From the NCBI GenBank assembly GCA_009835005.1, contig WTFG01000002.1, forward strand, positions 1 through 64,000: a DNA stretch of 64,000 bases. The letters run 5' to 3'. Shown piece after piece: positions 1 through 64,000 of the stretch. A program made the translations under genes and the position numbers. The notes beneath the pieces were generated by a model. It was given only the letters and a program-made list of their open reading frames with translations. It was not told the origin of the DNA and made no database searches. Position 1 is the first letter of the stretch. The number at the start of each line of letters is the position of its first letter. The stretch comes from Flavobacteriaceae bacterium Ap0902 (lineage in GTDB: Bacteria > Bacteroidota > Bacteroidia > Flavobacteriales > Weeksellaceae).

Positions 1-1173
1 GCCTTGGTATTTATACACCAGCCAGAAGGCTATATAGATGCCAAAAAGCAGCGAAATCACATTATATATAACTATGTATATCATTACAAAGACCATCTCG
101 GCAATATTAGACTTAGTTACACAGACGCCAACAAAGATGGTGTTATAGCCAATTATAACGACCCCAAATCTGGGCAAATGATAAAAGAGATTTTAGAGGA
201 GAATAATTATTATCCCTTTGGCTTAAATCACCAAGATTATAACACAGGCATCCGCAAATACAAGAGCATTAGTTCCATTCCAAGACCTATGGGTGTAAAG
301 AAGGAAGAAGTTGATTATAAGTTTATGTATAATGGTAAAGAATACCAAGATGAATTAGGCTTAGATTGGTATGATTACGGTGCCAGAAATTATGATGCAA
401 GTTTGGGGAGATGGATGAATGTTGACCCTTTGGCAGAAAATGGAAGAAGATGGTCTCCTTATAATTATGCTTTAAACAATCCTATATATTTTATTGACCC
501 AGATGGGATGTGGGTTAAAGGGGCTGGGTTTTGGAGAAATATTACAAGTTCAGATGCACGAATTCATGCTGAAGATTTTGCAAGCGAAAACGAAGGAACT
601 GTTGTAAAAGGAGGCAATGGTTTCTCAGTCTTTTATTCAGGAGATAATTCATCAAGCAAAGCATTTTTTCCGCATAAAGACAGTAAAGAAACTCCATCTA
701 GCATAGCAACTGTATCAGCATTAGAGGCACGCAACCCGAATGGTCATGGTGCGTTAAATGTTGATATGTTCGAATTGTTGGGGATGACAGGTATAGCAGT
801 GGTACAAGCAGGTATTGAATCTACTGGAGTCGATAAAGATGATGCAGCAATAATAAGTTCGGTTTTAGTAACGGTTTATGATTTAAAAGGGCTAAAAGTC
901 AATAAAGTAATCAACAATGTTGATGATTTATTGGAAGCGGCTGGTAAGTTTAGTAAGGGAAAAACTAAAGTAGGAGAAAATACAATAGTTGGCAATGTAG
1001 ATGAAATATTTGAAACTGTAACAAAAGGAGGGGTTCCTACAAAAGGAGAAGCCATAAAAATGCCTGATGGTAGATATATACATAAACATAATTCGACAAG
1101 GCGAGGAGGGCAAAATACTATTACTATTGATAAAGCAGGCAAAAGACAAAAGAAAATAAAAATAGGTAATTAA
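1..1173 (+). CDS. RHS-repeat protein, 3' end with toxin C-terminus (partial)
   Basis: The frame is open at base 1, so the protein begins outside the window. The visible part starts in YD-repeat/RHS-core sequence (YKDHLGNIRLSY, then DELGLDWYDYGARNYD and GRWMNVDPLAE). It ends the core at YALNNPIYFIDPDGM around residue 170. About 220 residues of variable sequence follow, the usual position of a polymorphic toxin domain. The tail (GGQNTITIDKAGKRQ) resembles no toxin family I can name. The stop overlaps the next start as TAATG, suggesting translational coupling to its immunity gene. Bases 1-490 are nearly identical to 7227-7716. This is probably the currently expressed tip of the locus, with the downstream cassettes as silent alternatives. 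Confidence 0.85.
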   Translation, partial: ALVFIHQPEGYIDAKKQRNHIIYNYVYHYKDHLGNIRLSYTDANKDGVIANYNDPKSGQMIKEILEENNYYPFGLNHQDYNTGIRKYKSISSIPRPMGVKKEEVDYKFMYNGKEYQDELGLDWYDYGARNYDASLGRWMNVDPLAENGRRWSPYNYALNNPIYFIDPDGMWVKGAGFWRNITSSDARIHAEDFASENEGTVVKGGNGFSVFYSGDNSSSKAFFPHKDSKETPSSIATVSALEARNPNGHGALNVDMFELLGMTGIAVVQAGIESTGVDKDDAAIISSVLVTVYDLKGLKVNKVINNVDDLLEAAGKFSKGKTKVGENTIVGNVDEIFETVTKGGVPTKGEAIKMPDGRYIHKHNSTRRGGQNTITIDKAGKRQKKIKIGN

Positions 1174-1691
1174 TGAAATTAAGTGTTCCAATACAATTTG
1201 ATATTAATGACGGAAGTCAGGGTTTTACTATTAATGAGTTTAAATTAATAGAACTAGGTGCAATTAACGACTTGTTTGGAATAAATGAATTATTTGATTT
1301 AGCAATAAAGCCCAATTTTGTTAAAGAGTGTTTTGAAACAAATGAAAATTGTGGTTATTTAAAAGGACTTTTCAAAACAAAGGAATTATCGATAGAAAAA
1401 TTTAAATATTTCAAAACCGATTCTATCTATTATTACTTAGATGGATTTAGTGAATCTGAAGAAGAATGGGGAGAAGATAAAGGAGCCTTTAAAAAACTGC
1501 TAAATGAATTTAAAAATTTAACAAAAAATACTTTAGACGGTTGCTATTTAATTAATAAAGAATGGTTTGATGAAAGTAGCAAAGAAGTCAGACTTAGAGA
1601 GTTTTCTTTATATGCATTTTATTTTATTATACTTTGGATAGATAAAAATGACGACCAAAATTTATATATAACAGAATGGTATGCTGATTAG
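1173..1691 (+). CDS. Candidate immunity protein, paralogue of 2576-3088
   Basis: A 172-residue acidic soluble protein without signal peptide or membrane segment, starting in the TAATG overlap with the RHS toxin stop. Its central and C-terminal parts (IYYYLDGFSESEEEWGEDK, DGCYLINKEWF, and the C-terminal EWYAD) match the protein at 2576-3088 (IYYYLEGFSESEEEWGEDK, DGCYIINKEWF, EWCSD). Position directly behind a toxin C-terminus and duplication with divergence are typical of cytoplasmic immunity proteins. The family is not one I recognise by name; the immunity role is inferred from context. Confidence 0.65.
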   Translation: MKLSVPIQFDINDGSQGFTINEFKLIELGAINDLFGINELFDLAIKPNFVKECFETNENCGYLKGLFKTKELSIEKFKYFKTDSIYYYLDGFSESEEEWGEDKGAFKKLLNEFKNLTKNTLDGCYLINKEWFDESSKEVRLREFSLYAFYFIILWIDKNDDQNLYITEWYAD

Positions 1692-1701
1692 CATTCAAAA
1701 T

Positions 1702-1795
1702 CTCTCAGAGGATAGCCTAAGAATAAAATAATTAATAAACGTGCCTTTAAAAGCTATCCTACCATTTTACTATTTGGAGGGAAGTAAAAAAATGA
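1702..1795 (+). repeat. Post-immunity repeat, copy 1
   Basis: The segment after the first immunity gene shares a conserved block (TCTCAGAGGA, AGCCTAAG, AATAATTAAT) and then a looser block (GGGAG/GGAGG followed by an A-rich stretch and ATG) with 3103-3185 after the second paralogous immunity gene. It appears to be the downstream border of an inserted toxin/immunity cassette, with the next cassette remnant following directly. Confidence 0.5.
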
Positions 1796-1882
1796 CTGTG
1801 TTACTCTATCTCGGGAAATGGAAAAACTATATCAGTTTCCAAAGATGGTGTTGTTACGAACATTAGGGTAAAAGAAAAATAA
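1796..1882 (+). pseudogene. Remnant of a toxin C-terminal tail
   Basis: After an in-frame TGA at 1793-1795, a short frame reads ...GNGKTISVSKDGVVTNIRVK... and stops in a TAATG overlap with the gene at 1882. The tail is similar in pattern and spacing to the end of the first toxin (GGQNTITIDKAGKRQKKIKI), which also ends in TAATG. I read it as the last ~28 codons of a paralogous toxin whose body has been lost, leaving its immunity gene behind. Confidence 0.55.
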
Positions 1883-2469
1883 TGAATACAGAAATTGACG
1901 ATATTTTAAAAATTTACAAAGAAGAAGACTTTAATCTTAAAGCGTATTTACAAACGCATTGGTTGAGTAAAGAAGAATATGTTAAAGAATGGGTGCCTAC
2001 TAAAAATAAAATTTTTAATAGTGATTTTGAATGGTTTCCTGATATGGTTTTCAACGAATCATATATCTTAAGACCATTAATTTCAGGAGCCGTTTTAATT
2101 GAGGAGGACTATTCAGACTATTTAAGAGTTTTTGAATATTTCAACCAGACTGAATTTGTAATAATTAAAGATAGTCTCGATTATTTGGGTTTTAAATTTA
2201 ATGTTAGGGAGTCTTGGAATGATATTTTTAAAGCTAATAGTACATTTCTTATGAGTGAATTATTTTGTTTTGCAGATAATTTTTATTTATTTGATAAAAG
2301 TGGTAAGTGGGGAAAATATACTGCAAATGAACATGAAAATTGGGTAGATATAATGGGATTTAAACCAGAATATTTAGACCTATTTAGGAAATACTTCCCT
2401 ATCTCAGAAGAAGAAAAGAAAGATGTAGAAGAAGCCTTACCAGAATATAGGAACAAAATTGTTTGGTAA
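1882..2469 (+). CDS. Candidate orphan immunity protein
   Basis: A 195-residue acidic, aromatic-rich soluble protein (MNTEIDDILKIYKEEDFNLK... to ...EALPEYRNKIVW) without signal or transmembrane segment. It does not resemble the 172/170-residue pair. It starts inside the TAATG overlap with a toxin-tail remnant, exactly as the immunity gene at 1173 is coupled to its toxin, which suggests it is the immunity gene of a deleted toxin. I do not recognise the family. Confidence 0.55.
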   Translation: MNTEIDDILKIYKEEDFNLKAYLQTHWLSKEEYVKEWVPTKNKIFNSDFEWFPDMVFNESYILRPLISGAVLIEEDYSDYLRVFEYFNQTEFVIIKDSLDYLGFKFNVRESWNDIFKANSTFLMSELFCFADNFYLFDKSGKWGKYTANEHENWVDIMGFKPEYLDLFRKYFPISEEEKKDVEEALPEYRNKIVW

Positions 2470-2575
2470 GCAAAATTATAATTTGTCTCAAAAAAAAACT
2501 ATATGAATTTGGTATATAAACAATAAGTAAAAGTAGTTAATCAATGAAATTAGAAAAAGTAAGATTTGAAGACGA

Positions 2576-3088
2576 ATGAAAGTAATAAATCAAAGATTTG
2601 AAACATTAGAGTCTTTTGGATTTACCATAGGACAAATTGATTTAAAGAGTAAATTTGATATTCAATGTTTAATAAATGAAGGTATATTTGATGTTGAAAT
2701 TAGACCAAGTATTGTCAAAGAAAGTTTTAGACAAAAAGGTGTAAATAATGATTTTTTAATAGGTTTATTTTGTTCAGAGGAATTATCTGTAAGTGACTTT
2801 AAATATATACCTGATGATGCCATTTATTATTATTTAGAAGGTTTTAGCGAATCAGAAGAGGAATGGGGTGAAGATAAGGTAGTATTTAAGAAATTACTGG
2901 AAATTTTTAAAAATATGACGGAAGGAAGTATTGATGGTTGTTATATAATTAATAAAGAGTGGTTTAGTGTTGATAGCCATAAAGTTAGAGACAATGAATT
3001 TAGCATTTATGATATCTATTTCATAATTATTTGGGTAGATAAAAATGATAGTTCAAAAGTATTTATATCAGAATGGTGTAGTGATTAA
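2576..3088 (+). CDS. Candidate immunity protein, paralogue of 1173-1691
   Basis: A 170-residue soluble acidic protein, clearly homologous to the protein at 1173-1691 (shared GFSESEEEWGEDK block, DGCYxINKEWF, C-terminal ISEW). The start overlaps a preceding TGA as ATGA. Only a dozen codons of a possible toxin tail precede it, so the partner toxin appears lost. Keeping divergent immunity genes without toxins is common in polymorphic-toxin arrays and may protect against sibling strains. Confidence 0.6.
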   Translation: MKVINQRFETLESFGFTIGQIDLKSKFDIQCLINEGIFDVEIRPSIVKESFRQKGVNNDFLIGLFCSEELSVSDFKYIPDDAIYYYLEGFSESEEEWGEDKVVFKKLLEIFKNMTEGSIDGCYIINKEWFSVDSHKVRDNEFSIYDIYFIIIWVDKNDSSKVFISEWCSD

Positions 3089-3102
3089 TAATCTATATTT
3101 CT

Positions 3103-3185
3103 CAGAGGACAGCCTAAGTATAGAATAATTAATTAACCTATAGAGGTCAACCAACCATATTAATATTTAATGGGAGCAAAGAAAA
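3103..3185 (+). repeat. Post-immunity repeat, copy 2
   Basis: Second copy of the block described at 1702-1795. It runs directly into RHS-core sequence at about 3199, so this repeat sits at a cassette junction. Confidence 0.45.
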
Positions 3186-3215
3186 TGCAATTACAGGCAC
3201 CCCAAATCTGGGCAA

Positions 3216-4145
3216 ATGATAAAAGAGATTTTAGAAGAAAACAATTACTATCCCTTTGGCTTAAATCACCAAGATTATAACACAGGCATCCGCAAATACA
3301 AGAATATTAGTTCCATCCCAAGACCTATGGGTGTAAAGAAAGAGGAAGTTGATTATAAGTTTATGTATAATAGTAAGGAATTGCAAGATGAATTAGGTTT
3401 AGATTGGTATGATTACGGTGCTAGAAGTTATGATGCAAGTTTGGGGAGATGGTTTAATGTTGATCCGATGGCGGACCACCCGAAACAAGTAGGAGCCTCA
3501 CCTTATGCTTTTGTCAATAATAATCCAATAAGGTATGTAGACCCTACAGGGATGATATGGGAAGACCCTAAAGATGCAGAAAGGCTTAATAAATCTATTA
3601 ATAAAAGGATTGAAAACATTGAGAATAAGAGTGCCAAAATCCAGGCTAAAATTGATAAAGGAGGTTTGAGTGATAAAAAATTGACAAGACTTGAGGGTAA
3701 GCTTGCTGAAAATAGCCAAAAAACCGAATTGTTAAGTCAGTCTCTTGCAGATGTAGAAGCTATTGGAAATGCAACAGAAACGTTTAAGCTTGGAAGACCA
3801 AGTGCAACTGATGGTACTCACGGTGTTGTTAAAGGAGATGATGGTGTTATAACAATTGAGGGTAGTAACACTGGGCTTCACATTCACGAAGTACGTCACG
3901 TAGGTCAATCTTTAGAAGCAGGTGGAGTTAAGTTTAATAAAGACGGTAAATTGTTAAATGCAGCTACCACTTTGGAGGGTGCGAGAAACAATGAAGTAAA
4001 TGCTTATCAAACACAGTATTCTTATGATGGTTCATATCCTGTTGGAGCAAGTTCACTTAAAGATATTAATGGCAAGTCTTTAATGAAAATAAAGACGGCA
4101 GATGGTAGAGTAGTTTATGAGAAACTAAAAGATAAGAAGAAATGA
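3216..4145 (+). CDS. Orphan RHS-core cassette with HExxH metallopeptidase-like toxin end
   Basis: RHS-core homology begins at about 3199 (same sequence as base 161 onward), with the first in-frame ATG at 3216. There is no signal peptide or long repeat region, so this is a displaced C-terminal cassette. Core landmarks are DELGLDWYDYGARSYD and GRWFNVDPMAD, ending at YVDPTGM near residue 113. The variable part has a Lys/Glu-rich coiled-coil-like stretch and then LHIHEVRHVGQ, a HEVRH match to the zincin HExxH signature near residue 224. This suggests a metallopeptidase toxin, although one motif is not proof. The stop overlaps the next gene as ATGA. The cassette needs recombination into an upstream full RHS gene to be delivered. 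Confidence 0.65.
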   Translation: MIKEILEENNYYPFGLNHQDYNTGIRKYKNISSIPRPMGVKKEEVDYKFMYNSKELQDELGLDWYDYGARSYDASLGRWFNVDPMADHPKQVGASPYAFVNNNPIRYVDPTGMIWEDPKDAERLNKSINKRIENIENKSAKIQAKIDKGGLSDKKLTRLEGKLAENSQKTELLSQSLADVEAIGNATETFKLGRPSATDGTHGVVKGDDGVITIEGSNTGLHIHEVRHVGQSLEAGGVKFNKDGKLLNAATTLEGARNNEVNAYQTQYSYDGSYPVGASSLKDINGKSLMKIKTADGRVVYEKLKDKKK

Positions 4146-4870
4146 AAAAAGCATTAGTTACACTAATAGTAGCATTTCAACTCATAGGATGTTCTTCGGT
4201 AAAGAGTCAAAAGTCAAAAATGACAACTCAAGATATTTATGGTAGGTATGAAAGGCAGGAAAGTTCTGAAAAATTAGAACTCAAGTTAGATGGGAGATAT
4301 ATACTATTGAATCCCGAAATATCATTTACGCCTGTTATAGAGCAATGTGAGTACGCTTCAACAGGAAAATGGTCTATGGTAGAAGAAAATGTTATTGAAA
4401 TTACAAGCGAAAATTACTATACAAAACAAAAAGGTTTTGAGTATGAAATAAAAAAAGATAATAAATTATCTCAAGACAGTTTGTATATCAAAATCATTTT
4501 TCCTACTGATTTTCATCCTGTTAATTTGAATTTTACCTTTAATTATAAAAACAGTAAATCCATTACACACGGTGACACATACATTGTATTGCCTAAATCT
4601 GAATACTTATGGAATAGAAGGACTGCTATAAACCAAATTAGCTTTAGTTTGAACGCCAATGTATCAGGAACAGAAATTTACAAGAGTAGAGTATTATTTG
4701 AAATTTTCGAGGAAAGTATTGATACTGAAAAATACAATTACCTTACTATTGTTTTACCTAATTTTGATAGATGTTTTTTTGAGTTTGAGCCTTTTTATCA
4801 AGACCTAATTTTGGTTAGAGATAGTAAGACAATAATATGGCAGGGTGATGAATGGAAGAAACAAGATTAA
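4142..4870 (+). CDS. Lipoprotein, candidate immunity to the HExxH cassette
   Basis: A 242-residue protein with a lipoprotein signal (MKKALVTLIVAFQLIGCSS; lipobox LIGC, Cys17). The mature part looks like a beta-rich lipocalin-type fold common in Bacteroidota lipoproteins (IYGRYERQ, TGKWSMVEENVIEI). It overlaps the preceding cassette by four bases (ATGA) and is followed by a strong terminator. An envelope-anchored immunity protein would fit a toxin acting in the periplasm. Function is inferred from position only. Confidence 0.6.
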   Translation: MKKALVTLIVAFQLIGCSSVKSQKSKMTTQDIYGRYERQESSEKLELKLDGRYILLNPEISFTPVIEQCEYASTGKWSMVEENVIEITSENYYTKQKGFEYEIKKDNKLSQDSLYIKIIFPTDFHPVNLNFTFNYKNSKSITHGDTYIVLPKSEYLWNRRTAINQISFSLNANVSGTEIYKSRVLFEIFEESIDTEKYNYLTIVLPNFDRCFFEFEPFYQDLILVRDSKTIIWQGDEWKKQD

Positions 4871-4876
4871 AATAAA

Positions 4877-4907
4877 CTACAAGGCCACCAAATAGATGGC
4901 CTTGTAG
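4877..4907 (+). terminator. Intrinsic terminator after lipoprotein gene
   Basis: Perfect 11-bp stem CTACAAGGCCA / TGGCCTTGTAG with a 9-base loop, just after the stop at 4870. Only a short mixed T stretch follows. Confidence 0.7.
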
Positions 4908-4946
4908 TTATATCATATTGAGTTTAGTTGCCTTAACATACTGCCC

Positions 4947-5477
4947 ATGAAAACTATTATAGAAATCCCATTTAGTCGAAAAAGTAAGTATAAAGTTTTT
5001 GTATTTATATTTATTGCATTTCTAGGTGGTTTGTTTATGGTACTATATCCTTCCAAATTATCTGGAAGTTTTATTTTTAGAAATGAGTTAATCCTTTTAA
5101 TTTGTGGATATTTTGTAATAGTTGGTTCTCTATTACTTTTAGTTCAATACTTATATTTATTTTATTTTTTCAAACATGGACTTATAGTAACTAATGAGGG
5201 TTTTTTTAATTATACAGGTTTATTTTATAATGGAGTGATTAAATGGGATGATATTAAATCTTTATCCATTGATGAAAAATACAAGAATACAATTAACGTT
5301 AAAATAAAAAATCCTAAATATTATATTAAGAGAACAGAAAACCCTATAAGAAAACTTAATGTTTATATGTATTACTACTTTTATAGTACCCCTTGCGTAA
5401 TTGGTGTCCAGATTTTAGATATTGAAACTACTGAGTTAATAAAGTTATTACAGGATAATTTTAAGAAATATGGATAA
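4947..5477 (+). CDS. STM3941-like membrane protein, candidate immunity protein
   Basis: A 176-residue protein with two hydrophobic segments (about residues 18-36 and 48-73), followed by a soluble C-terminal domain with a WDDIKSLSID motif typical of STM3941-like/PH-like small membrane proteins. Members are often found behind toxin genes. No matching toxin precedes it; a terminator separates it from the upstream cassette. It overlaps the start of the next RHS cassette, so its own toxin has probably been lost or lies elsewhere. Immunity is an inference. Confidence 0.5.
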   Translation: MKTIIEIPFSRKSKYKVFVFIFIAFLGGLFMVLYPSKLSGSFIFRNELILLICGYFVIVGSLLLLVQYLYLFYFFKHGLIVTNEGFFNYTGLFYNGVIKWDDIKSLSIDEKYKNTINVKIKNPKYYIKRTENPIRKLNVYMYYYFYSTPCVIGVQILDIETTELIKLLQDNFKKYG

Positions 5478-6471
5478 TGATACCGTTTTCTGTCAAAAGT
5501 CGAGATGTTACACTATTAACCCTACCACCCACCAATTAGAAATTTTAAACGGGAACCATTACTATCTCTTTGGTATGGAGCGGGAGAACCCAAGGTTTGC
5601 AAATAACGATGAGAAGTATCAGTATAAATACAATGCAAAAGAATACCAAGATGAATTAGGCTTAGATTGGTATGATTACGGTGCTAGAAATTATGATGCA
5701 AGTTTGGGGAGATGGATGAATGTTGACCCGTTGGCGGAGCAGTTCCCAAGCTGGTCGCCATACAACTTCGTGATGAACAACCCTATCAACCTTATTGACC
5801 CTACTGGAATGGCCCCAGAGGATTGGTTTGGAGGTTATAAGGACGGAAAGTTTACAGTACAATGGTTTGACAAAAAAGATGAGACATTTACTGAAAATGG
5901 TAATAAATGGCAAAATATAGGAGAGACTACAGAGCAAGCATTAGAGAGTTTAGGAATAACCACGTCTAAACAATTTTTAGCCACTGACTATTCTGTTGAT
6001 TTTAAAGGAGGTTCGGATAGAAGTGGGAATAGAATTACATTACCCATAACATCGGATGCAGGGAAATTAGCTGTTTCACTTTTTAATGAACCTGTGATAA
6101 AAAGTAATCCTGATTATGATAATGCCCCATATTTTGATGAAATCAAAACCAGTATTAATGTCACGTATTATTTTAACAAAAGCACTACGCCTAAAGCACA
6201 TTTTTGGTCTAGTATTCAGCAGGTATCTCCACAAGGGTCTGATGAAGGAACTATTAATCCTAGCTTCAAAAAAGGTTCAATCCTTCGTCAAGGTTTTAAA
6301 AACTTCGGAATAGTACCTTATGAATCGGCTACTTTTACTAATCCAATACAAAGTTTAACCAAAGGGAATCAAAATCATCCATTTAGAAAAATTCATTTTA
6401 ATATTAGTTCAGGTTGGACAAATGGAGATAAAGCCTCCCGAATTAACATGAGAATAATATCACCTTATTAA
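5470..6471 (+). CDS. Orphan RHS-core cassette with unknown toxin domain
   Basis: The frame begins at a weak ATG overlapping the previous gene. RHS similarity (TTHQLEILNGNHYYLFGM, then DELGLDWYDYGARNYD, GRWMNVDPLAEQ, INLIDPTGM) covers residues ~20-115. The sequence before 5637 differs from the other cassettes, so it derives from another RHS allele. The ~215-residue variable end (NVTYYFNKSTTPKAHFW, RKIHFNISSGW) has no recognisable catalytic motif; its pattern is beta-rich. A lipoprotein gene follows 10 bases later. Probably a silent donor cassette. Confidence 0.6.
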   Translation: MDNDTVFCQKSRCYTINPTTHQLEILNGNHYYLFGMERENPRFANNDEKYQYKYNAKEYQDELGLDWYDYGARNYDASLGRWMNVDPLAEQFPSWSPYNFVMNNPINLIDPTGMAPEDWFGGYKDGKFTVQWFDKKDETFTENGNKWQNIGETTEQALESLGITTSKQFLATDYSVDFKGGSDRSGNRITLPITSDAGKLAVSLFNEPVIKSNPDYDNAPYFDEIKTSINVTYYFNKSTTPKAHFWSSIQQVSPQGSDEGTINPSFKKGSILRQGFKNFGIVPYESATFTNPIQSLTKGNQNHPFRKIHFNISSGWTNGDKASRINMRIISPY

Positions 6472-6481
6472 CATATACAAA

Positions 6482-7123
6482 ATGAAATATTTGACCGTCC
6501 TACTGCTAATTAGTTGTCTTTCTTCTTGTCAAGAAAAAACAAGTAATAGTATAAATAAATGTGAATTTTTAAACTTGAAAGCACAACAATATTTAAATAG
6601 AAACTTATCAAGCTCTCCAAACCCTAAACTTGATTCTGCCATTTATTATAGTGAATTGGCTTATTTATGTGATTCTACCGATATTGATATTCTTGAAACA
6701 AAGCTTAGTGCATATTTTTATAAAAAGGATTATAAAAAAACATTAGAAACAGTAAATAAATTATCTTCTCTTAAAAAGTCAGACTCGGCAAATGAAATAT
6801 ATGCCTTTTTTAAAGTAGGATACTTTATGATTTTAGATGAAAAAAAATATCAAGATTCGATAGTAGACTATTATAATTATGTGAGTAGAAAGTTTGAGAA
6901 ACACAGGAATGAAAAAAACTTTAGAAGTAAATATCCCGTATATTTTGACCCAAAAGTTTTATTGGAATATTATTTTAATGGGAAAGAATCTGCTTTAGAA
7001 ATTCTTAATCAATATCCGTCTGAATATAAGTTTGATGAATTAGATGATTTAATTAGACTTACTAATACTCCACCAAAAAAAATGATATTAAATTATCTTT
7101 ATATTGAAGATACAATTCAGTAA
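6482..7123 (+). CDS. TPR-like lipoprotein, candidate immunity
   Basis: A 213-residue lipoprotein: MKYLTVLLLISCLSSCQEK with lipobox LSSC. The mature part is helical with TPR-like spacing (SAIYYSELAYLCDS, KKDYKKTLETVNKLSSLKK) and a C-terminal helical region. It lies 10 bases behind the RHS cassette and its end overlaps the start of the next cassette. The envelope immunity role is an inference from this repeated toxin-lipoprotein layout. Confidence 0.55.
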   Translation: MKYLTVLLLISCLSSCQEKTSNSINKCEFLNLKAQQYLNRNLSSSPNPKLDSAIYYSELAYLCDSTDIDILETKLSAYFYKKDYKKTLETVNKLSSLKKSDSANEIYAFFKVGYFMILDEKKYQDSIVDYYNYVSRKFEKHRNEKNFRSKYPVYFDPKVLLEYYFNGKESALEILNQYPSEYKFDELDDLIRLTNTPPKKMILNYLYIEDTIQ

Positions 7124-8363
7124 ATATCTTTATAACGCCCAAGGCATCAAAGTAGGAAAGCAAGTGATAACCAGCCAGAAGACAGATACCACAGAATACC
7201 TAGGATCATTTCAATATAAGAACCATGCCTTGGTATTTATACACCAGCCAGAAGGCTATATAGATGCCAAAAAGCAGCGAAATCACATTATATATAACTA
7301 TGTATATCATTACAAAGACCATCTCGGCAATATTAGACTTAGTTACACAGACGCCAACAAAGATGGTGTTATAGCCAATTATAACGACCCCAAATCTGGG
7401 CAAATGATAAAAGAGATTTTAGAGGAGAATAATTATTATCCCTTTGGCTTAAAACACCAAGATTATAATACAGGCATCCGCAAATACAAGCGTATTAGTT
7501 CCATCCCAAGGCCTATGGGTGTAAAGAAGGAAGAAGTTGATTATAAGTTTATGTATAATGGTAAAGAATTGCAAGATGAATTAGGATTAGATTGGTATGA
7601 TTACGGCGCTAGAAATTATGATGCAAGTTTGGGGAGATGGATGAATGTGGATCCGTTAGCGGAGCAGTATAGACGTTGGTCACCTTATAATTATGCTTTA
7701 AACAATCCTATTAGGTTTATAGACCCAGATGGAATGGCGGTTGATGATATCATATTTAACTCTATTGATGAAAATGGCAATAAGACTGAACTCGGAAGAA
7801 TCGTAACAGATACTTTTGACCAAGAAATAAATATTGACCAGAATGTACTTCCATTTGATGTTCCAGAGAACTTTGAACCAGTAACTGTAGATTTAGATGG
7901 TAATAAAATGGTTAGCAATGCTCTTGAAAGTACAGGAATACAGGCGTTTTCATTAGATGTTTCTGGTGAAGCAGCCTTTAAAGTAGGTGTGCAACTAGAA
8001 GTGAGCTTGATAGGTATTGTTGCGGGTGAAAATAAAGGGGATTGGGGAGTTACACTACAAGGAAATGGATTAGTTGGTCTTGAAGGAAGTGTTACAGGAA
8101 GTGCTTCGGCTTATTGGCCTTTAAGTGGTCAAGATTTATCACTAGATAATTTAAGAGGTCTTGAATATGGAGCACAGGGTAGTGTATTCGGTGTGGCAGG
8201 CTCATATTTTGAGGGGTTTGGCTTTACATCATCATATCCTTTTGTTGAAAGGGTTTATGGAGGAGCTTCATTAGGAGGTTCTTTAGGTATTCCTGAATTA
8301 GGCGGTAGTGGTTCAGGTTATATTGGAGCAAGTGAGTTCATTTATAGGTCAGATAAAAAATAA
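7104..8363 (+). CDS. Orphan RHS-core cassette with glycine-rich C-terminus
   Basis: RHS homology starts at about 7124 (KYLYNAQGIKVGK) inside the end of the preceding lipoprotein gene. The nominal start is a TTG at 7104 with no evident ribosome site, so independent translation is doubtful. Bases 7227-7716 nearly duplicate 1-490. After the core (GRWMNVDPLAEQYRR, IRFIDPDGM near residue 212) comes a ~200-residue variable region whose last part is Gly/Ser/aromatic-rich (GSVTGSASAYWPLSGQ, GGASLGGSLGIPELGGSG). This resembles a membrane-active or beta-barrel-like domain rather than an enzyme. A lipoprotein gene follows. Confidence 0.6.
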   Translation: MKIQFSKYLYNAQGIKVGKQVITSQKTDTTEYLGSFQYKNHALVFIHQPEGYIDAKKQRNHIIYNYVYHYKDHLGNIRLSYTDANKDGVIANYNDPKSGQMIKEILEENNYYPFGLKHQDYNTGIRKYKRISSIPRPMGVKKEEVDYKFMYNGKELQDELGLDWYDYGARNYDASLGRWMNVDPLAEQYRRWSPYNYALNNPIRFIDPDGMAVDDIIFNSIDENGNKTELGRIVTDTFDQEINIDQNVLPFDVPENFEPVTVDLDGNKMVSNALESTGIQAFSLDVSGEAAFKVGVQLEVSLIGIVAGENKGDWGVTLQGNGLVGLEGSVTGSASAYWPLSGQDLSLDNLRGLEYGAQGSVFGVAGSYFEGFGFTSSYPFVERVYGGASLGGSLGIPELGGSGSGYIGASEFIYRSDKK

Positions 8364-8373
8364 GATTATTACG

Positions 8374-8841
8374 ATGAGAAAATACTCAATTCTTTTGACT
8401 ACAATAATTCTTTTTTCTTGCTCAGAATATAAAGGAGAGAAAGATAGCCTTTCGTATGATGAGATAGAAATTACTTTTGATGGTTATGGTGATTATGATA
8501 CTGAAGGTAAATTAAAAACTACTATATCAAATCCAGTACAAATAAAGAAACTAAATCAATTAAAAAATCAATCAAAAATAAACTGGTTGCCTAACCTGAA
8601 AGCTACAGAATATGTTATTAGGTTAATTTTTGTAAATAATTCAACCAACGAAAAGTTACTTTTACGCATATTAAAAAGTACAGATTATCATGCCACTATC
8701 GAATACGGTCCGGGTACCATATTTGATGGAAAATATAGAAATGATGAGCTTGTTAATTATATTTCTTCACTGATAAAATTAGATGCTATTAAACGATATA
8801 AAGGAAGTTTAAGTCAAGAAGAATACGACACTTTTAATTAG
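8374..8841 (+). CDS. Lipoprotein, candidate immunity
   Basis: A 155-residue protein from the ATG at 8374, chosen because it starts a clean lipoprotein signal (MRKYSILLTTIILFSCSEY, lipobox LFSC). The upstream in-frame stretch overlaps the cassette and looks non-coding. The mature part is a small beta-rich domain (EIEITFDGYGDY, ATEYVIRLIFVNN). It closes the toxin array and is followed by a terminator. No family recognised. Confidence 0.55.
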   Translation: MRKYSILLTTIILFSCSEYKGEKDSLSYDEIEITFDGYGDYDTEGKLKTTISNPVQIKKLNQLKNQSKINWLPNLKATEYVIRLIFVNNSTNEKLLLRILKSTDYHATIEYGPGTIFDGKYRNDELVNYISSLIKLDAIKRYKGSLSQEEYDTFN

Positions 8842-8850
8842 AAAAACGAA

Positions 8851-8873
8851 GCCACCCGATTGGGTGCTTTTTT
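8851..8873 (+). terminator. Terminator closing the RHS array
   Basis: CACCC-GATT-GGGTG stem followed by CTTTTTT, 10 bases after the stop of the last lipoprotein gene. Confidence 0.75.
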
Positions 8874-8879
8874 AATGCT

Positions 8880-8979
8880 TTAGAATTTAGCTTTACCATC
8901 CAGTAGGTCTTTCATTCTTTTTTTGGTAAGCATCGAATTTATAACTTTAATCAAGGTGTTTTTCTCTTCTTCGTCTAAC
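8880..8979 (-). pseudogene. C-terminal remnant of a regulator gene
   Basis: On the minus strand this stretch reads LDEEEKNTLIKVINSMLTKK RMKDLLDGKAKF (two blocks) and stops. This is the pattern of the last ~33 residues of small XRE-type regulators in Bacteroidota. The frame is cut at 8980, where a fragment of an unrelated gene (pruA) begins, so it is a truncated remnant. Confidence 0.5.
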
Positions 8980-9042
8980 TGGTTGTTGACCTACTACAGC
9001 GCCTGTTGGTTTATCATTGATATAGAAATTACCAGCAGCATT
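8980..9042 (-). repeat. 63-bp fragment of pruA
   Basis: 62 of 63 bases match 50124-50186 inside the intact P5C dehydrogenase gene, in the same orientation. The fragment encodes part of FYINDKPTGAVVGQQP. Flanking sequence on both sides is unrelated to pruA, so this is a displaced copy left by recombination. Confidence 0.85.
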
Positions 9043-9173
9043 TTCAATATAGAAATTTTGCTTCTGAAAATTTTATAATATAGAAAGATTAAATGCGTTA
9101 TGATTTAAGCCGTATTAAATAATTCATAAACGATAATTCTAAAAAAATATTTTGTAGATATAAATTTATAATT

Positions 9174-9562
9174 CTATTTATTTTTTAAAAGTTCTCGCAA
9201 AAAAATGATTTCCTCCTCTAATTTTTCAATCGTTTGATCTTTGGATAAAATCAATTTTTGAATGGTTTCTTGATTTTCTTGAAATAAATTTTGAACATAA
9301 CCATTTACTTGATTACTTTTCTTATTATTTTGATGAAAAACATTTTGAGGGTCTTCTCCTACTAATTGAGTCCTACTAATTGAGCAAAATTCACCTGCAA
9401 AATTTCAGCTATTTTCATTAATCGTTGTACGTCTATCCTAGTTTCTTGATTTTCTAAGCGTGCATAAGAAGCTTGACTTATGTCTAATTCTAAAGCCATA
9501 TATTCTTGTGAAAAACCTTTGTTTTCACGAAATTTCCTAATACGATATCCTATCTTATCCAT
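9174..9562 (-). pseudogene. XRE-family regulator XRE1, frameshifted
   Basis: The N-terminal 65 residues are an intact XRE helix-turn-helix domain (IRKFRENKGFSQEYMALELD, ISQASYARLENQETRIDVQR). A 14-bp tandem duplication (TCCTACTAATTGAG twice, 9358-9385) shifts the frame, so translation stops after FAQLVGLN (stop at 9362). The lost part, still readable down to a TAG at 9174, would be the coiled-coil tail (IEKLEEEIIFLRELLKNK). The intact-frame paralogue is XRE2 at 44990-45319. The truncated protein may still bind DNA, but probably not oligomerise normally. The start at 9562 is 4 bases from an operator-like palindrome. Confidence 0.75.
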
Positions 9563-9566
9563 AAAA

Positions 9567-9582
9567 TGTATAAAATTATACG
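9567..9582. promoter_or_regulatory. Operator-like palindrome upstream of XRE1
   Basis: TGTATAAAATTATACG, a 16-bp palindrome with one end mismatch, immediately upstream of the XRE1 start. The perfect version (TGTATAAAATTATACA) lies at 45324-45339 before XRE2. Position and conservation suggest an autoregulatory XRE operator. A TATTTTTG -7-like element lies about 50 bp further out, facing the peptide gene direction. Confidence 0.55.
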
Positions 9583-9665
9583 TAAATATAATATTTTAAT
9601 ACGATTTATTGAGCTATAAATTGATTTTCAAATATATTTTTGCTATATAATTATTTGAACGAGTC

Positions 9666-9670
9666 AAATA
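9666..9670. repeat. Prophage target-site duplication, left copy
   Basis: AAATA directly before the prophage end. The same five bases occur at 42876-42880 after the other end. The uninterrupted paralogous site near 45423 has a single AAATA in GTCAAATAAATAATTTT, matching 5-bp Mu-type duplication. Confidence 0.8.
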
Positions 9671-9680
9671 TATAATCCGC

Positions 9681-9696
9681 AAAACAAATTGTACAA
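9681..9696. repeat. Prophage terminal inverted repeat (late end)
   Basis: AAAACAAATTGTACAA, ten bases from the element boundary. Its complement with one mismatch is at the other end. Neighbouring GTACAAAA repeats probably form further transposase-binding sites. Confidence 0.75.
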
Positions 9697-9724
9697 AAAT
9701 TTAAAACGAAAAGTACAAAATTAA

Positions 9725-9760
9725 AACGGATAAACATCGGTGTTGAGATGTTTATCCGTT
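9725..9760. terminator. Bidirectional terminator at the late end
   Basis: 14-bp perfect stem AACGGATAAACATC / GATGTTTATCCGTT with an 8-base loop, T-rich on both sides. It ends the minus-strand methyltransferase transcript and isolates the prophage edge. Confidence 0.8.
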
Positions 9761-9803
9761 TTTGATTATAAGCCTTCATGCTTATAATTGCAACATATAA
9801 GTC

Positions 9804-10640
9804 TTATGTCTTATAATAGTACATTATATCCTTATAACTGGCATTATGGGTAACTTTATTGCTAACTACCGTACAAGTAGCATTGGCAAATGGCAACACG
9901 CCAGGCGTGCGGGTTTCAACCCAATCAAACAACTCTACAATGTGGCTTTTATTAGAGGTAAAATAAAAGTAATTACCATCAAGGACATGAACTATATCTA
10001 AATAATCCGAAAGACTCCAATAATCACCATTTTTATATGTAGATGAATCTGTGCTGAGGTAAGGAGGATCTACCAAGAACACCACATTGTCTAGGTCTTT
10101 ATAACGGCTATATAACTGCTGATAATCTTCTGAAACTATCTCTATACCTGCTAAATAATCGTCGGCTTCTTGGAAGTTAGCTTTTCTTATATTGTTATAC
10201 ATTGTATCATTTATGAAATCTTCCAATTTCACACCATAATTCATACTAAACTTTAAACTAGGCGAAAGGCTAATCCAATCCACACAACCCCGCTCACTCG
10301 CTTGTTTCAACGCGTTACAGACCATCTCTCTTTCTTTGCCTACAATCTTACCACCACGTGGTGTTTGTAAATTTAAAGCCCTTAGTTCATCTAGTATGCG
10401 GTTAGTTTCTGGTATAGCCAGCAGACGCTTTCTGTAGTTATCAAAATCGTTGTAGACTACCGTTGCGGTTGGGTGAACATACTTAACTGTATGGCTTAAT
10501 AGACCACTCCCGCCAAATAAATCCACATAGTTAGCATCTTCTGGAAATTCCTTTAATGCCCCCTTAAAATGTTTCACAAAAAATCTTTTTTGCCCCTGAA
10601 ATGGCAATGGTGCCGATTTCCATTCTTTTCTTTTACTCAT
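9804..10640 (-). CDS. DNA adenine methyltransferase (D12/Dam-like)
   Basis: About 278 residues from the ATG at 10640 (MSKRKEWKSAPLPFQGQKRF). The longer upstream frame overlaps a structured leader and is unlikely. An AdoMet-binding motif YVDLFGGSGLLSHT lies near residue 40 and the catalytic motif IV as VFLVDPPYLS near residue 210, the D12 class N6-adenine order. It is the last gene before the prophage end, the place held by the mom modification gene in Mu, so it may protect phage DNA from host restriction. A long inverted-repeat leader precedes it (10671-10787), suggesting regulated expression. Confidence 0.85.
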   Translation of the reverse strand: MSKRKEWKSAPLPFQGQKRFFVKHFKGALKEFPEDANYVDLFGGSGLLSHTVKYVHPTATVVYNDFDNYRKRLLAIPETNRILDELRALNLQTPRGGKIVGKEREMVCNALKQASERGCVDWISLSPSLKFSMNYGVKLEDFINDTMYNNIRKANFQEADDYLAGIEIVSEDYQQLYSRYKDLDNVVFLVDPPYLSTDSSTYKNGDYWSLSDYLDIVHVLDGNYFYFTSNKSHIVELFDWVETRTPGVLPFANATCTVVSNKVTHNASYKDIMYYYKT

Positions 10641-10670
10641 ATATAAATTATTTATTGTTATTTTTGCATC

Positions 10671-10787
10671 TCTCAGGGTAAACAACGAAAAAAGCACGAA
10701 ACTAAAGAAGACCTAATGTCCTCCGTAGCTTCGTGCTCGTTGTTTAAAATACCCTGAGAAAGTTTTTAAAGCGGAGGGCATTTTTTT
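10671..10787. other. Structured element before the methyltransferase gene
   Basis: Nested inverted repeats: TCTCAGGGTA (10671-10680) with TACCCTGAGA (10750-10759), AACAACGA (10681-10688) with its complement at 10737-10744, and GCACGAA (10694-10700) with TTCGTGC (10730-10736). The loop contains CCTCCG (10720-10725), which can pair with CGGAGG (10772-10777) outside the stem, giving a possible pseudoknot. On the plus strand the downstream arm is followed by seven T's. It could be a leader controlling the minus-strand methyltransferase or a small plus-strand RNA. Confidence 0.6.
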
Positions 10788-10817
10788 ATTCCTACCTCCA
10801 ACGGAATTAAACAGTAT

Positions 10818-11381
10818 TTAAACCATCTTTAAAAGCCGTTTAAACACCATAAACAAACCTGTGCCTTGACCTATCCAAATCAATGCGATGGCTAGCAAAA
10901 CCCACAGCAAGTATTTAAAATTATTAGTGATTTTATCCATTTCTACTTTAGTGGTTTCGTCTAATTGCCTTAACTCTTTTAGTTCGCTGTTTTGTTGGCT
11001 TATAATTGTTTCAAGCGTGTTTATTTGAGTTTCTAATACTTTATACTTTTCACTAATAGAACTATCCTTAACAGCCTTATTTTCGGTGTAGCTGCCATTT
11101 TGTACTTCTAAACTTCTATAAGGCTTACCATCTCTAAACTCTGTTAGAACAGCTGGTTTAGTGCTGTCTTTGCTACTCAATGAAACGTTATAGCCAAACC
11201 CAAAAGAACTAAGATTATAGTCCTTTTGGGTTTGGTTAAAATCAAACTTTTCATTTTGTCTATTCAGCTGGATAGCACCAGTATTTGTAATACTTTTTAC
11301 ATCTGTCTTGGTGTGTGTTTTTTGCGTTTTGCAACCCCAAAACAACAGTATTAAGCTAAACAATAACGTAACCGCTCGCAT
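10818..11381 (-). CDS. Candidate unimolecular spanin (lipoprotein with C-terminal TM)
   Basis: 187 residues: lipoprotein signal MRAVTLLFSLILLFWGCK (Cys17), a periplasmic stretch, a coiled coil around residues 105-150 (KYKVLETQINTLETIISQ QNSELKELRQ), and a C-terminal transmembrane helix (~157-177, LLWVLLAIALIWIG). An outer-membrane lipid anchor plus an inner-membrane anchor in one chain is the layout of u-spanins such as T1 gp11, which fuse the two membranes at the end of lysis. It overlaps the endolysin gene by 26 bases and ends the lysis cassette, supporting this role. No sequence-level match was checked. Confidence 0.6.
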   Translation of the reverse strand: MRAVTLLFSLILLFWGCKTQKTHTKTDVKSITNTGAIQLNRQNEKFDFNQTQKDYNLSSFGFGYNVSLSSKDSTKPAVLTEFRDGKPYRSLEVQNGSYTENKAVKDSSISEKYKVLETQINTLETIISQQNSELKELRQLDETTKVEMDKITNNFKYLLWVLLAIALIWIGQGTGLFMVFKRLLKMV

Positions 11382-11832
11382 CTTTTGGTTTGTTTATTAA
11401 TGTCTTCCAATTATTGCCAAATGTCTTTTGAAAATGTGGCATATCTTTGAAATTACGCCAATCACCTCCCCATTCCCAACCGTGTTTTTTGAAGATTAAA
11501 ACAACCTCCATCCAATCACTTTGTCTATCATTATCCCAATCGGTTTTGATGTCCCAACTGGCTGTTTTACCGTCTATGATTAAAACAATATCCACGGCTA
11601 ATCCATAGTTATGAATACTTTGACCTGCTCTTGCATTAGTAACCTTTTTACCTTTTTTCGTTCTACCTTGAGCATATAGAGCGTCTTGTTCTGCAAAGGT
11701 TCTAAGACCTTGGCTTATTCTTACTTTGGCTCTACCCGTAAGTGCTTTATCACATTCTTTCATAATGTTTAAAACCTCATTCCTAATTTTGGGGTGAAGT
11801 TTTAATGCTCTTTCTTCTGTATATTTATCCAT
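11356..11832 (-). CDS. Endolysin, M15 peptidase (L-Ala-D-Glu / VanY-like)
   Basis: 158 residues. The zinc-peptidase pattern is visible: SIHNYGLAVDIVL (SxHxxGxAxD) around residue 70, and MPHFQKTFG with the last zinc-binding His near residue 140. RISQGLRTFAEQDALYAQGR is typical of M15 phage endolysins. No signal peptide, so it needs the adjacent membrane proteins (candidate holins) to reach the wall. Overlaps the spanin-like gene downstream and abuts the membrane-protein gene upstream. Confidence 0.88.
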   Translation of the reverse strand: MDKYTEERALKLHPKIRNEVLNIMKECDKALTGRAKVRISQGLRTFAEQDALYAQGRTKKGKKVTNARAGQSIHNYGLAVDIVLIIDGKTASWDIKTDWDNDRQSDWMEVVLIFKKHGWEWGGDWRNFKDMPHFQKTFGNNWKTLINKPKDASGYVIV

Positions 11833-12116
11833 TACAATTCACCTTTTATATTTAACAATATTTGCTCATATACATCTCTGAACCTCCATTGTGCAAACCT
11901 ATCAGATAGGTTATAAATACCTTTTACTTTGTAATCTTTCTTTTCTTTCCATTCGGCAAGCCTATCCGATACAACTAAACCAATCACAAACCACAACAGT
12001 ACCCACCAACCATTTAAAATGATTGCACCAATAAGAGTAATTGAAAAGGTAATTAACCAAAGCACTGCGAAATGTGTCACAATGCTTTGGTCTACTTTAT
12101 CAATCTTTTCCATCAC
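11832..12116 (-). CDS. Small membrane protein, candidate holin
   Basis: 94 residues with two adjacent hydrophobic helices (about 15-35 and 38-52: FAVLWLITFSITLIGAIIL, WWVLLWFVIGLVV) and a charged C-terminal tail (DRLAEWKEKKDYKVK). It shares one base with the endolysin start and overlaps the next membrane gene by 4 bases. Small size, helical hairpin and lysis-cassette position suggest a holin or antiholin. Either this or the 81-residue neighbour could be the true holin. Confidence 0.5.
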   Translation of the reverse strand: MMEKIDKVDQSIVTHFAVLWLITFSITLIGAIILNGWWVLLWFVIGLVVSDRLAEWKEKKDYKVKGIYNLSDRFAQWRFRDVYEQILLNIKGEL

Positions 12117-12358
12117 ACCACAGCGTTAAAAAAGTCAGGGAATAAGTAGCCTAAAAACACAATCATAAAGGCAATAGCGATATATATCAAATCGCCCTTC
12201 CATAAGCCTTTATTAAGCCAAATGGCAACAGCTGTAAACAATACCAAGATTGATAATGTAGTTAAAAACGACCAACCTAAAAGCATTGGTACTAATGCTG
12301 GAATTATCAACCCAAACATTAAAGGGTTACCAGCTTTTTTGTTAAATAAATTTCTCAT
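12113..12358 (-). CDS. Small membrane protein, candidate holin/antiholin
   Basis: 81 residues, mostly hydrophobic: MRNLFNKKAG then three likely membrane segments (LMFGLIIPALVPMLLGW, LTTLSILVLFTAVAIWL, LIYIAIAFMIVFLGYLF). Overlaps genes on both sides in the lysis cassette. The pair of small membrane proteins next to a signal-less endolysin suggests holin/antiholin, but which is which cannot be told. Confidence 0.5.
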   Translation of the reverse strand: MRNLFNKKAGNPLMFGLIIPALVPMLLGWSFLTTLSILVLFTAVAIWLNKGLWKGDLIYIAIAFMIVFLGYLFPDFFNAVV

Positions 12359-12758
12359 AATTTTTATTTTTATTAATTGATTTTAAATAATATTTTCTGC
12401 AATGATTTCTCTCAAGCAAAAAGAGAAAGCAGTTTAATAATGCTCCAGTTCTGGACAACGTCATTTCATCGTCTTGTTGTCCTACATCTTCTGATAGTGT
12501 TCTATTATTTACACCTATCTTTTTACCTTCTTTTATTTTTAAAGTAGCATTCCAAAGGGTTCTATATTCTGCACAACAGAATATATCTCTTCTTACAGCA
12601 CTTTCTTTAAAATAATTTGCAAGACCATTTAAAGCACCTTTAAAGCCTCGTTTTTTCCAGTCATTAAAGAACACTATCGGCACATTAATAATGCTGAACA
12701 GGTAATCCAAAATTGGGGCAATAAGCCAAAGAAGGAAGTTTAGTATTAGGGCTTTCAT
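12342..12758 (-). CDS. Hypothetical phage protein near lysis genes
   Basis: 138 residues. An N-terminal hydrophobic stretch (ILNFLLWLIAPILDYLFSII) is followed by a polar region ending in LSRTGALLNCFLFLLERNHC. A similar (G)LL..FL...KNHC ending is familiar from hypothetical proteins of Bacteroidota phages, but I know no function. Overlaps both neighbours by 1-17 bases, so it belongs to the late operon. Confidence 0.5.
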   Translation of the reverse strand: MKALILNFLLWLIAPILDYLFSIINVPIVFFNDWKKRGFKGALNGLANYFKESAVRRDIFCCAEYRTLWNATLKIKEGKKIGVNNRTLSEDVGQQDDEMTLSRTGALLNCFLFLLERNHCRKYYLKSINKNKNYEKFI

Positions 12759-13177
12759 CAGTCAAATAATTTATAGGCATCATCTAAATCAATAGAAGAT
12801 TTTAGAATGGTTTCTAACGGTGCTGATATAGAGAATATTAAGGGTAAAAAGTAGTCAAATGCAGGGTGTTTTATCTCTTCACCTTCCTCGTCTAATTTTG
12901 GGGTTCCGTCTGGATTTCTCTCTATAACCTCATAAGAATTATCTACTTTCCAATCTTTGCCATTTTGTTTTACCTTGTGCGTAAATTCAGGTAAGTGCTT
13001 GCTATCTGCATTAAAATAATGCATTTCCCCTATATGTTCTATCACATTAAAGTCTTCTCTTATATTAGCACCTCTATAATTAATTACTCTTACTAATCCT
13101 GTAGCTGGATGGTCGCTAATTTGATGCTGAAATATGCCATCAAATGTATGCTGTGTTAAATCTATTTCTGTTTTCAT
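12758..13177 (-). CDS. Hypothetical phage protein
   Basis: 139 residues, acidic, soluble (MKTEIDLTQHTFDGIFQHQI, GKDWKVDNSYEVIERNPDGT). It overlaps the upstream fibre-region gene by 4 bases and the downstream gene by 1, so it is co-translated in the late operon between tail fibre and lysis genes. No motif recognised; a small tail-tip or fibre-assembly protein is possible from position. Confidence 0.5.
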   Translation of the reverse strand: MKTEIDLTQHTFDGIFQHQISDHPATGLVRVINYRGANIREDFNVIEHIGEMHYFNADSKHLPEFTHKVKQNGKDWKVDNSYEVIERNPDGTPKLDEEGEEIKHPAFDYFLPLIFSISAPLETILKSSIDLDDAYKLFD

Positions 13178-14049
13178 TTTCCTTTTATTAAATTTGAGAT
13201 TCTCTTTTTGTGGTTTGCTACCGCCTCTGTTAATACGCTTTGTTGGTTCTCATCCTCATAGCCACCATAGTCAAAAGTGGAGTATTCAAGGATGTCTAAC
13301 TCGTGCTGTGTTTTTAAATAAAAATTAAACAAATGATATACAGTATTAAGTAGTCTTATCTCTCTAATTATACTGCCTTCGCTGTCAAACACAACTACGT
13401 GAGTGTTCCCTCGCGAATAAACATTACCCACTCTAAAAAACGCTATATAATTATTAGGTAAATCAGCTATCCACCCGTTTCTTTTTGGGTTGAATCCATA
13501 CACCGTATTAGTCGACCCGCCTATAAAATCTGGGCGTATCTCTTGATACCCTTCAGTGGTTGGGGTTTTTGGATAACCATGATATAAGACATTAAATGCG
13601 TCAGCTAATCTGTATACTACAATATTAAGCAAGCTGGACTTACTGGTCCTTCCGTGCCTTGAGGTTCCTGCCCATTTACCTAACCTTTTAACCCTGCTAT
13701 TTATGTCATATCCCACAGAAGCATCGGGTGTTATTTTTAAAAGTTTTAAACCATTTCGTTCTACTATTTTTGAGGCAGACCCTCCAGTTGCTATAATTGG
13801 GTATTTATAATCTGGGTCAATTACATCTACTAAAGCATCATTGCCGTTAGGGTCTGTTGTGTAGCCAGGATACCTAGTGTTAGAATAATTTGCATTATAC
13901 ATTTGAAAGCAATCCCTATAGTCTAGAATTTCAGATAGAGGATTTTTATGTCTAATATGAAAATGCTCCTTATCATAATGCAGTTCCCTTGTATAGAAAT
14001 CTACTGGCTCATGTGCTTGTCCTGTGGTATCCAAAAATCTAAAAGCCAT
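13174..14049 (-). CDS. Tail-tip/fibre-region protein, candidate receptor binder
   Basis: 291 residues, rich in aromatic and beta-type segments (YGFNPKRNGWIADLPNNYIA, THVVVFDSEGSIIREIRLLN). No enzyme motif. It follows two fibre/collar genes in the same operon and shares one base with the gene before it, a position where variable host-binding tips usually lie. Function inferred from position. Confidence 0.5.
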   Translation of the reverse strand: MAFRFLDTTGQAHEPVDFYTRELHYDKEHFHIRHKNPLSEILDYRDCFQMYNANYSNTRYPGYTTDPNGNDALVDVIDPDYKYPIIATGGSASKIVERNGLKLLKITPDASVGYDINSRVKRLGKWAGTSRHGRTSKSSLLNIVVYRLADAFNVLYHGYPKTPTTEGYQEIRPDFIGGSTNTVYGFNPKRNGWIADLPNNYIAFFRVGNVYSRGNTHVVVFDSEGSIIREIRLLNTVYHLFNFYLKTQHELDILEYSTFDYGGYEDENQQSVLTEAVANHKKRISNLIKGK

Positions 14050-14633
14050 TATGGTATTTGTTTTATATATATAGAATTCTTACTTGTTGGGATAGCATCA
14101 TTCTCTTCTAGTTTTACAACCCTTAAACTACCGAGCGCTATGAAAACTTGCTGTTTCTCACTGTCTGTTAAATTTTCTAAAAAGGATTTAAATCTGCTAA
14201 ATTCTGTTGTCAAGACATCATATGTTTGACCTGTATCGTTAGTGTATTTTATTTCTTCACCTGTTACGGAAATACCTTTATACGTCGTATCTATCTCTGT
14301 TTTGCTATAAGCCTGCTCCTTGGTGTACACATTGCCTTCTTCGCCGCCGAAATCTACGGTGGCCACATTCTCTGGCACATCCCCAACGCCTAGTTTCTCT
14401 CTTAACAACTCCCTGCTACCATCATCCAAATTATTACCATCCTTCATAAGGTAATTTGTAAGGTCAACGTCATTGCCATCATCCAATAATTCATTTAAAC
14501 CTGCAATAGAATTAGCAGGAATTTTCTCATCCTTATGCCAATAAGAATCCATCCAATTCCAGAAGTGTTCTTGTGGTGGCTTTGCTAGGCTCCTAAACCA
14601 GTTTTTTAATGTCTTTATATCTGTTTTTGCCAT
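14049..14633 (-). CDS. Tail fibre-associated protein
   Basis: 194 residues. The N-terminus (TLKNWFRSLAKPPQEHFWNW) is the kind of start seen in Bacteroidota phage fibre proteins that attach to the baseplate. The C-terminal half has helical stretches (FSRFKSFLENLTDSEKQQVF). It sits between the tail-collar protein and the candidate receptor binder, 12 bases after the collar gene. Confidence 0.5.
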   Translation of the reverse strand: MAKTDIKTLKNWFRSLAKPPQEHFWNWMDSYWHKDEKIPANSIAGLNELLDDGNDVDLTNYLMKDGNNLDDGSRELLREKLGVGDVPENVATVDFGGEEGNVYTKEQAYSKTEIDTTYKGISVTGEEIKYTNDTGQTYDVLTTEFSRFKSFLENLTDSEKQQVFIALGSLRVVKLEENDAIPTSKNSIYIKQIP

Positions 14634-14645
14634 TTGTTTTAACTT

Positions 14646-15530
14646 TTAACCTTTAAACATGATGAAAGCAAGCGTATAGAATGCAGGGCGGTTGTCAAAG
14701 GGTTTTGCCTGCCCATTGAGACCTCCAGCCTTAGAAATATTAAGGCTGTGTGCATGGGCACCGCTACTTTGCATTAACTCCCCGTGCTGCACCCAATTGG
14801 CAGACCTATCGCTCCCTGCGAAGTTGGGACTTCTCCCATCGCCTCCTAGGATAGAATTTGTGCCAGAACCGCCAATTCCATCCCTAACAGGGTGGCTGTG
14901 CGCGCCTGCGCTGCTTGTTGTACCCGTATGCTTATGTGGTGGCATATTTACCTCTTCCAAGGTTAAATTATCCTTTCCACCTGTTGAACCAATGCCTGCA
15001 CCTTGATCCTGTCTATATTCCTCCTCGCTATAGCCTCTTATAAATTTTCCAGATAAGTCTGGCGTGCCGTTTTGTCCATTGCAAAGAACCCAACCTTCAG
15101 GGATAGATTCAAGAGACCCGCTCCACATAGATATAAGCCCCGCGGGAGTTAGTGATTTCTGTAAAATCTTAATAGGGGTGATTCTGGTAAAATCATCCCA
15201 ACTATAGGCCTTTAATCCATTACCAAATCGTGCAATTCGTTTAATTTCTACGTCTTTTGCCGAGCCGTCTTCAAATTGTTTTTGCGTTCTTGTTTCTTGG
15301 ATAATTACCTTAGAACCCAAGGTGCCGCCTGCGAATTCCAGAATTTCGCCATTAATAAAAACCGCACCCGAAGAGACCTGCGTACCGCGAACCTCGCAGC
15401 CTCTTATAATTGTAAGATTACCCGCTATATTTCCAAACTCCTGCATTAGCAAGAGGCTTGTCTGCATAAAATCGAGCGTGTTGGTGGTGAGGGGAAAGCC
15501 TCCTGTTTGTTGAACATTTAATCTATTCAT
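14646..15530 (-). CDS. Tail collar-domain fibre protein
   Basis: 294 residues. A central tail-collar (PF07484-like) signature is clear: GLISMWSGSLESIPEGWVLC NGQNGTPDLSGKFIRG (two blocks) near residues 150-185. It is followed by the His-rich MPPHKHTGTTSSAGAHSHPV segment typical of trimeric fibre metal-binding repeats, ending with NRPAFYTLAFIMFKG. This is a distal fibre or short-fibre subunit that contacts the host surface. Overlaps the next upstream gene by 4 bases. Confidence 0.85.
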   Translation of the reverse strand: MNRLNVQQTGGFPLTTNTLDFMQTSLLLMQEFGNIAGNLTIIRGCEVRGTQVSSGAVFINGEILEFAGGTLGSKVIIQETRTQKQFEDGSAKDVEIKRIARFGNGLKAYSWDDFTRITPIKILQKSLTPAGLISMWSGSLESIPEGWVLCNGQNGTPDLSGKFIRGYSEEEYRQDQGAGIGSTGGKDNLTLEEVNMPPHKHTGTTSSAGAHSHPVRDGIGGSGTNSILGGDGRSPNFAGSDRSANWVQHGELMQSSGAHAHSLNISKAGGLNGQAKPFDNRPAFYTLAFIMFKG

Positions 15531-16015
15531 GCTTGTATTATTTCGTATCGTTTACTGGCCAATCGGTAAAAATCTACCAAGGCACGCATTTTAATTTCGT
15601 TAAATTGTAATCCTGCTGGCACTATCACATAAAAATCAACTCCAGTACCTGCCAGAGAGGATTGATTATTTAGGTAGATTGGCTTATTCTCATTTTCTGT
15701 ATAGAGCCATTTTGGTTTATTCTCACCTTCTGTATAGATATAGAAGGCACTATAACCAAGCCCGTCATCTATTTTTATGCGCCTAAATTCATTATCAAAC
15801 TCATCATTCAACACCTTACGTAGATAGCATACTTGGCTGTTATGGTTGAGTATATAGAGGTTTCTCGCTCTGTTGCCGTACCACTCATCATATAGTTTAC
15901 CTATAGGATAAACCAATAACCCAAGCCACGCCAACATTCTACTTTTACGTAAGAATGTTGGCGTTAACAAAATGGCTAACTTCTTATAATCTATATGTGC
16001 CCAGTTGCTAGACAT
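15527..16015 (-). CDS. Baseplate/tail protein (position of P2 gpI)
   Basis: 162 residues, starting MSSNWAHIDYKKLAILLTPT. A region with LAWLGLLVYPIGKLYDEW is followed by polar sequence. It overlaps the gene upstream by 8 bases and the collar gene by 4. In Mu/P2-type tails the gene between baseplate gpJ and the fibre is gpI; this assignment rests on gene order only. Confidence 0.45.
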   Translation of the reverse strand: MSSNWAHIDYKKLAILLTPTFLRKSRMLAWLGLLVYPIGKLYDEWYGNRARNLYILNHNSQVCYLRKVLNDEFDNEFRRIKIDDGLGYSAFYIYTEGENKPKWLYTENENKPIYLNNQSSLAGTGVDFYVIVPAGLQFNEIKMRALVDFYRLASKRYEIIQA

Positions 16016-16871
16016 ACGTTATTTGGCTTAAAGTTTCTGCTTCATTCTCATTATCTAAATTCACAGCGAAATATCCCGACACGGGAATTTGGCTCATGTA
16101 CACACCTTCCCATTGGCCATAAGTGTTAGCAACTGCATCTATCCAAGCGGTTTGCGCATTATTAGATACCAAATCAAGCACGCCTGGCACTGCTAATATT
16201 TTCTCTTCTAATCGCTGGATGCTTAACTCACCATTGAAAGGCAATTCCTTCATAAAGGCTTTTATAGCATCTTTTACAGGCTCTTTTCCCGTTAAAATGT
16301 TTACGCCATTTTCATTAAGCACCAGCGGATCTCTTTTAATGGTAAGGTCTAATTTTAATAAATCTGGCAGATAATTGATAATAGTCAAGCGCACACCCGC
16401 ATCTCGCACTTCACTCATATAGAAGTCAAATGCTTCTTTTTCGTTTGGTTTAATCGGGCTTAATTCCTTTTCTGCATTTTCGCCAGCAATTTTTATAATC
16501 AACCTGCTTTGGTCTTCACTTTCCACTACAGCAGCATATTTTACAATTTGAGCCGATTCAATCACCTCAATCGGCTCATTATTTAAATCAAATTGATCTG
16601 AATCTTGCATTAAATCAAAACCATATAAGAAAGCCAATGCCTTGTTTCTATACCAACGTGCCGTGTGTGGCTTTAACTCATACAAGCCTGTATATAACTC
16701 ATCTCTGTGGATATCAAACAACCTCTCAAGTGTCCAAGCACAAAAAGAAACAATGTAAAGCCAAAGCCTCCAAATCGCTGTGCGACTGGTACTATCCAAG
16801 CCATTTAGTTCGCTTTCGTTTGCTTTTACTTGTAATAATTCTTCTTGTATTTCTTCTATGGTTCTCGCCAT
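16008..16871 (-). CDS. Baseplate protein (gpJ-position)
   Basis: 287 residues. The N-terminus is helical (ARTIEEIQEELLQVKANES) followed by SRTAIWRLWLYIVSFCAWTLERLFD. The second half has the alternating pattern of a baseplate J-like protein (VRLTIINYLPDLLKLDLTIK RDPL; VPGVLDLVSNNAQTAWIDAV). It follows the LysM-like and spike genes as in Mu-type contractile tails. I consider baseplate J-like likely but not proven. Confidence 0.55.
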   Translation of the reverse strand: MARTIEEIQEELLQVKANESELNGLDSTSRTAIWRLWLYIVSFCAWTLERLFDIHRDELYTGLYELKPHTARWYRNKALAFLYGFDLMQDSDQFDLNNEPIEVIESAQIVKYAAVVESEDQSRLIIKIAGENAEKELSPIKPNEKEAFDFYMSEVRDAGVRLTIINYLPDLLKLDLTIKRDPLVLNENGVNILTGKEPVKDAIKAFMKELPFNGELSIQRLEEKILAVPGVLDLVSNNAQTAWIDAVANTYGQWEGVYMSQIPVSGYFAVNLDNENEAETLSQITYV

Positions 16872-16874
16872 TTC

Positions 16875-17168
16875 TTAACTTACTTTAAAATCGTTGTTAA
16901 TTGCCCAAATGCTGATGCCTTCTAACTTCTCTGTATAATCAAATTCTATATTAATAGCCGTAGCAGGTTGCACTTGTTTAGCTGTGTAATAATTCAAAAT
17001 GTCACTATCCTTAACTACATCGGTAGGGATTTCTAAACTTTGTCCTGGTACCAAATCATCTGTAATAGATAAGTCATTGACCACCGCCACATCAAAGATG
17101 CTTTCTAGGCTTCCTGTATGCTGTAGCATCACGTCTAATGTAGACTGGTTATGTAGGGTAATTTGCAT
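16875..17168 (-). CDS. LysM-like tail protein (gpX-type)
   Basis: 97 residues. A LysM-type motif spans residues ~5-50: QSTLDVMLQHTGSLESIFDV, then DLVPGQSLEIP. Short LysM-like proteins (P2 gpX family) are tail/baseplate components in contractile phages. It abuts the coiled-coil membrane gene at 17168 and precedes the baseplate gene. Confidence 0.65.
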   Translation of the reverse strand: MQITLHNQSTLDVMLQHTGSLESIFDVAVVNDLSITDDLVPGQSLEIPTDVVKDSDILNYYTAKQVQPATAINIEFDYTEKLEGISIWAINNDFKVS

Positions 17169-17578
17169 TATTCCGTTGTGTTTTTCATTCTGGTGATTTG
17201 TCCTTTCAGCACAGAGAATTTCTTTTGTAATTCTAAATGTTCTGCTTGCAGTTCGTTGTATTTTTGGTTTAAATCAAAATACTTTCCCCGCCAATCGGCT
17301 ATTTCAATTCGCATGGCATTGAGTTCTTTCTGCATATTAGAAATCATACTCATGTTTTCGGCAATGGCTTTAGTATCCTGCAAGCGCTGTTCGTTCATTT
17401 GTTCTCGCTCGGTGGAAATCTGTTGTTGCAGTTTGATGATAAATTCATTTTCATTTGCTCTGTCAGAAGACTTTACCTGCTTTAATTGTCCTCTGAAAGT
17501 GAACCAAGCACCAACAACCCCACCCAAAGCACTAATTATTGCTACTATTATCGTTTGTATAATTTCTATTTGCGTCAT
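17168..17578 (-). CDS. Membrane-anchored coiled-coil phage protein
   Basis: 136 residues: an N-terminal transmembrane helix (IIQTIIVAIISALGGVVGAW) followed by a long coiled coil from about residue 45 to 130 (EFIIKLQQQISTEREQMNEQ, YNELQAEHLELQKKFSVLK). No catalytic motif. In the tail operon such proteins could be accessory holin- or spanin-like membrane proteins; unassigned here. Confidence 0.5.
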   Translation of the reverse strand: MTQIEIIQTIIVAIISALGGVVGAWFTFRGQLKQVKSSDRANENEFIIKLQQQISTEREQMNEQRLQDTKAIAENMSMISNMQKELNAMRIEIADWRGKYFDLNQKYNELQAEHLELQKKFSVLKGQITRMKNTTE

Positions 17579-17579
17579 C

Positions 17580-17801
17580 TTACTCTATCATTACACTATC
17601 CAGTGAACCTGTTACCGCTCCATTGGGAGCCATTAAGCCACTTGTGTAGTTGATTGTTATTTGTTTTATTTCTTCTACAATTGCCAGTGCTAATTCGTCT
17701 GCAAACTTTTCCATAGATTGCTCTGGATTATCCTCTTCCGTTCTAATTTGTTGCATCGTGGCAATGATTTTATTCTTTAATCTATCTTTATTTAAAGCCA
17801 T
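17580..17801 (-). CDS. Small hypothetical tail-operon protein
   Basis: 73 residues (MALNKDRLKNKIIATMQQIR, then ADELALAIVEEIKQITINYT), ending in a short Gly/Ser-containing tail. Such small proteins (about 70-80 residues, KDxLKxKI start) are common near the baseplate spike in Bacteroidota prophages. Lies 1 base from both neighbours. Function unknown. Confidence 0.55.
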   Translation of the reverse strand: MALNKDRLKNKIIATMQQIRTEEDNPEQSMEKFADELALAIVEEIKQITINYTSGLMAPNGAVTGSLDSVMIE

Positions 17802-18275
17802 TTAATTAGATTTTAAAAGGTTTTTAATTCTCGGTTCAAGTGCTGTAAACTCAGGCGTATTAATTAATTTTATGGTACTACCTGTGTTGGTGGTGAACTT
17901 CATATTTTTAATTGCCTTAATTAAATCCAGCATTAATTTTTGCAGGTTCTCGTTTTGTTTTTTAAGTAGAAAGCCTTTTTTGTCTATTTGAAATTCCACG
18001 CCCTCAATTTTTATTTGAAGTTGTTTTATTTCTGAATGATTGACAACAACCGCTAATTGTTTAGTGACAAAAACACACGCCACCAAACTACCTGTTTTAG
18101 GTTCTAAATAAATGCCGTTATCGTCCACTTGTATAAAAGCATCTAATATCTCACTACTACCGTCCAATGGTTGCAGATTAGCCGTTTTATTGTCGCTATC
18201 CACAGAGATAACCTCGCATATTTTGGCATATATTTCATCGCCTGTACTTGCTAATTTTTGTATTAAATCTTTCAT
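17802..18275 (-). CDS. Baseplate spike-like protein (gpV/gp45-type)
   Basis: 157 residues. Residues ~15-75 look like an OB-fold (AKICEVISVDSDNKTANLQP, GIYLEPKTGSLVACVFV), followed by repeats of short beta segments and a helix (NLQKLMLDLIKAIKNMKF). In Mu and P2 the spike/gpV gene lies next to the hub (gpD) gene, as it does here. Assignment by fold pattern and order. Confidence 0.55.
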   Translation of the reverse strand: MKDLIQKLASTGDEIYAKICEVISVDSDNKTANLQPLDGSSEILDAFIQVDDNGIYLEPKTGSLVACVFVTKQLAVVVNHSEIKQLQIKIEGVEFQIDKKGFLLKKQNENLQKLMLDLIKAIKNMKFTTNTGSTIKLINTPEFTALEPRIKNLLKSN

Positions 18276-18279
18276 ACAT

Positions 18280-19254
18280 TTAACTTACTGGACTTCCTAA
18301 CTCTATGTTTTGGCGGTATCCACTCATTCCAAATTTGATTTCATTCTTTTTGACTAAATACACACCACTATTACCGTCTGATGCGTGTATATCTACCATA
18401 TCACATTTATTAACTTCTGGTACTCCAAAGGTTTCAAATGAACCTTTAAAACCACTTTGTTTGTATCGTTCAATGGCTTGAATGGCGTACTTTTTTAACT
18501 CTCCCATTGTAAGCCCGTCCATTCTGATTTTAATTAAATCACCATCTTTGTCGCCATATTCGTAGGTTATCTTTTTGTTTTTAGCATCAAAACTTTGAGC
18601 CTCCACACGTACTCTAATATCCTCTTTATCCCTGTACTCAAAATTTTCAGAAATAATATTTTTTGAGTGAACAAACTTTACCTTTTTTCTATTGTCAAAT
18701 GGATAAGCTAAACCAATGTATAAAATGCTTTGTTCGCCTATCAATCGGAAGTAAGAAGAAAGCATCATTTTTTCTTTTAGTTCCTGCAATTCTTCTGATA
18801 CATTAGCTTTTGTAATTCGCCAATCACCAACCATTATATTATCATCAATCAGTTTAAAATCAATATTAGTTCCTTGCAGTAGGTGGCTAATTATATCTTT
18901 TAAACTTGCTTTTTTAAAGGCTTTCGGAATGGCTTTTTTTGTTTTGAGCAAAAACATTCCATCTTCACATTTGATAGTAATAGGTGTTTTAGCATCAACC
19001 GACCTAACAAATCCCGAAAAGCGAGTCACTAACTCATCATCATAACCTAATTTTACAATGATTTTATCCCCTCGTTTTATCGGTGGTTTACCATTTTGGG
19101 TAACTACATTTTGCCAAATTACATTCCTTGGTAATCGCAGTTCGCAAGTGTCGGTAAGTGTTCCCGTATCTTCTACAATTACGCACTCATTGAGTGCGGT
19201 AAACTCCCACGTTTGGTCGCCTTCTATTCTGATATGACTACTTAACCTTAACAT
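18280..19254 (-). CDS. Baseplate hub / late-control-D-like tail protein
   Basis: 324 residues. The beginning has the hub-domain pattern of gpD/gp44 proteins (CELRLPRNVIWQNVV, GDKIIVKLGYDDELVTRFSG FVRSVDAKTPITIKCED). A middle helical region follows (SLKDIISHLLQGTNIDFKLI), then a final beta region ending GMSGYRQNIELG. It overlaps the upstream gene by 17 bases. It should form the trimeric hub holding the spike. Confidence 0.7.
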   Translation of the reverse strand: MLRLSSHIRIEGDQTWEFTALNECVIVEDTGTLTDTCELRLPRNVIWQNVVTQNGKPPIKRGDKIIVKLGYDDELVTRFSGFVRSVDAKTPITIKCEDGMFLLKTKKAIPKAFKKASLKDIISHLLQGTNIDFKLIDDNIMVGDWRITKANVSEELQELKEKMMLSSYFRLIGEQSILYIGLAYPFDNRKKVKFVHSKNIISENFEYRDKEDIRVRVEAQSFDAKNKKITYEYGDKDGDLIKIRMDGLTMGELKKYAIQAIERYKQSGFKGSFETFGVPEVNKCDMVDIHASDGNSGVYLVKKNEIKFGMSGYRQNIELGSPVS

Positions 19255-19864
19255 AATCTTCTTTTATTTGTTTGATTTCATAAGGCATATCCGATAACAT
19301 TTGTATCTGAATACTTTGGCGGTTGCTGTGGGTTTCTTGTTGTAACGTAAAAGACTTTACCACGGCTGTTGTGATATTAAAAATTTGTAAAAAACTACTT
19401 TGAACCTCTATATCTTTTTTAGCCAAAATAATTTCTCTTAATCTCTCTAACTCAGCTTTAGGGTACTTTTTTTTAGCCACTTGCACCCATTCATTATCTT
19501 CTTTGTCGGTGTTGGTGGTGTAATCCATTACCGCAGCATCAAGCGTAATATTATAATCTCCATCGCTAATGTATTCTTTTATGGTTCCATCTCTACCTTG
19601 CAAAGGCGTAGTGACGATATTACGCTCTTGGCTAATGGTGATTATTACCTCTGGAAAAATGAAAGTTTTATCTTTTCCAATTTTAATCTCCAATGAAGTC
19701 AGCCATGGTGTATTTTCAAAGTCAGAAGGCACAGCAAATTCTATATCTGTATCTTTTACCGCTTCAAAAGGTTTAGCCGTTTGCATTCCAAAGCGAAATG
19801 CTATATTTACACCTACACTTTTTAATCCTCTACTATCAGGTTTAAATGAAAAATCTCGTATCAT
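19238..19864 (-). CDS. DUF6046-like tail protein
   Basis: 208 residues, beta-rich (TFIFPEVIITISQERNIVTT PLQGRDGTIKEYISDGDYNI). The signature 'TTPLQGRDGTIKEYI..GDY' is what I associate with DUF6046 proteins next to the tape measure in Bacteroidota phages; a distal-tail or DNA-circularisation-like role is plausible. Located directly behind the tape-measure gene (7 bases). Confidence 0.6.
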   Translation of the reverse strand: MIRDFSFKPDSRGLKSVGVNIAFRFGMQTAKPFEAVKDTDIEFAVPSDFENTPWLTSLEIKIGKDKTFIFPEVIITISQERNIVTTPLQGRDGTIKEYISDGDYNITLDAAVMDYTTNTDKEDNEWVQVAKKKYPKAELERLREIILAKKDIEVQSSFLQIFNITTAVVKSFTLQQETHSNRQSIQIQMLSDMPYEIKQIKEDYVKVK

Positions 19865-19871
19865 AATATTT

Positions 19872-22304
19872 TTATTCTGTGGCTACAAAATCAGCCGATG
19901 CGGTTAATAAAACTTCCCTAACTGCTTGTAATAATTGATTTTTATCCACCCCGTTGGAATTGTTCATATACACATTAAAATTGTCCATAAACTTACCCAC
20001 GGTTAAATTCCTTTCCTTGTTCCCGGACTCTGTCTTTCCGCCAACTTCTTTTTTATTTGCTTTTTCTGCCGCTACACCTCCTATAGTAGGGGTTGTAACG
20101 CCGTTACCCGTCGCAACATCAAAAATGCTTCTATGGTCATCTTCTACCACCTTTACCTCTTGTGGTTCATCACCGTTTTGTTTTTCTTTTTGGTCTTTAT
20201 CAAAGCTTAAACCTCCTACTTCTACACCTTTAGCTCCTGCGGCAGATATACTCACCATTCCATCAGATGAAAATAGTTTGTTCCATAGTTCTACAATAGG
20301 TTTAAAAAGCCCTGATAGTTTATTCATAATTTTATCAATTAACTGTATTATCCAATCCCAAATTTTAGAGAAGGCCTGGTAAATAGGCTCAATAATCACC
20401 TGATTAATCCACTCACCAAAACCACCAAGCAATTCTACAAGCCAATTCCATACGGCAGAGGCGAACTCTCCAATAGTGGTAAATACAGATACTACCGTAT
20501 TGTAAACACTCATAAATACGCTGCTTAATGTTTCCCATATCCAAGTAGCAATGGGGCTTATTACCTCATTCCAAAGCCAAGAAAAATAACTACCGATGCC
20601 TTCTATAATGGCTTTTACAACGTTCCAAATGTTGGTAAACACCCACTTATATACACTCCAATAAGCCATCGCAATAGGTTTAATAACCAAGTTCCAAACC
20701 CTGCCCACCACTACGCCAATGTTGTGAAAAACGGCTTTACCTGCATAACCAATTCCAAAGAGAATCTCTCTAAATCTTCTGGAGTGATTCCATAGGTATT
20801 TAAGCCCTGCAATTAACCCAGTAATTGCCAATATGATTAAACCTATTCCCAAAGCATCTAAAGCAATTTGAAAGGCAGTAGCCCCCATAGTTGCTTGACC
20901 AAAAGCCACAGCCACAGAACGTATACCTCCTGCTTGTATTCTGGATATAATTGCCCCTATACCCATTTGGGCGTTAATAGAAATTAAATCGCCACGCCAT
21001 ACTTTGGTTGCTTTGCTTGCCGCCCATTTAGCTACAGCATTAGCTTTTGTAGCAATTGTATTAAGCCATAGCTTAGCTGTGTTGATTGTCTTTTGAATTG
21101 ATAAAACACGAAGTGTTGTTATTAATGCGTTCCCAACTACCGATAATTGTCCCAATGCTGATATTACTGTAAATGAATTTTGTATCAATGATGCATACCC
21201 TTCTATATAATTGAAAAAACTAATTTTCAAATCATCCCACCACGCTTTGGTTCTTGCCATTTTCTCATTATAGCTTCCCATAATGATTTGGGCTTGTTCT
21301 GTGGCTGAGTTGGTTCCAACGATTTTACTGGTTAATGCCTCTGCCTCATCAGCGGAATTAATCATTGCAATGGCTGCCGCCATATTTTCTTTACCAAATA
21401 CCTTGGTCATTAAAGCGGTGTCGCCTTGTATTGTTCGTAAGCTTCTCAAACGTTCATGCAAAGGGATAGAACTATCGGCTAAATAATTAACGGAAATCCC
21501 TGCCTGTTGTAATCCCTGTGCGGCTAATTTAGAAGTAAAACGCCCTTCTGATAATGTGGTTAAAACATTACGCAAAGCCACACCGCCCTCACTTCCTTTC
21601 TTCCCCGATTTGTCTAATAACTGTATGTAGGCGTTGGTCTCTGCAAAGGATAAGCCTGTGGTTTTCGCTACCATACCCACTTGCTCCAGTGCAGATTTAA
21701 TCTGTGGTAATTCAGCAGAGCCCTCTTGTGCAGCTGCCGACATTACATTCATCATATCTGCCATTACCTTAGCCGCAGCAATAGGGTCATCCATACTTAC
21801 GCTAAACTGATTAAGTGAGGTATTAAGTACTTCCGTAGCCGCTACTGTATCACCACCCATTTGCTTGGAAAGGATATTGGCATTATCTCCCATCATCTTC
21901 ATTGCCTCGCTATTTTGGGCAATTTCTGGAGATAACTGTGAAAGCATCATTTTGTAGGCTTCCACATTGGCACTTGCATCAGTTCCAAAGGTTTTAGAGG
22001 TATCTCTTGCCGCTTGCTCAATAGCTTTCAACCCTTCGCCTGTAACTCCTGTAATCGCAGATAATTCTGCCATATTAGAGTTTAACAAAGCACCAGGCTC
22101 AATTAAAGAATCAAAGCTCTGTTTAACATTATTTATCTCATCAGCAACTAAACGAAATGACCACAACGACTTAAAGCAATCCCCAAATGTTTTGGTTGCT
22201 TTTTCAGTAGAACGAGTCATTTTATCAATCTCGGCGGTCACCTGGCCAATGATATTATCTCCTACTACTTGTAAATTAACTTGATAGGTTACACTATTGG
22301 TCAT
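19872..22304 (-). CDS. Tail tape measure protein (TP901-like)
   Basis: 810 residues. The N-terminal ~340 residues carry the TP901 core (GLKAIEQAARDTSKTFGTDA, MMNVMSAAAQEGSAELPQIK, GFAETNAYIQLLDKSG-type pattern). Hydrophobic membrane-penetrating segments follow (~480-500, LGIGLIILAITGLIAGL), then repetitive Trp-rich amphipathic stretches, and a Lys/Glu-rich C-terminus. It sets tail length and assists DNA entry. Lies just downstream of the tail assembly chaperone frameshift pair, as in other contractile phages. Confidence 0.92.
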   Translation of the reverse strand: MTNSVTYQVNLQVVGDNIIGQVTAEIDKMTRSTEKATKTFGDCFKSLWSFRLVADEINNVKQSFDSLIEPGALLNSNMAELSAITGVTGEGLKAIEQAARDTSKTFGTDASANVEAYKMMLSQLSPEIAQNSEAMKMMGDNANILSKQMGGDTVAATEVLNTSLNQFSVSMDDPIAAAKVMADMMNVMSAAAQEGSAELPQIKSALEQVGMVAKTTGLSFAETNAYIQLLDKSGKKGSEGGVALRNVLTTLSEGRFTSKLAAQGLQQAGISVNYLADSSIPLHERLRSLRTIQGDTALMTKVFGKENMAAAIAMINSADEAEALTSKIVGTNSATEQAQIIMGSYNEKMARTKAWWDDLKISFFNYIEGYASLIQNSFTVISALGQLSVVGNALITTLRVLSIQKTINTAKLWLNTIATKANAVAKWAASKATKVWRGDLISINAQMGIGAIISRIQAGGIRSVAVAFGQATMGATAFQIALDALGIGLIILAITGLIAGLKYLWNHSRRFREILFGIGYAGKAVFHNIGVVVGRVWNLVIKPIAMAYWSVYKWVFTNIWNVVKAIIEGIGSYFSWLWNEVISPIATWIWETLSSVFMSVYNTVVSVFTTIGEFASAVWNWLVELLGGFGEWINQVIIEPIYQAFSKIWDWIIQLIDKIMNKLSGLFKPIVELWNKLFSSDGMVSISAAGAKGVEVGGLSFDKDQKEKQNGDEPQEVKVVEDDHRSIFDVATGNGVTTPTIGGVAAEKANKKEVGGKTESGNKERNLTVGKFMDNFNVYMNNSNGVDKNQLLQAVREVLLTASADFVATE

Positions 22305-22337
22305 TTTTTTGTATCTTTGAATAAATATTCATTTACA

Positions 22338-22484
22338 ATGAAATATATTATCACGTTATTAATTGCTCTATTAATGCTTCTTTTTGCACCATCAATATTT
22401 TTCATACTACTATCATTCTTAGTAGTAGGAGTGGTAGGGCTAGCAGTTTTAGCTATGTGGGTGCAAATATTTAAGAAACAATAA
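22338..22484 (+). CDS. Small membrane protein on the opposite strand (moron-like)
   Basis: A 48-residue hydrophobic protein from ATG 22338 (MKYIITLLIALLMLLFAPSI...AMWVQIFKKQ), with two membrane segments. The longer upstream frame overlaps the tape-measure start and is not needed. TATCTTTG at 22312-22319 matches the Bacteroidota -7 element and is suitably placed. It runs against the late operon and ends two bases before the chaperone extension stop, so it may be expressed in the lysogen. Function unknown. Confidence 0.5.
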   Translation: MKYIITLLIALLMLLFAPSIFFILLSFLVVGVVGLAVLAMWVQIFKKQ

Positions 22485-22485
22485 G

Positions 22486-22683
22486 TCAGCCCCCAAACAA
22501 AGCCTTAAACAACTCGGCTTGATTTTTCAATCGCCATTCTTCTAGCCATTGAGCTTGAGCATATAATTTATTCCATTCACTTACCTGTAATTTTTCTGGA
22601 TTGGTGTGGAAATTAGAGCGTATTAACGCATCCGCCTTCCACAATTCCCGTTCTGATTGCTCGCCTTGTAGCGAGCTTATAAG
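22486..22683 (-). CDS. Tail assembly chaperone C-terminal extension made by -1 frameshift
   Basis: A 65-codon frame with no start codon, reading from the slippery site: SSLQGEQSERELWKADALIR ... QAQWLEEWRLKNQAELFKAL, stop TGA at 22486. It is entered from the upstream gene at GCA AAA AAC (heptamer A AAA AAC, 22683-22689), five codons before... the zero-frame stop lies two codons on (TTA TAA). Length, order before the tape measure and exact frame fit the lambda gpG/gpGT-type chaperone arrangement. Confidence 0.8.
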   Translation of the reverse strand, partial: LISSLQGEQSERELWKADALIRSNFHTNPEKLQVSEWNKLYAQAQWLEEWRLKNQAELFKALFGG

Positions 22684-22997
22684 TTTTTTGCTTTAGCACT
22701 AATTTTTTGCATTCTACTCATAAGGCTTTCAATCGCCTTTACTTTGAGCATATCTCGTTTAGCAATTTCTTCATCTGCTTTTACAATATAATTAGCATAA
22801 GCGGATGAAACGGCTTTCATTTCGTTACTTTTTGAAATTTTTGTCAAAGCTTCAAGTTGAGTAAAAGTAGGCTCTTTAAAAATCGCCTGATGTACTTTAC
22901 CCTGTGCTGTTACCTCAATAAGCACCAAAGCTCCGTGTTCTTCTTTTAACTGTTCTATTTCTTCTTGTGTTAATCCACAAATTAATTCTTCTTGCAT
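22677..22997 (-). CDS. Tail assembly chaperone, short form
   Basis: 106 residues (EELICGLTQEEIEQLKEEHG, VHQAIFKEPTFTQLEALTKI, then a helical C-terminus ending MQKISAKAKNL). It sits between tail tube and tape measure, the standard place of the gpG-like chaperone. The last codons form the -1 slippery heptamer A AAA AAC, so a minority of ribosomes should continue into the 65-codon extension to give a ~170-residue long form. Confidence 0.8.
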   Translation of the reverse strand: MQEELICGLTQEEIEQLKEEHGALVLIEVTAQGKVHQAIFKEPTFTQLEALTKISKSNEMKAVSSAYANYIVKADEEIAKRDMLKVKAIESLMSRMQKISAKAKNL

Positions 22998-23063
22998 TTT
23001 TAATTGATTTTTAAAGCGGGGAACCCCCGCAGGTGTTTATTTTAAATACTATTTAAAGTTTAA

Positions 23064-23498
23064 TTAAATTGACTTATCTACAATATGAGATACGATAAGT
23101 TCCAATTCTACTTCCTTACTCATATCGCCCTCTGTCCAGTCAAACTCTAACTTTTGAAACTCACAATTTTTCAAAACGTGTGTAACTAAGGGTTGGTTAT
23201 CGGGTTGATAATTCACCGTGATAGAAAAGGGAGCAATATTGTGTAATTGACCTTTGGGTGCTTTCGCTTTTAACGCCATTATAGTACCTGCTAATAAAGT
23301 AATAGAAGCCGTAGCTTTTACACGCCCGTACCCTCTACTAATAGGGTGGCGACCAGCACCATATACATTTTCTTTCTCTTGCTCTTCTCCGTATTTGATT
23401 TTACGGATACCTGTTAAAGGTACTCCCCCAATAGTGCATATAATATCAGCCCAACCGTATTCACGTCCATTAATTAATGGTTCTAATTCTATTGCCAT
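23064..23498 (-). CDS. Tail tube protein
   Basis: 144 residues, beta-rich: NGREYGWADIICTIGGVPLT, VYGAGRHPISRGYGRVKATA, KNCEFQKLEFDWTEGDMSKE, VELELIVSHI. Position directly between the sheath gene and the tail chaperone genes and the length match the tube protein of contractile phages. 'GAGRxPxxRGxG' is a pattern seen in Bacteroidota tube proteins. Confidence 0.75.
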   Translation of the reverse strand: MAIELEPLINGREYGWADIICTIGGVPLTGIRKIKYGEEQEKENVYGAGRHPISRGYGRVKATASITLLAGTIMALKAKAPKGQLHNIAPFSITVNYQPDNQPLVTHVLKNCEFQKLEFDWTEGDMSKEVELELIVSHIVDKSI

Positions 23499-23649
23499 TT
23501 TTGTTTGTTTTTTTTTTAAAAGACAAGTGCTTAATGTAAAACTAAGCCTACCCTATAAAAACCATTAGCTCTTGCCTTTACCTTATGATATTAATATGTC
23601 GTTCACTTCACGCATAGAGTGATAGGTCATATACGCTACTCCAACAGTT

Positions 23650-24825
23650 TTATTTAGTTACTGAAAGTCCAATTTTAACCTCTATTTGTCTTAGCGTACC
23701 CACAGGCACAAGCTTTATTATCACTTCTAATTTAGAAGTCTGTAAAACCTTTTGATTGGGGTTAATTCTCACGCTAAAACCACTTAGCTCTCCATTGCGT
23801 ACCATTTCGTCTAATGGTTCATCACACAGTGCTTCTAAACCTGCAAGAGTAGAAGCCTCTAACATTCCTGTATCTGCGTCTATAAATGCAGGTGCAGAAA
23901 CTTTAGGCACTAAAACCCTATTTACCTCTCTAATAGCTTTGTCTATGGTTCTGTTGTTTTCGATGTAAGCAAAATCATTATCCAATGGCGTAGCGGTAAA
24001 ACTATCATTCATATAGGTACCTGCATTGCCTGGATATTGCACCAAAAACAAATAACCTTTATCATTGATAGATTCTAATTGTTGAGGCGTATAGTTGGAT
24101 ACTAAGGAACCATCACAAAAAGCAGGGACGTCAAGTTCCACAGCTTTTAAAGTGTCGCCTGTAAGTGCTTTATCATACGCTATGGTCGCTAAATTTTGCC
24201 TTTCTACCCACGCAATGCTTTCACTTACTTTGGCTTTGGAAACTGCTCCCAATACGGCGCCAACACAGGAAATAGATTTTTGTGTTTGGTTGATGAAAGC
24301 CCCACGCCCTCCGCCATCTTGACCGATGACTACACTTACTCTTTCACTTGCAAAGCCGTGTAAGTCGGGCAATGCCGTCATATTAGCCGTTTCTATTTTG
24401 CAAGAAAATAAAATACTTAATGGTATTAAACGCTCTCCCAATTCAACAGCAATCGTGTTTAATTTTTTAACGGCATTTTGCAAGGCACTTACTTCGGTTT
24501 TGTAGTCACAGATTGCGATTTGTCTTATTTTACCTTGTGCAAAACTTTGCATTACTTTAACCTCTGTATAAGTTTGGTCAGAATTTGCCACCGCTTGTAC
24601 ATACAATTTTGCACCTGGATTAATTCGGAAAAACTCAGAAACGTGATAATGCAATACAGGGTTAGTGCTTGTGGTAACTCCTGCATCTTCCAATTCTTTT
24701 ACCGATAAGATTAGTTTTTTATCTGTAGCCGTTTCACCATAGACGATAAGGGCAGATGTATGTTCTTCACCTGGTAGTGGTCTACCAAGTCCTCCGTTTT
24801 CTCTTATAAATTTAACTCCGTTCAT
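23650..24825 (-). CDS. Tail sheath protein (DUF2586-like)
   Basis: 391 residues. N-terminus MNGVKFIRENGGLGRPLPGE, then KLYVQAVANS and RISVVIGQDGGGRG-like segments (seen as ERVSVVIGQDGGGRG near residue 180). The C-terminus has SGFSVRINPNQKVLQTSKLE VIIKLVPVGT, the interlocking-strand region. It matches the DUF2586 sheath family of Bacteroidota and Mu-like phages. The contractile tail type follows from this gene. A 150-bp spacer separates it from the tube gene. Confidence 0.82.
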   Translation of the reverse strand: MNGVKFIRENGGLGRPLPGEEHTSALIVYGETATDKKLILSVKELEDAGVTTSTNPVLHYHVSEFFRINPGAKLYVQAVANSDQTYTEVKVMQSFAQGKIRQIAICDYKTEVSALQNAVKKLNTIAVELGERLIPLSILFSCKIETANMTALPDLHGFASERVSVVIGQDGGGRGAFINQTQKSISCVGAVLGAVSKAKVSESIAWVERQNLATIAYDKALTGDTLKAVELDVPAFCDGSLVSNYTPQQLESINDKGYLFLVQYPGNAGTYMNDSFTATPLDNDFAYIENNRTIDKAIREVNRVLVPKVSAPAFIDADTGMLEASTLAGLEALCDEPLDEMVRNGELSGFSVRINPNQKVLQTSKLEVIIKLVPVGTLRQIEVKIGLSVTK

Positions 24826-25157
24826 TATTCAGAGATTTTTTGTTTATAATCTTCTAAAACTTCTATTAAGGTTTCTGCTTTTTGGTCAGCTACTTTCAAA
24901 TCAAAATACTTCACTAAAGATTTCATTTGATTGTAGTTTGATTTAACCAATTCCAACTCTTTTAATTCTTTAATTTTTTCAGTTAAATCATTATTGTCAG
25001 CACTTTCATTATCAGCCTCACGGATTAACTTTTCTACTTTCTTATCTTCTAATGAAGTAGCCCAATTTTGAGCATCATTTTCTAAATAGAAATAGCGTTC
25101 ATCAGAGGTTTTGTAAACCACATCTAACTTTGGATTGTTTTTAAATATATCTAACAT
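24825..25157 (-). CDS. Hypothetical head-tail region protein
   Basis: 110 residues. The N-terminal part resembles a short conserved 'YKTSDERYFYLENDAQNWA' motif seen in small Bacteroidota phage proteins; the C-terminal half is helical and charged (LTEKIKELKELELVKSNYNQ MKSLVKYFDLKV). Shares one base with the sheath gene start. Function unknown; head completion or neck is possible from position. Confidence 0.55.
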   Translation of the reverse strand: MLDIFKNNPKLDVVYKTSDERYFYLENDAQNWATSLEDKKVEKLIREADNESADNNDLTEKIKELKELELVKSNYNQMKSLVKYFDLKVADQKAETLIEVLEDYKQKISE

Positions 25158-25219
25158 TGTATTTTAGTTTTAGGAAAACTCCCATTATAAAAATGGAAGT
25201 TTTTAATGATGGTTATCTT

Positions 25220-26089
25220 TTAGATTAAGGCACCTCTCCATTTATCCTCAACCGCAGTGGCTATGAAATAGTGGCGATAATTCAATAAATTAGCTTGTGT
25301 TTCCGGGTTATTAGCAGCCTCAGAAAAATATTGCTTGGTAAGCCCTGTTTTCTTTCCTGTATTCTCTAACACAAAAACAACAGATGCAGATTTATCACTT
25401 GTGTCGGCTACTTCTCCGTATGCCTTTTTAGTTTTGTCAGTTTTGTACACTGGTGTGAAATTGTACTTTTTAATTTCAAAACCAGCAATAAATGGAGCCA
25501 CTTCACCTTTCTTATAATTCACCAATTGGTCGCCAAAGTTTTTACGGTCTTTTAAAAGTGCATTCCAATGCTTAGAGCAAAGCACCAAACGTCTACCATC
25601 TTCTGGCCAACCTGCATCATCGCATTTTTCTTTTAATGCCACCAAATCATCATAGGTACATTCATCACCTTTTAACTCTAAAACAATATTAGAGTCCTTA
25701 GCCTTATCAGGGGCTAATGAGTGTATTGCCTTTCTGTACTTTGTTGCATTAATTTTGTTGGTGTGGCTTTTAGTCGTTGCATCAATCTTATCATAAGCAG
25801 CACCGATAACCTGATCATCGGTTACCTTAGTTGCTTTTGTTTGATACTTATCCAAACTAATTACTACTTCATCATCTGTGTACTCTTGAATCGCTAAAGG
25901 ATAAGTACTATTATTAATTAACACATCTGGACTGAATGATGTTGTAGGGATATGCAATAGGTTTTTATCTCCAACCTCAATCACATTTCCATCTAATTCA
26001 TTAACACCATCTAAAAAATCAGGTGCATCTCCTTGTACAAGATTTTGTATAACTCTATCTAACCATATTTCTGGAAAATTCTTTGCCAT
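25220..26089 (-). CDS. Major capsid protein
   Basis: 289 residues (MAKNFPEIWLDRVIQNLVQG, NLLHIPTTSFSPDVLINNST, VISLDKYQTKATKVTDDQVI, then NWN-like WNALLKDRKNFG and a C-terminal RHYFIATAVEDKWRGALI). Length, the pattern 'vV..L..y.t.atkvtd.q', and position directly behind the protease/scaffold gene support the HK97-fold capsid subunit of this Mu-like group. Confidence 0.82.
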   Translation of the reverse strand: MAKNFPEIWLDRVIQNLVQGDAPDFLDGVNELDGNVIEVGDKNLLHIPTTSFSPDVLINNSTYPLAIQEYTDDEVVISLDKYQTKATKVTDDQVIGAAYDKIDATTKSHTNKINATKYRKAIHSLAPDKAKDSNIVLELKGDECTYDDLVALKEKCDDAGWPEDGRRLVLCSKHWNALLKDRKNFGDQLVNYKKGEVAPFIAGFEIKKYNFTPVYKTDKTKKAYGEVADTSDKSASVVFVLENTGKKTGLTKQYFSEAANNPETQANLLNYRHYFIATAVEDKWRGALI

Positions 26090-26095
26090 TTTTAT

Positions 26096-27052
26096 TTATT
26101 TTTTAAGATTTGAAATTAAGTTTTGGTATCCCTCTGGATTGGTGTTTTTGAACGCTAATTGTTCAGATAAGCTCAATTTTTGAAAATCCTCCATATTTTT
26201 AATAGCATTACTTCCTGCTGGAGTGTTCACACCTGAATTAAAAGTTTGTTTTGATGTTAAACTTTCTAAAGTACTTTTAGCTAAATCAAAATTTTGATGA
26301 GCCAAATCAATGAAGGTTTGTTTTTTGTCGGCAGTAATTCTACCTTCTTTTACTGCTAAATCTACCATTTCGGTAATCTTTGCATTTTTTGCCTGCTTTT
26401 CTTTTTCTACAAAAGCATTAACCTTGTCTTCCGATAATTGAAGTTTTGCTTTTAAATCTTCACTAGCTTTTGATAGTTTCATAATTGCCTCATTAACATC
26501 CTCCACTGACTGCTCTGCCAATGCGAATCCTAATGCCGCAGCCGCTAAGGCTGATAATTGAATTTTTTTCATATCTCTTTTAAAATTGTTTACTGAATTT
26601 TGAGCCACGTTTAAACAGATTTCTTTTACATCTGTTTCTGTGAGTAATTCACCATTGGCGTATAGTCGTAAGGCATTGGCATTGCTTGGAATGGCTACAA
26701 TAGAAGCCTCTAATAGTTCGCATTGTTCTAAAATAAGCTCACCATTTTCATAACTAAAATTATCTTTTGAAAAAGCAATGCCCATACTTGCCCCCTTAAT
26801 AATGCCACGTTCTACTTTGCCTGATATTACTTTAGCATTCTCATCTTCTTTATCAAATTGAGTATCCGCAGAGAGTTGTCCGTTTTCTGCCTTAATATCT
26901 ATCCAAGCCCCTATAACTGATAGATTGGACGGATTATGCCCGTCTAGCATTACAGGATTTGCGGAGAACCTATCCAGGTTAATTCCAGAAGTTCTAATCT
27001 TAAACCCATAAGAGTTTTGCTTTGTTTCATCATTTAATATAAATCGTGGCAT
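26096..27052 (-). CDS. Prohead protease fused to scaffold
   Basis: 318 residues. The N-terminal ~160 residues are a caudoviral protease domain: MLDGHNPSNLSVIGAWIDIK with the likely catalytic His, RGIIKGASMGIAF with the likely Ser, and ECELLEASIVAIPSNANALR typical of this family. The C-terminal half is a coiled-coil scaffold (DLKAKLQLSEDKVNAFVEKE) as in Mu gpI. It processes itself and the capsid during head assembly. First gene of the leftward late operon; a 172-bp divergent region lies upstream. Confidence 0.85.
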   Translation of the reverse strand: MPRFILNDETKQNSYGFKIRTSGINLDRFSANPVMLDGHNPSNLSVIGAWIDIKAENGQLSADTQFDKEDENAKVISGKVERGIIKGASMGIAFSKDNFSYENGELILEQCELLEASIVAIPSNANALRLYANGELLTETDVKEICLNVAQNSVNNFKRDMKKIQLSALAAAALGFALAEQSVEDVNEAIMKLSKASEDLKAKLQLSEDKVNAFVEKEKQAKNAKITEMVDLAVKEGRITADKKQTFIDLAHQNFDLAKSTLESLTSKQTFNSGVNTPAGSNAIKNMEDFQKLSLSEQLAFKNTNPEGYQNLISNLKK

Positions 27053-27138
27053 AAAACTTTTAATTAATCATTTATAGCCACAAAGTTGAAACACAAATAA
27101 TTGGAAAGAAAAAAGTAATACGTTCATCGTACAACCTT

Positions 27139-27185
27139 GTAGCGACATCTGACAACTCTGTCAGATGTTGCCACTACTTTTTTTA
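27139..27185. promoter_or_regulatory. Hairpin in the divergent late control region
   Basis: Stem CATCTGACA (27146-27154) / TGTCAGATG (27159-27167) with a 4-base loop, extended by GTAG/CTAC after a small mismatch, and followed on the plus strand by nine bases of mostly T. It lies between the divergent head operons, about 40 bp before the rightward start. It looks like an intrinsic terminator, but nothing known reads into it from the left; an operator or attenuator for the late promoters is equally possible. Confidence 0.6.
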
Positions 27186-27224
27186 TATAAGATGTATAAG
27201 CACAAATTTTGTCTATAAAAACAA

Positions 27225-27647
27225 ATGGCAAAAACCCAAACAAGGCTCAAAGCAGAGGAGTTTTATATAGAAAATTTAGAGATTACCCTTAAACAGGTAG
27301 CTGAACATTTTAAAGTTACAGAGAAAACAGTTGGCTCTTGGGCAAAACGCTATGGTTGGGAAGAAAAACGTTTAGATTTTCACGCTTCGCCAACAGTTAT
27401 AAAACAGCGTTTGCAACAAGAAGCCTTAAACCTTACCAATGGAGAGGTGGCAAGTTTCAATGCTGATGCTGTTAATAAAATTATGGCAGCCATTGACCGA
27501 TTAGACAAAAGAGCCGACCCCATAGTCGTGCATAAAATTCTGAAAGACTTGGACAACTTCATTTCTGAAATCAATCCAGAGTTTGCCAAAGAGTGTACAA
27601 CTTTTCATAAGCAATTTTTACAACATCGTATTAATCTTGAAAACTAA
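27225..27647 (+). CDS. Terminase small subunit-like protein
   Basis: 140 residues. The N-terminal helix-turn-helix (LKQVAEHFKVTEKTVGSWAK RYGWEEKR) is typical of Mu-like small terminases (DUF1804-type). The C-terminal helical region (MAAIDRLDKRADPIVVHKIL KDLDNFI) should oligomerise. The large subunit starts 3 bases after its stop. It recognises packaging-site DNA and passes it to the large subunit. Confidence 0.8.
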   Translation: MAKTQTRLKAEEFYIENLEITLKQVAEHFKVTEKTVGSWAKRYGWEEKRLDFHASPTVIKQRLQQEALNLTNGEVASFNADAVNKIMAAIDRLDKRADPIVVHKILKDLDNFISEINPEFAKECTTFHKQFLQHRINLEN

Positions 27648-27650
27648 TCC

Positions 27651-29219
27651 ATGTCTGTAGATAAGAAATATTTAAAACTCCTTGCCGACTATGATAAGCA
27701 TTGTCAGCGTATTGCTTTGGCTACTTCTGTCAATATTCACGAAAATGCCAAAGAAAAAAACGGACGTATTAAGGATTTGGAAAAAGATTATATCACTTGG
27801 TTTGAGTATTATTTTCCTAATTACGCCAAAAAGAAATCCGCTTGGTTCCACGCCAAGTTGGCAAGGCAGATAACAAAAAATAAACGCCTACGTTTTCTTG
27901 CCGAAATGTATCGCTCGGCAGGTAAATCGGTGCATATTGATATGGGAATACCCTTATACCTGTATTTGGTTAAAAATGATTTACGCTTTATGCTTTTGGT
28001 GGGTGAAACAGAACCAAAGGCGGCTAAATTATTAAGTGGTATTCAGGCACAACTGCAATTTAACAACCGTATAAAAAACGATTACGGCAATAAATTCAGC
28101 TTAGGAAATTGGGCTGACGGCGATTTCTCTACCACTGATGGTGTTCGTTTTATGTCTTTAGGATTTGGGCAAAACCCAAGGGGTGCCAGGGAACAGGCGG
28201 AAAGACCAGATTATATTGTAGTGGATGATGTGGATAGTAAAAAGTCGGTAAACAATGACCGTATAATGCGTGAGGCGGTGGACTATATTACAGAGGATAT
28301 TTGGGGCTGTTTTGACTCTGATGAAGATAGTACGGAACGCTTTGTTTTTGCAAACAATAACTTCAATAAAAAGAGTATTACCAATCGTTTGAAAACTTAT
28401 TTTAGTCAAGTTATCAAAGACCAAAAAGAAGAAGAAAACACTAAAGGCGATATTCATTTTGAAGTATTAACGGTTAAGGCGGTTAAAAACCTAACTGATT
28501 TCATTCCTGAATGGCCAGAAAAAACAAGTGCCGATTATTGGCGTAAGAAGTTTGAAAAAACGCCTTATCGTTCCTTTATGCGTGAATATATGCACACGCA
28601 CATTGAAGATGGTGCGATATTTAAGTTTGAGGATATTCAGTATAAAAAGCCTTTTCCATTAAAGCAATATGATGCGTTGTGTTTTTATGGCGATTTATCC
28701 TATAAAAAAAATGCCGATTACAAAGCCTTAATTCTTGTTGGTATTAAGGGCAAAGAGTTTCATATACTACTTGCTTATATGCAACAAAAAAGCCGTGCAG
28801 ATTGTGCCAAGTGGCTATATGACCAATACGAGGCGTATAGTCTGGATAAGTTCAATATCCGATATATGATAGAAGGACTTTTTGCAATGGATGAATTTGT
28901 AAGCGACTTTGATATAGAGGGCGAAAAGCGAGGGTATTATATCCCTGTGGTAGCCGATAAACGAAGTAAGACAGATAAATACGATCGTATCGAAAGCCTT
29001 AGCGGATATTTTGAGCGTAAAAATGTTTTTTTCAATGAAGAACAAAAAAACGCCGATATGCAAACCCTCGTAGACCAATTCTTAGCCTTTGAAAAAGGAA
29101 GTCAGGCACACGATGACGGTCCCGATGCTGTTCACGGTGCTTTTAAATGGTTGAGTACCCGCAATAGAAAAATGCGAGGGACTTATAAGTTCGGAGCAAG
29201 GGTAAATAATCATTACTAA
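27651..29219 (+). CDS. Terminase large subunit (Mu gp28-like)
   Basis: 522 residues. The ATPase part shows MYRSAGKSVHID (Walker A-like, ~residue 88) and DYIVVDDVDSKK (Walker B, ~residue 187). The nuclease part shows CFYGDLSYKKNADYKALILV (first acidic residue, ~345) and QAHDDGPDAVHGAFKW near the C-terminus (last acidic residues). This is the standard order of large terminases; it packages phage plus flanking host DNA headful in Mu-type phages. Confidence 0.93.
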   Translation: MSVDKKYLKLLADYDKHCQRIALATSVNIHENAKEKNGRIKDLEKDYITWFEYYFPNYAKKKSAWFHAKLARQITKNKRLRFLAEMYRSAGKSVHIDMGIPLYLYLVKNDLRFMLLVGETEPKAAKLLSGIQAQLQFNNRIKNDYGNKFSLGNWADGDFSTTDGVRFMSLGFGQNPRGAREQAERPDYIVVDDVDSKKSVNNDRIMREAVDYITEDIWGCFDSDEDSTERFVFANNNFNKKSITNRLKTYFSQVIKDQKEEENTKGDIHFEVLTVKAVKNLTDFIPEWPEKTSADYWRKKFEKTPYRSFMREYMHTHIEDGAIFKFEDIQYKKPFPLKQYDALCFYGDLSYKKNADYKALILVGIKGKEFHILLAYMQQKSRADCAKWLYDQYEAYSLDKFNIRYMIEGLFAMDEFVSDFDIEGEKRGYYIPVVADKRSKTDKYDRIESLSGYFERKNVFFNEEQKNADMQTLVDQFLAFEKGSQAHDDGPDAVHGAFKWLSTRNRKMRGTYKFGARVNNHY

Positions 29220-29256
29220 GCGGAGAGCCTTCGCAGGCAATTTAAAATACAAGACT

Positions 29257-29724
29257 ATGTTTTTACAAAAAGAGGATTTAAAAAACAATATCTACAACTA
29301 CCAAATAGACCAAATTACAGAGGGTGATGATATCATTGTTTTACAGGCTATGGCGTCAGCTGAGGAGGAGCTGAGAAGTTACTTACAAGGCAATCACAAA
29401 AAAGAGTATTTGGACGGGCGACTGCGTTATGACGTGGACGCTATACTCTCTGCCACAGGTACGGACAGAAACGCAATGCTATTGAATTGTGCTATCAATA
29501 TTGCCAAATGGAATATCGTGGATTTATGCAATGTAGATATTATCTATGAACAGGCTAAAGAGCGTTATGACCGTGCCGTGGATTGGTTAAAACAATTGGC
29601 TAAAGGAGTGGTTAATTTATCCAGTTTACCCACGATTAAAGAAAGTGATGATACAGACGAAAGCGAAAGTAAAATGAATGCTTTTATTTATGGTTCACGT
29701 AAAAAATTTAATCACGAGGCGTGA
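29257..29724 (+). CDS. Mu gp36-like head-tail protein (DUF1320)
   Basis: 155 residues. DUF1320 hallmarks: an N-terminal helix with YQIDQITEGDDIIVLQAMAS AEEELRSYLQGNHKKEYLD, then NAMLLNCAINIAKWNIVDLC and YDRAVDWLKQLAKGVVNLSS LP. In Mu the gp36 gene lies in the head-to-tail connector region. Between terminase and portal here. The last ~20 residues are polar and variable. Confidence 0.8.
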   Translation: MFLQKEDLKNNIYNYQIDQITEGDDIIVLQAMASAEEELRSYLQGNHKKEYLDGRLRYDVDAILSATGTDRNAMLLNCAINIAKWNIVDLCNVDIIYEQAKERYDRAVDWLKQLAKGVVNLSSLPTIKESDDTDESESKMNAFIYGSRKKFNHEA

Positions 29725-29749
29725 GCCACGCCAGGCAATTAATTAAAAT

Positions 29750-30040
29750 ATGAGAGATATAAAATTAAATCCAGATTATGACCTTGATTTTAGAAATGGC
29801 GATTTTGTAGTAGATGACACGCAAGAGCAACACATTGAATTGTTGCTATTGAGTAAACAGGGCGAGTGGAAAGACTCACCGCTTACAGGTTGTGATATTC
29901 AAAAAGCACAACATGGTGGCATTACTCGTATGCTGGATAGGCATATACGCATACAATTAGAGGCGGACGGCTTTCAATTAGAAGAACTCCAATTAAGCAA
30001 CCAAGGAATAAGTGTAAAAGGAAAATATGATGAAAAATAA
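29750..30040 (+). CDS. Small structural protein, gp46/gp25-like
   Basis: 96 residues. The pattern DFRNGDFVVDDTQEQHIELL LLSKQGEWKDSPLTG resembles the start of baseplate gp25/Mu gp46 proteins (an 'xxGD' strand followed by a helix with Q.I.LLL...GE). Its place among head genes is unusual for a baseplate wedge but is seen in Bacteroidota Mu-like elements. It overlaps the portal start by 14 bases. Confidence 0.5.
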   Translation: MRDIKLNPDYDLDFRNGDFVVDDTQEQHIELLLLSKQGEWKDSPLTGCDIQKAQHGGITRMLDRHIRIQLEADGFQLEELQLSNQGISVKGKYDEK

Positions 30041-31220
30041 AACTCAAAAAAAAGCAATAACCAATTACTCCAGAGAGATTGTGCCTAAGGCAATGTCACG
30101 TGTGCGTGCCGATGTAATGACGTGGAAACAATCCTTAGCGATTGCTGAAAGCGTGGAAAGCCCTAAAATGTATCCATACTACAATCTTTTAAAAGATATG
30201 ATGTTAGATGCACATACGTATTCACAATTGCAAAATAGAAAGCGTAAAACATTATCATCTAATTTTTTAATTAAAAATAAAAATGGAGAGGTAAACGATG
30301 AGCTAACCTCTACACTTCAAAAGTCAAAAGTATTTAACGATATTATTGGCTCTATTTTAGAGGCTGAATTTTACGGGCATAGCCTTATAGAATTGTCCTA
30401 TGATGATAGTGATAAACTAATCACAACGCTTATTCCAAGACAAAATGTAATTCCACAAAAAGGACAATTAGTCTATGACTACAATCAGGATAAATCCGTG
30501 GATTATAGAAACGCCAATGAGTATGGCATTTGGCTTTTAGAGTTTATGGGTTCAGAACCTTTGGGACTTTTAAATAAGGCTATACCTCATATTTTGTTTT
30601 CACGATTTGCCCAAAGCTGTTGGAGTGAACTTTGCGAAATTTACGGCATACCACCAAGGGTAATGCACACCAATACCCAAGACCCAATGGCTTTAAAAAG
30701 AGCCGAAAAAATGATGATGGATATGGGTGCAGCGGCGTGGTTTATTATTGATGATACCGAAAAATTTGAGTTTGCCACTACGGGTATGCCTGCCTCTGGA
30801 GATGTATATGACGGACTTATAAAGTTATGCCGTGATAATATTTCATTGCTTATATCGGGGGCTATCATTGGGCAAGACACCAAATTTGGAAGTAAAGGCA
30901 AAGAGCAAAGCTCACAAGATGTCTTACAGGATTTAGTAGATGCCGACCAAACAATGGTAGAGCAATATATGAATGGTAAAGTATTACCTGCTTTGGCAAT
31001 GATTGGTTTTATGGATGCTGATTTATCTTTTGAGTTTGAACAGGCGGATGATTTGGACGAATTGTGGCAACGGACAAGAGATATTCTACCATTTAAAAAC
31101 ATAGACAACCAATGGCTGATAGATAAATTTGGCATACAGGTAACAGGCGAACGTGCAGCATCCACAGGCAATAACCTAAGTGCATTTAATCAAAACCTTT
31201 CTGCAGATTTTTTCGATTAA
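30027..31220 (+). CDS. Portal protein (Mu gp29-like, DUF935)
   Basis: 397 residues. DUF935 portal features: LKDMMLDAHTYSQLQNRKRK, SILEAEFYGHSLIELSY near residue 110, LWLLEFMGSEPLGLL-type region, CEIYGIPPRVMHTNTQDPMA, and ISLLISGAIIGQD. It ends NLSADFFD at a slippery T TTT TTC (31208-31214) two codons before the stop; a -1 shift there enters the start-codon-less MuF frame. It forms the dodecameric DNA entry ring. Confidence 0.9.
   Translation: MMKNKTQKKAITNYSREIVPKAMSRVRADVMTWKQSLAIAESVESPKMYPYYNLLKDMMLDAHTYSQLQNRKRKTLSSNFLIKNKNGEVNDELTSTLQKSKVFNDIIGSILEAEFYGHSLIELSYDDSDKLITTLIPRQNVIPQKGQLVYDYNQDKSVDYRNANEYGIWLLEFMGSEPLGLLNKAIPHILFSRFAQSCWSELCEIYGIPPRVMHTNTQDPMALKRAEKMMMDMGAAAWFIIDDTEKFEFATTGMPASGDVYDGLIKLCRDNISLLISGAIIGQDTKFGSKGKEQSSQDVLQDLVDADQTMVEQYMNGKVLPALAMIGFMDADLSFEFEQADDLDELWQRTRDILPFKNIDNQWLIDKFGIQVTGERAASTGNNLSAFNQNLSADFFD
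31208..31214 (+). promoter_or_regulatory. Candidate -1 frameshift site linking portal and MuF
   Basis: T TTT TTC in the portal frame (GAT TTT TTC GAT TAA). After a -1 slip the next codons are CGA TTA AGC CCT, exactly the MuF frame, which is open from here to 32275 and has no ATG, GTG or TTG before 31298. This would give a portal-MuF fusion. A single-base indel mutation is the alternative. Confidence 0.55.
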
Positions 31221-31297
31221 GCCCTGCAGTTGGTAGGGCATATTTTGATAGTTTACACGCAGCATTACAAGAACAATATGCTCCGTGTGATTGCGAG

Positions 31298-32275
31298 GTG
31301 TGTCAAAAAGAGCGTTTGAATTTAGCCAGTAATCCCAAGAAAAAATCACAATTTAAAAAGCTTTTAAACATTGGTGAAAAAGCATTTAAAAAATTGTTTG
31401 ACAAAAAAGGGTATAAGCCAGAGGATTTATTTAAAAATTCTGAATACCAAGCCTTAGCCAACAGCACAGCAGAATTGTTTAATACAGCAATTCCACACCA
31501 TACACCAGAGGACTTAAAGGCTTATTTGGAACAGGATATTTTTATTTTTTCGCAACTTAAAACGCATACACAGCTGATGGAAGCAAGGCAGTATCTGAAA
31601 GACGGTAAGGGCAATATCAGAAGTTACCACGATTTTGAACAAAATGTTTTAAAACTCAACAAGCGATACAATCTAAACTATCTGGAGGCTGAATATGAGT
31701 TTGCTACGCATAGTGCTATGAGTGCGTCCAATTGGGCGAATTTACAAGAGGACACGGGGCGTTATTGGTTGGAATACAGAACCGCAGGAGACGACAGAGT
31801 GCGTGTAAGTCACCAAGGATTACACGGAGTTTGTTTGCCTAAAGATGATGCTTTTTGGAGTGAGTTCTATCCGCCAAATGGTTGGCGTTGTTTTGAACCT
31901 GACACCCTCATTTTAACGGTAGAGGGTTGGAAACCTATAAAAGACATAAAACGAAGCGATTATTTAATTGGAGGGAGTGGAAATAAACGTTTTGTAGGAG
32001 ATGTTATCTCGAATAATTTTAGTGGTGACCTTGTTACCCTCTTTTCCAAAAGGAAAAATTTGTCTTGCACCCCAAATCACCGATTTATAACTCAACATGG
32101 ATGGATTGATGCCGAATCTATCAATACTGGTGATATAATCATACAAGTGGGTAAAGTTGGCTTTTTTAACAAAATAAGTAACGCAGTACACAATTCTATC
32201 GTGCTTATTCAATATGGTTTTATGTCGCTCAAAAGAAAGTGGAAAACGATTAGAACCTTGAATATCAATAATTAA
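31298..32275 (+). CDS. MuF/gpF minor head protein N-extein plus IntN (split intein half)
   Basis: The coding frame is open from 31214; GTG 31298 is only the first possible start. N-extein: a gpF-like helical domain (EDLKAYLEQDIFIFSQLKTH, YLEAEYEFATHSAMSASNWA) ending DAFWSEFYPPNGWR. At codon 31889 the intein begins with Cys1 (CFEPDTLILTVEGWKPI, block A). Block B is LSCTPNHRFITQHGWIDAES, then GDIIIQV. The remaining ~40 residues before the TAA at 32275 are antisense to the endonuclease gene and probably not intein fold. IntN is at most 128 residues. Trans-splicing with IntC (32867-32968) would rejoin NGWR to CRCVATE, restoring the NGWRCRC zinc-like motif usual in gpF proteins. Confidence 0.85.
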   Translation: MCQKERLNLASNPKKKSQFKKLLNIGEKAFKKLFDKKGYKPEDLFKNSEYQALANSTAELFNTAIPHHTPEDLKAYLEQDIFIFSQLKTHTQLMEARQYLKDGKGNIRSYHDFEQNVLKLNKRYNLNYLEAEYEFATHSAMSASNWANLQEDTGRYWLEYRTAGDDRVRVSHQGLHGVCLPKDDAFWSEFYPPNGWRCFEPDTLILTVEGWKPIKDIKRSDYLIGGSGNKRFVGDVISNNFSGDLVTLFSKRKNLSCTPNHRFITQHGWIDAESINTGDIIIQVGKVGFFNKISNAVHNSIVLIQYGFMSLKRKWKTIRTLNINN

Positions 32276-32854
32276 ATCATAATCAGGTAAATAAAAATTA
32301 ACTATGTATCTATCAATAGCATATCTAAAAATAAAACATATATTTTTCTCTTGTAAAAAATTCATTAGTATTTGCTCACAAGCAGTAGGTTCTGTTTTGA
32401 AAAAAGCATTACGTTCTGGATGTTCTCTACGAGTTTTTAAAGAATTTTTTAAGGCTAATTCTTTGACTTCTTTACGTAAAAAAGAGCTTGAAGTCTTTAA
32501 TTTTTTAGCCACTGAACGAATTAAAGGACTATTGTCTTTAGTCTTTCCTTGTCTTATATGTAATCCTTTTAATGCTAAATTATGATTTGTTTCAGCCAAT
32601 ATTTTACCTGTATTTTTTCTGCGTTCTGGGTTATTAATCCATTGAGTTTTTATTGCATCGCTACCATAACGGGGTTGCTCTTTGCAATGAGCTATTATTT
32701 TTGCAACCGTCCTGTTATTAACTCCCCAAAGCTTCATCAATTTGCGATAACTCAATTTTTCTTCAAAGTAACGAAGTTTAAGGGCATCACAAATATTCAT
32801 ACCTTCCAAAAATTCTATTCGGTTTATGATTTTTTCAGAAAGACCTTTTTTCAT
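31964..32854 (-). CDS. Free-standing Vsr/PD-(D/E)XK-like homing endonuclease between intein halves
   Basis: 296 residues. N-terminal helix-turn-helix-like region (YFEEKLSYRKLMKLWGVNNR TVAKIIAHC), middle helical DNA-binding-like region (VAKKLKTSSSFLRKEVKELA). A nuclease core with ACEQILMNFLQEKNICF, then RYIVNFYLPDYDLIIDIQGS and ERHKTILNKHDRIVYCVTYF has the order of Vsr/EDxHD and DUF559-type folds. The last ~45 residues are antisense to the intein Hint domain. It lies head-to-head with the IntC start (12 bases) and overlaps IntN tail-to-tail by 312 bases. Likely the homing enzyme that mobilises the intein site in gpF genes. Confidence 0.75.
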   Translation of the reverse strand: MKKGLSEKIINRIEFLEGMNICDALKLRYFEEKLSYRKLMKLWGVNNRTVAKIIAHCKEQPRYGSDAIKTQWINNPERRKNTGKILAETNHNLALKGLHIRQGKTKDNSPLIRSVAKKLKTSSSFLRKEVKELALKNSLKTRREHPERNAFFKTEPTACEQILMNFLQEKNICFIFRYAIDRYIVNFYLPDYDLIIDIQGSNRFPLSFERHKTILNKHDRIVYCVTYFVKKANFTHLYDYITSIDRFGINPSMLSYKSVIWGARQIFPFGKEGNKVTTKIIRDNISYKTFISTPSN

Positions 32855-32866
32855 AATAAATACATT

Positions 32867-33706
32867 TTGGTTACAAACAAAAGTACTAAAAAATATAAGG
32901 GTAAAGTTTATAATTTATCCGTATGGAAAGATGAAAGTTACATTACCGAATTAGGTATTACTCATAATTGCCGTTGTGTGGCTACCGAAGTATTGGCAAA
33001 AGATAAAACCAAATCCGATAGTAAAAAAGCCATAGAACAAGGGCAGCATGCTACCTCTCACATTGGTAAGAATGGTAAAAACAAACTGGCCATGTTCCGG
33101 TTTAATCCAGGGCAAAACAAAAAAGTGTTTCCGCCTAACCATTCCTACAAACCAAAATATTGTAGCAATGGCAAAGCACAACTAAACTTTGAGTCTGTGT
33201 TTTTATCCTTAGAGGATGAAAGGTGCAAGGCTTTAAAAGAGATTGAGGAACAAGCAAGGCGAAATTTTGAAACGTGGGAAGATGTAAAAACCAAAAAAGG
33301 ACAGTTAAAAGTAAGCTCTAAACACGGTAAAAATGAGAAAACAGAGAATATAGAAATAGCAAGTCATTTTACTAATAAATATGGGCATAAAATAAGGCTT
33401 TTAGGGCGTTCTAATATAGAGAAAACAGCAGATGCGTTTAATGAAACACTTGGCATAAAACAAGAGTATAAAAGAAATAAAAAACCGACAAGAAGTGCTA
33501 TTGATAATGAAATAAGAAGTGCAAAAAATCAAGCAGACCATATTGTGCTTGATATTCAGTCAGAAATAACAAGAGGGGATTTAAGAAAAGCTATCCAAAG
33601 TAGAACAAGGCGAAGTGAAAATATAAAAGAAATAATAGTTATACGAAATGGGCAAGATAAAGTATATACACGAGAGCAGATTATAAAAGATGATTGGCAA
33701 CTATAA
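32867..33706 (+). CDS. IntC plus MuF C-extein with toxin-like C-terminus
   Basis: IntC of about 34 residues, nominal start TTG 32867 (true start unclear): KGKVYNLSVWKDESYITELG (block F), then ITHN with the terminal His-Asn (block G, ending 32968). The +1 residue is Cys (32969), giving CRCVATEV. The C-extein continues the gpF domain (MFRFNPGQNKKVFPPNHSY) to about residue 150. A variable domain of ~100 residues follows, with RSAIDNEIRSAKNQADHIVL DI and IKEIIVIRNGQDKVYTREQI. This resembles CdiA-CT/restriction-nuclease-like toxin tails reported on phage MuF proteins. Made as a separate polypeptide, it should only join the head protein by protein splicing. Confidence 0.75.
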   Translation: MVTNKSTKKYKGKVYNLSVWKDESYITELGITHNCRCVATEVLAKDKTKSDSKKAIEQGQHATSHIGKNGKNKLAMFRFNPGQNKKVFPPNHSYKPKYCSNGKAQLNFESVFLSLEDERCKALKEIEEQARRNFETWEDVKTKKGQLKVSSKHGKNEKTENIEIASHFTNKYGHKIRLLGRSNIEKTADAFNETLGIKQEYKRNKKPTRSAIDNEIRSAKNQADHIVLDIQSEITRGDLRKAIQSRTRRSENIKEIIVIRNGQDKVYTREQIIKDDWQL

Positions 33707-33798
33707 AATAAAACCGACAAACACAATTAAGTATTTGCCGGAGTAGGGGTCGAGGGTGGTGTTCCCCCAACCATTGCAAATATACAAAAAAATAAATC

Positions 33799-33924
33799 CT
33801 ATGAAAAATCAATTGAATTTAAAAGCTCTTTTAGATAGTCTTGGGTCTGATTGCTCTCTGCAACCAAATCCTGATAAAACTTCTGTTTCACGTCTGCAGT
33901 GGTATGATGTTCAAAATCTTTCAT
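33799..33924 (-). CDS. Small acidic protein opposite the MuF 3' region
   Basis: A 41-residue frame (MKDFEHHTTADVKQKFYQDL ... SNQTQDYLKELLNSIDFS), soluble and helical. It looks more protein-like than the plus-strand frame over the same bases. It lies between the MuF toxin and gpG on the opposite strand. Could be an expressed small gene (even an immunity factor) or chance; low certainty. Confidence 0.35.
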   Translation of the reverse strand: MKDFEHHTTADVKQKFYQDLVAESNQTQDYLKELLNSIDFS

Positions 33925-33964
33925 ATAATATAAATATTGTCGTTTATCACACAAAATTAACAAA

Positions 33965-34471
33965 ATGAAACCAGAAGATTTTTTAAAAACCACACTTACA
34001 GACATCAAGGTAAAACTAACCGATGAATTTGATAAAAATTTTGAGCGTAAAGCTTTCTTTGATGAAAAATGGCCACAACCAAAGCTACATAATCGGCGTG
34101 GTTCTGTAATGATGCGTAGTGGTAAATTAAGGCGTTCCATTCAATCCAAATTAACCTCCAGAGGTATAGAGTTTAGTAGTGCAATGCCGTATGCCGATAT
34201 TCAAAATAATGGTGGTAAAGTAGAAGTTACCGCCAAAATGAAGCGCTTTTTTTGGGCAATGTATTATAAAGCCAGTAATGGGAGTAAGAATAAAACTAAT
34301 TTATCTATCGAGGCTAAACAATGGAAAGCCCTCGCCTTAATGAAAGTAGGACAAAAAATGAAAATAGAACAACGCCAATTTATGGGACATCACCCACAGG
34401 TGGATAAATTCATTAAAGAAATTATCACCCGCAATTTAAACGAATTAGACATTAAACCATTTAAGAAATAA
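33965..34471 (+). CDS. Virion morphogenesis protein (Mu gpG-like)
   Basis: 168 residues: NFERKAFFDEKWPQPKLHNR RG, then MMRSGKLRRSIQSKLTSRGI EFSSAMPYADIQNNGGKVEV and a C-terminal RQFMGHHPQVDKFIKEII. These are the landmarks of the phage virion morphogenesis family (LR.si....t...v.i.s..pYA.iHn.G; rpFlG). It follows MuF as gpG follows gpF in Mu. Head completion/tail attachment role. Confidence 0.85.
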   Translation: MKPEDFLKTTLTDIKVKLTDEFDKNFERKAFFDEKWPQPKLHNRRGSVMMRSGKLRRSIQSKLTSRGIEFSSAMPYADIQNNGGKVEVTAKMKRFFWAMYYKASNGSKNKTNLSIEAKQWKALALMKVGQKMKIEQRQFMGHHPQVDKFIKEIITRNLNELDIKPFKK

Positions 34472-34473
34472 GT

Positions 34474-34764
34474 ATGAAAGCATTATTACTACAATTACAA
34501 GAAAGAATAGCCGAAATAAGTGACATTAAATATGTGGATGAAGATTGGGGACAGCTGGACTATTATAGCCCTAATATGCCTGTACAATGGCCGTGTTGTT
34601 TGATTGATATTCAGTCGGTGGATTACTCTAATTTAGGAATTGATTTAAATAAAACGCCAAAAAACAGACAAAACGCAAGGATTCAAATTGCTTTTACTTT
34701 GGCTAATATGAAATTAACTAATACCAGTATGAAAGCACATACCTTCTGGTCAGCTGAAAATTGA
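34474..34764 (+). CDS. Truncated tail-terminator-like protein
   Basis: 96 residues: MKALLLQLQERIAEISDIKY VDEDWGQLDYY, then PVQWPCCLIDIQSVDYSNLG and ARIQIAFTLANMKL. This is the start of a ~150-residue gp37-like protein following gpG, but it breaks off at KAHTFWSAEN where unrelated coding sequence begins (about 34745). The expected C-terminal helix is missing. It is probably inactivated by insertion of a displaced cassette (34751-35227), unless another gene supplies the function. Confidence 0.55.
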   Translation: MKALLLQLQERIAEISDIKYVDEDWGQLDYYSPNMPVQWPCCLIDIQSVDYSNLGIDLNKTPKNRQNARIQIAFTLANMKLTNTSMKAHTFWSAEN

Positions 34765-35227
34765 GTTTAAAAACAACGCTGCCCAGAGTGGGAAGATATT
34801 TGATAAAAGTGCGTATGAAGAGGGCTTGACAAACCAAGAGAAAAAAGAAGCATTCAATTTATCCAATCGGGTACAAACTAAAACGTTATACAAAGAATCT
34901 TTAAAAAGCTTTAAGGGTGTTTTAGATACCAATTTAGGAACGGTTCTTAAAAACAAGGTAGGTGTTAATAAAACTTATAATATTAATAGAGGAAATTATT
35001 TGGATCAGCAAACAGCTTTGAATGCTCTTGATAATTTAGAAATTTATCTAAATAACTATAAAGGAAAAATTAACGTGCGGCCTCCGCATAATTTGGGGAA
35101 AACAGAAAGAAAAAAATCTTTGATTGGTTACTTTACTTTTAAAACAGAAGACGGTTTTGAAATTTGCTTGGAAGCAGATCAAGCGTTGGAACAAGATTGG
35201 AAACTCTATTATATAAAAAAACGGTAA
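34751..35227 (+). pseudogene. Orphan C-terminal cassette, possibly an alternative MuF tail
   Basis: The frame is open from about 34751 without a start (LKIEFKNNAAQSGKIFDKSA ... ALEQDWKLYYIKKR); the first ATG/TTG-type start is 34826. It begins with a 'QLK[IV]' segment reminiscent of GQLKVSSKHGKNEK in the MuF C-extein and ends in a beta-rich domain (GYFTFKTEDGFEICLEADQA). Lack of start, abrupt junction and a terminator behind suggest a displaced C-terminal module of a polymorphic protein. No family recognised. Confidence 0.45.
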
Positions 35228-35316
35228 TGAATTAAGGCCGAGATTGACCACGAGGGTTCAACGTATCGGCAACATTACCGTATGGCAAATATACAAACAA
35301 TTTCTATACCAACTAA

Positions 35317-35349
35317 AAAAGGCGATTAAACATAGTTTAATCGCCTTTT
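35317..35349. terminator. Bidirectional terminator between convergent operons
   Basis: AAAAGGCGATTAAAC / GTTTAATCGCCTTTT-type stem with loop ATAG, A/T-rich on both flanks. It separates the rightward head operon from the leftward genes beginning with the early operon's last members. Confidence 0.85.
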
Positions 35350-35356
35350 AAATGTT

Positions 35357-35539
35357 TTAATATTCATAGCCCTTTTCACGTTTTATGATGGCTTCTATGG
35401 TTCTAGGAGCAATAAAATAGCGCTCTTCTATCTTAGAGATGATAGCATCAACACGCCATTGCGGGTACTTTTGCACCAACTTATCAAAGGCATCTCGCAC
35501 CGCCTTATTTCTTTTTGCAAGTCGCTCCCGCTTTGTCAT
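35357..35539 (-). CDS. Small phage protein, possible DNA binder
   Basis: 60 residues, basic (MTKRERLAKRNKAVRDAFDK), with YPQWRVDAIISKIEERYFIA PRTIEAII in a helix-turn-helix-like pattern. Similar short basic proteins recur in Bacteroidota Mu-like elements. It ends just before the terminator at 35317-35349. Function unknown. Confidence 0.5.
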   Translation of the reverse strand: MTKRERLAKRNKAVRDAFDKLVQKYPQWRVDAIISKIEERYFIAPRTIEAIIKREKGYEY

Positions 35540-35581
35540 AACGCAAAAATAGGCTATGGCGGGGATTGTTGCAAGTTGGGG

Positions 35582-35950
35582 TTACTCTAATGCATACTTT
35601 GTAATCTCTATTGCATCATCATAAATATTATCATCAAATGGCATTGTATAAAAGCCATAATCGGGCGGCATAACGTCAAAAGATTCCGCGATAGCCATTA
35701 AGCTAAAATACCCACTTCCAAATTTGGATATATCTGCGCCTTTTTTATAAAAAAAGAAAAAAGTAGTTTGATCATCAATTGAATAATCTTTTACGTATTG
35801 TTTCATATCCTCTACAGTTGCTTCACTTGAATAAGTGCAAAAAGAATAAAGTGCTCCTTGAAATTCTTGCGATGACTCTCTTGTAATTTTAGGGTCAGAA
35901 CAAGAATTAAGAAATAGGATTGAAACAACAATTAATAAAAAGTTTTTCAT
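35582..35950 (-). CDS. Prophage-encoded lipoprotein (moron)
   Basis: 122 residues, MKNFLLIVVSILFLNSCSDP with lipobox LNSC (Cys17). The mature ~105 residues are acidic and aromatic-rich (TTFFFFYKKGADISKFGSGY). It is framed by the early-operon terminator upstream (35977-36003) and a spacer downstream, so it probably has its own promoter, like morons expressed from prophage. Surface exclusion of other phages is a reasonable guess but untested. Confidence 0.55.
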   Translation of the reverse strand: MKNFLLIVVSILFLNSCSDPKITRESSQEFQGALYSFCTYSSEATVEDMKQYVKDYSIDDQTTFFFFYKKGADISKFGSGYFSLMAIAESFDVMPPDYGFYTMPFDDNIYDDAIEITKYALE

Positions 35951-35969
35951 AGTGTTAATTTCCTATAAA

Positions 35970-36003
35970 ACTAAAAAAACCGCCTTGATAATCAAAGCGG
36001 TTT
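35970..36003 (-). terminator. Terminator of the early operon
   Basis: AAACCGC/GCGGTTT stem (35977-35983 with 35997-36003) followed on the minus strand by seven T's. It lies after the ATPase gene stop at 36042 and before the lipoprotein start. Confidence 0.75.
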
Positions 36004-36041
36004 GATTTAAATATTTTCTGCGGCTTTTTTTATGTAATCTT

Positions 36042-36689
36042 TCAAAACATCAATATGATGCTGTGTGATTTTTTCTTGTTGATGATATACGGTGTCAGCT
36101 CGTCGCCCCCGCATCTGCTTTTGTTTACATAAGCTTTGAAATGTTCTACCTTGATTACTGCTTGGCTATCCCACATAATGGCATCGGCTACAGCTCCTTT
36201 GGGCATTCCTTTGCTCATTTGTGAAGTCCATATAAACAATGTGTCCGGAAAGCGTTCTATTAGATTAAAGTAGTCGCCATCTCTTTTTCCCCTAAAACAA
36301 TATTGAACACTATCTACAAATACTATTTTCGGTTGGTTACGTCTATCAAGTCGTTTTACCATATCATCATAAAACTCACTTTGAAATACGTATTTACCCT
36401 TTACCGCCTTAACGTTATTCAATTCCAATGAGCGGATAAAACTGGCACTCATTCCCTCTTCAACTGTGTTATAAAAGACTTTCCCAAACTCACACAAGTA
36501 TTTCATTAATTGAAGTGCGTATGTTGTTTTTCCGTGTCCGGAGCCTCCATAAATCAAAATACTTGATGCCCTTTCAGGATTTCCTAAGTGCCTAAGCCAT
36601 TCGCCTTGAAAGTCTAATATTTTAAATTTTGCTTTCTCAGCATCCTCGTGGCTATAGTACCTTGGTATTGTCAATGCTGCTTTAGCCAT
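36042..36689 (-). CDS. RecA/DnaB-type ATPase, paralogue of 36927-37553
   Basis: 215 residues. Walker A is LIYGGSGHGKTTYALQL near residue 50; Walker B is KIVFVDSVQY near residue 118, followed by an Ile/Trp strand with a sensor-like region (FIWTSQMSKGMPKGAVADAI). Both paralogues begin with an 'KTLDFQGEW/KILDFQGEW' segment. RecA-like single-domain ATPases of this kind lie downstream of MuB in Bacteroidota Mu-like phages; role unknown, possibly replication or recombination support. The 3' part ends in IILMF rather than the longer tail of its paralogue. Confidence 0.7.
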   Translation of the reverse strand: MAKAALTIPRYYSHEDAEKAKFKILDFQGEWLRHLGNPERASSILIYGGSGHGKTTYALQLMKYLCEFGKVFYNTVEEGMSASFIRSLELNNVKAVKGKYVFQSEFYDDMVKRLDRRNQPKIVFVDSVQYCFRGKRDGDYFNLIERFPDTLFIWTSQMSKGMPKGAVADAIMWDSQAVIKVEHFKAYVNKSRCGGDELTPYIINKKKSHSIILMF

Positions 36690-36918
36690 TATTCATTAAT
36701 CTTTGTTTTTCTATTTCTGTTCTTACTTTTCTCAAACTTCCTTTTGTTTTGGCGTACATTTGCGTTGGTGTCAATGTTGAATTATTTGCTCTTGATACTT
36801 GGGCAATTTGTTTTAAATAAAACTCTTTTAACGCCTCTTTGCCGTCCGGGCTAACCTTTTTATAATTGTTCCCATATCTATCAAATATTTCCGTGTAGCC
36901 AACCTTATTAAGGTTCTT
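36682..36918 (-). CDS. Start-less frame between the two ATPase genes
   Basis: About 77 codons open from 36918 to the TAA at 36682, reading ...EIFDRYGNNYKKVSPDGKEA LKEFYLKQIAQVSRANNSTL ... KVRTEIEKQRLMNNG. It overlaps the next gene by 8 bases (ATGGCTAA), which looks like a real operon joint, and its codon pattern is protein-like. No ATG, GTG or TTG lies near its 5' end, so the start is unusual, supplied by frameshift from the gene before, or lost. Confidence 0.45.
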   Translation of the reverse strand, partial: KNLNKVGYTEIFDRYGNNYKKVSPDGKEALKEFYLKQIAQVSRANNSTLTPTQMYAKTKGSLRKVRTEIEKQRLMNNG

Positions 36919-36926
36919 TTATCGGT

Positions 36927-37553
36927 TTATTTTACCTCTCCGTGGTATTTGGCGGCTCCGTCATGCCAGATAGTGTAAGGTTCGCCACCGCCGTTTAAGC
37001 GACCTTCTGGAAAGGCTCTAAAGCCCTCTACTGGTATCTTTATATCTACATCATAGCGGATGAATTGTGCTAAGGCTCCTTTGGGTTCTTTGCCCTGGGC
37101 GTGGCTCAAAAAAATCAATCCTTTATTTTTAGACTTCATATATTCTTTTAATTCTTTGTATTCCTTTCTAGTGATCCCCGCGTATTGGATTGAATCAACA
37201 ATTAAGAACTGTGGACTTTTATGCCGTTTCATTCTCGCCACCATCTCACCCCAAGGCTCTCTGTCTAACAAGATGAACTTACCATCTACGCTCTCCATAA
37301 AGTGGCGCTCCATTGCCATTTGAAAGGTGTGTGAAACGCCTTCCTCCATAGAGTTATAGGCTACTCTTCCGAAATTGCACAAGTATTTGGCTAGTTGGAT
37401 CATGAAATCCGTTTTCCCGTTACTAGAACCTCCCCAGGCCATAGCAGAGAATGCTTTGTCTGGCTGACCCAATGACGCTTTCCACTCGCCCTGAAAATCC
37501 AGCGTTTTGAAGCGTTTATTTAAAATATTAGATACAGAATAGGCTCGTTTCAT
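36927..37553 (-). CDS. RecA/DnaB-type ATPase
   Basis: 208 residues. Modified Walker A AWGGSSNGKTDFMIQL near residue 45 (GGSSNGKTD instead of GGSGHGKTT) and Walker B FLIVDSIQYAG near residue 117. A further strand, GLIFLSHAQGKEPKGALAQF, matches WTSQMSKGMPKGAVADA of its paralogue, confirming common origin. The P-loop variation suggests the two may have divided tasks, as hetero-oligomer or with one poorly active member. Confidence 0.7.
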   Translation of the reverse strand: MKRAYSVSNILNKRFKTLDFQGEWKASLGQPDKAFSAMAWGGSSNGKTDFMIQLAKYLCNFGRVAYNSMEEGVSHTFQMAMERHFMESVDGKFILLDREPWGEMVARMKRHKSPQFLIVDSIQYAGITRKEYKELKEYMKSKNKGLIFLSHAQGKEPKGALAQFIRYDVDIKIPVEGFRAFPEGRLNGGGEPYTIWHDGAAKYHGEVK

Positions 37554-37592
37554 AAAAGGATAAATACTGTTTAAGTTTGTTTTAAATATTGT

Positions 37593-38450
37593 TTAATCAG
37601 AGTTTTTATTGGCTAACTTTAAAGCATGCACCTTACGTTTTACCCTTCTTAAATCACCTTCGCACTCCTTCCAAACTTCTTTGATTTGTTCTTTCTCTGT
37701 AATACCATTTACGTGGCATAATTGAATCACATCTTGCTGGGTCACTCCTGCTAGTTCTATGAATTTCCTACCAATACGGCTATAAATCTCGTTGTATCCT
37801 TTTTTATTAAGTTTTAATCCTCTTTTAATTCTTTTTTCTAAGTGATCGGTAGCACAAATCACAATGCCGCAATGATCCTCCAACTGGTTATATATGGTTA
37901 TAAAGAAATAAAGCACCTGATCTGTCACTTTATCAAATTCATCTAAAAGCAATACAGGGCTTTCCGCCGCCTTCAATAGGCGTACAACTTCACTCATCAT
38001 GTCATTAATGGTAAGTCCAGAATAATCACGCCCCATGCTGGTTAATAACTCACCCATAAAGGCTTTACGATTCCAGTATTCGTTGCATTGCACCATATAA
38101 GCCTCACTATGTTGACGCTCATATTCTTTAAGCGTATATGTCTTACCTCCGCCAGCGCTTTCTACAACCGCATATACTTGACTATTTGTTTGCGCATCAG
38201 AAATAACATTGGATAGAATTTGGTAATTAGCAGTTTCCACACCAATCCAATCCGTTTTTTCGACGCCAATTTGTGATTCAATACTGCGCCATTTACCGTC
38301 ACTTATTCTATCCCAATTATTATTTAGTACTTGAGATATTAGGGCGGACGAAACGTCCTTTAAAGTGTTAGCCGCTTTGTTCTGCCCACCTTTTCGCTCA
38401 CAGTACCCCTTGAGCGCATTAGTAATTTTTTGTTTTCTTTGATTATTCAT
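37593..38450 (-). CDS. MuB-like AAA+ ATPase, transposition target protein
   Basis: 285 residues from ATG 38450 (MNNQRKQKITNALKGYCERK); the upstream in-frame extension crosses a hairpin and is unlikely. The N-terminal 60 residues form a lambda-repressor-like helix-turn-helix (NKAANTLKDVSSALISQVLN). Walker A is VVESAGGGKTYTLK; Walker B is PVLLLDEFDKVTD; then CATDHLEKRIKRG (sensor region). The architecture and the place directly behind MuA are as in Mu. It binds target DNA, activates MuA, and gives target immunity. Confidence 0.9.
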   Translation of the reverse strand: MNNQRKQKITNALKGYCERKGGQNKAANTLKDVSSALISQVLNNNWDRISDGKWRSIESQIGVEKTDWIGVETANYQILSNVISDAQTNSQVYAVVESAGGGKTYTLKEYERQHSEAYMVQCNEYWNRKAFMGELLTSMGRDYSGLTINDMMSEVVRLLKAAESPVLLLDEFDKVTDQVLYFFITIYNQLEDHCGIVICATDHLEKRIKRGLKLNKKGYNEIYSRIGRKFIELAGVTQQDVIQLCHVNGITEKEQIKEVWKECEGDLRRVKRKVHALKLANKNSD

Positions 38451-38472
38451 AACTTCGTGTATCTTAATTAGC

Positions 38473-38492
38473 GCCCCGCAAGGGGCTTTTTT
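38473..38492. other. Hairpin between muA and muB
   Basis: GCCCC-GCAA-GGGGC followed by TTTTTT on the plus strand. No plus-strand gene reads into it. It lies in the 52-base gap between the MuA stop and the MuB start, so it may act on the minus transcript as an RNA stability or attenuation element, or stop antisense transcription. Confidence 0.55.
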
Positions 38493-38502
38493 ATGTTTTA
38501 TT

Positions 38503-40512
38503 TTAAAGCCTACTGGCAATATCTATCTCCTCTATTGGTAATGCCTCTAAATCATCATCCCAATCTTGATTGCTTAATTTCTTTTGGTATTCGCCAATCT
38601 CACCAGACTTTTTACGGCCTCTCTTACTTCGCTCCAGTCCTTTTATGTTTGGACGGTTGAGCCCTTGTTGTTCGTTAGTCATACCAAATTCCTCAAGTAA
38701 TTCCTCCATTTTATCTCTCTTGACAATACGTTGCTCCTGGTTTGCCTGTAGAACCTTTCTAATGTGAGACTGTTCCCAATCTTCTTGCATCTGCATTGCT
38801 CTACCAACTTCTTTTTTCGTTTGTGCAACCGTCACGAACCTCAATCCTAGAGGTGTATCCTCAAAAAGTCTAATTTCACTCATGTCTTCTGGGTCAAACT
38901 TGACGATGTAGGATTTGCCTACAGATTTGCTTAACCAGTCTAAATCTGGCATTCCTTGCTCGTCATAGACCATGTAATCATATTTCACTTTGCTTTCTCT
39001 AAAAGAAATACCACTCGCATCGGCTTTAATGGTCTTAGGTCGAGTTACCCAGAACATGTCTACCATATCCCATATTTCTACTTTCTTAGTGTCAGGATTG
39101 TGGCTTTCATAATACATATCTATGCGTGGTTTTCCAGTCTTGTGGTGCGGAGCAGCATTCCACTCACGTCTGCGCTGTTCATAAATGGCTTTAACTTCTT
39201 CTAGGGTTGGAAGTTTTGCTTTATTAGCCAAAATCATCTCCATGTTGGCTTTAGATTCTTGTTTTTTAGCAGTAATATTTTGCCCAGTAAAGAACCAATC
39301 TTGCTTTAGGTAATGTTGTTGGAATCTACCAAACAGACTTTCTATCGTTTTAGATTTACCATTATATGGCTGTGTTGCTGTTTGTATTTTGGCGATTTTG
39401 CTTAAAAAATTACCTGCCTGTAACTTTCCGTGTCCTCCCTGATTATCATACTTGATTTGATAGGGTCTAAATCCTGCTGTTTGAATTGCCATTTTGTAAG
39501 CCGAGTATTGTGCTTCATAATTCTCGGTAGGGCTAATATGGAAGCCTAAAAGCACCTCACTAAAGGCGTCCATCACTTCATACACTTGGCAGGTTGCCAT
39601 TTCACCGCTTTCCGTTAAATAGTAGTAGTTTAACTTTGTACCATCAGAGAACCAAAGCGAATCCCTAAAGGCTGGCATTTTAGTTTTGAGTTGATAGCCA
39701 AACTTCTCTTTGGCCGCCAATTCACCATGCCTGTAACCATACCATAAGGGTTGAATTTCTGGACTATATAAATAATTGTATAATGTTTTATCAGAGTTAA
39801 TAATCTTCCAACCTTTCTCTGGCGCTATCTGATTGTACTCTGCCTGCAGTTGGATTAATGTAGTACATTTATTCACCTGATTGCTCCACCTTGCTAAAAC
39901 CCAACGTGTGGCATCTTCTGTTAATTTTTGAGCGGCAGTATTCAAGAAGTTACCATGGATTAAACACTCATAACCTTCTTTTAAGTACGCATTATACTTT
40001 TGTTTTAACCTGCGGTGGTTAGAAGGGAGTTTATGTTTGTAGGTGTGTTCTGGTAGGTTAGCAACCGCCTCAGCCATTTTCTTCCAAGCCTTAACTTTAC
40101 CTCCAAACTTTCTGCAGGTAACCACATTGGTTATTACGTGATGGCAAGTATTAAGGATCATAGCCGTATGGGTGTATTCAATTTGAGTATCCTCTGGTAA
40201 GGCAGAACCATCCTCCAGGGTGTAATCTCTATAAAAAGCCTCTGCCTTGTAATCTGGTTTGATATAATCTCTAAAAATGATATGCTTTGTTTTTTCGTAT
40301 GGATCGCCCACTTGCTCAATAATCAATTCTTTGAAACGCTTAGGAATACTCTCAAACGCCACCAATGCTTTACGCCCATTGCCACCATTCACAAGACGAG
40401 TAATTTTACCACGCCTTAATAAGGCCTTATAGTTTGGTTCACTCATAATCTCAGCATCTTCATAGAGCCAAGCGGCATGTATACATAATGTATTTTCGTA
40501 GTATTCAAACAT
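38503..40512 (-). CDS. MuA-like DDE transposase
   Basis: 669 residues. The N-terminus (NYKALLRRGKITRLVNGGNG RKALVAFESIPKRF) is an end-binding region. The DDE catalytic domain shows SLWFSDGTKLNYYYL (Asp, ~residue 283), YQIKYDNQGGHGK (second Asp, ~355) and SKTIESLFGRFQQHYL (Glu, ~390). A Mu-transposase C-terminal beta-barrel follows, then a basic tail (LERSKRGRKKSGEIGEY) that would contact MuB. It carries out replicative transposition. Confidence 0.95.
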   Translation of the reverse strand: MFEYYENTLCIHAAWLYEDAEIMSEPNYKALLRRGKITRLVNGGNGRKALVAFESIPKRFKELIIEQVGDPYEKTKHIIFRDYIKPDYKAEAFYRDYTLEDGSALPEDTQIEYTHTAMILNTCHHVITNVVTCRKFGGKVKAWKKMAEAVANLPEHTYKHKLPSNHRRLKQKYNAYLKEGYECLIHGNFLNTAAQKLTEDATRWVLARWSNQVNKCTTLIQLQAEYNQIAPEKGWKIINSDKTLYNYLYSPEIQPLWYGYRHGELAAKEKFGYQLKTKMPAFRDSLWFSDGTKLNYYYLTESGEMATCQVYEVMDAFSEVLLGFHISPTENYEAQYSAYKMAIQTAGFRPYQIKYDNQGGHGKLQAGNFLSKIAKIQTATQPYNGKSKTIESLFGRFQQHYLKQDWFFTGQNITAKKQESKANMEMILANKAKLPTLEEVKAIYEQRRREWNAAPHHKTGKPRIDMYYESHNPDTKKVEIWDMVDMFWVTRPKTIKADASGISFRESKVKYDYMVYDEQGMPDLDWLSKSVGKSYIVKFDPEDMSEIRLFEDTPLGLRFVTVAQTKKEVGRAMQMQEDWEQSHIRKVLQANQEQRIVKRDKMEELLEEFGMTNEQQGLNRPNIKGLERSKRGRKKSGEIGEYQKKLSNQDWDDDLEALPIEEIDIASRL

Positions 40513-40514
40513 GG

Positions 40515-40589
40515 TTATTCGGCGTTTACAGTATCTTTAATTTTATTGAGCCAATTTTCTATGGCCTGGTTTAGGTTTTGTTGTTCCAT
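40515..40589 (-). CDS. Possible 24-residue leader ORF before muA
   Basis: MEQQNLNQAIENWLNKIKDT VNAE, ending two bases before the muA ATG. The frame is clean and amphipathic helical. It may couple translation into muA or be a small early protein; no homologue known. Confidence 0.35.
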   Translation of the reverse strand: MEQQNLNQAIENWLNKIKDTVNAE

Positions 40590-40680
40590 TTGTTTTATTT
40601 TTGAAGTGTTTAACATTCTACCTATGAGTCATATAATATTGTTTGATAAAAATGTTTCCACTAAAAAAGAAATGATAGAA

Positions 40681-40983
40681 TTACAAGCCCTCTGCGAGGA
40701 TTTCTGCCGTAACAATGGTTTTTCTTGCGGTTGCGATTATTTTGGCTCTGAGTCTCCTTGGGGTTTCCGATTTTCTGCCTCTATAAGTTCTGAGCAAAAG
40801 GATGTCTTGGTTTATATGTCTTTGCTTTTCAACTTTGCTCATATCCACCAGTTCAGCCTCCTTAACTTTAACGTCTATCCCGAAGAAATCTAAATCTACT
40901 TTACTGGGTTTGTCTGTTCTAACCTCTTTCCAGCCGTCTAACAGAACCTCATTGCAATAATTAATCACCTCTATTGTTGCCAT
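40681..40983 (-). CDS. Hypothetical early protein
   Basis: 100 residues (MATIEVINYCNEVLLDGWKE, DLDFFGIDVKVKEAELVDMS). The direction and tight spacing (2 bases from the next early gene) fit the early operon. The overlapping plus-strand frame (40624-40893) also looks protein-like, so which strand is coding is not certain; the operon argument favours this one. Confidence 0.5.
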   Translation of the reverse strand: MATIEVINYCNEVLLDGWKEVRTDKPSKVDLDFFGIDVKVKEAELVDMSKVEKQRHINQDILLLRTYRGRKSETPRRLRAKIIATARKTIVTAEILAEGL

Positions 40984-40985
40984 AT

Positions 40986-41180
40986 CTATATTTTTTTTAA
41001 TGTTTTATTGATCTCTCTCTCTGCTATTTTGTAGTCTTCACAAATCTTGATAGAGGTTTCACTTGTCCTGTCACCTCGAAGGCTTGCGTAAATAAAGTGG
41101 GGAGAGGTGCCATATTTAACTCTTAGTCTTTTTATAATATCCTTATTGTAGGTATTATATTTTTGATTAGATTTACTCAT
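40986..41180 (-). CDS. Small early DNA-binding-like protein (Ner-position)
   Basis: 64 residues, basic (DIIKRLRVKYGTSPHFIYAS LRGDRTSETSIKICEDYKIA EREINKTLKKI). The helical pattern resembles a compact helix-turn-helix. It is the first gene of the early operon, divergent from the repressor, the place of Ner in Mu, which shuts off early and repressor transcription. Identity by position. Confidence 0.55.
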   Translation of the reverse strand: MSKSNQKYNTYNKDIIKRLRVKYGTSPHFIYASLRGDRTSETSIKICEDYKIAEREINKTLKKI

Positions 41181-41219
41181 TGTTTTATTTGTTTACAATT
41201 TCAATACAGCAAATATAAG

Positions 41220-41262
41220 AGATAATTTTCAACTAATTCAAGTATTTGAAGATAATTTTCAA
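41220..41262. promoter_or_regulatory. Operator region between repressor and early operon
   Basis: Two direct repeats of GATAATTTTCAA (41221-41232 and 41251-41262, 30 bp apart, about three helical turns) flank the inverted repeat TTCAA-GTAT-TTGAA (41238-41251 region). Located in the 87-bp divergent gap between the early genes and the repressor start, as expected for repressor binding sites. Confidence 0.65.
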
Positions 41263-41267
41263 TAATC

Positions 41268-41912
41268 ATGGGACTAATAGTTAATAGAATTAAGCAAATT
41301 GCTGATAATGAAAACATTAAAATAACACCTTTTGAAGAGAGCATTGGTGCTAGTAAAGGTGTTTTATCCCGAGCAATTAAAAACAAAACAGACATTCAAA
41401 GTAAATGGATAAGTAAAGTGGTTGAAAATTATCCCCAATATAGAGCAGAATGGCTCTTAACAGGCAAAGGTGATATGTTGAAAAAAGAACGCCTTCCCTA
41501 TGTCAAAGAGAATAAGAAATATGGCATTCCACTTATTCCTGTTGACGCAATGGCAGGTTTTGGTACAGGTGGCGTACAGATAATGGATTATGATACAGAA
41601 AACTATCATGTGCCAGAATTTACAGAGTTACACGCTGAATTTATGATAAGGGTTAAAGGATCATCTATGTATCCCAAATATAACTCTGGCGATATATTGG
41701 CGTGTAAGAAAATAACCATGTCTTTTTTCCAGTGGAATAAAGTTTATGTATTAGACACAGAGCAAGGAGCATTGATTAAACGAATAAAACCAAGTGAAAA
41801 AGAAGACCATATTTGTTGCGTGAGTGATAATAAAAATTATGATCCTTTTGACCTACATATAAACGAAATTAATGCAATTGCATTGGTACTGGGTGTTATT
41901 AGATTAGAGTAA
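41268..41912 (+). CDS. Phage repressor, XRE domain plus S24 peptidase-like domain
   Basis: 214 residues. N-terminal helix-turn-helix (NIKITPFEESIGASKGVLSR AIKNKTDIQS). The C-terminal S24/LexA-type domain has IRVKGSSMYPKYNSGD with the nucleophile Ser (~residue 133) and TEQGALIKRIKP with the catalytic Lys (~residue 170); a GFGTGG stretch near residue 88 may be the cleavage region. This suggests RecA-dependent self-cleavage and SOS induction, unlike Mu's own c repressor. Divergent from the early operon with operator repeats between. Confidence 0.9.
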   Translation: MGLIVNRIKQIADNENIKITPFEESIGASKGVLSRAIKNKTDIQSKWISKVVENYPQYRAEWLLTGKGDMLKKERLPYVKENKKYGIPLIPVDAMAGFGTGGVQIMDYDTENYHVPEFTELHAEFMIRVKGSSMYPKYNSGDILACKKITMSFFQWNKVYVLDTEQGALIKRIKPSEKEDHICCVSDNKNYDPFDLHINEINAIALVLGVIRLE

Positions 41913-41919
41913 AAAGAAT

Positions 41920-42075
41920 ATGGAAGTATTATATATAATCACAACAGGCATTGTTTGTAATTTGATGGGAACCTTAATGCTAGCGCGAAATTTATTTTTC
42001 GACAAACCACCTAGGGTGGGTACGTTTATTTACAGCGAAAAAGAAAATCAGATTAGCCAAAAAAAAAGAAGATGA
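41920..42075 (+). CDS. Small membrane protein behind the repressor
   Basis: 51 residues: MEVLYIITTGIVCNLMGTLM LARNLFFDKPPR..., one membrane helix and a charged, Lys-rich tail. It follows the repressor stop by 7 bases, so it would be expressed in the lysogen. Superinfection exclusion is conceivable. Confidence 0.5.
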   Translation: MEVLYIITTGIVCNLMGTLMLARNLFFDKPPRVGTFIYSEKENQISQKKRR

Positions 42076-42134
42076 TTTATTCCGAAAGAAGAGCTTAAGA
42101 AATAAAATTGGTGTAGGGCTTAACATTTTTGGAC

Positions 42135-42305
42135 TTATTCTTCAGCTCTTCGCTCTTTATCTTCAAGCAGTATAGCAATTATTGGGATAACTAAGAGGGG
42201 AATCAGAAAAATCAGATTGGTATAGGCATGGTTAATTGTAGTAGTAATTACAATTAAAACCAGTGCTGCGAAGATGACAATCCATATAGCCTTATACCAT
42301 TTCAT
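42135..42305 (-). CDS. Small membrane protein near the prophage early end
   Basis: 56 residues from ATG 42305 (MKWYKAIWIVIFAALVLIVI), two membrane helices (second: LIFLIPLLVIPIIAILL) and a charged end (EDKERRAEE). The start was chosen because the upstream in-frame residues are polar and lack a better signal. Convergent with the gene before it. Function unknown. Confidence 0.5.
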   Translation of the reverse strand: MKWYKAIWIVIFAALVLIVITTTINHAYTNLIFLIPLLVIPIIAILLEDKERRAEE

Positions 42306-42506
42306 TCTACAAATGTACAAATTCCACGTGTTTTCCTGTTTAATTTTCATCGAAACTAACATTGTCTATTGATTATCAGTTAATTAATAAGCATGCAATA
42401 GTCCTTTTACTTGGCGTTATCCCCCTTCTAATAGTTGTTCTTAGTGTGTTTTAGCACTCATTTTACGCAATATTACCATTTTAATACTTACATTTTTACC
42501 TGTTTT

Positions 42507-42542
42507 TGTATCCCCAACTGTATCCCCAACTGTATCCCCAAC
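42507..42542. repeat. Tandem repeat, 12 bp x 3
   Basis: TGTATCCCCAAC three times without mismatch, 330 bp inside the early end. Its role is unknown; it could be a protein-binding array or transposition enhancer, or a slipped-strand product. Confidence 0.85.
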
Positions 42543-42850
42543 CAGGAAAGTGTTATAATTTTATAATTGCATTTAAGCAATGTTTAAACAGTAGAAAATG
42601 GCTTTTAAATAAGTGTTTAAAAGGCATAAAAAAAGCCCTAAAAGGGCGTGTATAGTAGTTTTGCGGTATATTGTATTTCTAAATGGTAGTTATGCCTTAA
42701 AAGGTGGTGTTTAATGCATCTGTAACAGGTAATTAAAATGTAGTTAATAGTAGATAATTGCACATTTTGTTTACAAACATAAAAAGGGCTAAACAGCCCT
42801 CAATCCCTTAATATAAGCCGTTTTTATAGGCTTTTCTCTTTCTCTCTTTA

Positions 42851-42866
42851 TTGTACTATTTGTTTT
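42851..42866. repeat. Prophage terminal inverted repeat (early end)
   Basis: TTGTACTATTTGTTTT, the complement of AAAACAAATAGTACAA; 15 of 16 bases match the late-end repeat. Nine bases from the element boundary (42875). Confidence 0.75.
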
Positions 42867-42875
42867 ATAGCCCCT

Positions 42876-42880
42876 AAATA
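42876..42880. repeat. Prophage target-site duplication, right copy
   Basis: AAATA after the element end, continuing as AAATAAATAATTTTAAATTT, which is the same sequence as upstream of the peptide gene at 45451. Confidence 0.8.
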
Positions 42881-42903
42881 AATAATTTTAAATTTATATT
42901 TTT

Positions 42904-43101
42904 ATGAAAAAATTAGAAATTAGTCAAATGGAGAGATTTGAAGGATCTTGGAGTTGGGAAGGTTGTGCTGCAGGAGCAGTTGGAGCAGCGAATGTTGCAA
43001 TCGCATCCGGAGCCGTTGCCGCAGGATCAGCCTTTGCTGGATGGGGCGGTGGTGCTGTTTTAGCAAGTGCAGCATTGGCAGGCTGTGCTTTTGCAGGTTA
43101 A
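42904..43101 (+). CDS. Bacteriocin-like peptide 1, two-cysteine Gly/Ala-rich core
   Basis: 65 residues. The leader MKKLEISQMERFEGS is almost identical to that of peptide 2 (MKKLEISQMEKFEGG), with GS in place of GG. The core is Ala/Gly-rich and hydrophobic with two cysteines only (Cys21, Cys61). Double-glycine leaders are cut by C39 peptidases such as the transporter at 47814. The prophage has been inserted between this gene and the promoter segment that precedes its paralogue. Activity as bacteriocin is inferred. Confidence 0.75.
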   Translation: MKKLEISQMERFEGSWSWEGCAAGAVGAANVAIASGAVAAGSAFAGWGGGAVLASAALAGCAFAG

Positions 43102-43128
43102 TCAATCCTTACAGGTTTAAAATTATGT

Positions 43129-43155
43129 AAGATGGGGCTAGAATATCCCCATCTT
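43129..43155 (+). terminator. Terminator/attenuator after peptide 1
   Basis: AAGATGGGG / CCCCATCTT, 9-bp stem with 9-base loop, followed by a T-rich stretch. It would limit read-through from the peptide gene into the ABC exporter genes, giving peptide in excess. Confidence 0.8.
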
Positions 43156-43176
43156 AATAACTTTTTTACATAACTA

Positions 43177-43875
43177 ATGATTAAAACTATATTCAAAGCT
43201 TATTATTCAAATCCATTTGGGTCATATTTTATTTATAAATTAATTGGTCCATTCTATTATACTATTGTAAATTTTATATTTCACCTTCTTCTATATAATG
43301 TTTTAGGTATTATAATTTATGGTTTGTCTTTTGAAAACAGAAATCAAATATCATTAAATAAATCACCTAATTTTCTTATTTTTTCACTACTGATTTTAGG
43401 TGTTTTTCTATTTATTTATGAAATCACCAATTTTATAAGGAATAAGGAATTGATAATTCAGGTGTTGATTAAGAATAGATTTACAAATGCTTGGTATAAA
43501 CTATCGAAAATTAACTTTCTATTTGTTCCGTTGAATTTTTTAATTGGATTTTTTGTTGTTTATCCAATTTTTCTTTTTTCCTATACTTCTTTTAATGTTG
43601 TAAACGTCATTGTAGGGTTATTTGTGGCCTTAATATTATCTTTAATAATGAATCAATTGATTCTTTTGTATGAGCTATCATCTTCTATATCTGACAACTT
43701 GAGAAAAATCCCATTTGCATATCTCATAAGTGGAATTTCAATTTTATCATACCATTATCTAAAGGGCATTTATTTGAATAATATTTCTATGTTATTAATA
43801 TTAATGTTGTTTTTACTGCTTTCCTCTTTGTTAAATATAATTCTTATAAAGAAATGTACATTCCATTTAAAGTAA
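43177..43875 (+). CDS. ABC-type exporter membrane protein
   Basis: 232 residues with about six membrane segments (e.g. IINYGLSF-preceding FHLLLYNVLGIIIYGL, NFLIGFFVVYPIFLFSYTSF, VIVGLFVALILSLIM, LLILMLFLLLSSLLNIILI). No enzyme motif. It is followed by a second small membrane protein and an ABC ATPase, so together they probably form an ABC-2-type exporter for immunity or peptide transport, similar in layout to bacteriocin self-protection exporters. Confidence 0.6.
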   Translation: MIKTIFKAYYSNPFGSYFIYKLIGPFYYTIVNFIFHLLLYNVLGIIIYGLSFENRNQISLNKSPNFLIFSLLILGVFLFIYEITNFIRNKELIIQVLIKNRFTNAWYKLSKINFLFVPLNFLIGFFVVYPIFLFSYTSFNVVNVIVGLFVALILSLIMNQLILLYELSSSISDNLRKIPFAYLISGISILSYHYLKGIYLNNISMLLILMLFLLLSSLLNIILIKKCTFHLK

Positions 43876-43877
43876 TT

Positions 43878-44216
43878 ATGAAGTTATTTTTTAAGAAGGA
43901 TTTATGGTTTAGTTTAGGGGTGATTTTATCATCCCAATGGGTTACATCTGTAAATCTATCTTTTTTTCTATATATTACAGGAATATTGATGTTAATAAAA
44001 AACAATTTTGCATTTTTTAAAAATTATAATCCAATCATTCGCTATAGCATAATTCATTCAAACTCAATCAAATTATTTATAAGTTATATATTATTCGAAT
44101 TATCACTGAGTCTGATATTATTACTATTCCTAGCTATTGAGAAATTTATTTTAGTTTTTGTAATAATAATTATATCCAATGGATACAATTTCTATAAACT
44201 TATAATCTATGATTGA
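43878..44216 (+). CDS. Small membrane partner of the ABC exporter
   Basis: 112 residues from ATG 43878 (MKLFFKKDLWFSLGVILSSQ), three or four hydrophobic segments (FFLYITGILMLIK, LFISYILFELSLSLILLLFL, FVIIIISNGYNFY). It lies two bases after the preceding membrane gene and overlaps the ATPase start by 8 bases. Short for an ABC permease, it may be one half of it. Confidence 0.55.
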   Translation: MKLFFKKDLWFSLGVILSSQWVTSVNLSFFLYITGILMLIKNNFAFFKNYNPIIRYSIIHSNSIKLFISYILFELSLSLILLLFLAIEKFILVFVIIIISNGYNFYKLIIYD

Positions 44217-44793
44217 ATTTAAAAAGGTTACAAAAAAATACAATAATAATATTGTTTTTGATAATTTCTCAAAGCATTTTGAAAATAATAAAATTTATCA
44301 TTTAACAGGGCGTAATGGGTCTGGCAAATCAACTATGTTACAAATGATAGCTGGTTTGGTGAAACCGCAAAAAGGGCAACTTATATTTAGTGATAAAGAC
44401 TTTAAAAAAAAGACAAGCTTCTTATTTCATGAACCACTTTTTATAAAGGATTTGAGTATTTTAGATAACGTTAAATTACATTTTTATATAATGTCTTTGA
44501 CAAATATAGACTTGGAATATCTAGAGTTTTTATCATCTATGTTAGTTATACCCTTAGATGAAAGAATTGATACGTTTTCGAAAGGAATGAAGAAAAAAGC
44601 AGAGATATTAATCTCTATTTCACATAAACCAATTTATTGTATTTGGGATGAGCCTTTCGATGGTATTGATGAAGAATCTATTCAAGTAATAAAAAGAAAT
44701 ATTCTAAGTAATTTTGAATTTGGAATTATTTCATCTCACTTAATATCTCCATCGAATCATATTTATAATTTAAGCTCTGATGTGATAATGTAA
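44209..44793 (+). CDS. ABC transporter ATPase
   Basis: 194 residues. Walker A LTGRNGSGKSTMLQMIAG (~residue 38), signature FSKGMKKKAEILISIS (a variant of LSGGQ, ~125), Walker B IYCIWDEPFDGIDEES (~148) and a switch His region FGIISSHLISPS (~172). It is short but complete. With the two membrane genes before it, it forms a compact exporter next to the peptide genes, most likely for producer immunity. Confidence 0.8.
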   Translation: MIEFKKVTKKYNNNIVFDNFSKHFENNKIYHLTGRNGSGKSTMLQMIAGLVKPQKGQLIFSDKDFKKKTSFLFHEPLFIKDLSILDNVKLHFYIMSLTNIDLEYLEFLSSMLVIPLDERIDTFSKGMKKKAEILISISHKPIYCIWDEPFDGIDEESIQVIKRNILSNFEFGIISSHLISPSNHIYNLSSDVIM

Positions 44794-44989
44794 ATTAATT
44801 AAAATTATTGGATATTATTACTAATTTAGTTTAATAATTATCAATGTTATAGTGTTGATTAAGTGGTAGTTGTATTATGATTTAAGTCGCATTAAGTAGT
44901 CCGTAAACGATAATAAATTTTTTAAGTGGATGTAAATTTAGAATTGTATCTATTTTTTAAAAGTTCTCGCAAAAAAAGGATTTCCTCCT

Positions 44990-45319
44990 CTAATTTTCAA
45001 TCGTTTGATCTTTGGATAGAATCAATTTTTGAATGGTTTCTTGATTTTCTTGAAATAAATTTTGAACATAACCATTTACTTGATTACTTTTCTTATTATT
45101 TTGATGATAAATATTTTGGGGTTCATCTCCTACTAGTTGAGCAAAATGCACCTGCAAAATTTCAGATATTTTCATTAATCGTTGCACGTCTATCCTAGTC
45201 TCTTGATTTTCTAAGCGTGCATAAGAAGCTTGACTTATTTCTAATTCTAAAGCCATATATTCTTGTGAAAAACCTTTGTTTTCACGAAATTTCCTAATAC
45301 GATTTCCTATATTATTCAT
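44990..45319 (-). CDS. XRE-family regulator XRE2
   Basis: 109 residues from ATG 45319 (MNNIGNRIRKFRENKGFSQE). An XRE helix-turn-helix in residues 5-60, then QNNKKSNQVNGYVQNLFQEN, and a start of a coiled coil (ETIQKLILSKDQTIEN). Compared with XRE1, one T is missing in a T-run near 44994-44997, so the last ~17 residues (KLEEEIIFLRELLKNK in XRE1) are lost. The DNA-binding part is intact. Divergent from peptide 2; likely controls the peptide promoter. Confidence 0.8.
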   Translation of the reverse strand: MNNIGNRIRKFRENKGFSQEYMALELEISQASYARLENQETRIDVQRLMKISEILQVHFAQLVGDEPQNIYHQNNKKSNQVNGYVQNLFQENQETIQKLILSKDQTIEN

Positions 45320-45323
45320 AAAA

Positions 45324-45339
45324 TGTATAAAATTATACA
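45324..45339. promoter_or_regulatory. Perfect operator palindrome in the XRE2/peptide 2 region
   Basis: TGTATAAAATTATACA, a perfect 16-bp palindrome 4 bases before the XRE2 start. On the plus strand a TATTTTTG -7-like element near 45391-45398, with TTG about 23 bases before it, is a candidate peptide promoter within reach of the regulator. Confidence 0.6.
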
Positions 45340-45450
45340 TAAATATAATATTTTAATACGAATTATTGAGCTATAAATTGATTTTCAAATATATTTTTGT
45401 TATGTAATTATTTGAACGAGTCAAATAAATAATTTTAAATTTATTTTTTT

Positions 45451-45648
45451 ATGAAAAAATTAGAAATTAGTCAAATGGAGAAATTCGAAGGCGGTATTGA
45501 TTGTTCAACTGGTTTAGGGCTATCAACAGGTCTTGTTGTTGGTGGAGCTTTATTAATGGGTACTGGGCTAGGGGCAGGTTTAGGGGTTTACTTAATTGGG
45601 TCAGCATCTTTCATGCTTTCAGGGGGTAATTGTGCAGATGCTTTTTAA
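45451..45648 (+). CDS. Bacteriocin-like peptide 2
   Basis: 65 residues. Leader MKKLEISQMEKFEGG with a canonical double glycine (14-15). Core IDCSTGLGLSTGLVVGG... rich in Gly, Leu and Ser, with two cysteines (Cys18, Cys61). A small hydrophobic core with exactly two cysteines matches the other peptides here. Preceded by the intact regulator/promoter unit; probably exported by the C39 transporter. Confidence 0.78.
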   Translation: MKKLEISQMEKFEGGIDCSTGLGLSTGLVVGGALLMGTGLGAGLGVYLIGSASFMLSGGNCADAF

Positions 45649-45698
45649 GTTACTTTAAAACAATGAATAAAAAATGTATAACTTTAAAAAATAAATAA

Positions 45699-45884
45699 AT
45701 GAAAATATTAAATTTAGAAGAAATGCAAAATGTTGAAGGTGCTGGATTTGTTGATGGTTTATGTGCAGGAATAGGGGTTGCTAGTGTTGTATCAATGTTT
45801 ACACCAGCCGCGCCAGTTGGTATTACTGCTTTAGGGGTTGCAAGTGGAATGTGTGCTGGGTATGCTGTATATAGTATATTCTAA
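45699..45884 (+). CDS. Bacteriocin-like peptide 3
   Basis: 61 residues. Leader MKILNLEEMQNVEGAG of a different subtype (EEMQNVEG), with G-A-G at the probable cleavage site. Core FVDGLCAGIGVASVVSMFTP..., two cysteines only (Cys22, Cys52), ending YAVYSIF. The CAGxG motif after the first Cys is also present in the decayed peptide at 46073-46249. A small membrane protein follows 11 bases later. Confidence 0.75.
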   Translation: MKILNLEEMQNVEGAGFVDGLCAGIGVASVVSMFTPAAPVGITALGVASGMCAGYAVYSIF

Positions 45885-45895
45885 TATTTATATAT

Positions 45896-46045
45896 ATGAA
45901 GAAAAACATTAGAACAGTAATTGCATTGGTATCCTTGCTTGTAATTTTTTTAAATCTTTTTGAAATATATGAGAATAAAATTATACTTGCTATTAGTTAT
46001 TTGGCAATAACAGTTCTTTTATTGATTAAAACAAATAGGGATTGA
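45896..46045 (+). CDS. Small membrane protein, candidate immunity to peptide 3
   Basis: 49 residues (MKKNIRTVIALVSLLVIFLN LFEIYENKIILAISYLAITV...), two membrane helices. It follows peptide 3 by 11 bases. Small two-helix proteins directly behind bacteriocin genes commonly give immunity; the protein at 46260 has the same design behind the decayed peptide. Confidence 0.55.
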   Translation: MKKNIRTVIALVSLLVIFLNLFEIYENKIILAISYLAITVLLLIKTNRD

Positions 46046-46072
46046 AAATCTCTTTACTTAATTTTAATAAAA

Positions 46073-46249
46073 TTGAGTAATTCGGTTATAGGAGAAGTAG
46101 AAAATCTGTAAAGTGGTAATGAAGCTTGGGGTGCTTTTTGTGCTGGTGTAACTATTGGAGCATTTGTTGGATCCGTAGTTGGGGCACCAATTTCTGAAGG
46201 GGCAACATTATTAGTAGGAGCAGTATCGATAGCATGTTTGATTGGTTAA
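46073..46249 (+). pseudogene. Decayed bacteriocin-like peptide
   Basis: The frame reads a leader-like LSNSVIGEVENL, then TAA (46109-46111), then SGNEAWGAFCAGVTIGAFVG ... SIACLIG and stop. The core after the stop has two cysteines with CAG after the first, as in peptide 3. A nonsense codon just before the expected cleavage site and no ATG (TTG 46073 at best) mark it as inactive, unless the stop is read through. Confidence 0.6.
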
Positions 46250-46259
46250 AAGCTTCAAA

Positions 46260-46424
46260 ATGAATAATAAAATATTAGTTATTGTAGTTTTATTTATAAG
46301 TGTATTATTTTTATTGTTTTCGGAATATTTGAATTCGTATTTATGTATTGATGTAAAAAATATATCTTATATTTTACTATTTATCGCTGCAATATTTAGT
46401 TATTTATCATTTAAGAGAAAGTAG
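46260..46424 (+). CDS. Small membrane protein, candidate immunity
   Basis: 54 residues from ATG 46260 (MNNKILVIVVLFISVLFLLF), two membrane helices with a Cys between (NSYLCIDVKN) and a basic end (SFKRK). It follows the decayed peptide by 10 bases and is kept intact, so it may still protect against that peptide type made by others. Confidence 0.55.
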   Translation: MNNKILVIVVLFISVLFLLFSEYLNSYLCIDVKNISYILLFIAAIFSYLSFKRK

Positions 46425-46431
46425 TATGCTA

Positions 46432-46470
46432 AAAGCTATGATTTGGTTTATAAAAGTCATAGCTCTTTAG
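46432..46470 (+). terminator. Terminator after the small membrane protein
   Basis: AAAGCTATGA / TCATAGCT stem with a ~15-base loop followed by CTTTAGTT; weak T tract. The next ~190 bp up to 46663 hold no gene I can support. Confidence 0.55.
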
Positions 46471-46663
46471 TTATATGAAGGCATTAGTTATTTCTTGCCG
46501 ATTTTCAAAAGCTTTTTTTGGTTCACTACAGTATAATTCATTAATGGAAAGAAAAATCTATAGTTGATTAATCTTTTGGTCTCACTTACTTAATGCGCTT
46601 GTTATTCTCATAAATGTAAATTAAACTATAAAACTTTTTATTTTAAAATACTTATAAACTTTG

Positions 46664-47309
46664 ATGAAATTTAACAATTGGCTACACTATCTATTGTTAG
46701 CTCTTGTCTTTCTCTTTTTCTCTTATTTTTTTTATGCATACCCTCCAAAATGATGGGCTTATACGTTCATCTTTATCAGGTAAGTATAGCGATGAGGTTA
46801 TTGCTAACTATTTGGATAGTAGAAAAAAATGGTCATGGCTAGGTTATTTAATAGTTCCGTTGCTTATTTTATTACGTACAGGCCTTATTGCCTTTCTTAT
46901 GCAGATGGCGGTGTTTTTCATTAATCATGAGGATAAAACACCTTTTAATAAATTTTGGGGTGTCGCCCTATCCGCAGAATGGGTAACGATTCTTTTGATA
47001 GCATTTCGTTTTGTTTATTTTACCGTTATAGATACAGACTATACATTGGAGGAATTGCAAAACTATATTCCTGGAGCATTAACCAATGTATACGATGTTT
47101 CTCACCTAGATAACTGGTTAGCATATCCTTTTAATTTGTTAAATATTTGGGAGTTATTATACTGGGTTTTCTTAGTGTCAGGTATACAAGAAATTTTGAA
47201 AACTTCTACTGTGAAGAGCTTTGGAATTGTTCTTGCCTCTTATGGGGTTGGTTTATTGATATGGATTGGTTTTGTGATGTATATGCTTTTAACTACTATT
47301 GATGTATGA
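46664..47309 (+). pseudogene. Membrane protein of the peptide-export operon, frameshifted
   Basis: ATG 46664 opens MKFNNWLHYLLLALVFLFFS YFF, which stops after ~30 codons. The second frame, open from 46704, continues HTLQNDGLIRSSLSGKYSDE VIANYLDSRKKWSWL... to TTIDV at 47309 and has no ATG at its head. Removing one T from the T8 run (46726-46733) joins them into a ~214-residue protein with five or six membrane segments. A protein with this 'QNDGLI...GKYSDEVIANY' pattern occurs next to bacteriocin exporters in related flavobacteria. Either a real mutation, a slippery switch, or a sequencing error. It overlaps the thioredoxin-like gene by 4 bases. Confidence 0.65.
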
Positions 47310-47833
47310 AAAAGAAGAAAATTATTGGGTTATCTTTAGTCACTCTTCTAATTGCCGTATTTAGTTTTATTGTGATTAAAATTTTTCTAAAAAAAGAAGA
47401 AAATAGAATCATTAAGGAGACTAGAATCACAATCCCTGATTTTTCTCTAAAAGACACCTTTGGTAATTTATTTAATAATATAGATATACCAAAAAATGAT
47501 TTCACATTATTCATCGTATTTAATCCAGATTGTCATTTTTGTCAATTAGAAGCAGAGGAAATGAGACAAAAATCGCCGGAATTTAAAGAATTTAATATTT
47601 ATTTTGTTTCATCAGCCCCTATAGACGAAATAAAGGTATTTTCTGAAAATTATAATTTAAATAGACTTACTAATATAAAATTTTTGTACGATGATACAAA
47701 TTCTTTTAGTACTACTGTTGGAGCTACTACCGTGCCTTTTATGATGTTGTATGATAAAAATCATCAATTGATTAAAATATATCAAGGGAGCATTAAATTA
47801 GATGTAATATTGAATGATGCAAAGGAATACTGA
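47306..47833 (+). CDS. Membrane-anchored thioredoxin-like protein (TlpA/redoxin type)
   Basis: 175 residues. An N-terminal membrane anchor (IIGLSLVTLLIAVFSFIVIK IF), then a redoxin fold: ITIPDFSLKDTFGNLFN, LFIVFNPDCHFCQLEAEEM with CHFC active site (~residue 75-78), and cis-Pro region GATTVPFMMLYDK (~150). It would act in the periplasm on thiols. It sits between the peptide genes and the exporter, overlapping the latter by 20 bases. Since every peptide has exactly two cysteines, a role in forming or correcting their disulfide is a reasonable inference. Confidence 0.8.
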   Translation: MKKKKIIGLSLVTLLIAVFSFIVIKIFLKKEENRIIKETRITIPDFSLKDTFGNLFNNIDIPKNDFTLFIVFNPDCHFCQLEAEEMRQKSPEFKEFNIYFVSSAPIDEIKVFSENYNLNRLTNIKFLYDDTNSFSTTVGATTVPFMMLYDKNHQLIKIYQGSIKLDVILNDAKEY

Positions 47834-49913
47834 GAAACGATCAAAAAGAAGCTTTCAGCTTCAACAAGATCAATCTGACTGTGGTGTTGCCTGCTTGAAA
47901 TCTATAATGCAGTTTTATGAGGGCAATGCCACTTTAGAAAAATTGCGCGAATTAAGTGGAACTAATATAACAGGTACAACTGTTCTGGGGCTTTATCAAG
48001 CTGCGAATAAAATTGGTTTTGATGCACAAGGTAACGAGGCAGATATTCAGGCTATCATAGATCATGGAGAACCTCTAATTCTACATGTTTTAATAGAAGG
48101 TAAGTTGCAACATTATGTAGTATGCTATGGTTATGATGAAAACAAGGGCTTTTTAATTGGAGATCCAGCCAAAGGAATTTCATATTATTCTATAGCTGAT
48201 TTAGTTAAAGTATGGAAATCAAAAGTATGTATAACCTTAACGCCTAATAAAAACTTCGTAAAAATCAAGCAGTTTAAGCGATCTAAAATTTCTTGGTATA
48301 GACGCTTATTGATTGAAGATAAAAAACTATTAATATTTAGTCTATTGTTAGGTGTTGGTATTGCTGTATTAAATATGGCTACCGCAATTTTTTCACAAAA
48401 GTTAATTGACAAGATATTGCCTAGCAAAGAATTTCCCCAATTAATTGGCGGGATAGCTCTATTAGGTTTCTTATTATTAGTTAGAGTTGCTTTTTCTTCT
48501 TTGAGAAGTTATTTACTTACTATACAAACTCAAGATTTCAATAATCGAATTATAAGATACTTCTACAGTAATATACTTGCACTGCCAAAGCCCTTTTTTG
48601 ATACTAGAAAAATTGGTGAGTTGACTGCAAGATTAAATGATACAAACAGGATCCAGCGAGTTATTAAGCTTATAGTAAGTAGCTTTGTGATCGATGTCCT
48701 TATGGTTATTACGTCGTTTAGTTTTTTGATTTTTTATTCTTGGCAAATTGGTATAGTCGCAATGATAACCATGCCAGTTTATTTCTTGTTAATATATAGT
48801 TTTAATCATAAAATAATCCATGCTCAAAAACAAGTTATGCAAGGATATGCCATGAGTGAATCTCACTTTATTTCAACTATGCAGGGTATAGATGTAATAA
48901 AGAATTATGATAGAGTGTCCATGTTTGATAAATTAAATCAGAGAATTTATGGCGCATTTCAAGAAAAAGTATTTAATTTAGAATTATTAAATATCAAAAT
49001 CGGAGTTTATTCTGGTCTTGCAGCGGTTGTATTTTTAATAACCATTATTTCTATTGCTTCTACCATGGTTTGGGATGGGCAAATGCTCTTAGGAGAATTA
49101 GTGGCGGTTTTGAGTATCGCAAGTTTATTACTTCCGGCGATTACAAATTTAGCATTAATAACTATTCCTATTAATGAGGCTAAGATTGCTTTTGATCGTA
49201 TGTTTGAATATACTTCTTTAGACAAAGAAGCATCTGGTGAAGAAATCTTGAATGATTTCAAGTCCTTAGAAATAATTGATCTTACCTTTAGGTTTCCAGG
49301 TAGGAGTCCATTATTTCATCATGTGAATTTTAGTATCAATAAGGGTGAAATTATTTTGTTATCTGGTGATAATGGTAGTGGAAAAAGTACCTTGAGTCAA
49401 ATCTTGCAAAAATTTTATAGTTGGGAATCTGGTGATATTATCATTAATAAAGATAAACTTCTTCAAGATATTAGCCTCGAAAGCTGGCGAAAAATTATTG
49501 GAGTTTTACCTCAAGAAATCAATTTATTTCAGGGCAATGTCATAGATAATATTTTGTTAGGAGATAAGCTTGATGAACGTAGGTGGCAACTTTTTATTGA
49601 AGAATATAATTTTGTGCCATTTTTGAAGTCTTTACCCCAAGGATTATCTACAATAATAGGAGAAGAAGGCGTAAATTTATCTGGTGGTCAAAAGCAAATG
49701 CTGGGTATGATGCGTGTTTTATATAAAGAACCACAACTATTGATTTTAGATGAGCCCACCGCATCGATGGATGAAGCTAATGAAGAATTTATTATTGATT
49801 TACTTTCCAAGATTAATAAAACTACTTTCATTGTTTCTCATAGAAATGCAAAATTAGAAAAGATTGCTGATAAGAAATTATTTCTTTCAGGAGGTATTTT
49901 ACGAGAGAATTAG
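47814..49913 (+). CDS. C39-peptidase ABC transporter (bacteriocin export)
   Basis: 699 residues. Residues 1-130: C39 peptidase with LQQDQSDCGVACLKSI (Gln17, catalytic Cys23), LQHYVVCYGYDENKGFLIGD P (catalytic His ~98 and Asp ~114). Residues ~155-450: ABC membrane domain with six helices. Residues ~470-699: ATPase with LSGDNGSGKSTLSQ (Walker A), VNLSGGQKQMLGM (signature), LLILDEPTASMDEAN (Walker B) and FIVSHRNAK (switch His). It cuts double-glycine leaders while exporting the core. Two adjacent ATGs are possible starts. Confidence 0.93.
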   Translation: MMQRNTEKRSKRSFQLQQDQSDCGVACLKSIMQFYEGNATLEKLRELSGTNITGTTVLGLYQAANKIGFDAQGNEADIQAIIDHGEPLILHVLIEGKLQHYVVCYGYDENKGFLIGDPAKGISYYSIADLVKVWKSKVCITLTPNKNFVKIKQFKRSKISWYRRLLIEDKKLLIFSLLLGVGIAVLNMATAIFSQKLIDKILPSKEFPQLIGGIALLGFLLLVRVAFSSLRSYLLTIQTQDFNNRIIRYFYSNILALPKPFFDTRKIGELTARLNDTNRIQRVIKLIVSSFVIDVLMVITSFSFLIFYSWQIGIVAMITMPVYFLLIYSFNHKIIHAQKQVMQGYAMSESHFISTMQGIDVIKNYDRVSMFDKLNQRIYGAFQEKVFNLELLNIKIGVYSGLAAVVFLITIISIASTMVWDGQMLLGELVAVLSIASLLLPAITNLALITIPINEAKIAFDRMFEYTSLDKEASGEEILNDFKSLEIIDLTFRFPGRSPLFHHVNFSINKGEIILLSGDNGSGKSTLSQILQKFYSWESGDIIINKDKLLQDISLESWRKIIGVLPQEINLFQGNVIDNILLGDKLDERRWQLFIEEYNFVPFLKSLPQGLSTIIGEEGVNLSGGQKQMLGMMRVLYKEPQLLILDEPTASMDEANEEFIIDLLSKINKTTFIVSHRNAKLEKIADKKLFLSGGILREN

Positions 49914-49926
49914 TAATTAAATAAAA

Positions 49927-49956
49927 AAGACCTTAAAGGAAACTCCTCAAGGTCTT
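49927..49956. terminator. Bidirectional terminator between convergent genes
   Basis: AAGACCTT / AAGGTCTT stem (extended by AGGA/TCCT-like pairing inside), A-rich before and T-rich after, between the exporter stop (49913) and the pruA stop (49980). Confidence 0.8.
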
Positions 49957-49979
49957 ATATAATATTGTGGTTTTATAAT

Positions 49980-51614
49980 TTATTCATCAGCTCCTAAGAA
50001 CGGATATTTATAACTTGTGGGTGGTACAAAGTTCTCTTTGATTAATCTTGGAGACACCCATCTTAACAAGTTTTGTGCAGATCCAGCTTTGTCATTGGTT
50101 CCAGAAGCACGCGCTCCACCAAATGGTTGTTGGCCTACTACAGCGCCTGTTGGTTTATCATTGATATAGAAATTACCAGCAGCATTCTCTAATTTCTTAG
50201 AAGCAAGATCAATCACGTATCTATCTTGGCTGAATATGGCTCCTGTCAATGCGTACATAGAAGTCTCATTTACTAGATCTAAAGAATCCTCCCATTGTGC
50301 GTCATCATATACATAGATAGTCAACACAGGCCCGAAGATTTCTTCTTCCATAGACTCATATTTAGGGTTGGTTGTCAAAATTACGGTTGGGTCTATGAAA
50401 TAACCTTTGCTATCATCACAATTACCTCCAAAAATGATTTCTGTATCATCATTTTCTTTCGCTCTTTCTATATATCCTTTAATCTTATCAAAAGAATGTT
50501 TACTGATTACCGCATTCATAAAGTTAGTGAAGTCTCTAGGAGATCCAATTTTAATTTCTTTTAAATCAGAAATCAAATATTCTTTAACCTCATCCCAAAT
50601 ATTTTGAGGAATATAGCTTCTAGAAGCAGCAGAACATTTTTGTCCTTGGTATTCAAACGCTCCACGGGTTAAAGCAGTAGCTACTGCTCTTGGATCTGCA
50701 CTTGGGTGCGCCCAAACAAAGTCTTTTCCACCCGTTTCACCAACAATTCTAGGGTATGTTTTGTAAACGTCTATATTGTTACCGATTTGAGTCCAGAATT
50801 TCTTAAATACACTAGTAGATCCTGTGAAATGAATTCCAGCAAAATCTGGATGACCAAAACATTCCTCTGTGATTGCAGCAGGATCACCCTGAATCATATT
50901 GATTACACCATCTGGTACGCCCGCTTCTTTAAATAATTCCATCAAGACGCCAGCGCTCAGCATTTGTTTATCACTAGGTTTCCAAACTACCACATTGCCC
51001 ATCAAAGCCATACAAGTTGGCAAGTTTCCAGCAATGGCTGTAAAGTTAAATGGAGTTACAGCATATAAAAATCCTTCTAAAGGTCTATATTCCACACGGT
51101 TCCATATTCCATTATCAGAAACTGGTTGTTCCTCATAAATTTCACTCATGTATTGAACATTAAATCTCAAAAAGTCTGTAAACTCACAGGCAGAATCAAT
51201 TTCTGCTTGGTAAACACTTTTACCTTGACCAATCATGGTAGACGCATTCAAGCGATCACGGTAGGGTCCAGCGGCCAAATCCGCTGCTTTTAAAAAAACA
51301 GATGCGCGATGTTCCCATGGCAAAGAAGCCCATTTTTCTCTAGCATCTAATGCGGCCTTAATTGCCGCTTTAGCGTGGTCTACATCACCATCATAGAAAT
51401 ATCCAGCCACATGCTTGTGATCATGAGGAGGATTAATTTCCATTTTTTTAGAAGTTGTTACTTCATTTCCACCAATGTACATTGGAACTTCCGTCTGGTC
51501 ATTCCACATTTTATCATAGGTTTTCTGTAGAGATTCTCTTTCTGCAGAACCTGGAGCATAACTTTTGATAGGCTCATTAACTGCATAAGGTACAGTATAA
51601 ATTCCTTTTGGCAT
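49980..51614 (-). CDS. pruA: L-glutamate gamma-semialdehyde (P5C) dehydrogenase
   Basis: 544 residues, the usual length of monofunctional P5CDH. ALDH landmarks: YAVTPFNFTAIAGNLPTCMA (~200), WKPSDKQMLSAGVLM, FTGSTSVFKKFWTQIG, GETGGKDFVWAHPSAD (general-base Glu ~300), YQGQKCSAASRSYIP (catalytic Cys ~333), and a C-terminal QPFGGARASGTNDKAG oligomer/substrate region. It oxidises glutamate semialdehyde to glutamate with NAD+ in proline/arginine use. Monocistronic between a terminator and a divergent gene. A 63-bp fragment of it is found at 8980-9042. Confidence 0.95.
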   Translation of the reverse strand: MPKGIYTVPYAVNEPIKSYAPGSAERESLQKTYDKMWNDQTEVPMYIGGNEVTTSKKMEINPPHDHKHVAGYFYDGDVDHAKAAIKAALDAREKWASLPWEHRASVFLKAADLAAGPYRDRLNASTMIGQGKSVYQAEIDSACEFTDFLRFNVQYMSEIYEEQPVSDNGIWNRVEYRPLEGFLYAVTPFNFTAIAGNLPTCMALMGNVVVWKPSDKQMLSAGVLMELFKEAGVPDGVINMIQGDPAAITEECFGHPDFAGIHFTGSTSVFKKFWTQIGNNIDVYKTYPRIVGETGGKDFVWAHPSADPRAVATALTRGAFEYQGQKCSAASRSYIPQNIWDEVKEYLISDLKEIKIGSPRDFTNFMNAVISKHSFDKIKGYIERAKENDDTEIIFGGNCDDSKGYFIDPTVILTTNPKYESMEEEIFGPVLTIYVYDDAQWEDSLDLVNETSMYALTGAIFSQDRYVIDLASKKLENAAGNFYINDKPTGAVVGQQPFGGARASGTNDKAGSAQNLLRWVSPRLIKENFVPPTSYKYPFLGADE

Positions 51615-51650
51615 ATGTTTTAAATTTTATGGATTATAAATAAATTTCTT

Positions 51651-51658
51651 CAAATTTA
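51651..51658 (-). promoter_or_regulatory. Candidate -7 element of pruA
   Basis: TAAATTTG on the minus strand, matching TAnnTTTG, about 40 bp before the pruA start. The -33 TTG is not clearly placed. On the plus strand of the same gap, TATCTTTG (51747-51754) lies only 5 bp before the nominal GTG start of the next gene. Confidence 0.4.
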
Positions 51659-51758
51659 CGAATATTTAGACAAATTTTAAATATGATAGAGGCGCTGTTA
51701 ACGTAGTTTATGATTGTACACATATAAACTGTTAAATAATTAAGATTATCTTTGACCT

Positions 51759-52148
51759 GTGAAGTATAAAATCTGGGGAATATCGATCTTATTTATAATA
51801 GCGATTATGTTCTATTCGCTGAGACTTTCTGTGGCGTTTTTTCATTATGCTTTATGCAATGAGAGTTTTACAGCCTTATACTGTGTCAATGTAGATAAGC
51901 CAGAGATGAAGTGTAATGGGAAGTGTCATTTATTAAAAGAAACAAAAGAATCTCTTCCAGAGAAAAATGCTACTACTTTTAATCAGAATCTTCATGAGAA
52001 TATACATTTATTCTTTTCAGAAACAGTGTGTTTTCAATTGGAAGTTTCTGAATTTCTACAGAGCAAAAATACATTTGCTAGTTGTGCATTAAAATTGAAT
52101 AAGGTTTTTATAGAACCCACCTTTCCGCCTCCAGATTATTTGATTTAA
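51759..52148 (+). CDS. Small membrane-anchored protein with cysteine motif, upstream of copper receptor
   Basis: 129 residues with a GTG start. An N-terminal signal anchor (ISILFIIAIMFYSLRLSVAF) is followed by YCVNVDKPEMKCNGKCHLLK, a Cys-Met-Cys-Cys-His motif that could bind metal, and a short C-terminal part. Small proteins with a 'CNGKCHL' motif directly precede TonB copper/heme-type receptors in flavobacteria. The GTG sits very close to a -7-like element, so the true start may differ. Confidence 0.6.
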   Translation: MKYKIWGISILFIIAIMFYSLRLSVAFFHYALCNESFTALYCVNVDKPEMKCNGKCHLLKETKESLPEKNATTFNQNLHENIHLFFSETVCFQLEVSEFLQSKNTFASCALKLNKVFIEPTFPPPDYLI

Positions 52149-52225
52149 TACATTCAATTTTTAATAATCATCTATTCATATAAAGTAGATGAGGAAGTTA
52201 ACACTAGTAAATTAAATAATTAAAT

Positions 52226-54310
52226 ATGAAAAAACTAACGTACACTGGGTTAATGCTCATTGGTGCTGCAAACTTTTATGCTCAAAATATAACCAATGAT
52301 TCTATTATATCACCCAGAATAAATTTAAATGATATTATAATTAAAGGAGATTTCTTCACAGATCCAACCTTTGTATTAGAGGTAAATAATCAATTGGAAC
52401 ATGCTGCCCAACCTAAAAATGTAGCAGATTTATTTAAAGATGTGGACGGAATGAACTTGATTAAAAGAGGAAATTATGCCATTGATCCTTCTTTTAGAGC
52501 ATCTAGTTATGAACAGTTAAATATCCAATATGATGGAGGCGTAAAGGCTATGCAAGCCTGCCCCAACCGCATGGATCCTGTAACCACACATGTCTCGCCA
52601 GAAGATGTAGAGAAAATTGAAATCATCAAAGGGCCTTATACTGTTCGTTATGGTGCCAATTTTGGTGGAGTGGTGAATTTAATCACTTCCAAACCTAAAG
52701 GTATAGCTAAAGATAATTTTAAAGGAAATATACAAACAGGTTATGAATCCAACGGAAATACTTATTTGACATCTTTAGGACTACAGTATGCGAAAGATAA
52801 GTTTTTTATCAAAGGCAATGTGGGTTATAGAAATTTTGGAAATTATAGTGATGGAAATGGAGTTGAGATTCCATCAGCATTCAAGAGTACAGATTATTCT
52901 CTAAGTGGGGGTATTAATCTTAATCCTCAGCATGATATTGTAATAAACTGGAGACAATCTTTTGGACGTGATGTCTTGCATGCTGGTTTGCCAATGGATA
53001 CAGAAACGGATGACAGTTCTGTGTTTTCTATAGATTATTTTGCGCATCATTTAGAAGGTTTATTGACTGGCATTCAAGTGAAAGCCTATTATGCTACGGT
53101 AGACCATCTCATGAATAATTTTGATAGACCCAATGCGATGATGATGGAAATGGAGTCTCAGGTATATTCCGATACATACGGTGGGAAAATAGAAACTAAA
53201 TGGTCATTTTCACAGAAATTGGATTTATTTACTGGTCTAGATATGTTTAATGTGAAAAGAGAAGGAACCAAAGGAATGTTACATAAAAAGGATATGCAAG
53301 GAAATATGATTCCGAATCCCATGTGGATGATGGGGGATATATGGCAAGATGCTTATGTAAATGATTTTGGAATTTTTGCAGAAGGAAACTATAAAATCTC
53401 TAGATCATGGGTTTTGAAAACTGGAGTTAGATTGGATAAGGTGAATGCTAAACCAGAGAAATTGGCAGATAATTTTGGGTTAATCTACGGAAATGTAGAG
53501 GAAAAACAAGATTATAATGTAAGTGGTCATATAGGTTTAAAGTATGCTCCACGCCCCTCATTTATTTGGGAATTTGCAATGGGTAGAGGGGTGCGATCAG
53601 CCAATATGGTAGAACGATATATCAATTACTTTAATGTAGGACAAGATGCCTATAATTATGTAGGTAATCCAAATTTAGACCCAGAAGTTAATCATCAGGC
53701 AGAAGTTGGCTTTAAGAACAAGATGGTATTGAGGGGTGATGCTGCTTTAAATTTTGGTGCATCTGCATATTATTCCATGTTATCTAATTATATTACGGCC
53801 GTAGTCAATCCAAATTTAGAGACACCCAAGCATAAGGATGTTAAAAGTTTCGTGAATATAGATGATGCATACAAAGTAGGTTTTGAGCTGTTCTTTGATT
53901 CAAAATTCAATGAGCGTTGGAGTTTAGAAACCTCGTTGTCTTATGTGTATGCTAGAAATAAATCTATGGATGAATCTTTGCCCATGACACCACCTTTTAC
54001 AGCTATCATGGATGTTAGCTATACTACCGCAAAATTTATTACTAATTTAAGGTTCAAGGCTGTGTCAGAACAGAATCAAATTGCAGAATCCTTTGCCGAA
54101 ACTAAAACGCCAGGATATGGGACATTAGATTTTGAAATAAACTATATTCCAATTCATCAAATTTCTTTAGGCGCCTCCGTATTGAATATTTTAGACAAAA
54201 CGTATCATAACCATCAGAATTTCAACTTCGTGAATCAGTCAGGATTTGCAAGGGTGCCGATTAATGAACCTGGTAGAAACTTTACAATTTTTGCTAGGTA
54301 TAATTTTTGA
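52226..54310 (+). CDS. TonB-dependent copper receptor (OprC/NosA-like)
   Basis: 694 residues. Signal peptide MKKLTYTGLMLIGAANFYAQ. Plug domain ~40-170 with ACPNRMDPVTTHVSPEDVEK IEIIKGPYTVRYG: the CPNRMDPxT motif with Cys112 and Met116 (CxxxM) is what marks the OprC/NosA copper receptors, where these residues bind copper. The rest is a 22-strand-type barrel ending in a C-terminal Phe (FARYNF). There is no CarboxypepD-like N-terminal domain. Partnered with the Cys-rich small gene upstream. Confidence 0.85.
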   Translation: MKKLTYTGLMLIGAANFYAQNITNDSIISPRINLNDIIIKGDFFTDPTFVLEVNNQLEHAAQPKNVADLFKDVDGMNLIKRGNYAIDPSFRASSYEQLNIQYDGGVKAMQACPNRMDPVTTHVSPEDVEKIEIIKGPYTVRYGANFGGVVNLITSKPKGIAKDNFKGNIQTGYESNGNTYLTSLGLQYAKDKFFIKGNVGYRNFGNYSDGNGVEIPSAFKSTDYSLSGGINLNPQHDIVINWRQSFGRDVLHAGLPMDTETDDSSVFSIDYFAHHLEGLLTGIQVKAYYATVDHLMNNFDRPNAMMMEMESQVYSDTYGGKIETKWSFSQKLDLFTGLDMFNVKREGTKGMLHKKDMQGNMIPNPMWMMGDIWQDAYVNDFGIFAEGNYKISRSWVLKTGVRLDKVNAKPEKLADNFGLIYGNVEEKQDYNVSGHIGLKYAPRPSFIWEFAMGRGVRSANMVERYINYFNVGQDAYNYVGNPNLDPEVNHQAEVGFKNKMVLRGDAALNFGASAYYSMLSNYITAVVNPNLETPKHKDVKSFVNIDDAYKVGFELFFDSKFNERWSLETSLSYVYARNKSMDESLPMTPPFTAIMDVSYTTAKFITNLRFKAVSEQNQIAESFAETKTPGYGTLDFEINYIPIHQISLGASVLNILDKTYHNHQNFNFVNQSGFARVPINEPGRNFTIFARYNF

Positions 54311-54332
54311 TAAATATTAAAATAAATTATTT

Positions 54333-54662
54333 ATGATGGATTTTAAAGAATTAAGAAATTACGACACAGTTGTAGAAGCGCAAGAAGTATTACGTAAAGA
54401 AGGGTATACTTATGAATTTGATACAAAAGATGGATATATTGTCGCTTTAGGTAAGGATGATAAGTATACCCCAAAAGACTTGAAGATTTTAGCAGACGTT
54501 AGATTTGAGGGCATGTCTAATCCAGATGATAACATGATTTTGTATGTAATAGAAGCTAAGGATGGTACCAAAGGGACCATGTTAGATAATGTTGGTGGCG
54601 CCGAATCTGCACAAGATCCTGATTTAATTAAAGCCATCCCAATGGAGGATCAAGAAGACTAA
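54333..54662 (+). CDS. Conserved hypothetical protein
   Basis: 109 residues (108 if the second ATG is used): MDFKELRNYDTVVEAQEVLR, then GYIVALGKDDKYTPKDLKIL, VIEAKDGTKGTMLDNVGGAE. A small acidic cytoplasmic alpha/beta protein of a type common in Bacteroidota without known function. It is 22 bases after the receptor stop and followed by a terminator, so it may be co-transcribed with it. Confidence 0.7.
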   Translation: MMDFKELRNYDTVVEAQEVLRKEGYTYEFDTKDGYIVALGKDDKYTPKDLKILADVRFEGMSNPDDNMILYVIEAKDGTKGTMLDNVGGAESAQDPDLIKAIPMEDQED

Positions 54663-54683
54663 GCTATATTATTATGTAAAAAC

Positions 54684-54719
54684 AAAAAGGATTGGAGTAT
54701 TAAACTTCAATCCTTTTTT
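54684..54719 (+). terminator. Terminator after the copper receptor operon
   Basis: AAAAGGATTG / CAATCCTTTT stem with a ~13-base loop followed by TTTTTTG. Confidence 0.8.
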
Positions 54720-54749
54720 GTATAAAAAATTATAGTTTACTTTTTTTGA

Positions 54750-55973
54750 TTATCGCAAGCTAGGACGGGAATATCCCTCACCATAGCCAATGAGCAAATC
54801 ATATCTCTTGCCCCATGGTTGATAATAAAATAGCGCATTGTATAGGTTTTCTGTTTCCCAGTAACTTCCAGTAATTTTATTATAATCAATTTCCCCAGTT
54901 TTAATATTTCTTACAGCAAAACTATAATTATAGTATCCTTGTTTAAGTAATATATTCGTTTCCCACAATTTGGTATTGGGCGAATAAGATAGGATTGATT
55001 CTGGTGTAGGTTGAAAATCATTAAAGGCACCGTATACAAAAATCTCTTCATCTGGTGATGGTTCAAAACCAGCTAGTGCAAAATAAACTTCTGTGTAATC
55101 TGCTTCTGAACCTGCGTTAGCCTCATTGGGTATTTGGGTATTTCTAATGAAATAATTACCGTTCACGTCTGGCTGATCCAAATATACTTGGTCTTTATTA
55201 TATAAAATAGGGTACAATACTGTGCTGTAAATATCTTCCAATATAATTTCCTGGGTTGTGAGTGCAGAAAGTTCTAAATTTTTAGTATCAAACCAATTAT
55301 ATTCCGTACCACCTGCGAATTTCTGATCCATGTTATTGAAGGTGAATTGATTTTCTTGAATAAAAGTGGGGTCATTTGATACCAATTTTTCATGAAAATT
55401 ATTATTCTTCAAAATAACCAATTGGGAGTTGCCAGGATTTTGAGTTAAACTAAAATTAGGGGCATTCACATATACGGTGACCTGTTGGTTTAGAGAAGAA
55501 GACCCATTTATTCTATCTATTTTTACGCCAAGTTGTGTAAGGTCTTCATATACAGAAAAGCGTTTCTCTAAAATGACTTGATTTGTATTGGGTTTTAGCA
55601 ATTGAATGCCATAGTTGCCAGATAATTTAAAATTAAAATCTCTGTTTGGAATAGTCAAAGTATAATGTGTATAAGAAACTCTGGTATTGAATGAATTTTT
55701 GTACTCCCTGATATAACTTTTATCATATCCATCTAAAAATTCAGAAGTGAAGATGTCAGAGGGTTGCCAATTTCTATTGTAGCGCACAATTTTATATGGA
55801 TATCTCTTATAGCCGGTTTCCATATCATCAAAGGAGAAAATGAGGTATTCGCCTTTATTAATAAAGGGCGTGAGATCATTGGTTTGGGGATTAAATAATT
55901 GTACTGTTTTAATCTCTTGCGCATTAAAACTTAGCGTAGCAAGGATTAATATTAGATTTAATAAATATTTCAT
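54750..55973 (-). CDS. DUF5103 / type IX secretion plug-like protein
   Basis: 407 residues from ATG 55973 (MKYLLNLILILATLSFNAQE, a signal peptide); the eight upstream residues are not needed. DUF5103 hallmarks: LIFSFDDMETGYKRYPYKIV RYNRNWQPSDIFTSEFLDGY near residues 50-90, FNTRVSYTHYTLTIPNRDFN near 100, and EIFVYGAFNDFQPTPESILS with a C-terminal WGKRYDLLIGYGEG. In Flavobacterium a member plugs the SprA translocon of the type IX secretion system. Monocistronic, facing the receptor operon terminator. Confidence 0.85.
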   Translation of the reverse strand: MKYLLNLILILATLSFNAQEIKTVQLFNPQTNDLTPFINKGEYLIFSFDDMETGYKRYPYKIVRYNRNWQPSDIFTSEFLDGYDKSYIREYKNSFNTRVSYTHYTLTIPNRDFNFKLSGNYGIQLLKPNTNQVILEKRFSVYEDLTQLGVKIDRINGSSSLNQQVTVYVNAPNFSLTQNPGNSQLVILKNNNFHEKLVSNDPTFIQENQFTFNNMDQKFAGGTEYNWFDTKNLELSALTTQEIILEDIYSTVLYPILYNKDQVYLDQPDVNGNYFIRNTQIPNEANAGSEADYTEVYFALAGFEPSPDEEIFVYGAFNDFQPTPESILSYSPNTKLWETNILLKQGYYNYSFAVRNIKTGEIDYNKITGSYWETENLYNALFYYQPWGKRYDLLIGYGEGYSRPSLR

Positions 55974-56076
55974 AATAATTATCTTTACAATAAACATGCA
56001 AATCTAAGATTTGTTAAATAGATTAATTCTAAATAGAAAAGGTTAAGGTAGAGTATTTTATAATTTTGCAAAACAC

Positions 56077-56107
56077 TTGTGGATTGGATTGTTGTTTCTT
56101 AATTTTG
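56077..56107 (+). promoter_or_regulatory. nqr operon promoter
   Basis: TTG at 56077-56079, a 20-base spacer, and TAATTTTG at 56100-56107, a good match to the Bacteroidota -33/-7 consensus, 26 bp before the nqrA ATG. A second TAATTTTG at 56061-56068 suggests a tandem promoter. Confidence 0.7.
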
Positions 56108-56132
56108 CATTGGTTTTCTAAAGAATAATAAA

Positions 56133-57488
56133 ATGTCCAAAGACATCAAAATCCGTAAAGGGTTAGATATTAAATTAGTTGGCGCAGCGGAAAAGAAGCT
56201 GCGCGAAACTCAGGTCTCTGCAACTTATGGTCTTGTGCCAGATGATTTGCATGGGGTAATTCCAAGACTTCTTAAAAGAGATGGTGATAAGGTACTTGCT
56301 GGTGAGGGTGTTTATTACGCCAAGCGAGACGAGCGCATTATCATTCCTTCTCCTGTAAGTGGAACCATCAAAGAGGTGGTTCGTGGAGAAAAGCGAAAGA
56401 TTTTGACGGTTCTTATAGAACCAGATAAAGTCCAAGAGAGTGTTCAGCATGATTTTTCTGGTTGGCAAAATGCATCGGATGAGGATCTAAAAGATAAGTT
56501 ATGTCAAGCAGGAGCTTGGCCCTTCATCAAGCAAAGACCTTATGATGTGATTGCAAACCCAGAGCACACACCAAAGGCTATTTTTATCTCTGCCTATAAC
56601 TCTGCTCCAATTGCGGCAGATGTAGATATGTTAGTGCAGGGTAGAGAACAGTTTTTGCAAACAGGTATTGATGTACTTCAAAAATTAACTCCAGGGAAAA
56701 TTCATGTGACTTTAGCCTCTGATAATAATTCATCTCCTTTTGCTTCATTGCAGAATATAGAGCTTCATAGAGCTAAAGGACCTCACCCTATAGGGAATGT
56801 CAGTGTGCACATTGCGCAGGTGGATCCTATGAATGCGGGCGAACAAGTTTGGGTGATATCACCAGAACATGTCGCTGTTATAGGTGAGTTGGTAACACAA
56901 GGTGTATTAAGTTTTGAGAGAATTATAGCTGTTAATGGTTCGCAGGTAAAAGATCCAGGTTATGCAAAAGTAAAACTTGGTGCCAAAATAGCAGACATAG
57001 TGGATTCTTTTAATCTAGTGCAAGAGGAGAATAGGTATATACAAGGCAATCCTTTGAGTGGGTATAAGAGTTCACGAGAAGATGCTTTGGGCATGTATAC
57101 CAATCAACTTGCGGTCTTAGAAGAAGGAGCCGATTATGATTTCTTTGGGTGGACACGGCCTAGACCAAATAAATTTAGTGTGTATAGAGCTTTAATGTTC
57201 TCATTCTTGAATCCTGGCAAAAAGTATAACCTAAATGCGAATACTAATGGAGAAGAGAGGGCATTTGTATTAAATGGCGTTTATGAAGAGGTATTTCCTT
57301 TAGATATATATCCTGTTCAATTGATGAAATCATGTCTATATAGAGATATTGATGAGATGGAAAAACTTGGTATATACGAGGTGGCTCCAGAGGATTTCGC
57401 CTTAACAGAATTTGTATGTGTGTCTAAGTTGCCACATCAAAAGATAATTCGTGAAGGTCTAGATCAAATGATTAGAGAAGTCGGTTAA
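56133..57488 (+). CDS. nqrA: Na+-translocating NADH:quinone reductase subunit A
   Basis: 451 residues, soluble peripheral subunit. KIRKGLDIKLVGAAEKKLRE at the N-terminus, a biotinyl/lipoyl-like segment (PSPVSGTIKEVVRGEKRKIL) and HPIGNVSVHIAQVDPMNAGE Q near residue 220 with the RnfC-like fold. It contributes to the quinone site region and anchors NqrB. First gene of nqrABCDEF, 17 bases from nqrB. Confidence 0.95.
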   Translation: MSKDIKIRKGLDIKLVGAAEKKLRETQVSATYGLVPDDLHGVIPRLLKRDGDKVLAGEGVYYAKRDERIIIPSPVSGTIKEVVRGEKRKILTVLIEPDKVQESVQHDFSGWQNASDEDLKDKLCQAGAWPFIKQRPYDVIANPEHTPKAIFISAYNSAPIAADVDMLVQGREQFLQTGIDVLQKLTPGKIHVTLASDNNSSPFASLQNIELHRAKGPHPIGNVSVHIAQVDPMNAGEQVWVISPEHVAVIGELVTQGVLSFERIIAVNGSQVKDPGYAKVKLGAKIADIVDSFNLVQEENRYIQGNPLSGYKSSREDALGMYTNQLAVLEEGADYDFFGWTRPRPNKFSVYRALMFSFLNPGKKYNLNANTNGEERAFVLNGVYEEVFPLDIYPVQLMKSCLYRDIDEMEKLGIYEVAPEDFALTEFVCVSKLPHQKIIREGLDQMIREVG

Positions 57489-57505
57489 TAATAAATATTC
57501 GAATT

Positions 57506-58726
57506 TTGAAAAAGCAATTACATAATTTAAGAGAAAAGTATAAAGGAACTAAGTTTGCACCTGTATTTAATGCGTTTCATACTTTCCTATATACACCAGA
57601 TCATACAGCTGGTAAACAAGGTGCACATATACATGATGCGACCGACCTAAAACGCGTCATGAATACCGTGATTATCGCATTGATTCCGTGTTTAATTTTT
57701 GGAATGTTCAATGCTGGTTACCAACATCATTTGGCATTAGGGGAAATAGAGAGAGTCTCAAGTTTCTTTGATGGAAACTTTTGGAATTTAGATAACCTTT
57801 TGGTGGGTCTTAAGAAAGTCTTACCCTTAGTGATTGTTTCTTATGCTGTGGGATTAGGAATTGAATTTTTATTTGCAGCTATCAAAGGACATGAGGTAGA
57901 AGAAGGGTATTTAGTAACAGGAATGTTGGTGCCTTTGATTGTTCCAATAGATATTCCTTTATGGATGCTTACCGTAGCGATAGCCTTTGGTGTTATAATA
58001 GGTAAAGAAGTTTTTGGTGGTACAGGAATGAATATTCTGAATCCAGCACTTACAATTAGAGCTTTCTTATTCTTTGCCTATCCAACCTGGATGTCAGGGG
58101 ATAAGGTTTGGGTACATGGAGCCGTAGAAAGAACCCAGGAGATTGCAGATGGAGCTAATTTAGATGCTATTTCTGGTGAAACTATTCTTGGACAACTAGC
58201 CCAAAATAAAGAATTAGGCTATTCTATTTGGGAACAGATGATGGGATTTATTCCAGGTTCTGTAGGAGAAACTTCAACCATTCTTATTGCAATCATGGCC
58301 ATTTTTTTAATATTTACTAAAATTGCTAGTTGGCGAATTATTATATCATCTATCGTAGGAGCTTTAGTTATGGGGCTTATATTCAATGGTGTAATTAATA
58401 TGGGATGGATTACGCCAACCAATTCGTTCTATGGCTTAATGAGTTTACCATTCTGGCAGCATCTAATTGTAGGTGGTTTGGCTTTTGGTATTGTATATAT
58501 GGCTACCGACCCTGTAACAGGAGCACAAACCTTAAAAGGGCAATGGTGGTATGGATTCCTTATTGGATTTATTTCTGTGATGATTCGTGTATTCAACCCA
58601 GCCTATCCAGAAGGTGTAATGCTTGCCATATTATTGATGAATGTATTTGCCCCAACCATAGATTATTATGTAGTGCAAGGCAATATGAAGAGAAGAATGA
58701 AACGTCTAAAAGTTAAAAACGCTTAA
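57506..58726 (+). CDS. nqrB: Na+-NQR subunit B
   Basis: 406 residues with a TTG start. About ten membrane helices. The covalent FMN site is LDAISGETILG with Thr226, where many homologues have SGAT, so the A-to-E change beside the attachment Thr is notable. Riboflavin/ubiquinone-binding helices and GKEVFGGTGMNILNPALTIR A are conserved. Site of Na+ translocation together with NqrD/E. Confidence 0.95.
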   Translation: MKKQLHNLREKYKGTKFAPVFNAFHTFLYTPDHTAGKQGAHIHDATDLKRVMNTVIIALIPCLIFGMFNAGYQHHLALGEIERVSSFFDGNFWNLDNLLVGLKKVLPLVIVSYAVGLGIEFLFAAIKGHEVEEGYLVTGMLVPLIVPIDIPLWMLTVAIAFGVIIGKEVFGGTGMNILNPALTIRAFLFFAYPTWMSGDKVWVHGAVERTQEIADGANLDAISGETILGQLAQNKELGYSIWEQMMGFIPGSVGETSTILIAIMAIFLIFTKIASWRIIISSIVGALVMGLIFNGVINMGWITPTNSFYGLMSLPFWQHLIVGGLAFGIVYMATDPVTGAQTLKGQWWYGFLIGFISVMIRVFNPAYPEGVMLAILLMNVFAPTIDYYVVQGNMKRRMKRLKVKNA

Positions 58727-58728
58727 TC

Positions 58729-59505
58729 ATGGCAGAAAAAAGAACAGACAGTAACGTATATACCATAATTTTCGCTATAGTCATGGTAGTGGTCGTAGGA
58801 GCGATTCTTGCGTTTATAGCATCATCTTTAAGCCCAAAGATTAAAGAAAATCAGAAATTTGAAGCTCAACAGAACATCCTTTATGCAATGGGAGAAAACA
58901 ATAATGAAGATCCTTATGGCGGTGGTGGTTCGGTTGAATTTATTCCAACAACAGAAGTGCAGGAGAAATTTGATACCTACATTGTAAAACAATTAGTGTT
59001 TAAAGGAGAAGAAGTAACAGAGAATCCAGAAGCTTATCTTATTGACTTGAAACAAGAGCAAGAAAGGTCCAAGGATCCTAATTATATGAGACAATTACCG
59101 TTGTTTGTTGGTGAGAAAGATGGCGAAACCTTCTATATTATCCCGATGAGAGGTAATGGTTTATGGGACGCTATCTGGGGTTATATGGCATTACGTAAAG
59201 ATGACCTTACTGTAGAGGGGGCTTATTTTGATCACGCTGGTGAAACACCAGGATTAGGAGCTAATATCAAAGAACGTTTCTTTATGGATGACTTTCATGG
59301 AGAGCATGTATTAGACAACAACAATAATATCAAGGGGATTACCATTACCAAAGGTAATATGGACCCTTTGAACGAGAGAAAAGATGATTATAAAGTTGAT
59401 GCGATTGCAGGAGCTACCATTACAGGTGATGGGGTTTCAGCAATGATTAATAGTACATTAGAAATGTATGCGCCTTATTTATTAAAACTATCAAAAGAAA
59501 ATTAA
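58729..59505 (+). CDS. nqrC: Na+-NQR subunit C
   Basis: 258 residues. One N-terminal membrane helix (IIFAIVMVVVVGAILAFIAS), then a periplasmic FMN-binding domain with DAIAGATITGDGVSAMI and the covalent FMN Thr230. GETPGLGANI and the DGxTF-like region are typical. It starts two bases after nqrB and is followed by nqrD. Confidence 0.95.
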   Translation: MAEKRTDSNVYTIIFAIVMVVVVGAILAFIASSLSPKIKENQKFEAQQNILYAMGENNNEDPYGGGGSVEFIPTTEVQEKFDTYIVKQLVFKGEEVTENPEAYLIDLKQEQERSKDPNYMRQLPLFVGEKDGETFYIIPMRGNGLWDAIWGYMALRKDDLTVEGAYFDHAGETPGLGANIKERFFMDDFHGEHVLDNNNNIKGITITKGNMDPLNERKDDYKVDAIAGATITGDGVSAMINSTLEMYAPYLLKLSKEN

Positions 59506-59506
59506 T

Positions 59507-60160
59507 ATGGATTTTTTATCAAAAAAACATAAAGCTTTAGTGGCAGATCCATTAAATGATAACAACCCAATTACGGTTCAAGTTTTGGGTATCTGTTCTG
59601 CCTTAGCAGTGACAGCACAATTAATGCCGTCTATAGTAATGTCTGTAGCCGTACTATTTGTGTTGGGTATGGGAAATGTGGTTATTTCATTATTACGTAA
59701 TGTTATTCCATCTAAAATTAGAATTATTGTTCAGCTCATAGTTGTAGCGGCACTTGTAATTATAGTGGATCAAGTGTTAAAAGCTTTTGCTTTTGAACTT
59801 AGTAAACAACTATCTGTATTCATTGGGTTAATTATTACCAATTGTATTATCATGGGTAGATTTGAGGCATTCGCTTTAGGTAACAAACCTTGGCCATCAT
59901 TTTTAGATGGTATCGGTAATGCCCTTGGGTATGCTATCATTCTAGTAATTGTAGGTGCTGTAAGAGAATTATTAGGTTCAGGTACTTTATTAGGTTTTCA
60001 GATCTTTGGAGACCCTATCGCAAAGACAGGTTTATACTCTATAGGTTATGAGAACAATGGATTCATGTTGTTAGCTCCAATGGCCTTGATTACGATTGGC
60101 ATTATTATATGGGTACAGCGAGCAAAAAATAAAGAATTGATAGAAGAACATTCAGCTTAA
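59507..60160 (+). CDS. nqrD: Na+-NQR subunit D
   Basis: 217 residues, six membrane helices. The two half-channel cysteines that hold an intramembrane 2Fe-2S cluster with NqrE are seen in VLGICSALAVT (Cys30) and LIITNCIIMGRFEAFA (~Cys115). RELLGSGTLLGFQIF is conserved. It is one base from nqrC. Confidence 0.95.
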   Translation: MDFLSKKHKALVADPLNDNNPITVQVLGICSALAVTAQLMPSIVMSVAVLFVLGMGNVVISLLRNVIPSKIRIIVQLIVVAALVIIVDQVLKAFAFELSKQLSVFIGLIITNCIIMGRFEAFALGNKPWPSFLDGIGNALGYAIILVIVGAVRELLGSGTLLGFQIFGDPIAKTGLYSIGYENNGFMLLAPMALITIGIIIWVQRAKNKELIEEHSA

Positions 60161-60176
60161 TTAAAAATAAAATAAA

Positions 60177-60914
60177 ATGTTAGAACATATAGAATTATTT
60201 TTCAAATCTGTTTTTATAAACAACATGGTATTTGCCACATTTCTAGGAATGTGTTCTTATCTTGCGGTTTCTAAAAAAGTATCTACTGCAGTAGGATTGG
60301 GCGCAGCTGTTATCTTCGTGATGGCTATTACTGTTCCTTTAAACTGGTTGTTAGATCAATATATACTAAAAGATGGCGCATTGGTTTGGCTAGGGCCAGA
60401 ATATGCCGATGTTAATCTTAGCTTTTTGTCATTTATACTATTTATTGCCACGATTGCCACGATGGTACAGTTGGTAGAAATCATTGTAGAGAAATTTGCA
60501 CCATCCTTATATAATTCATTAGGTATATTCTTACCTCTAATTGCAGTAAACTGTGCTATTTTAGGTGGTTCACTATTCATGCAAGCTAGAGATATTCCAT
60601 CATTAGGCTTAGCGCTTAACTATGGTATTTCATCTGGTATTGGTTGGTTTTTAGCCATTCTTGCCATTGCTGCTATTAGAGAAAAAATTAGATATTCTAA
60701 TGTACCTGCACCACTTAGAGGATTAGGAATTACATTTATCACCACAGGTCTTATGGCCATAGGTTTCATGAGCTTTGGTGGTATGTTAACCAGTAATGGA
60801 GAGCAAAAAGAAGTGAAAGAAGAGACCACGCAAGTGATCCCTTTAGATGAATTGAATCAAAAAAATGAAGTGAATACCGCACTGGTAGTACCTTCCCAAA
60901 CCAATAAAAACTAA
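60177..60914 (+). CDS. nqrE: Na+-NQR subunit E
   Basis: 245 residues. Six membrane helices with [16 protein letters not shown] (Cys26) and [15 protein letters not shown] (~Cys124), the cluster ligands pairing with NqrD. It carries a ~35-residue polar C-terminal extension ([20 protein letters not shown]...), longer than the typical ~200-residue subunit; such tails occur in Bacteroidota. Confidence 0.95.
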
Positions 60915-60920
60915 TAATAG

Positions 60921-62240
60921 ATGATAATTTTTGCAGCATCTGTAGGATTAACCGTAGGAATTGCGGTCGCAGCATTTTTGGTACTTATACTATTTTTAGT
61001 AGCCATATTGCTATTTACAAAACAAAAGTTAGCACCATCTGGTCCAGTACATATCACCATTAATGATGAAGAGACCATTACAGTACCCTCTGGTGGTTCA
61101 CTTTTGTCTACACTTGGAGAAGAGAAAATATTTTTACCTTCTGCCTGTGGTGGAGGTGGTACTTGTATCCAATGTGAGTGTCGCGTAGATGAGGGAGGAG
61201 GAGAAGCCCTGCCAACAGAAACGCCGCACTTTACCAGAGCAGAATTAAAGGATGGCGCACGTTTGGCATGTCAGGTGAAGGTGAAACAGGACATGAAAAT
61301 CCGTGTACCAGAAGAAATCTTCGGGATCAAAAAATATAACGCTAAAGTGGTACGTAATTACAACGTAGCATCTTTTATCAAGGAATTTGTAGTGGAGATT
61401 CCAGAGGATATGAACTATAAAGCAGGTGGGTATATCCAAATAGAAGTTCCAAAAACTACGGTGAAATATGAGGACATAGATATCACCGCACACCCAACGG
61501 ATCACCCAGATGAGCCAATGAAATTCCAAAAAGAATGGGATAAATTTGGACTTTGGCCATTGGTTATGAAAAACGATGAGGTAGTAGAAAGAGCGTACTC
61601 TATGGCTTCTTATCCGGCAGAAGGTAGAGAAATTATGCTGAATGTACGTATCGCTACGCCACCTTGGGATCGCAAGAATAACAAATGGATGGACGTAAAT
61701 CCTGGGATTGCATCCTCATACATCTTTAGTTTAAAAGAGGGGGATGACTGTGTTATCTCTGGTCCATTTGGAGAATTCTTTATTAATGAAGAATCAGATG
61801 CAGAAATGATTTATATAGGCGGTGGAGCTGGTATGGCACCAATGCGTTCACACTTATTCCAATTATTCCATACGATTAAAACCAAAAGAAAGGTTTCTTA
61901 TTGGTATGGTGGGCGTTCTAAAAGAGAATTGTTCTACATTCATTACTTTAGAGAATTAGAAAAACAATTTGATAATTTTCAATTCTATTTGGTATTATCT
62001 GAACCTTTAGAAGAGGATAATTGGAAAGAGAAAAAGAGCTTGGATGATCCAGACGGTGATGGATTTGTAGGTTTTGTGCACCAAGCCTTAATTGATAATT
62101 ATCTAAAAGATCACCCAACGCCAGAAGATTGTGAGTTCTATTTCTGTGGACCACCATTAATGAACGATGCTGTCGTAAAAATGTGTGATGAGTTTGGAGT
62201 TCCAGATGAAAATGTAAGATACGATGACTTTGGAGAATAA
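60921..62240 (+). CDS. nqrF: Na+-NQR subunit F, NADH dehydrogenase part
   Basis: 439 residues. N-terminal membrane helix, then a 2Fe-2S ferredoxin domain (PSACGGGGTCIQCECRV ... ARLACQV). An FAD domain with VVERAYSMASYP (RxYS motif) and an NADH domain with IYIGGGAGMAPMRSH and EFYFCGPPLMNDAVV follow. It takes two electrons from NADH and feeds them singly to the cluster and on to NqrC. Last gene of the operon, followed by a terminator. Confidence 0.95.
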   Translation: MIIFAASVGLTVGIAVAAFLVLILFLVAILLFTKQKLAPSGPVHITINDEETITVPSGGSLLSTLGEEKIFLPSACGGGGTCIQCECRVDEGGGEALPTETPHFTRAELKDGARLACQVKVKQDMKIRVPEEIFGIKKYNAKVVRNYNVASFIKEFVVEIPEDMNYKAGGYIQIEVPKTTVKYEDIDITAHPTDHPDEPMKFQKEWDKFGLWPLVMKNDEVVERAYSMASYPAEGREIMLNVRIATPPWDRKNNKWMDVNPGIASSYIFSLKEGDDCVISGPFGEFFINEESDAEMIYIGGGAGMAPMRSHLFQLFHTIKTKRKVSYWYGGRSKRELFYIHYFRELEKQFDNFQFYLVLSEPLEEDNWKEKKSLDDPDGDGFVGFVHQALIDNYLKDHPTPEDCEFYFCGPPLMNDAVVKMCDEFGVPDENVRYDDFGE

Positions 62241-62269
62241 ACCTAATCATTGGAATTTATAAAAAGTAT

Positions 62270-62307
62270 AAAAGACGTTAATTAGAAATGATTAACGTCT
62301 TTTTTTA
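62270..62307. terminator. nqr operon terminator
   Basis: AAAGACGTTAAT / ATTAACGTCTTT, 12-bp stem, loop TAGAAATG-type, followed by TTTTTT. A-rich on the other side, so it may also serve the convergent receptor gene. Confidence 0.85.
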
Positions 62308-62349
62308 TGCTGTAAGCATGAATATTGGTAATAGCCTCTAAATTTTTCT

Positions 62350-64000
62350 TTATAGTTTGATTCCGATGGTGATATAATATGTCCTAGGATTAGATGGAAT
62401 AATTCCAGGTCCTGGATAGCCGCTAGCCCTTCTAACGAAATACGATCTATCTAATAGATTGTTTAAACCAGATTCTATGGTAAATCTTTTATATTGATAA
62501 GAGACAGACAAATCCATGATATGATACATAGGAATTTCACCCACAATACCACTGATTTTATCATCTTTGGATTGACGCGCATTCGTGGCATCGGTATATT
62601 GCTTTGAAAGATAGGTCCAAAGCAGATTAGTGGATATGCTTTTGTAAGCAAAGCCAATTCCTGTTTTGATATTTACTGTTGGAACAAATTCCACCTTATT
62701 TCCTTCTATATTTTGATCCAAAGGGGTATTTAAATATTGAGAATGCGTGAAGGTTGAATTGATAAAATAATGAAAATCAATTAGTCTAGAATCAATTTTT
62801 AAAATCTTAGATAAGTTTAAATCTACCAAGCTTTCTAAACCATAAGTAACAGCTTTTCCAATATTATCTCTACCGCGCAGACCATAATAGGGACTATTGG
62901 GATTGGATGCTATATATTCACCTATCTTGTTATCATATAATAAAACAAAACCATTAGAATCAAAAGAAATTAAATTTCTATATTTCCCTCTTGCACCAAC
63001 ATCAACGGTAAATCCTGTTTCATCTGTGATATCATCTGCCACGAAGAAATTGGGGCTGGTGGTGTGAATATCTGTAAAAGTCACAGAACGATAGTTTTTA
63101 GAGAAATTTCCATAAAATTCAATTGTTTTTGATGCTTTATAACTCAATCCGAGTCCATAAAGCAAAAATGAGCGTTTTTTATCTATATTCTCATTGAATA
63201 TGTCCTCATCTATCACATTGCCAGCTAGATCTGTGATTATGTATTTATATTGACCGTTGGCAGAAGTTTTAATCCATTCATATCTAAATCCAGGAGTAAC
63301 ACTAAATTTATCTGTAACATTCCAAATGGTTTCTCCAAAGAAGGTTAAGTTTCTATTCGGGTATTTGAAATCTGACTGGTATCTGTAATCGGCAGAATTT
63401 ATATAATCAAAATCGAAATCTGCATCGGACGCCCTACTTCCTGGACCCTGTGTTTGTGCATTTTGGGCATGGTAATATTTGGCGCCTAGCATCCAAACAT
63501 TTTTAAAGTCTCTAAAATTATAGTATTGTAAATATTTAGATTCTACCCCCCAATTATTAAACTCACCTACAATCAAATCTCTGGGAGAATCTAGTTCGTC
63601 TATGGCAGATACTCTATTATCTCTAAAGCCTAATGCTTTTCTTTTAGACTGCAAACCAAAGAATTGTGTAGAAAATTTCGCTTCATCTTTAAATGTATGA
63701 TTGAATTGAACATTTAATAAATTCCAATCTACGCGAAACCAATTTCTTTCTCTATTGCTAAATGTTGGGTCTTCATAAAACTGTTGATCTGTTAATCCAC
63801 CTGGTTGATGGGCTAAATAACCGAAATGCGTATATTCCGTGCGAATGTCTGTTCTAGGACTGATTTGGTAATTCAGTTTGCCAAAGTAATTAAAAGATTC
63901 AAAATCAGAATTAGGACGAAAACTATTGCCTTTTTTATAATTGAAGAAACCATAATAACTCAAACGCCCATTGGTACCAGAGATACTATTAAAGGAGGTG
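62350..64000 (-). CDS. TonB-dependent receptor, 5' end outside the window
   Basis: The minus-strand frame is open to base 64000 (upstream residues SFNSISGTNGRLSYYGFF), so the start lies beyond the window. The visible ~550 residues are the barrel of a FecA-type receptor: FRPNSDFESFNYFGKLNYQI, TYNLLNVQFNHTF-type strands, LGLSYKASKTIEFYGNFSKN YR (a typical 'E.y.n.s..y.p' strand) and VGARGKYRNLISFDSNGF. It ends in YYITIGIKL. Likely iron-chelate uptake; the substrate cannot be assigned without the plug. Confidence 0.85.
   Translation of the reverse strand, partial: TSFNSISGTNGRLSYYGFFNYKKGNSFRPNSDFESFNYFGKLNYQISPRTDIRTEYTHFGYLAHQPGGLTDQQFYEDPTFSNRERNWFRVDWNLLNVQFNHTFKDEAKFSTQFFGLQSKRKALGFRDNRVSAIDELDSPRDLIVGEFNNWGVESKYLQYYNFRDFKNVWMLGAKYYHAQNAQTQGPGSRASDADFDFDYINSADYRYQSDFKYPNRNLTFFGETIWNVTDKFSVTPGFRYEWIKTSANGQYKYIITDLAGNVIDEDIFNENIDKKRSFLLYGLGLSYKASKTIEFYGNFSKNYRSVTFTDIHTTSPNFFVADDITDETGFTVDVGARGKYRNLISFDSNGFVLLYDNKIGEYIASNPNSPYYGLRGRDNIGKAVTYGLESLVDLNLSKILKIDSRLIDFHYFINSTFTHSQYLNTPLDQNIEGNKVEFVPTVNIKTGIGFAYKSISTNLLWTYLSKQYTDATNARQSKDDKISGIVGEIPMYHIMDLSVSYQYKRFTIESGLNNLLDRSYFVRRASGYPGPGIIPSNPRTYYITIGIKL

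Follow-up and report, generated by a model that had tools for sequence, protein, structure and literature searches.

A bacteroidetocin-type locus in a flavobacterium with an ordered pair of two-cysteine precursors and candidate immunity genes

Bacteroidetocins (class IIf) are encoded by a four-gene cassette consisting of a TM protein, a peptide, a thiol oxidoreductase, and a C39 exporter (Coyne et al. 2019, PMC6671954). The oxidoreductase of the cluster was already proposed there as the former of the disulfide, with a gel shift of the peptide under reduction. The same study described 36 peptides in 35 regions, with single peptides killing alone (PMC6671954). No immunity genes were reported, even producers were described as inhibited, and the wider family was defined by at least two cysteines (PMC6671954). 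The target of the bacteroidetocins is BamA (PMC8546649).

We analyzed a stretch of 64,000 nucleotides from Flavobacteriaceae bacterium Ap0902 (the window), which contains a bacteroidetocin-type locus, as judged by comparing its gene content with the published description. It shows the class IIf characters of 15-aa leaders, two cysteines, and neighboring TM, oxidoreductase, and C39 genes, while bacteroidetocins A and B and their three nearest peptides have four cysteines. The basic cassette is known from gut Bacteroides; the pairing of peptides and the candidate protection genes have not been described before.

Gene content of the locus

The features of the locus are as follows; alpha and beta refer to two core models described below.

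42904..43101, + strand: P1 precursor peptide; ORF of 65 aa, Cys 21 and 60, leader MKKLEISQMERFEGS, core WSWEGC...AGCAFAG
43177..43875, + strand: ABC module membrane protein 1, candidate immunity protein; no family match
43854..44216, + strand: ABC module membrane protein 2; ORF overlapping both neighbors, 118 aa in the equivalent of locus L163
44209..44793, + strand: ABC module ATPase; best NCBIfam match TIGR03740, below the cutoff
44990..45340, - strand: divergently oriented XRE-type protein, candidate cluster regulator; tblastn matches in 13 related loci, minus strand
45451..45648, + strand: P2 precursor peptide, alpha type; ORF of 65 aa, Cys 18 and 61, core IDCSTGLG...GGNCADAF
45699..45884, + strand: P3 precursor peptide, beta type; ORF of 61 aa, Cys 22 and 52, core GFVDGLCAGIG...GMCAGYAVYSIF
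45896..46045, + strand: two-helix membrane protein of 49 aa, 12 nt behind the stop codon of P3; candidate for immunity to the P2/P3 pair
46112..46249, + strand: P4, decayed beta-type core (frame translation), GNEAWGAFCAG...SIACLIG; without start codon, in-frame leader stop at 46109-46111
46260..46424, + strand: intact two-helix membrane protein of 54 aa, candidate immunity protein; 10 nt after the P4 stop
46664-47309, + strand: five-helix TM protein; open from 46704 in its 3' frame, with the N-terminal part read in a different frame and the two meeting in a T-run at ~46724-46731
47306..47833, + strand: membrane-anchored TlpA/ResA-like thiol oxidoreductase with CHFC; Pfam AhpC-TSA, E=2e-10
47814..49913, + strand: C39 peptidase-containing ABC exporter, predicted to cleave the leader and export the core; Peptidase_C39 E=2e-30, ABC_membrane, ABC_tran

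A first-pass annotation of this DNA had named the three precursors and the decayed copy, and our ORF search found them where it had placed them. P1, P2, and P3 are intact, and each has a 15-aa double-glycine-type leader, ending in GS, GG, and GA, respectively, and a Gly/Ala-rich core of ~46 to 50 aa with exactly two distant cysteines. In P4 the two-cysteine core can be read in the frame translation up to 46246 despite the decay. P1 and P2 are nearly identical in the leader (40 of 45 nt) and the DNA upstream of it (24 of 25 nt), but their cores are unrelated. Pfam and NCBIfam scans assigned P1, P2, and P3 to no family. The N-terminal 42 aa of P1 share 52% identity with a Tenacibaculum precursor that likewise begins WSW.GC, and P2 and P3 share 48% and 30% identity with the alpha and beta precursors of Tenacibaculum larymnensis, respectively.

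The operon of a C39 transporter and a membrane-anchored CHFC thioredoxin-like protein, also noted before, agrees with our family scans. The CHFC protein, with one N-terminal helix, matches the AhpC-TSA, Redoxin, and TlpA-like families, and its CxxC motif and the cis-Pro of the thioredoxin fold are invariant in 16 homologs. Its relatives in the PDB include ResA, DsbF, and MPT53. DsbF and MPT53 are regarded as oxidants. TlpA/ResA-like proteins are often reductases, however, the best-known relatives included, and the thiol chemistry could therefore run either way. Neither VKOR nor DsbB was found in this genome, which is consistent with a dedicated oxidoreductase, although another general oxidant is possible. 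There is no adaptor gene beside the C39 exporter.

The TM protein gene, which normally belongs to the operon, had been overlooked, as had the two small two-helix ORFs, the ABC module (43177-44793), and the XRE regulator. Homologs of the TM protein are single continuous ORFs of ~210 to 225 aa, found in 18 of 297 genomes of the same family (that of the window counted) and missing from both sampled genomes of the same genus. AlphaFold predicted its structure with a pLDDT of 86 and a pTM of 0.78; the PDB gave no match by sequence or by fold, and Pfam and NCBIfam scans assigned no family to the TM protein or to the ABC permeases. In Bacteroides, full activity requires this gene. Its frame break here may mean either a defective copy or an error in the assembly.

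Two core types in a recurring tandem order

We collected 80 named loci via the TM protein, using a narrow alignment of it because the broad one had no stretch conserved enough to scan with. The gene order TM-TlpA-C39 is kept in 66 of them. It is spread over Weeksellaceae, Flavobacteriaceae, Cytophagales, Balneolaceae, and others, and also occurs on a human-faecal contig, whose Bacteroidales-like cassette shares 46% full-length identity with the exporter of the window, 29% with the TlpA-like protein, and 27% with the TM protein. The 115 precursors of the survey have exactly two cysteines in 78 cases (27% expected by chance) and at least two in 102, so that homologs lacking the pair, which would have spoken against the proposed peptide type, are the minority. 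The cysteines span 0.72 of the core, against a chance expectation of 0.34. In many of ~80 other Bacteroidota loci, the leader and the two-cysteine core again adjoin these exporter genes, a combination that is more than chance. UpxZ as a Bacteroides marker gave no signal, controls included, and did not reach the bacteroidetocin A to D loci of Bacteroides and Prevotella; these were not reached either via a same-phylum genome of another class, plasmids, or article texts. The Phocaeicola salanitronis plasmid pBACSA02 carries a different GG-peptide system, with HlyD and TolC and no TlpA in the region examined.

The earlier idea of one shared peptide family was correct for the leader and the two-cysteine format but not for the cores. 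Alpha and beta core models, built without sequences of this window, are mutually exclusive: P2 scores 21.8 bits with the alpha model and 0.7 bits with the beta model, while P3 scores 26.3 bits with the beta model and 1.9 bits with the alpha model, in both cases with 0 of 2,000 shuffles as good as the better score. P4 reaches 12.3 bits with the beta model (2 of 2,000 shuffles reach the same score), and the P1 core fits neither. By these sequence scores, P2 and P3 are alike in general format only and belong to two different core types. The beta motif takes the downstream position in nine of 21 tandem pairs and the upstream position in none, and loci from several families outside the window repeat the alpha-then-beta order. 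A single peptide, or a pair matching neither model, is found in many loci, and 36 of 58 have only one Cys-containing precursor. The recurrence of alpha and beta in this tandem order across several families suggests a two-peptide bacteriocin.

Candidate immunity genes and possible functions

Small two-TM ORFs follow directly after the precursor in 27 of 102 cases, compared with 6 of 565 controls, and in alpha/beta loci they come after the beta gene and not after each peptide. The ABC module, with a membrane protein of 232 to 266 aa, a second membrane protein, and an ATPase, has the same arrangement in loci L094, L109, and L163, although pairwise comparison of the permeases with the L094 and L109 proteins detected no sequence similarity. 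The module or homologous ATPases were found in 18 of 58 cassette loci, here with P1. The ATPase matches the lantibiotic-protection ATPase model TIGR03740 with E=8e-29 and 100.8 bits, below the cutoff of 309.75. We consider the two-TM proteins and the ABC module candidate immunity genes. An expected split of roles between the two was not significant (p=0.77) and is confounded, as permease ORFs can count as two-TM. A promoter scan gave no excess over shuffles, with TANNTTTG boxes at chance level.

We infer disulfide formation, killing, two-peptide synergy, and immunity in the following scheme. The C39 exporter would cut the precursors after GG, GA, or GS of the 15-aa leader and export the cores. 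In the periplasm, the CHFC protein, aided by the TM protein of the cassette, would join the two distant cysteines in one disulfide, creating a large hydrophobic Gly/Ala-rich loop. P2 and P3 would most likely act jointly as a two-peptide toxin against the envelope of competing Bacteroidota, with P1 a separate one-peptide toxin. The producer would most likely be protected by the two-helix protein or proteins after the P2/P3 pair and by the ABC module after P1. Taken as a whole, this reading is probable. Its extension to the phylum, with ordered alpha/beta pairs accompanied by a two-helix immunity protein and single peptides accompanied by an ABC immunity module, all as disulfide-closed Gram-negative bacteriocins, is possible but tentative.

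The peptides could instead be independent one-peptide bacteroidetocin-like bacteriocins, P2 and P3 not cooperating and their tandem order reflecting duplication and a shared operon. This would fit P1 standing alone, the freshly duplicated leader common to P1 and P2, the many loci with a single Cys-containing precursor, and the one-peptide regions and solitary killing of the published family (PMC6671954). The distinctness of the two types, their conserved order in several families, and the position of the two-TM ORF after the beta gene argue for cooperation, and we regard independent action as unlikely, if a serious competitor. That the peptides are exported pheromones, with the XRE regulator and the ABC module for sensing or uptake, is far less credible: 13 related loci have a divergent XRE regulator close to the peptides and the Gly/Ala-rich cores have little charge (median net charge of -0.5), but the cluster has no receptor kinase, the cores are long, hydrophobic, and highly variable, and the same cassette gives proven toxins in Bacteroides (PMC6671954).

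As for the chemistry, the CHFC protein may hold the cysteines reduced or do something else, leaving free thiols, dimers, or metal or haem binding in place of a disulfide. The reductases among its relatives would allow this, and the TM protein alignment has no conserved cysteine able to serve as a DsbB-like partner; the oxidants among the same relatives and the retention of both cysteines at the core ends argue otherwise. Bacteroidetocins also shift in nonreducing gels (PMC6671954), and we find a product without a disulfide improbable. A relic, dead in this genome and marking only a past acquisition, would explain the frame break in the TM gene, the decay of P4, the two same-genus genomes without the TM gene, and the Mu-like prophage adjoining the cluster. 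Yet the ORFs of P1, P2, P3, both two-TM proteins, the ABC module, TlpA, and C39 are unbroken, and the break in the homopolymer could come from a sequencing error or from phase variation, which makes this explanation unlikely as well, though not negligible.

Comparison with known systems

The absence of a lanthipeptide enzyme had been claimed before, and we can confirm it: no modifying enzyme was seen among the ORFs from 38 to 54 kb by inspection or among the scanned cluster proteins, and we rejected a modified RiPP (lanthipeptide, sactipeptide, or YcaO). Class IIa pediocin-like bacteriocins are alike in leader, size, and the disulfide predicted here, but the precursors have neither the YGNGV motif nor a family match. 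Class II microcins such as microcin V share the GG leader, the C39 exporter, the Gly/Ala-rich core, and two cysteines. Microcin V has its cysteine pair at the C terminus and uses the CvaA adaptor and TolC, with no TlpA or TM gene. Membership was rejected, as no precursor matched Pfam MccV above the cutoff of 27 (P3, 15.9 bits and E=0.019; P1 and P2, no match).

In the class IIb two-peptide bacteriocins of Gram-positive bacteria, two distinct GG-leader peptides lie side by side, with a small membrane protein behind them. The same arrangement is seen here, and two different adjacent precursors conserved together are found as the alpha/beta tandem in the window and in several families. No sequence relation to class IIb was found; the locus differs in the cysteine pair of both peptides, the thiol oxidoreductase, and the Gram-negative producer.

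The closest systems are the bacteroidetocins. The first-pass proposal of thiol-closed peptides with a double-glycine leader, C39 export, and an oxidoreductase of their own has good support, but the type is not new, being that of the bacteroidetocins (PMC6671954); its other claim, that flavobacteria have no characterized bacteriocin of this sort, agrees with the open-access literature, where we found none. The exporter cassette occurs over much of the Bacteroidota, usually with two-cysteine peptides and often with the conserved alpha/beta pair and recurring candidate protection genes. If the phylum-wide reading is true, these would be the first immunity genes and the first two-chain members of the bacteroidetocin kind. 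Because the compared loci show two-cysteine pairs and candidate protection genes, three questions become testable: by what route these peptides of Gram-negative bacteria gain a disulfide when the cells lack DsbB and VKOR, whether breaching an outer membrane takes two chains, and how the producer survives. Shared with bacteroidetocins are the multi-TM protein, the double-glycine leader of 15 to 16 aa, at least two cysteines, the thiol oxidoreductase, the C39 ABC exporter, and the Bacteroidota host. Bacteroidetocins A and B have four cysteines and a mature length of 42 aa, with a single peptide in each region and no gene for immunity, whereas the present locus has two cysteines, cores of ~46 to 50 aa, and peptides before the TM gene, and goes beyond the published description in its ordered alpha/beta pair, the small two-helix protein after the peptides, and the ABC module, the latter two as candidate immunity genes.

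Precursor genes and export operon

When the open reading frames (ORFs) of the window, part of a 2.6-Mb genome, were checked, all coordinates in the first-pass annotation proved correct; the transmembrane (TM) protein gene below was absent from its list. The main features are as follows.

P1, 42904-43101: intact small ORF, leader MKKLEISQMERFEGS
P2, 45451-45648: intact small ORF, leader MKKLEISQMEKFEGG
P3, 45699-45884: intact small ORF, leader MKILNLEEMQNVEGA
TM protein, 46664-47309: first gene of the export trio
TlpA/ResA-like protein, 47306-47833: membrane-anchored, CHFC motif, AhpC-TSA match (E=2e-10)
C39 peptidase ABC exporter, 47814-49913

The cores of P1, P2, and P3 contain exactly two cysteines each, one close to either end. 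The decayed fourth copy, P4, has lost its start and has a stop in its leader, and frame translation leaves a two-cysteine core legible. P1 and P2 are identical at 24 of 25 nucleotides upstream of the start and at 40 of 45 in the leader with unrelated cores, so the similarity looks like a recent leader duplication as judged from the DNA. The almost identical promoter-leader blocks lie at 42879-42948 and 45426-45495, with an unrelated core behind each, and we propose duplication of this block as a route for loading new cores onto the exporter.

The TM, TlpA-like, and C39 genes form a closely packed trio downstream of the peptides. In relatives, the TM protein is encoded by an intact single ORF of about 210 to 225 residues, most commonly beginning with MKN. 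The window gene is split within 46664-46760: its first 23 or so residues are in a different frame, and the junction is in a T-run near 46724-46731. This may be real decay, phase variation, or a sequencing or assembly error. Because of the break, we grade down the functionality of the window copy, which we still consider reasonably likely. The AlphaFold model of the TM protein is confident (pLDDT of 86, pTM of 0.78); it matched no known fold in the PDB, and an invariant cysteine was not found in the family.

The locus adjoins a Mu-like transposable prophage, one end of which (37593-42126) encodes a MuB-like ATPase, a MuA-like transposase, and a LexA/C2-like repressor. The tandem ctgtatcccca repeats near 42505-42545 are possibly part of that prophage end.

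Cysteine pair and thiol chemistry

The first-pass annotation held that homologs without a conserved cysteine pair would speak against its proposal. Among 115 precursors chosen on the leader alone, the proposal withstood this check: 78 have exactly two core cysteines (Poisson expectation, 27%) and 102 have at least two. In the two-cysteine precursors the pair covers 0.72 of the core, compared with 0.34 for random positions. The median placement is 6 residues past the leader for the first cysteine and 4 before the end for the last. The cores are 36% Gly plus Ala and nearly without charge.

In the TlpA-like family the CxxC motif and the cis-proline are invariant. Solved relatives include ResA, a reductase, and DsbF and MPT53, which are regarded as oxidants; therefore, the direction of the thiol reaction is not readable from sequence. 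Neither VKOR nor DsbB was found in the Ap0902 genome, which fits disulfide formation by the cassette's own oxidoreductase, as argued by Coyne et al. (PMC6671954). The product probably has one intramolecular disulfide.

Paired cores and candidate immunity genes

A motif of the [DN]FWxGFCxG type, or a near form, occurs in none of the upstream genes and nine of the downstream genes of 21 tandem pairs. The window was left out when models of the two core types, alpha and beta, were built; they draw on cores from other species. The separation is clean: alpha members score 58 to 78 bits on the alpha model and no more than 7 on the beta model, and beta members show the reverse. With the alpha model P2 reaches 21.8 bits, a score equalled by 0 of 2,000 shuffles, and with the beta model 0.7. 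P3 gives 1.9 bits on alpha and 26.3 on beta, the latter again equalled by 0 of 2,000 shuffles. For the decayed P4 the beta score is 12.3 bits, with 2 of 2,000 shuffles as high. P1 matches neither model. P2 and P3 share 48% and 30% identity with the alpha and beta precursors, respectively, of Tenacibaculum larymnensis, and the window has the alpha-beta order in common with Tenacibaculum, one uncultured member of the Flavobacteriaceae, Pedobacter, Saprospiraceae, and Flammeovirgaceae. On these patterns, the simplest reading would be a two-peptide bacteriocin, and we lean slightly towards P2 and P3 acting together.

Two kinds of module are immunity candidates. Small ORFs of 49 and 54 residues, with two hydrophobic helices and a polar or basic tail, start 12 nt past P3 and 10 nt past P4. 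An ORF of this two-helix kind begins between -15 and +170 nt behind 27 of 102 precursors. The corresponding figures are 6 of 565 for large ORFs of these loci and 0.5% for shuffled DNA; on balance, the two-helix ORFs may encode immunity proteins. Behind P1 is an ABC module of two membrane proteins and an ATPase (43177-44793). Homologous ATPases are close to 18 of 58 cassettes. One of these is in Tenacibaculum (L094), where the peptide is similar to P1 (52% identity across 42 residues). For the permeases, similarity is not detectable by sequence, and only the arrangement is common to the loci. The top NCBIfam match of the window ATPase, below cutoff, is a lantibiotic protection model. A division of pairs with two-helix ORFs versus single peptides with ABC modules was not significant.

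Related loci and the bacteroidetocins

Of 297 genomes from the same family, 18 have a TM homolog, one of them being the genome of the window; the figure is 20 of 395 across the class and 27 of 395 across the phylum. The locus is sporadic, as neither of the two listed genomes from the same genus has a TM homolog. Scanning named genomes yielded 80 loci, from Weeksellaceae, Flavobacteriaceae (Tenacibaculum, Lutibacter, and Polaribacter), Cytophagales, Sphingobacteriales, Saprospiraceae, Balneolaceae, and MAGs of Bacteroidales and Kapaibacteria/Ignavibacteria. With some contigs ending early, the TlpA-like gene is present in 74 of the 80 and a C39 exporter in 69, and the genes run TM-TlpA-C39 in 66; the co-occurrence is not circular because the TM protein alone served as query. 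A Saprospiraceae MAG (L131, 2400-10497) carries about seven double-glycine precursors in 8 kb, the majority two-cysteine, with two tandem pairs. On a Flammeovirga pectinis plasmid (L193, 4793-10874), the TM-TlpA-C39 cassette lies beside GLPGLI and one LanC-family protein.

A contig from human faeces, recorded under the name "Bacteriophage sp." (L191; MT837005.1, 100-3933), encodes a two-cysteine peptide, a 57-residue two-helix ORF, a TM protein, a TlpA-like protein whose motif is CYFC, and a C39 exporter; the exporter shares 46% identity with that of the window. The contig appears to be bacterial, from a member of the Bacteroidales, and to carry a full bacteroidetocin-type cassette of the two-cysteine form.

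As defined by Coyne et al. 2019 (PMC6671954), a bacteroidetocin region encodes a multi-TM protein, a C39 ABC exporter, a small peptide that has at least two cysteines and whose double-glycine leader is 15 to 16 residues long, and, in most regions, a thiol oxidoreductase. The four genes are enough for toxin production in E. coli; full activity requires each of the peptide, TM, and oxidoreductase genes; the peptides show altered migration under reduction; and such peptides were retrieved from four classes of Bacteroidetes (PMC6671954). The window locus has the same four-gene set, so the oxidoreductase-linked bacteriocin idea of the first-pass annotation agrees with a model already published for a related group, and the type is a known one. 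The locus is very probably of the bacteroidetocin type, a membership based on the shared gene anatomy and the gut-derived L191 rather than on direct alignment with bacteroidetocins A to D. Loci L090, L091, L097, and L107 have the same cassette with four-cysteine precursors and possibly link the two-cysteine peptides to bacteroidetocins A and B. As Coyne et al. reported 36 peptides in 35 regions (PMC6671954), the pair organization lies outside their description.
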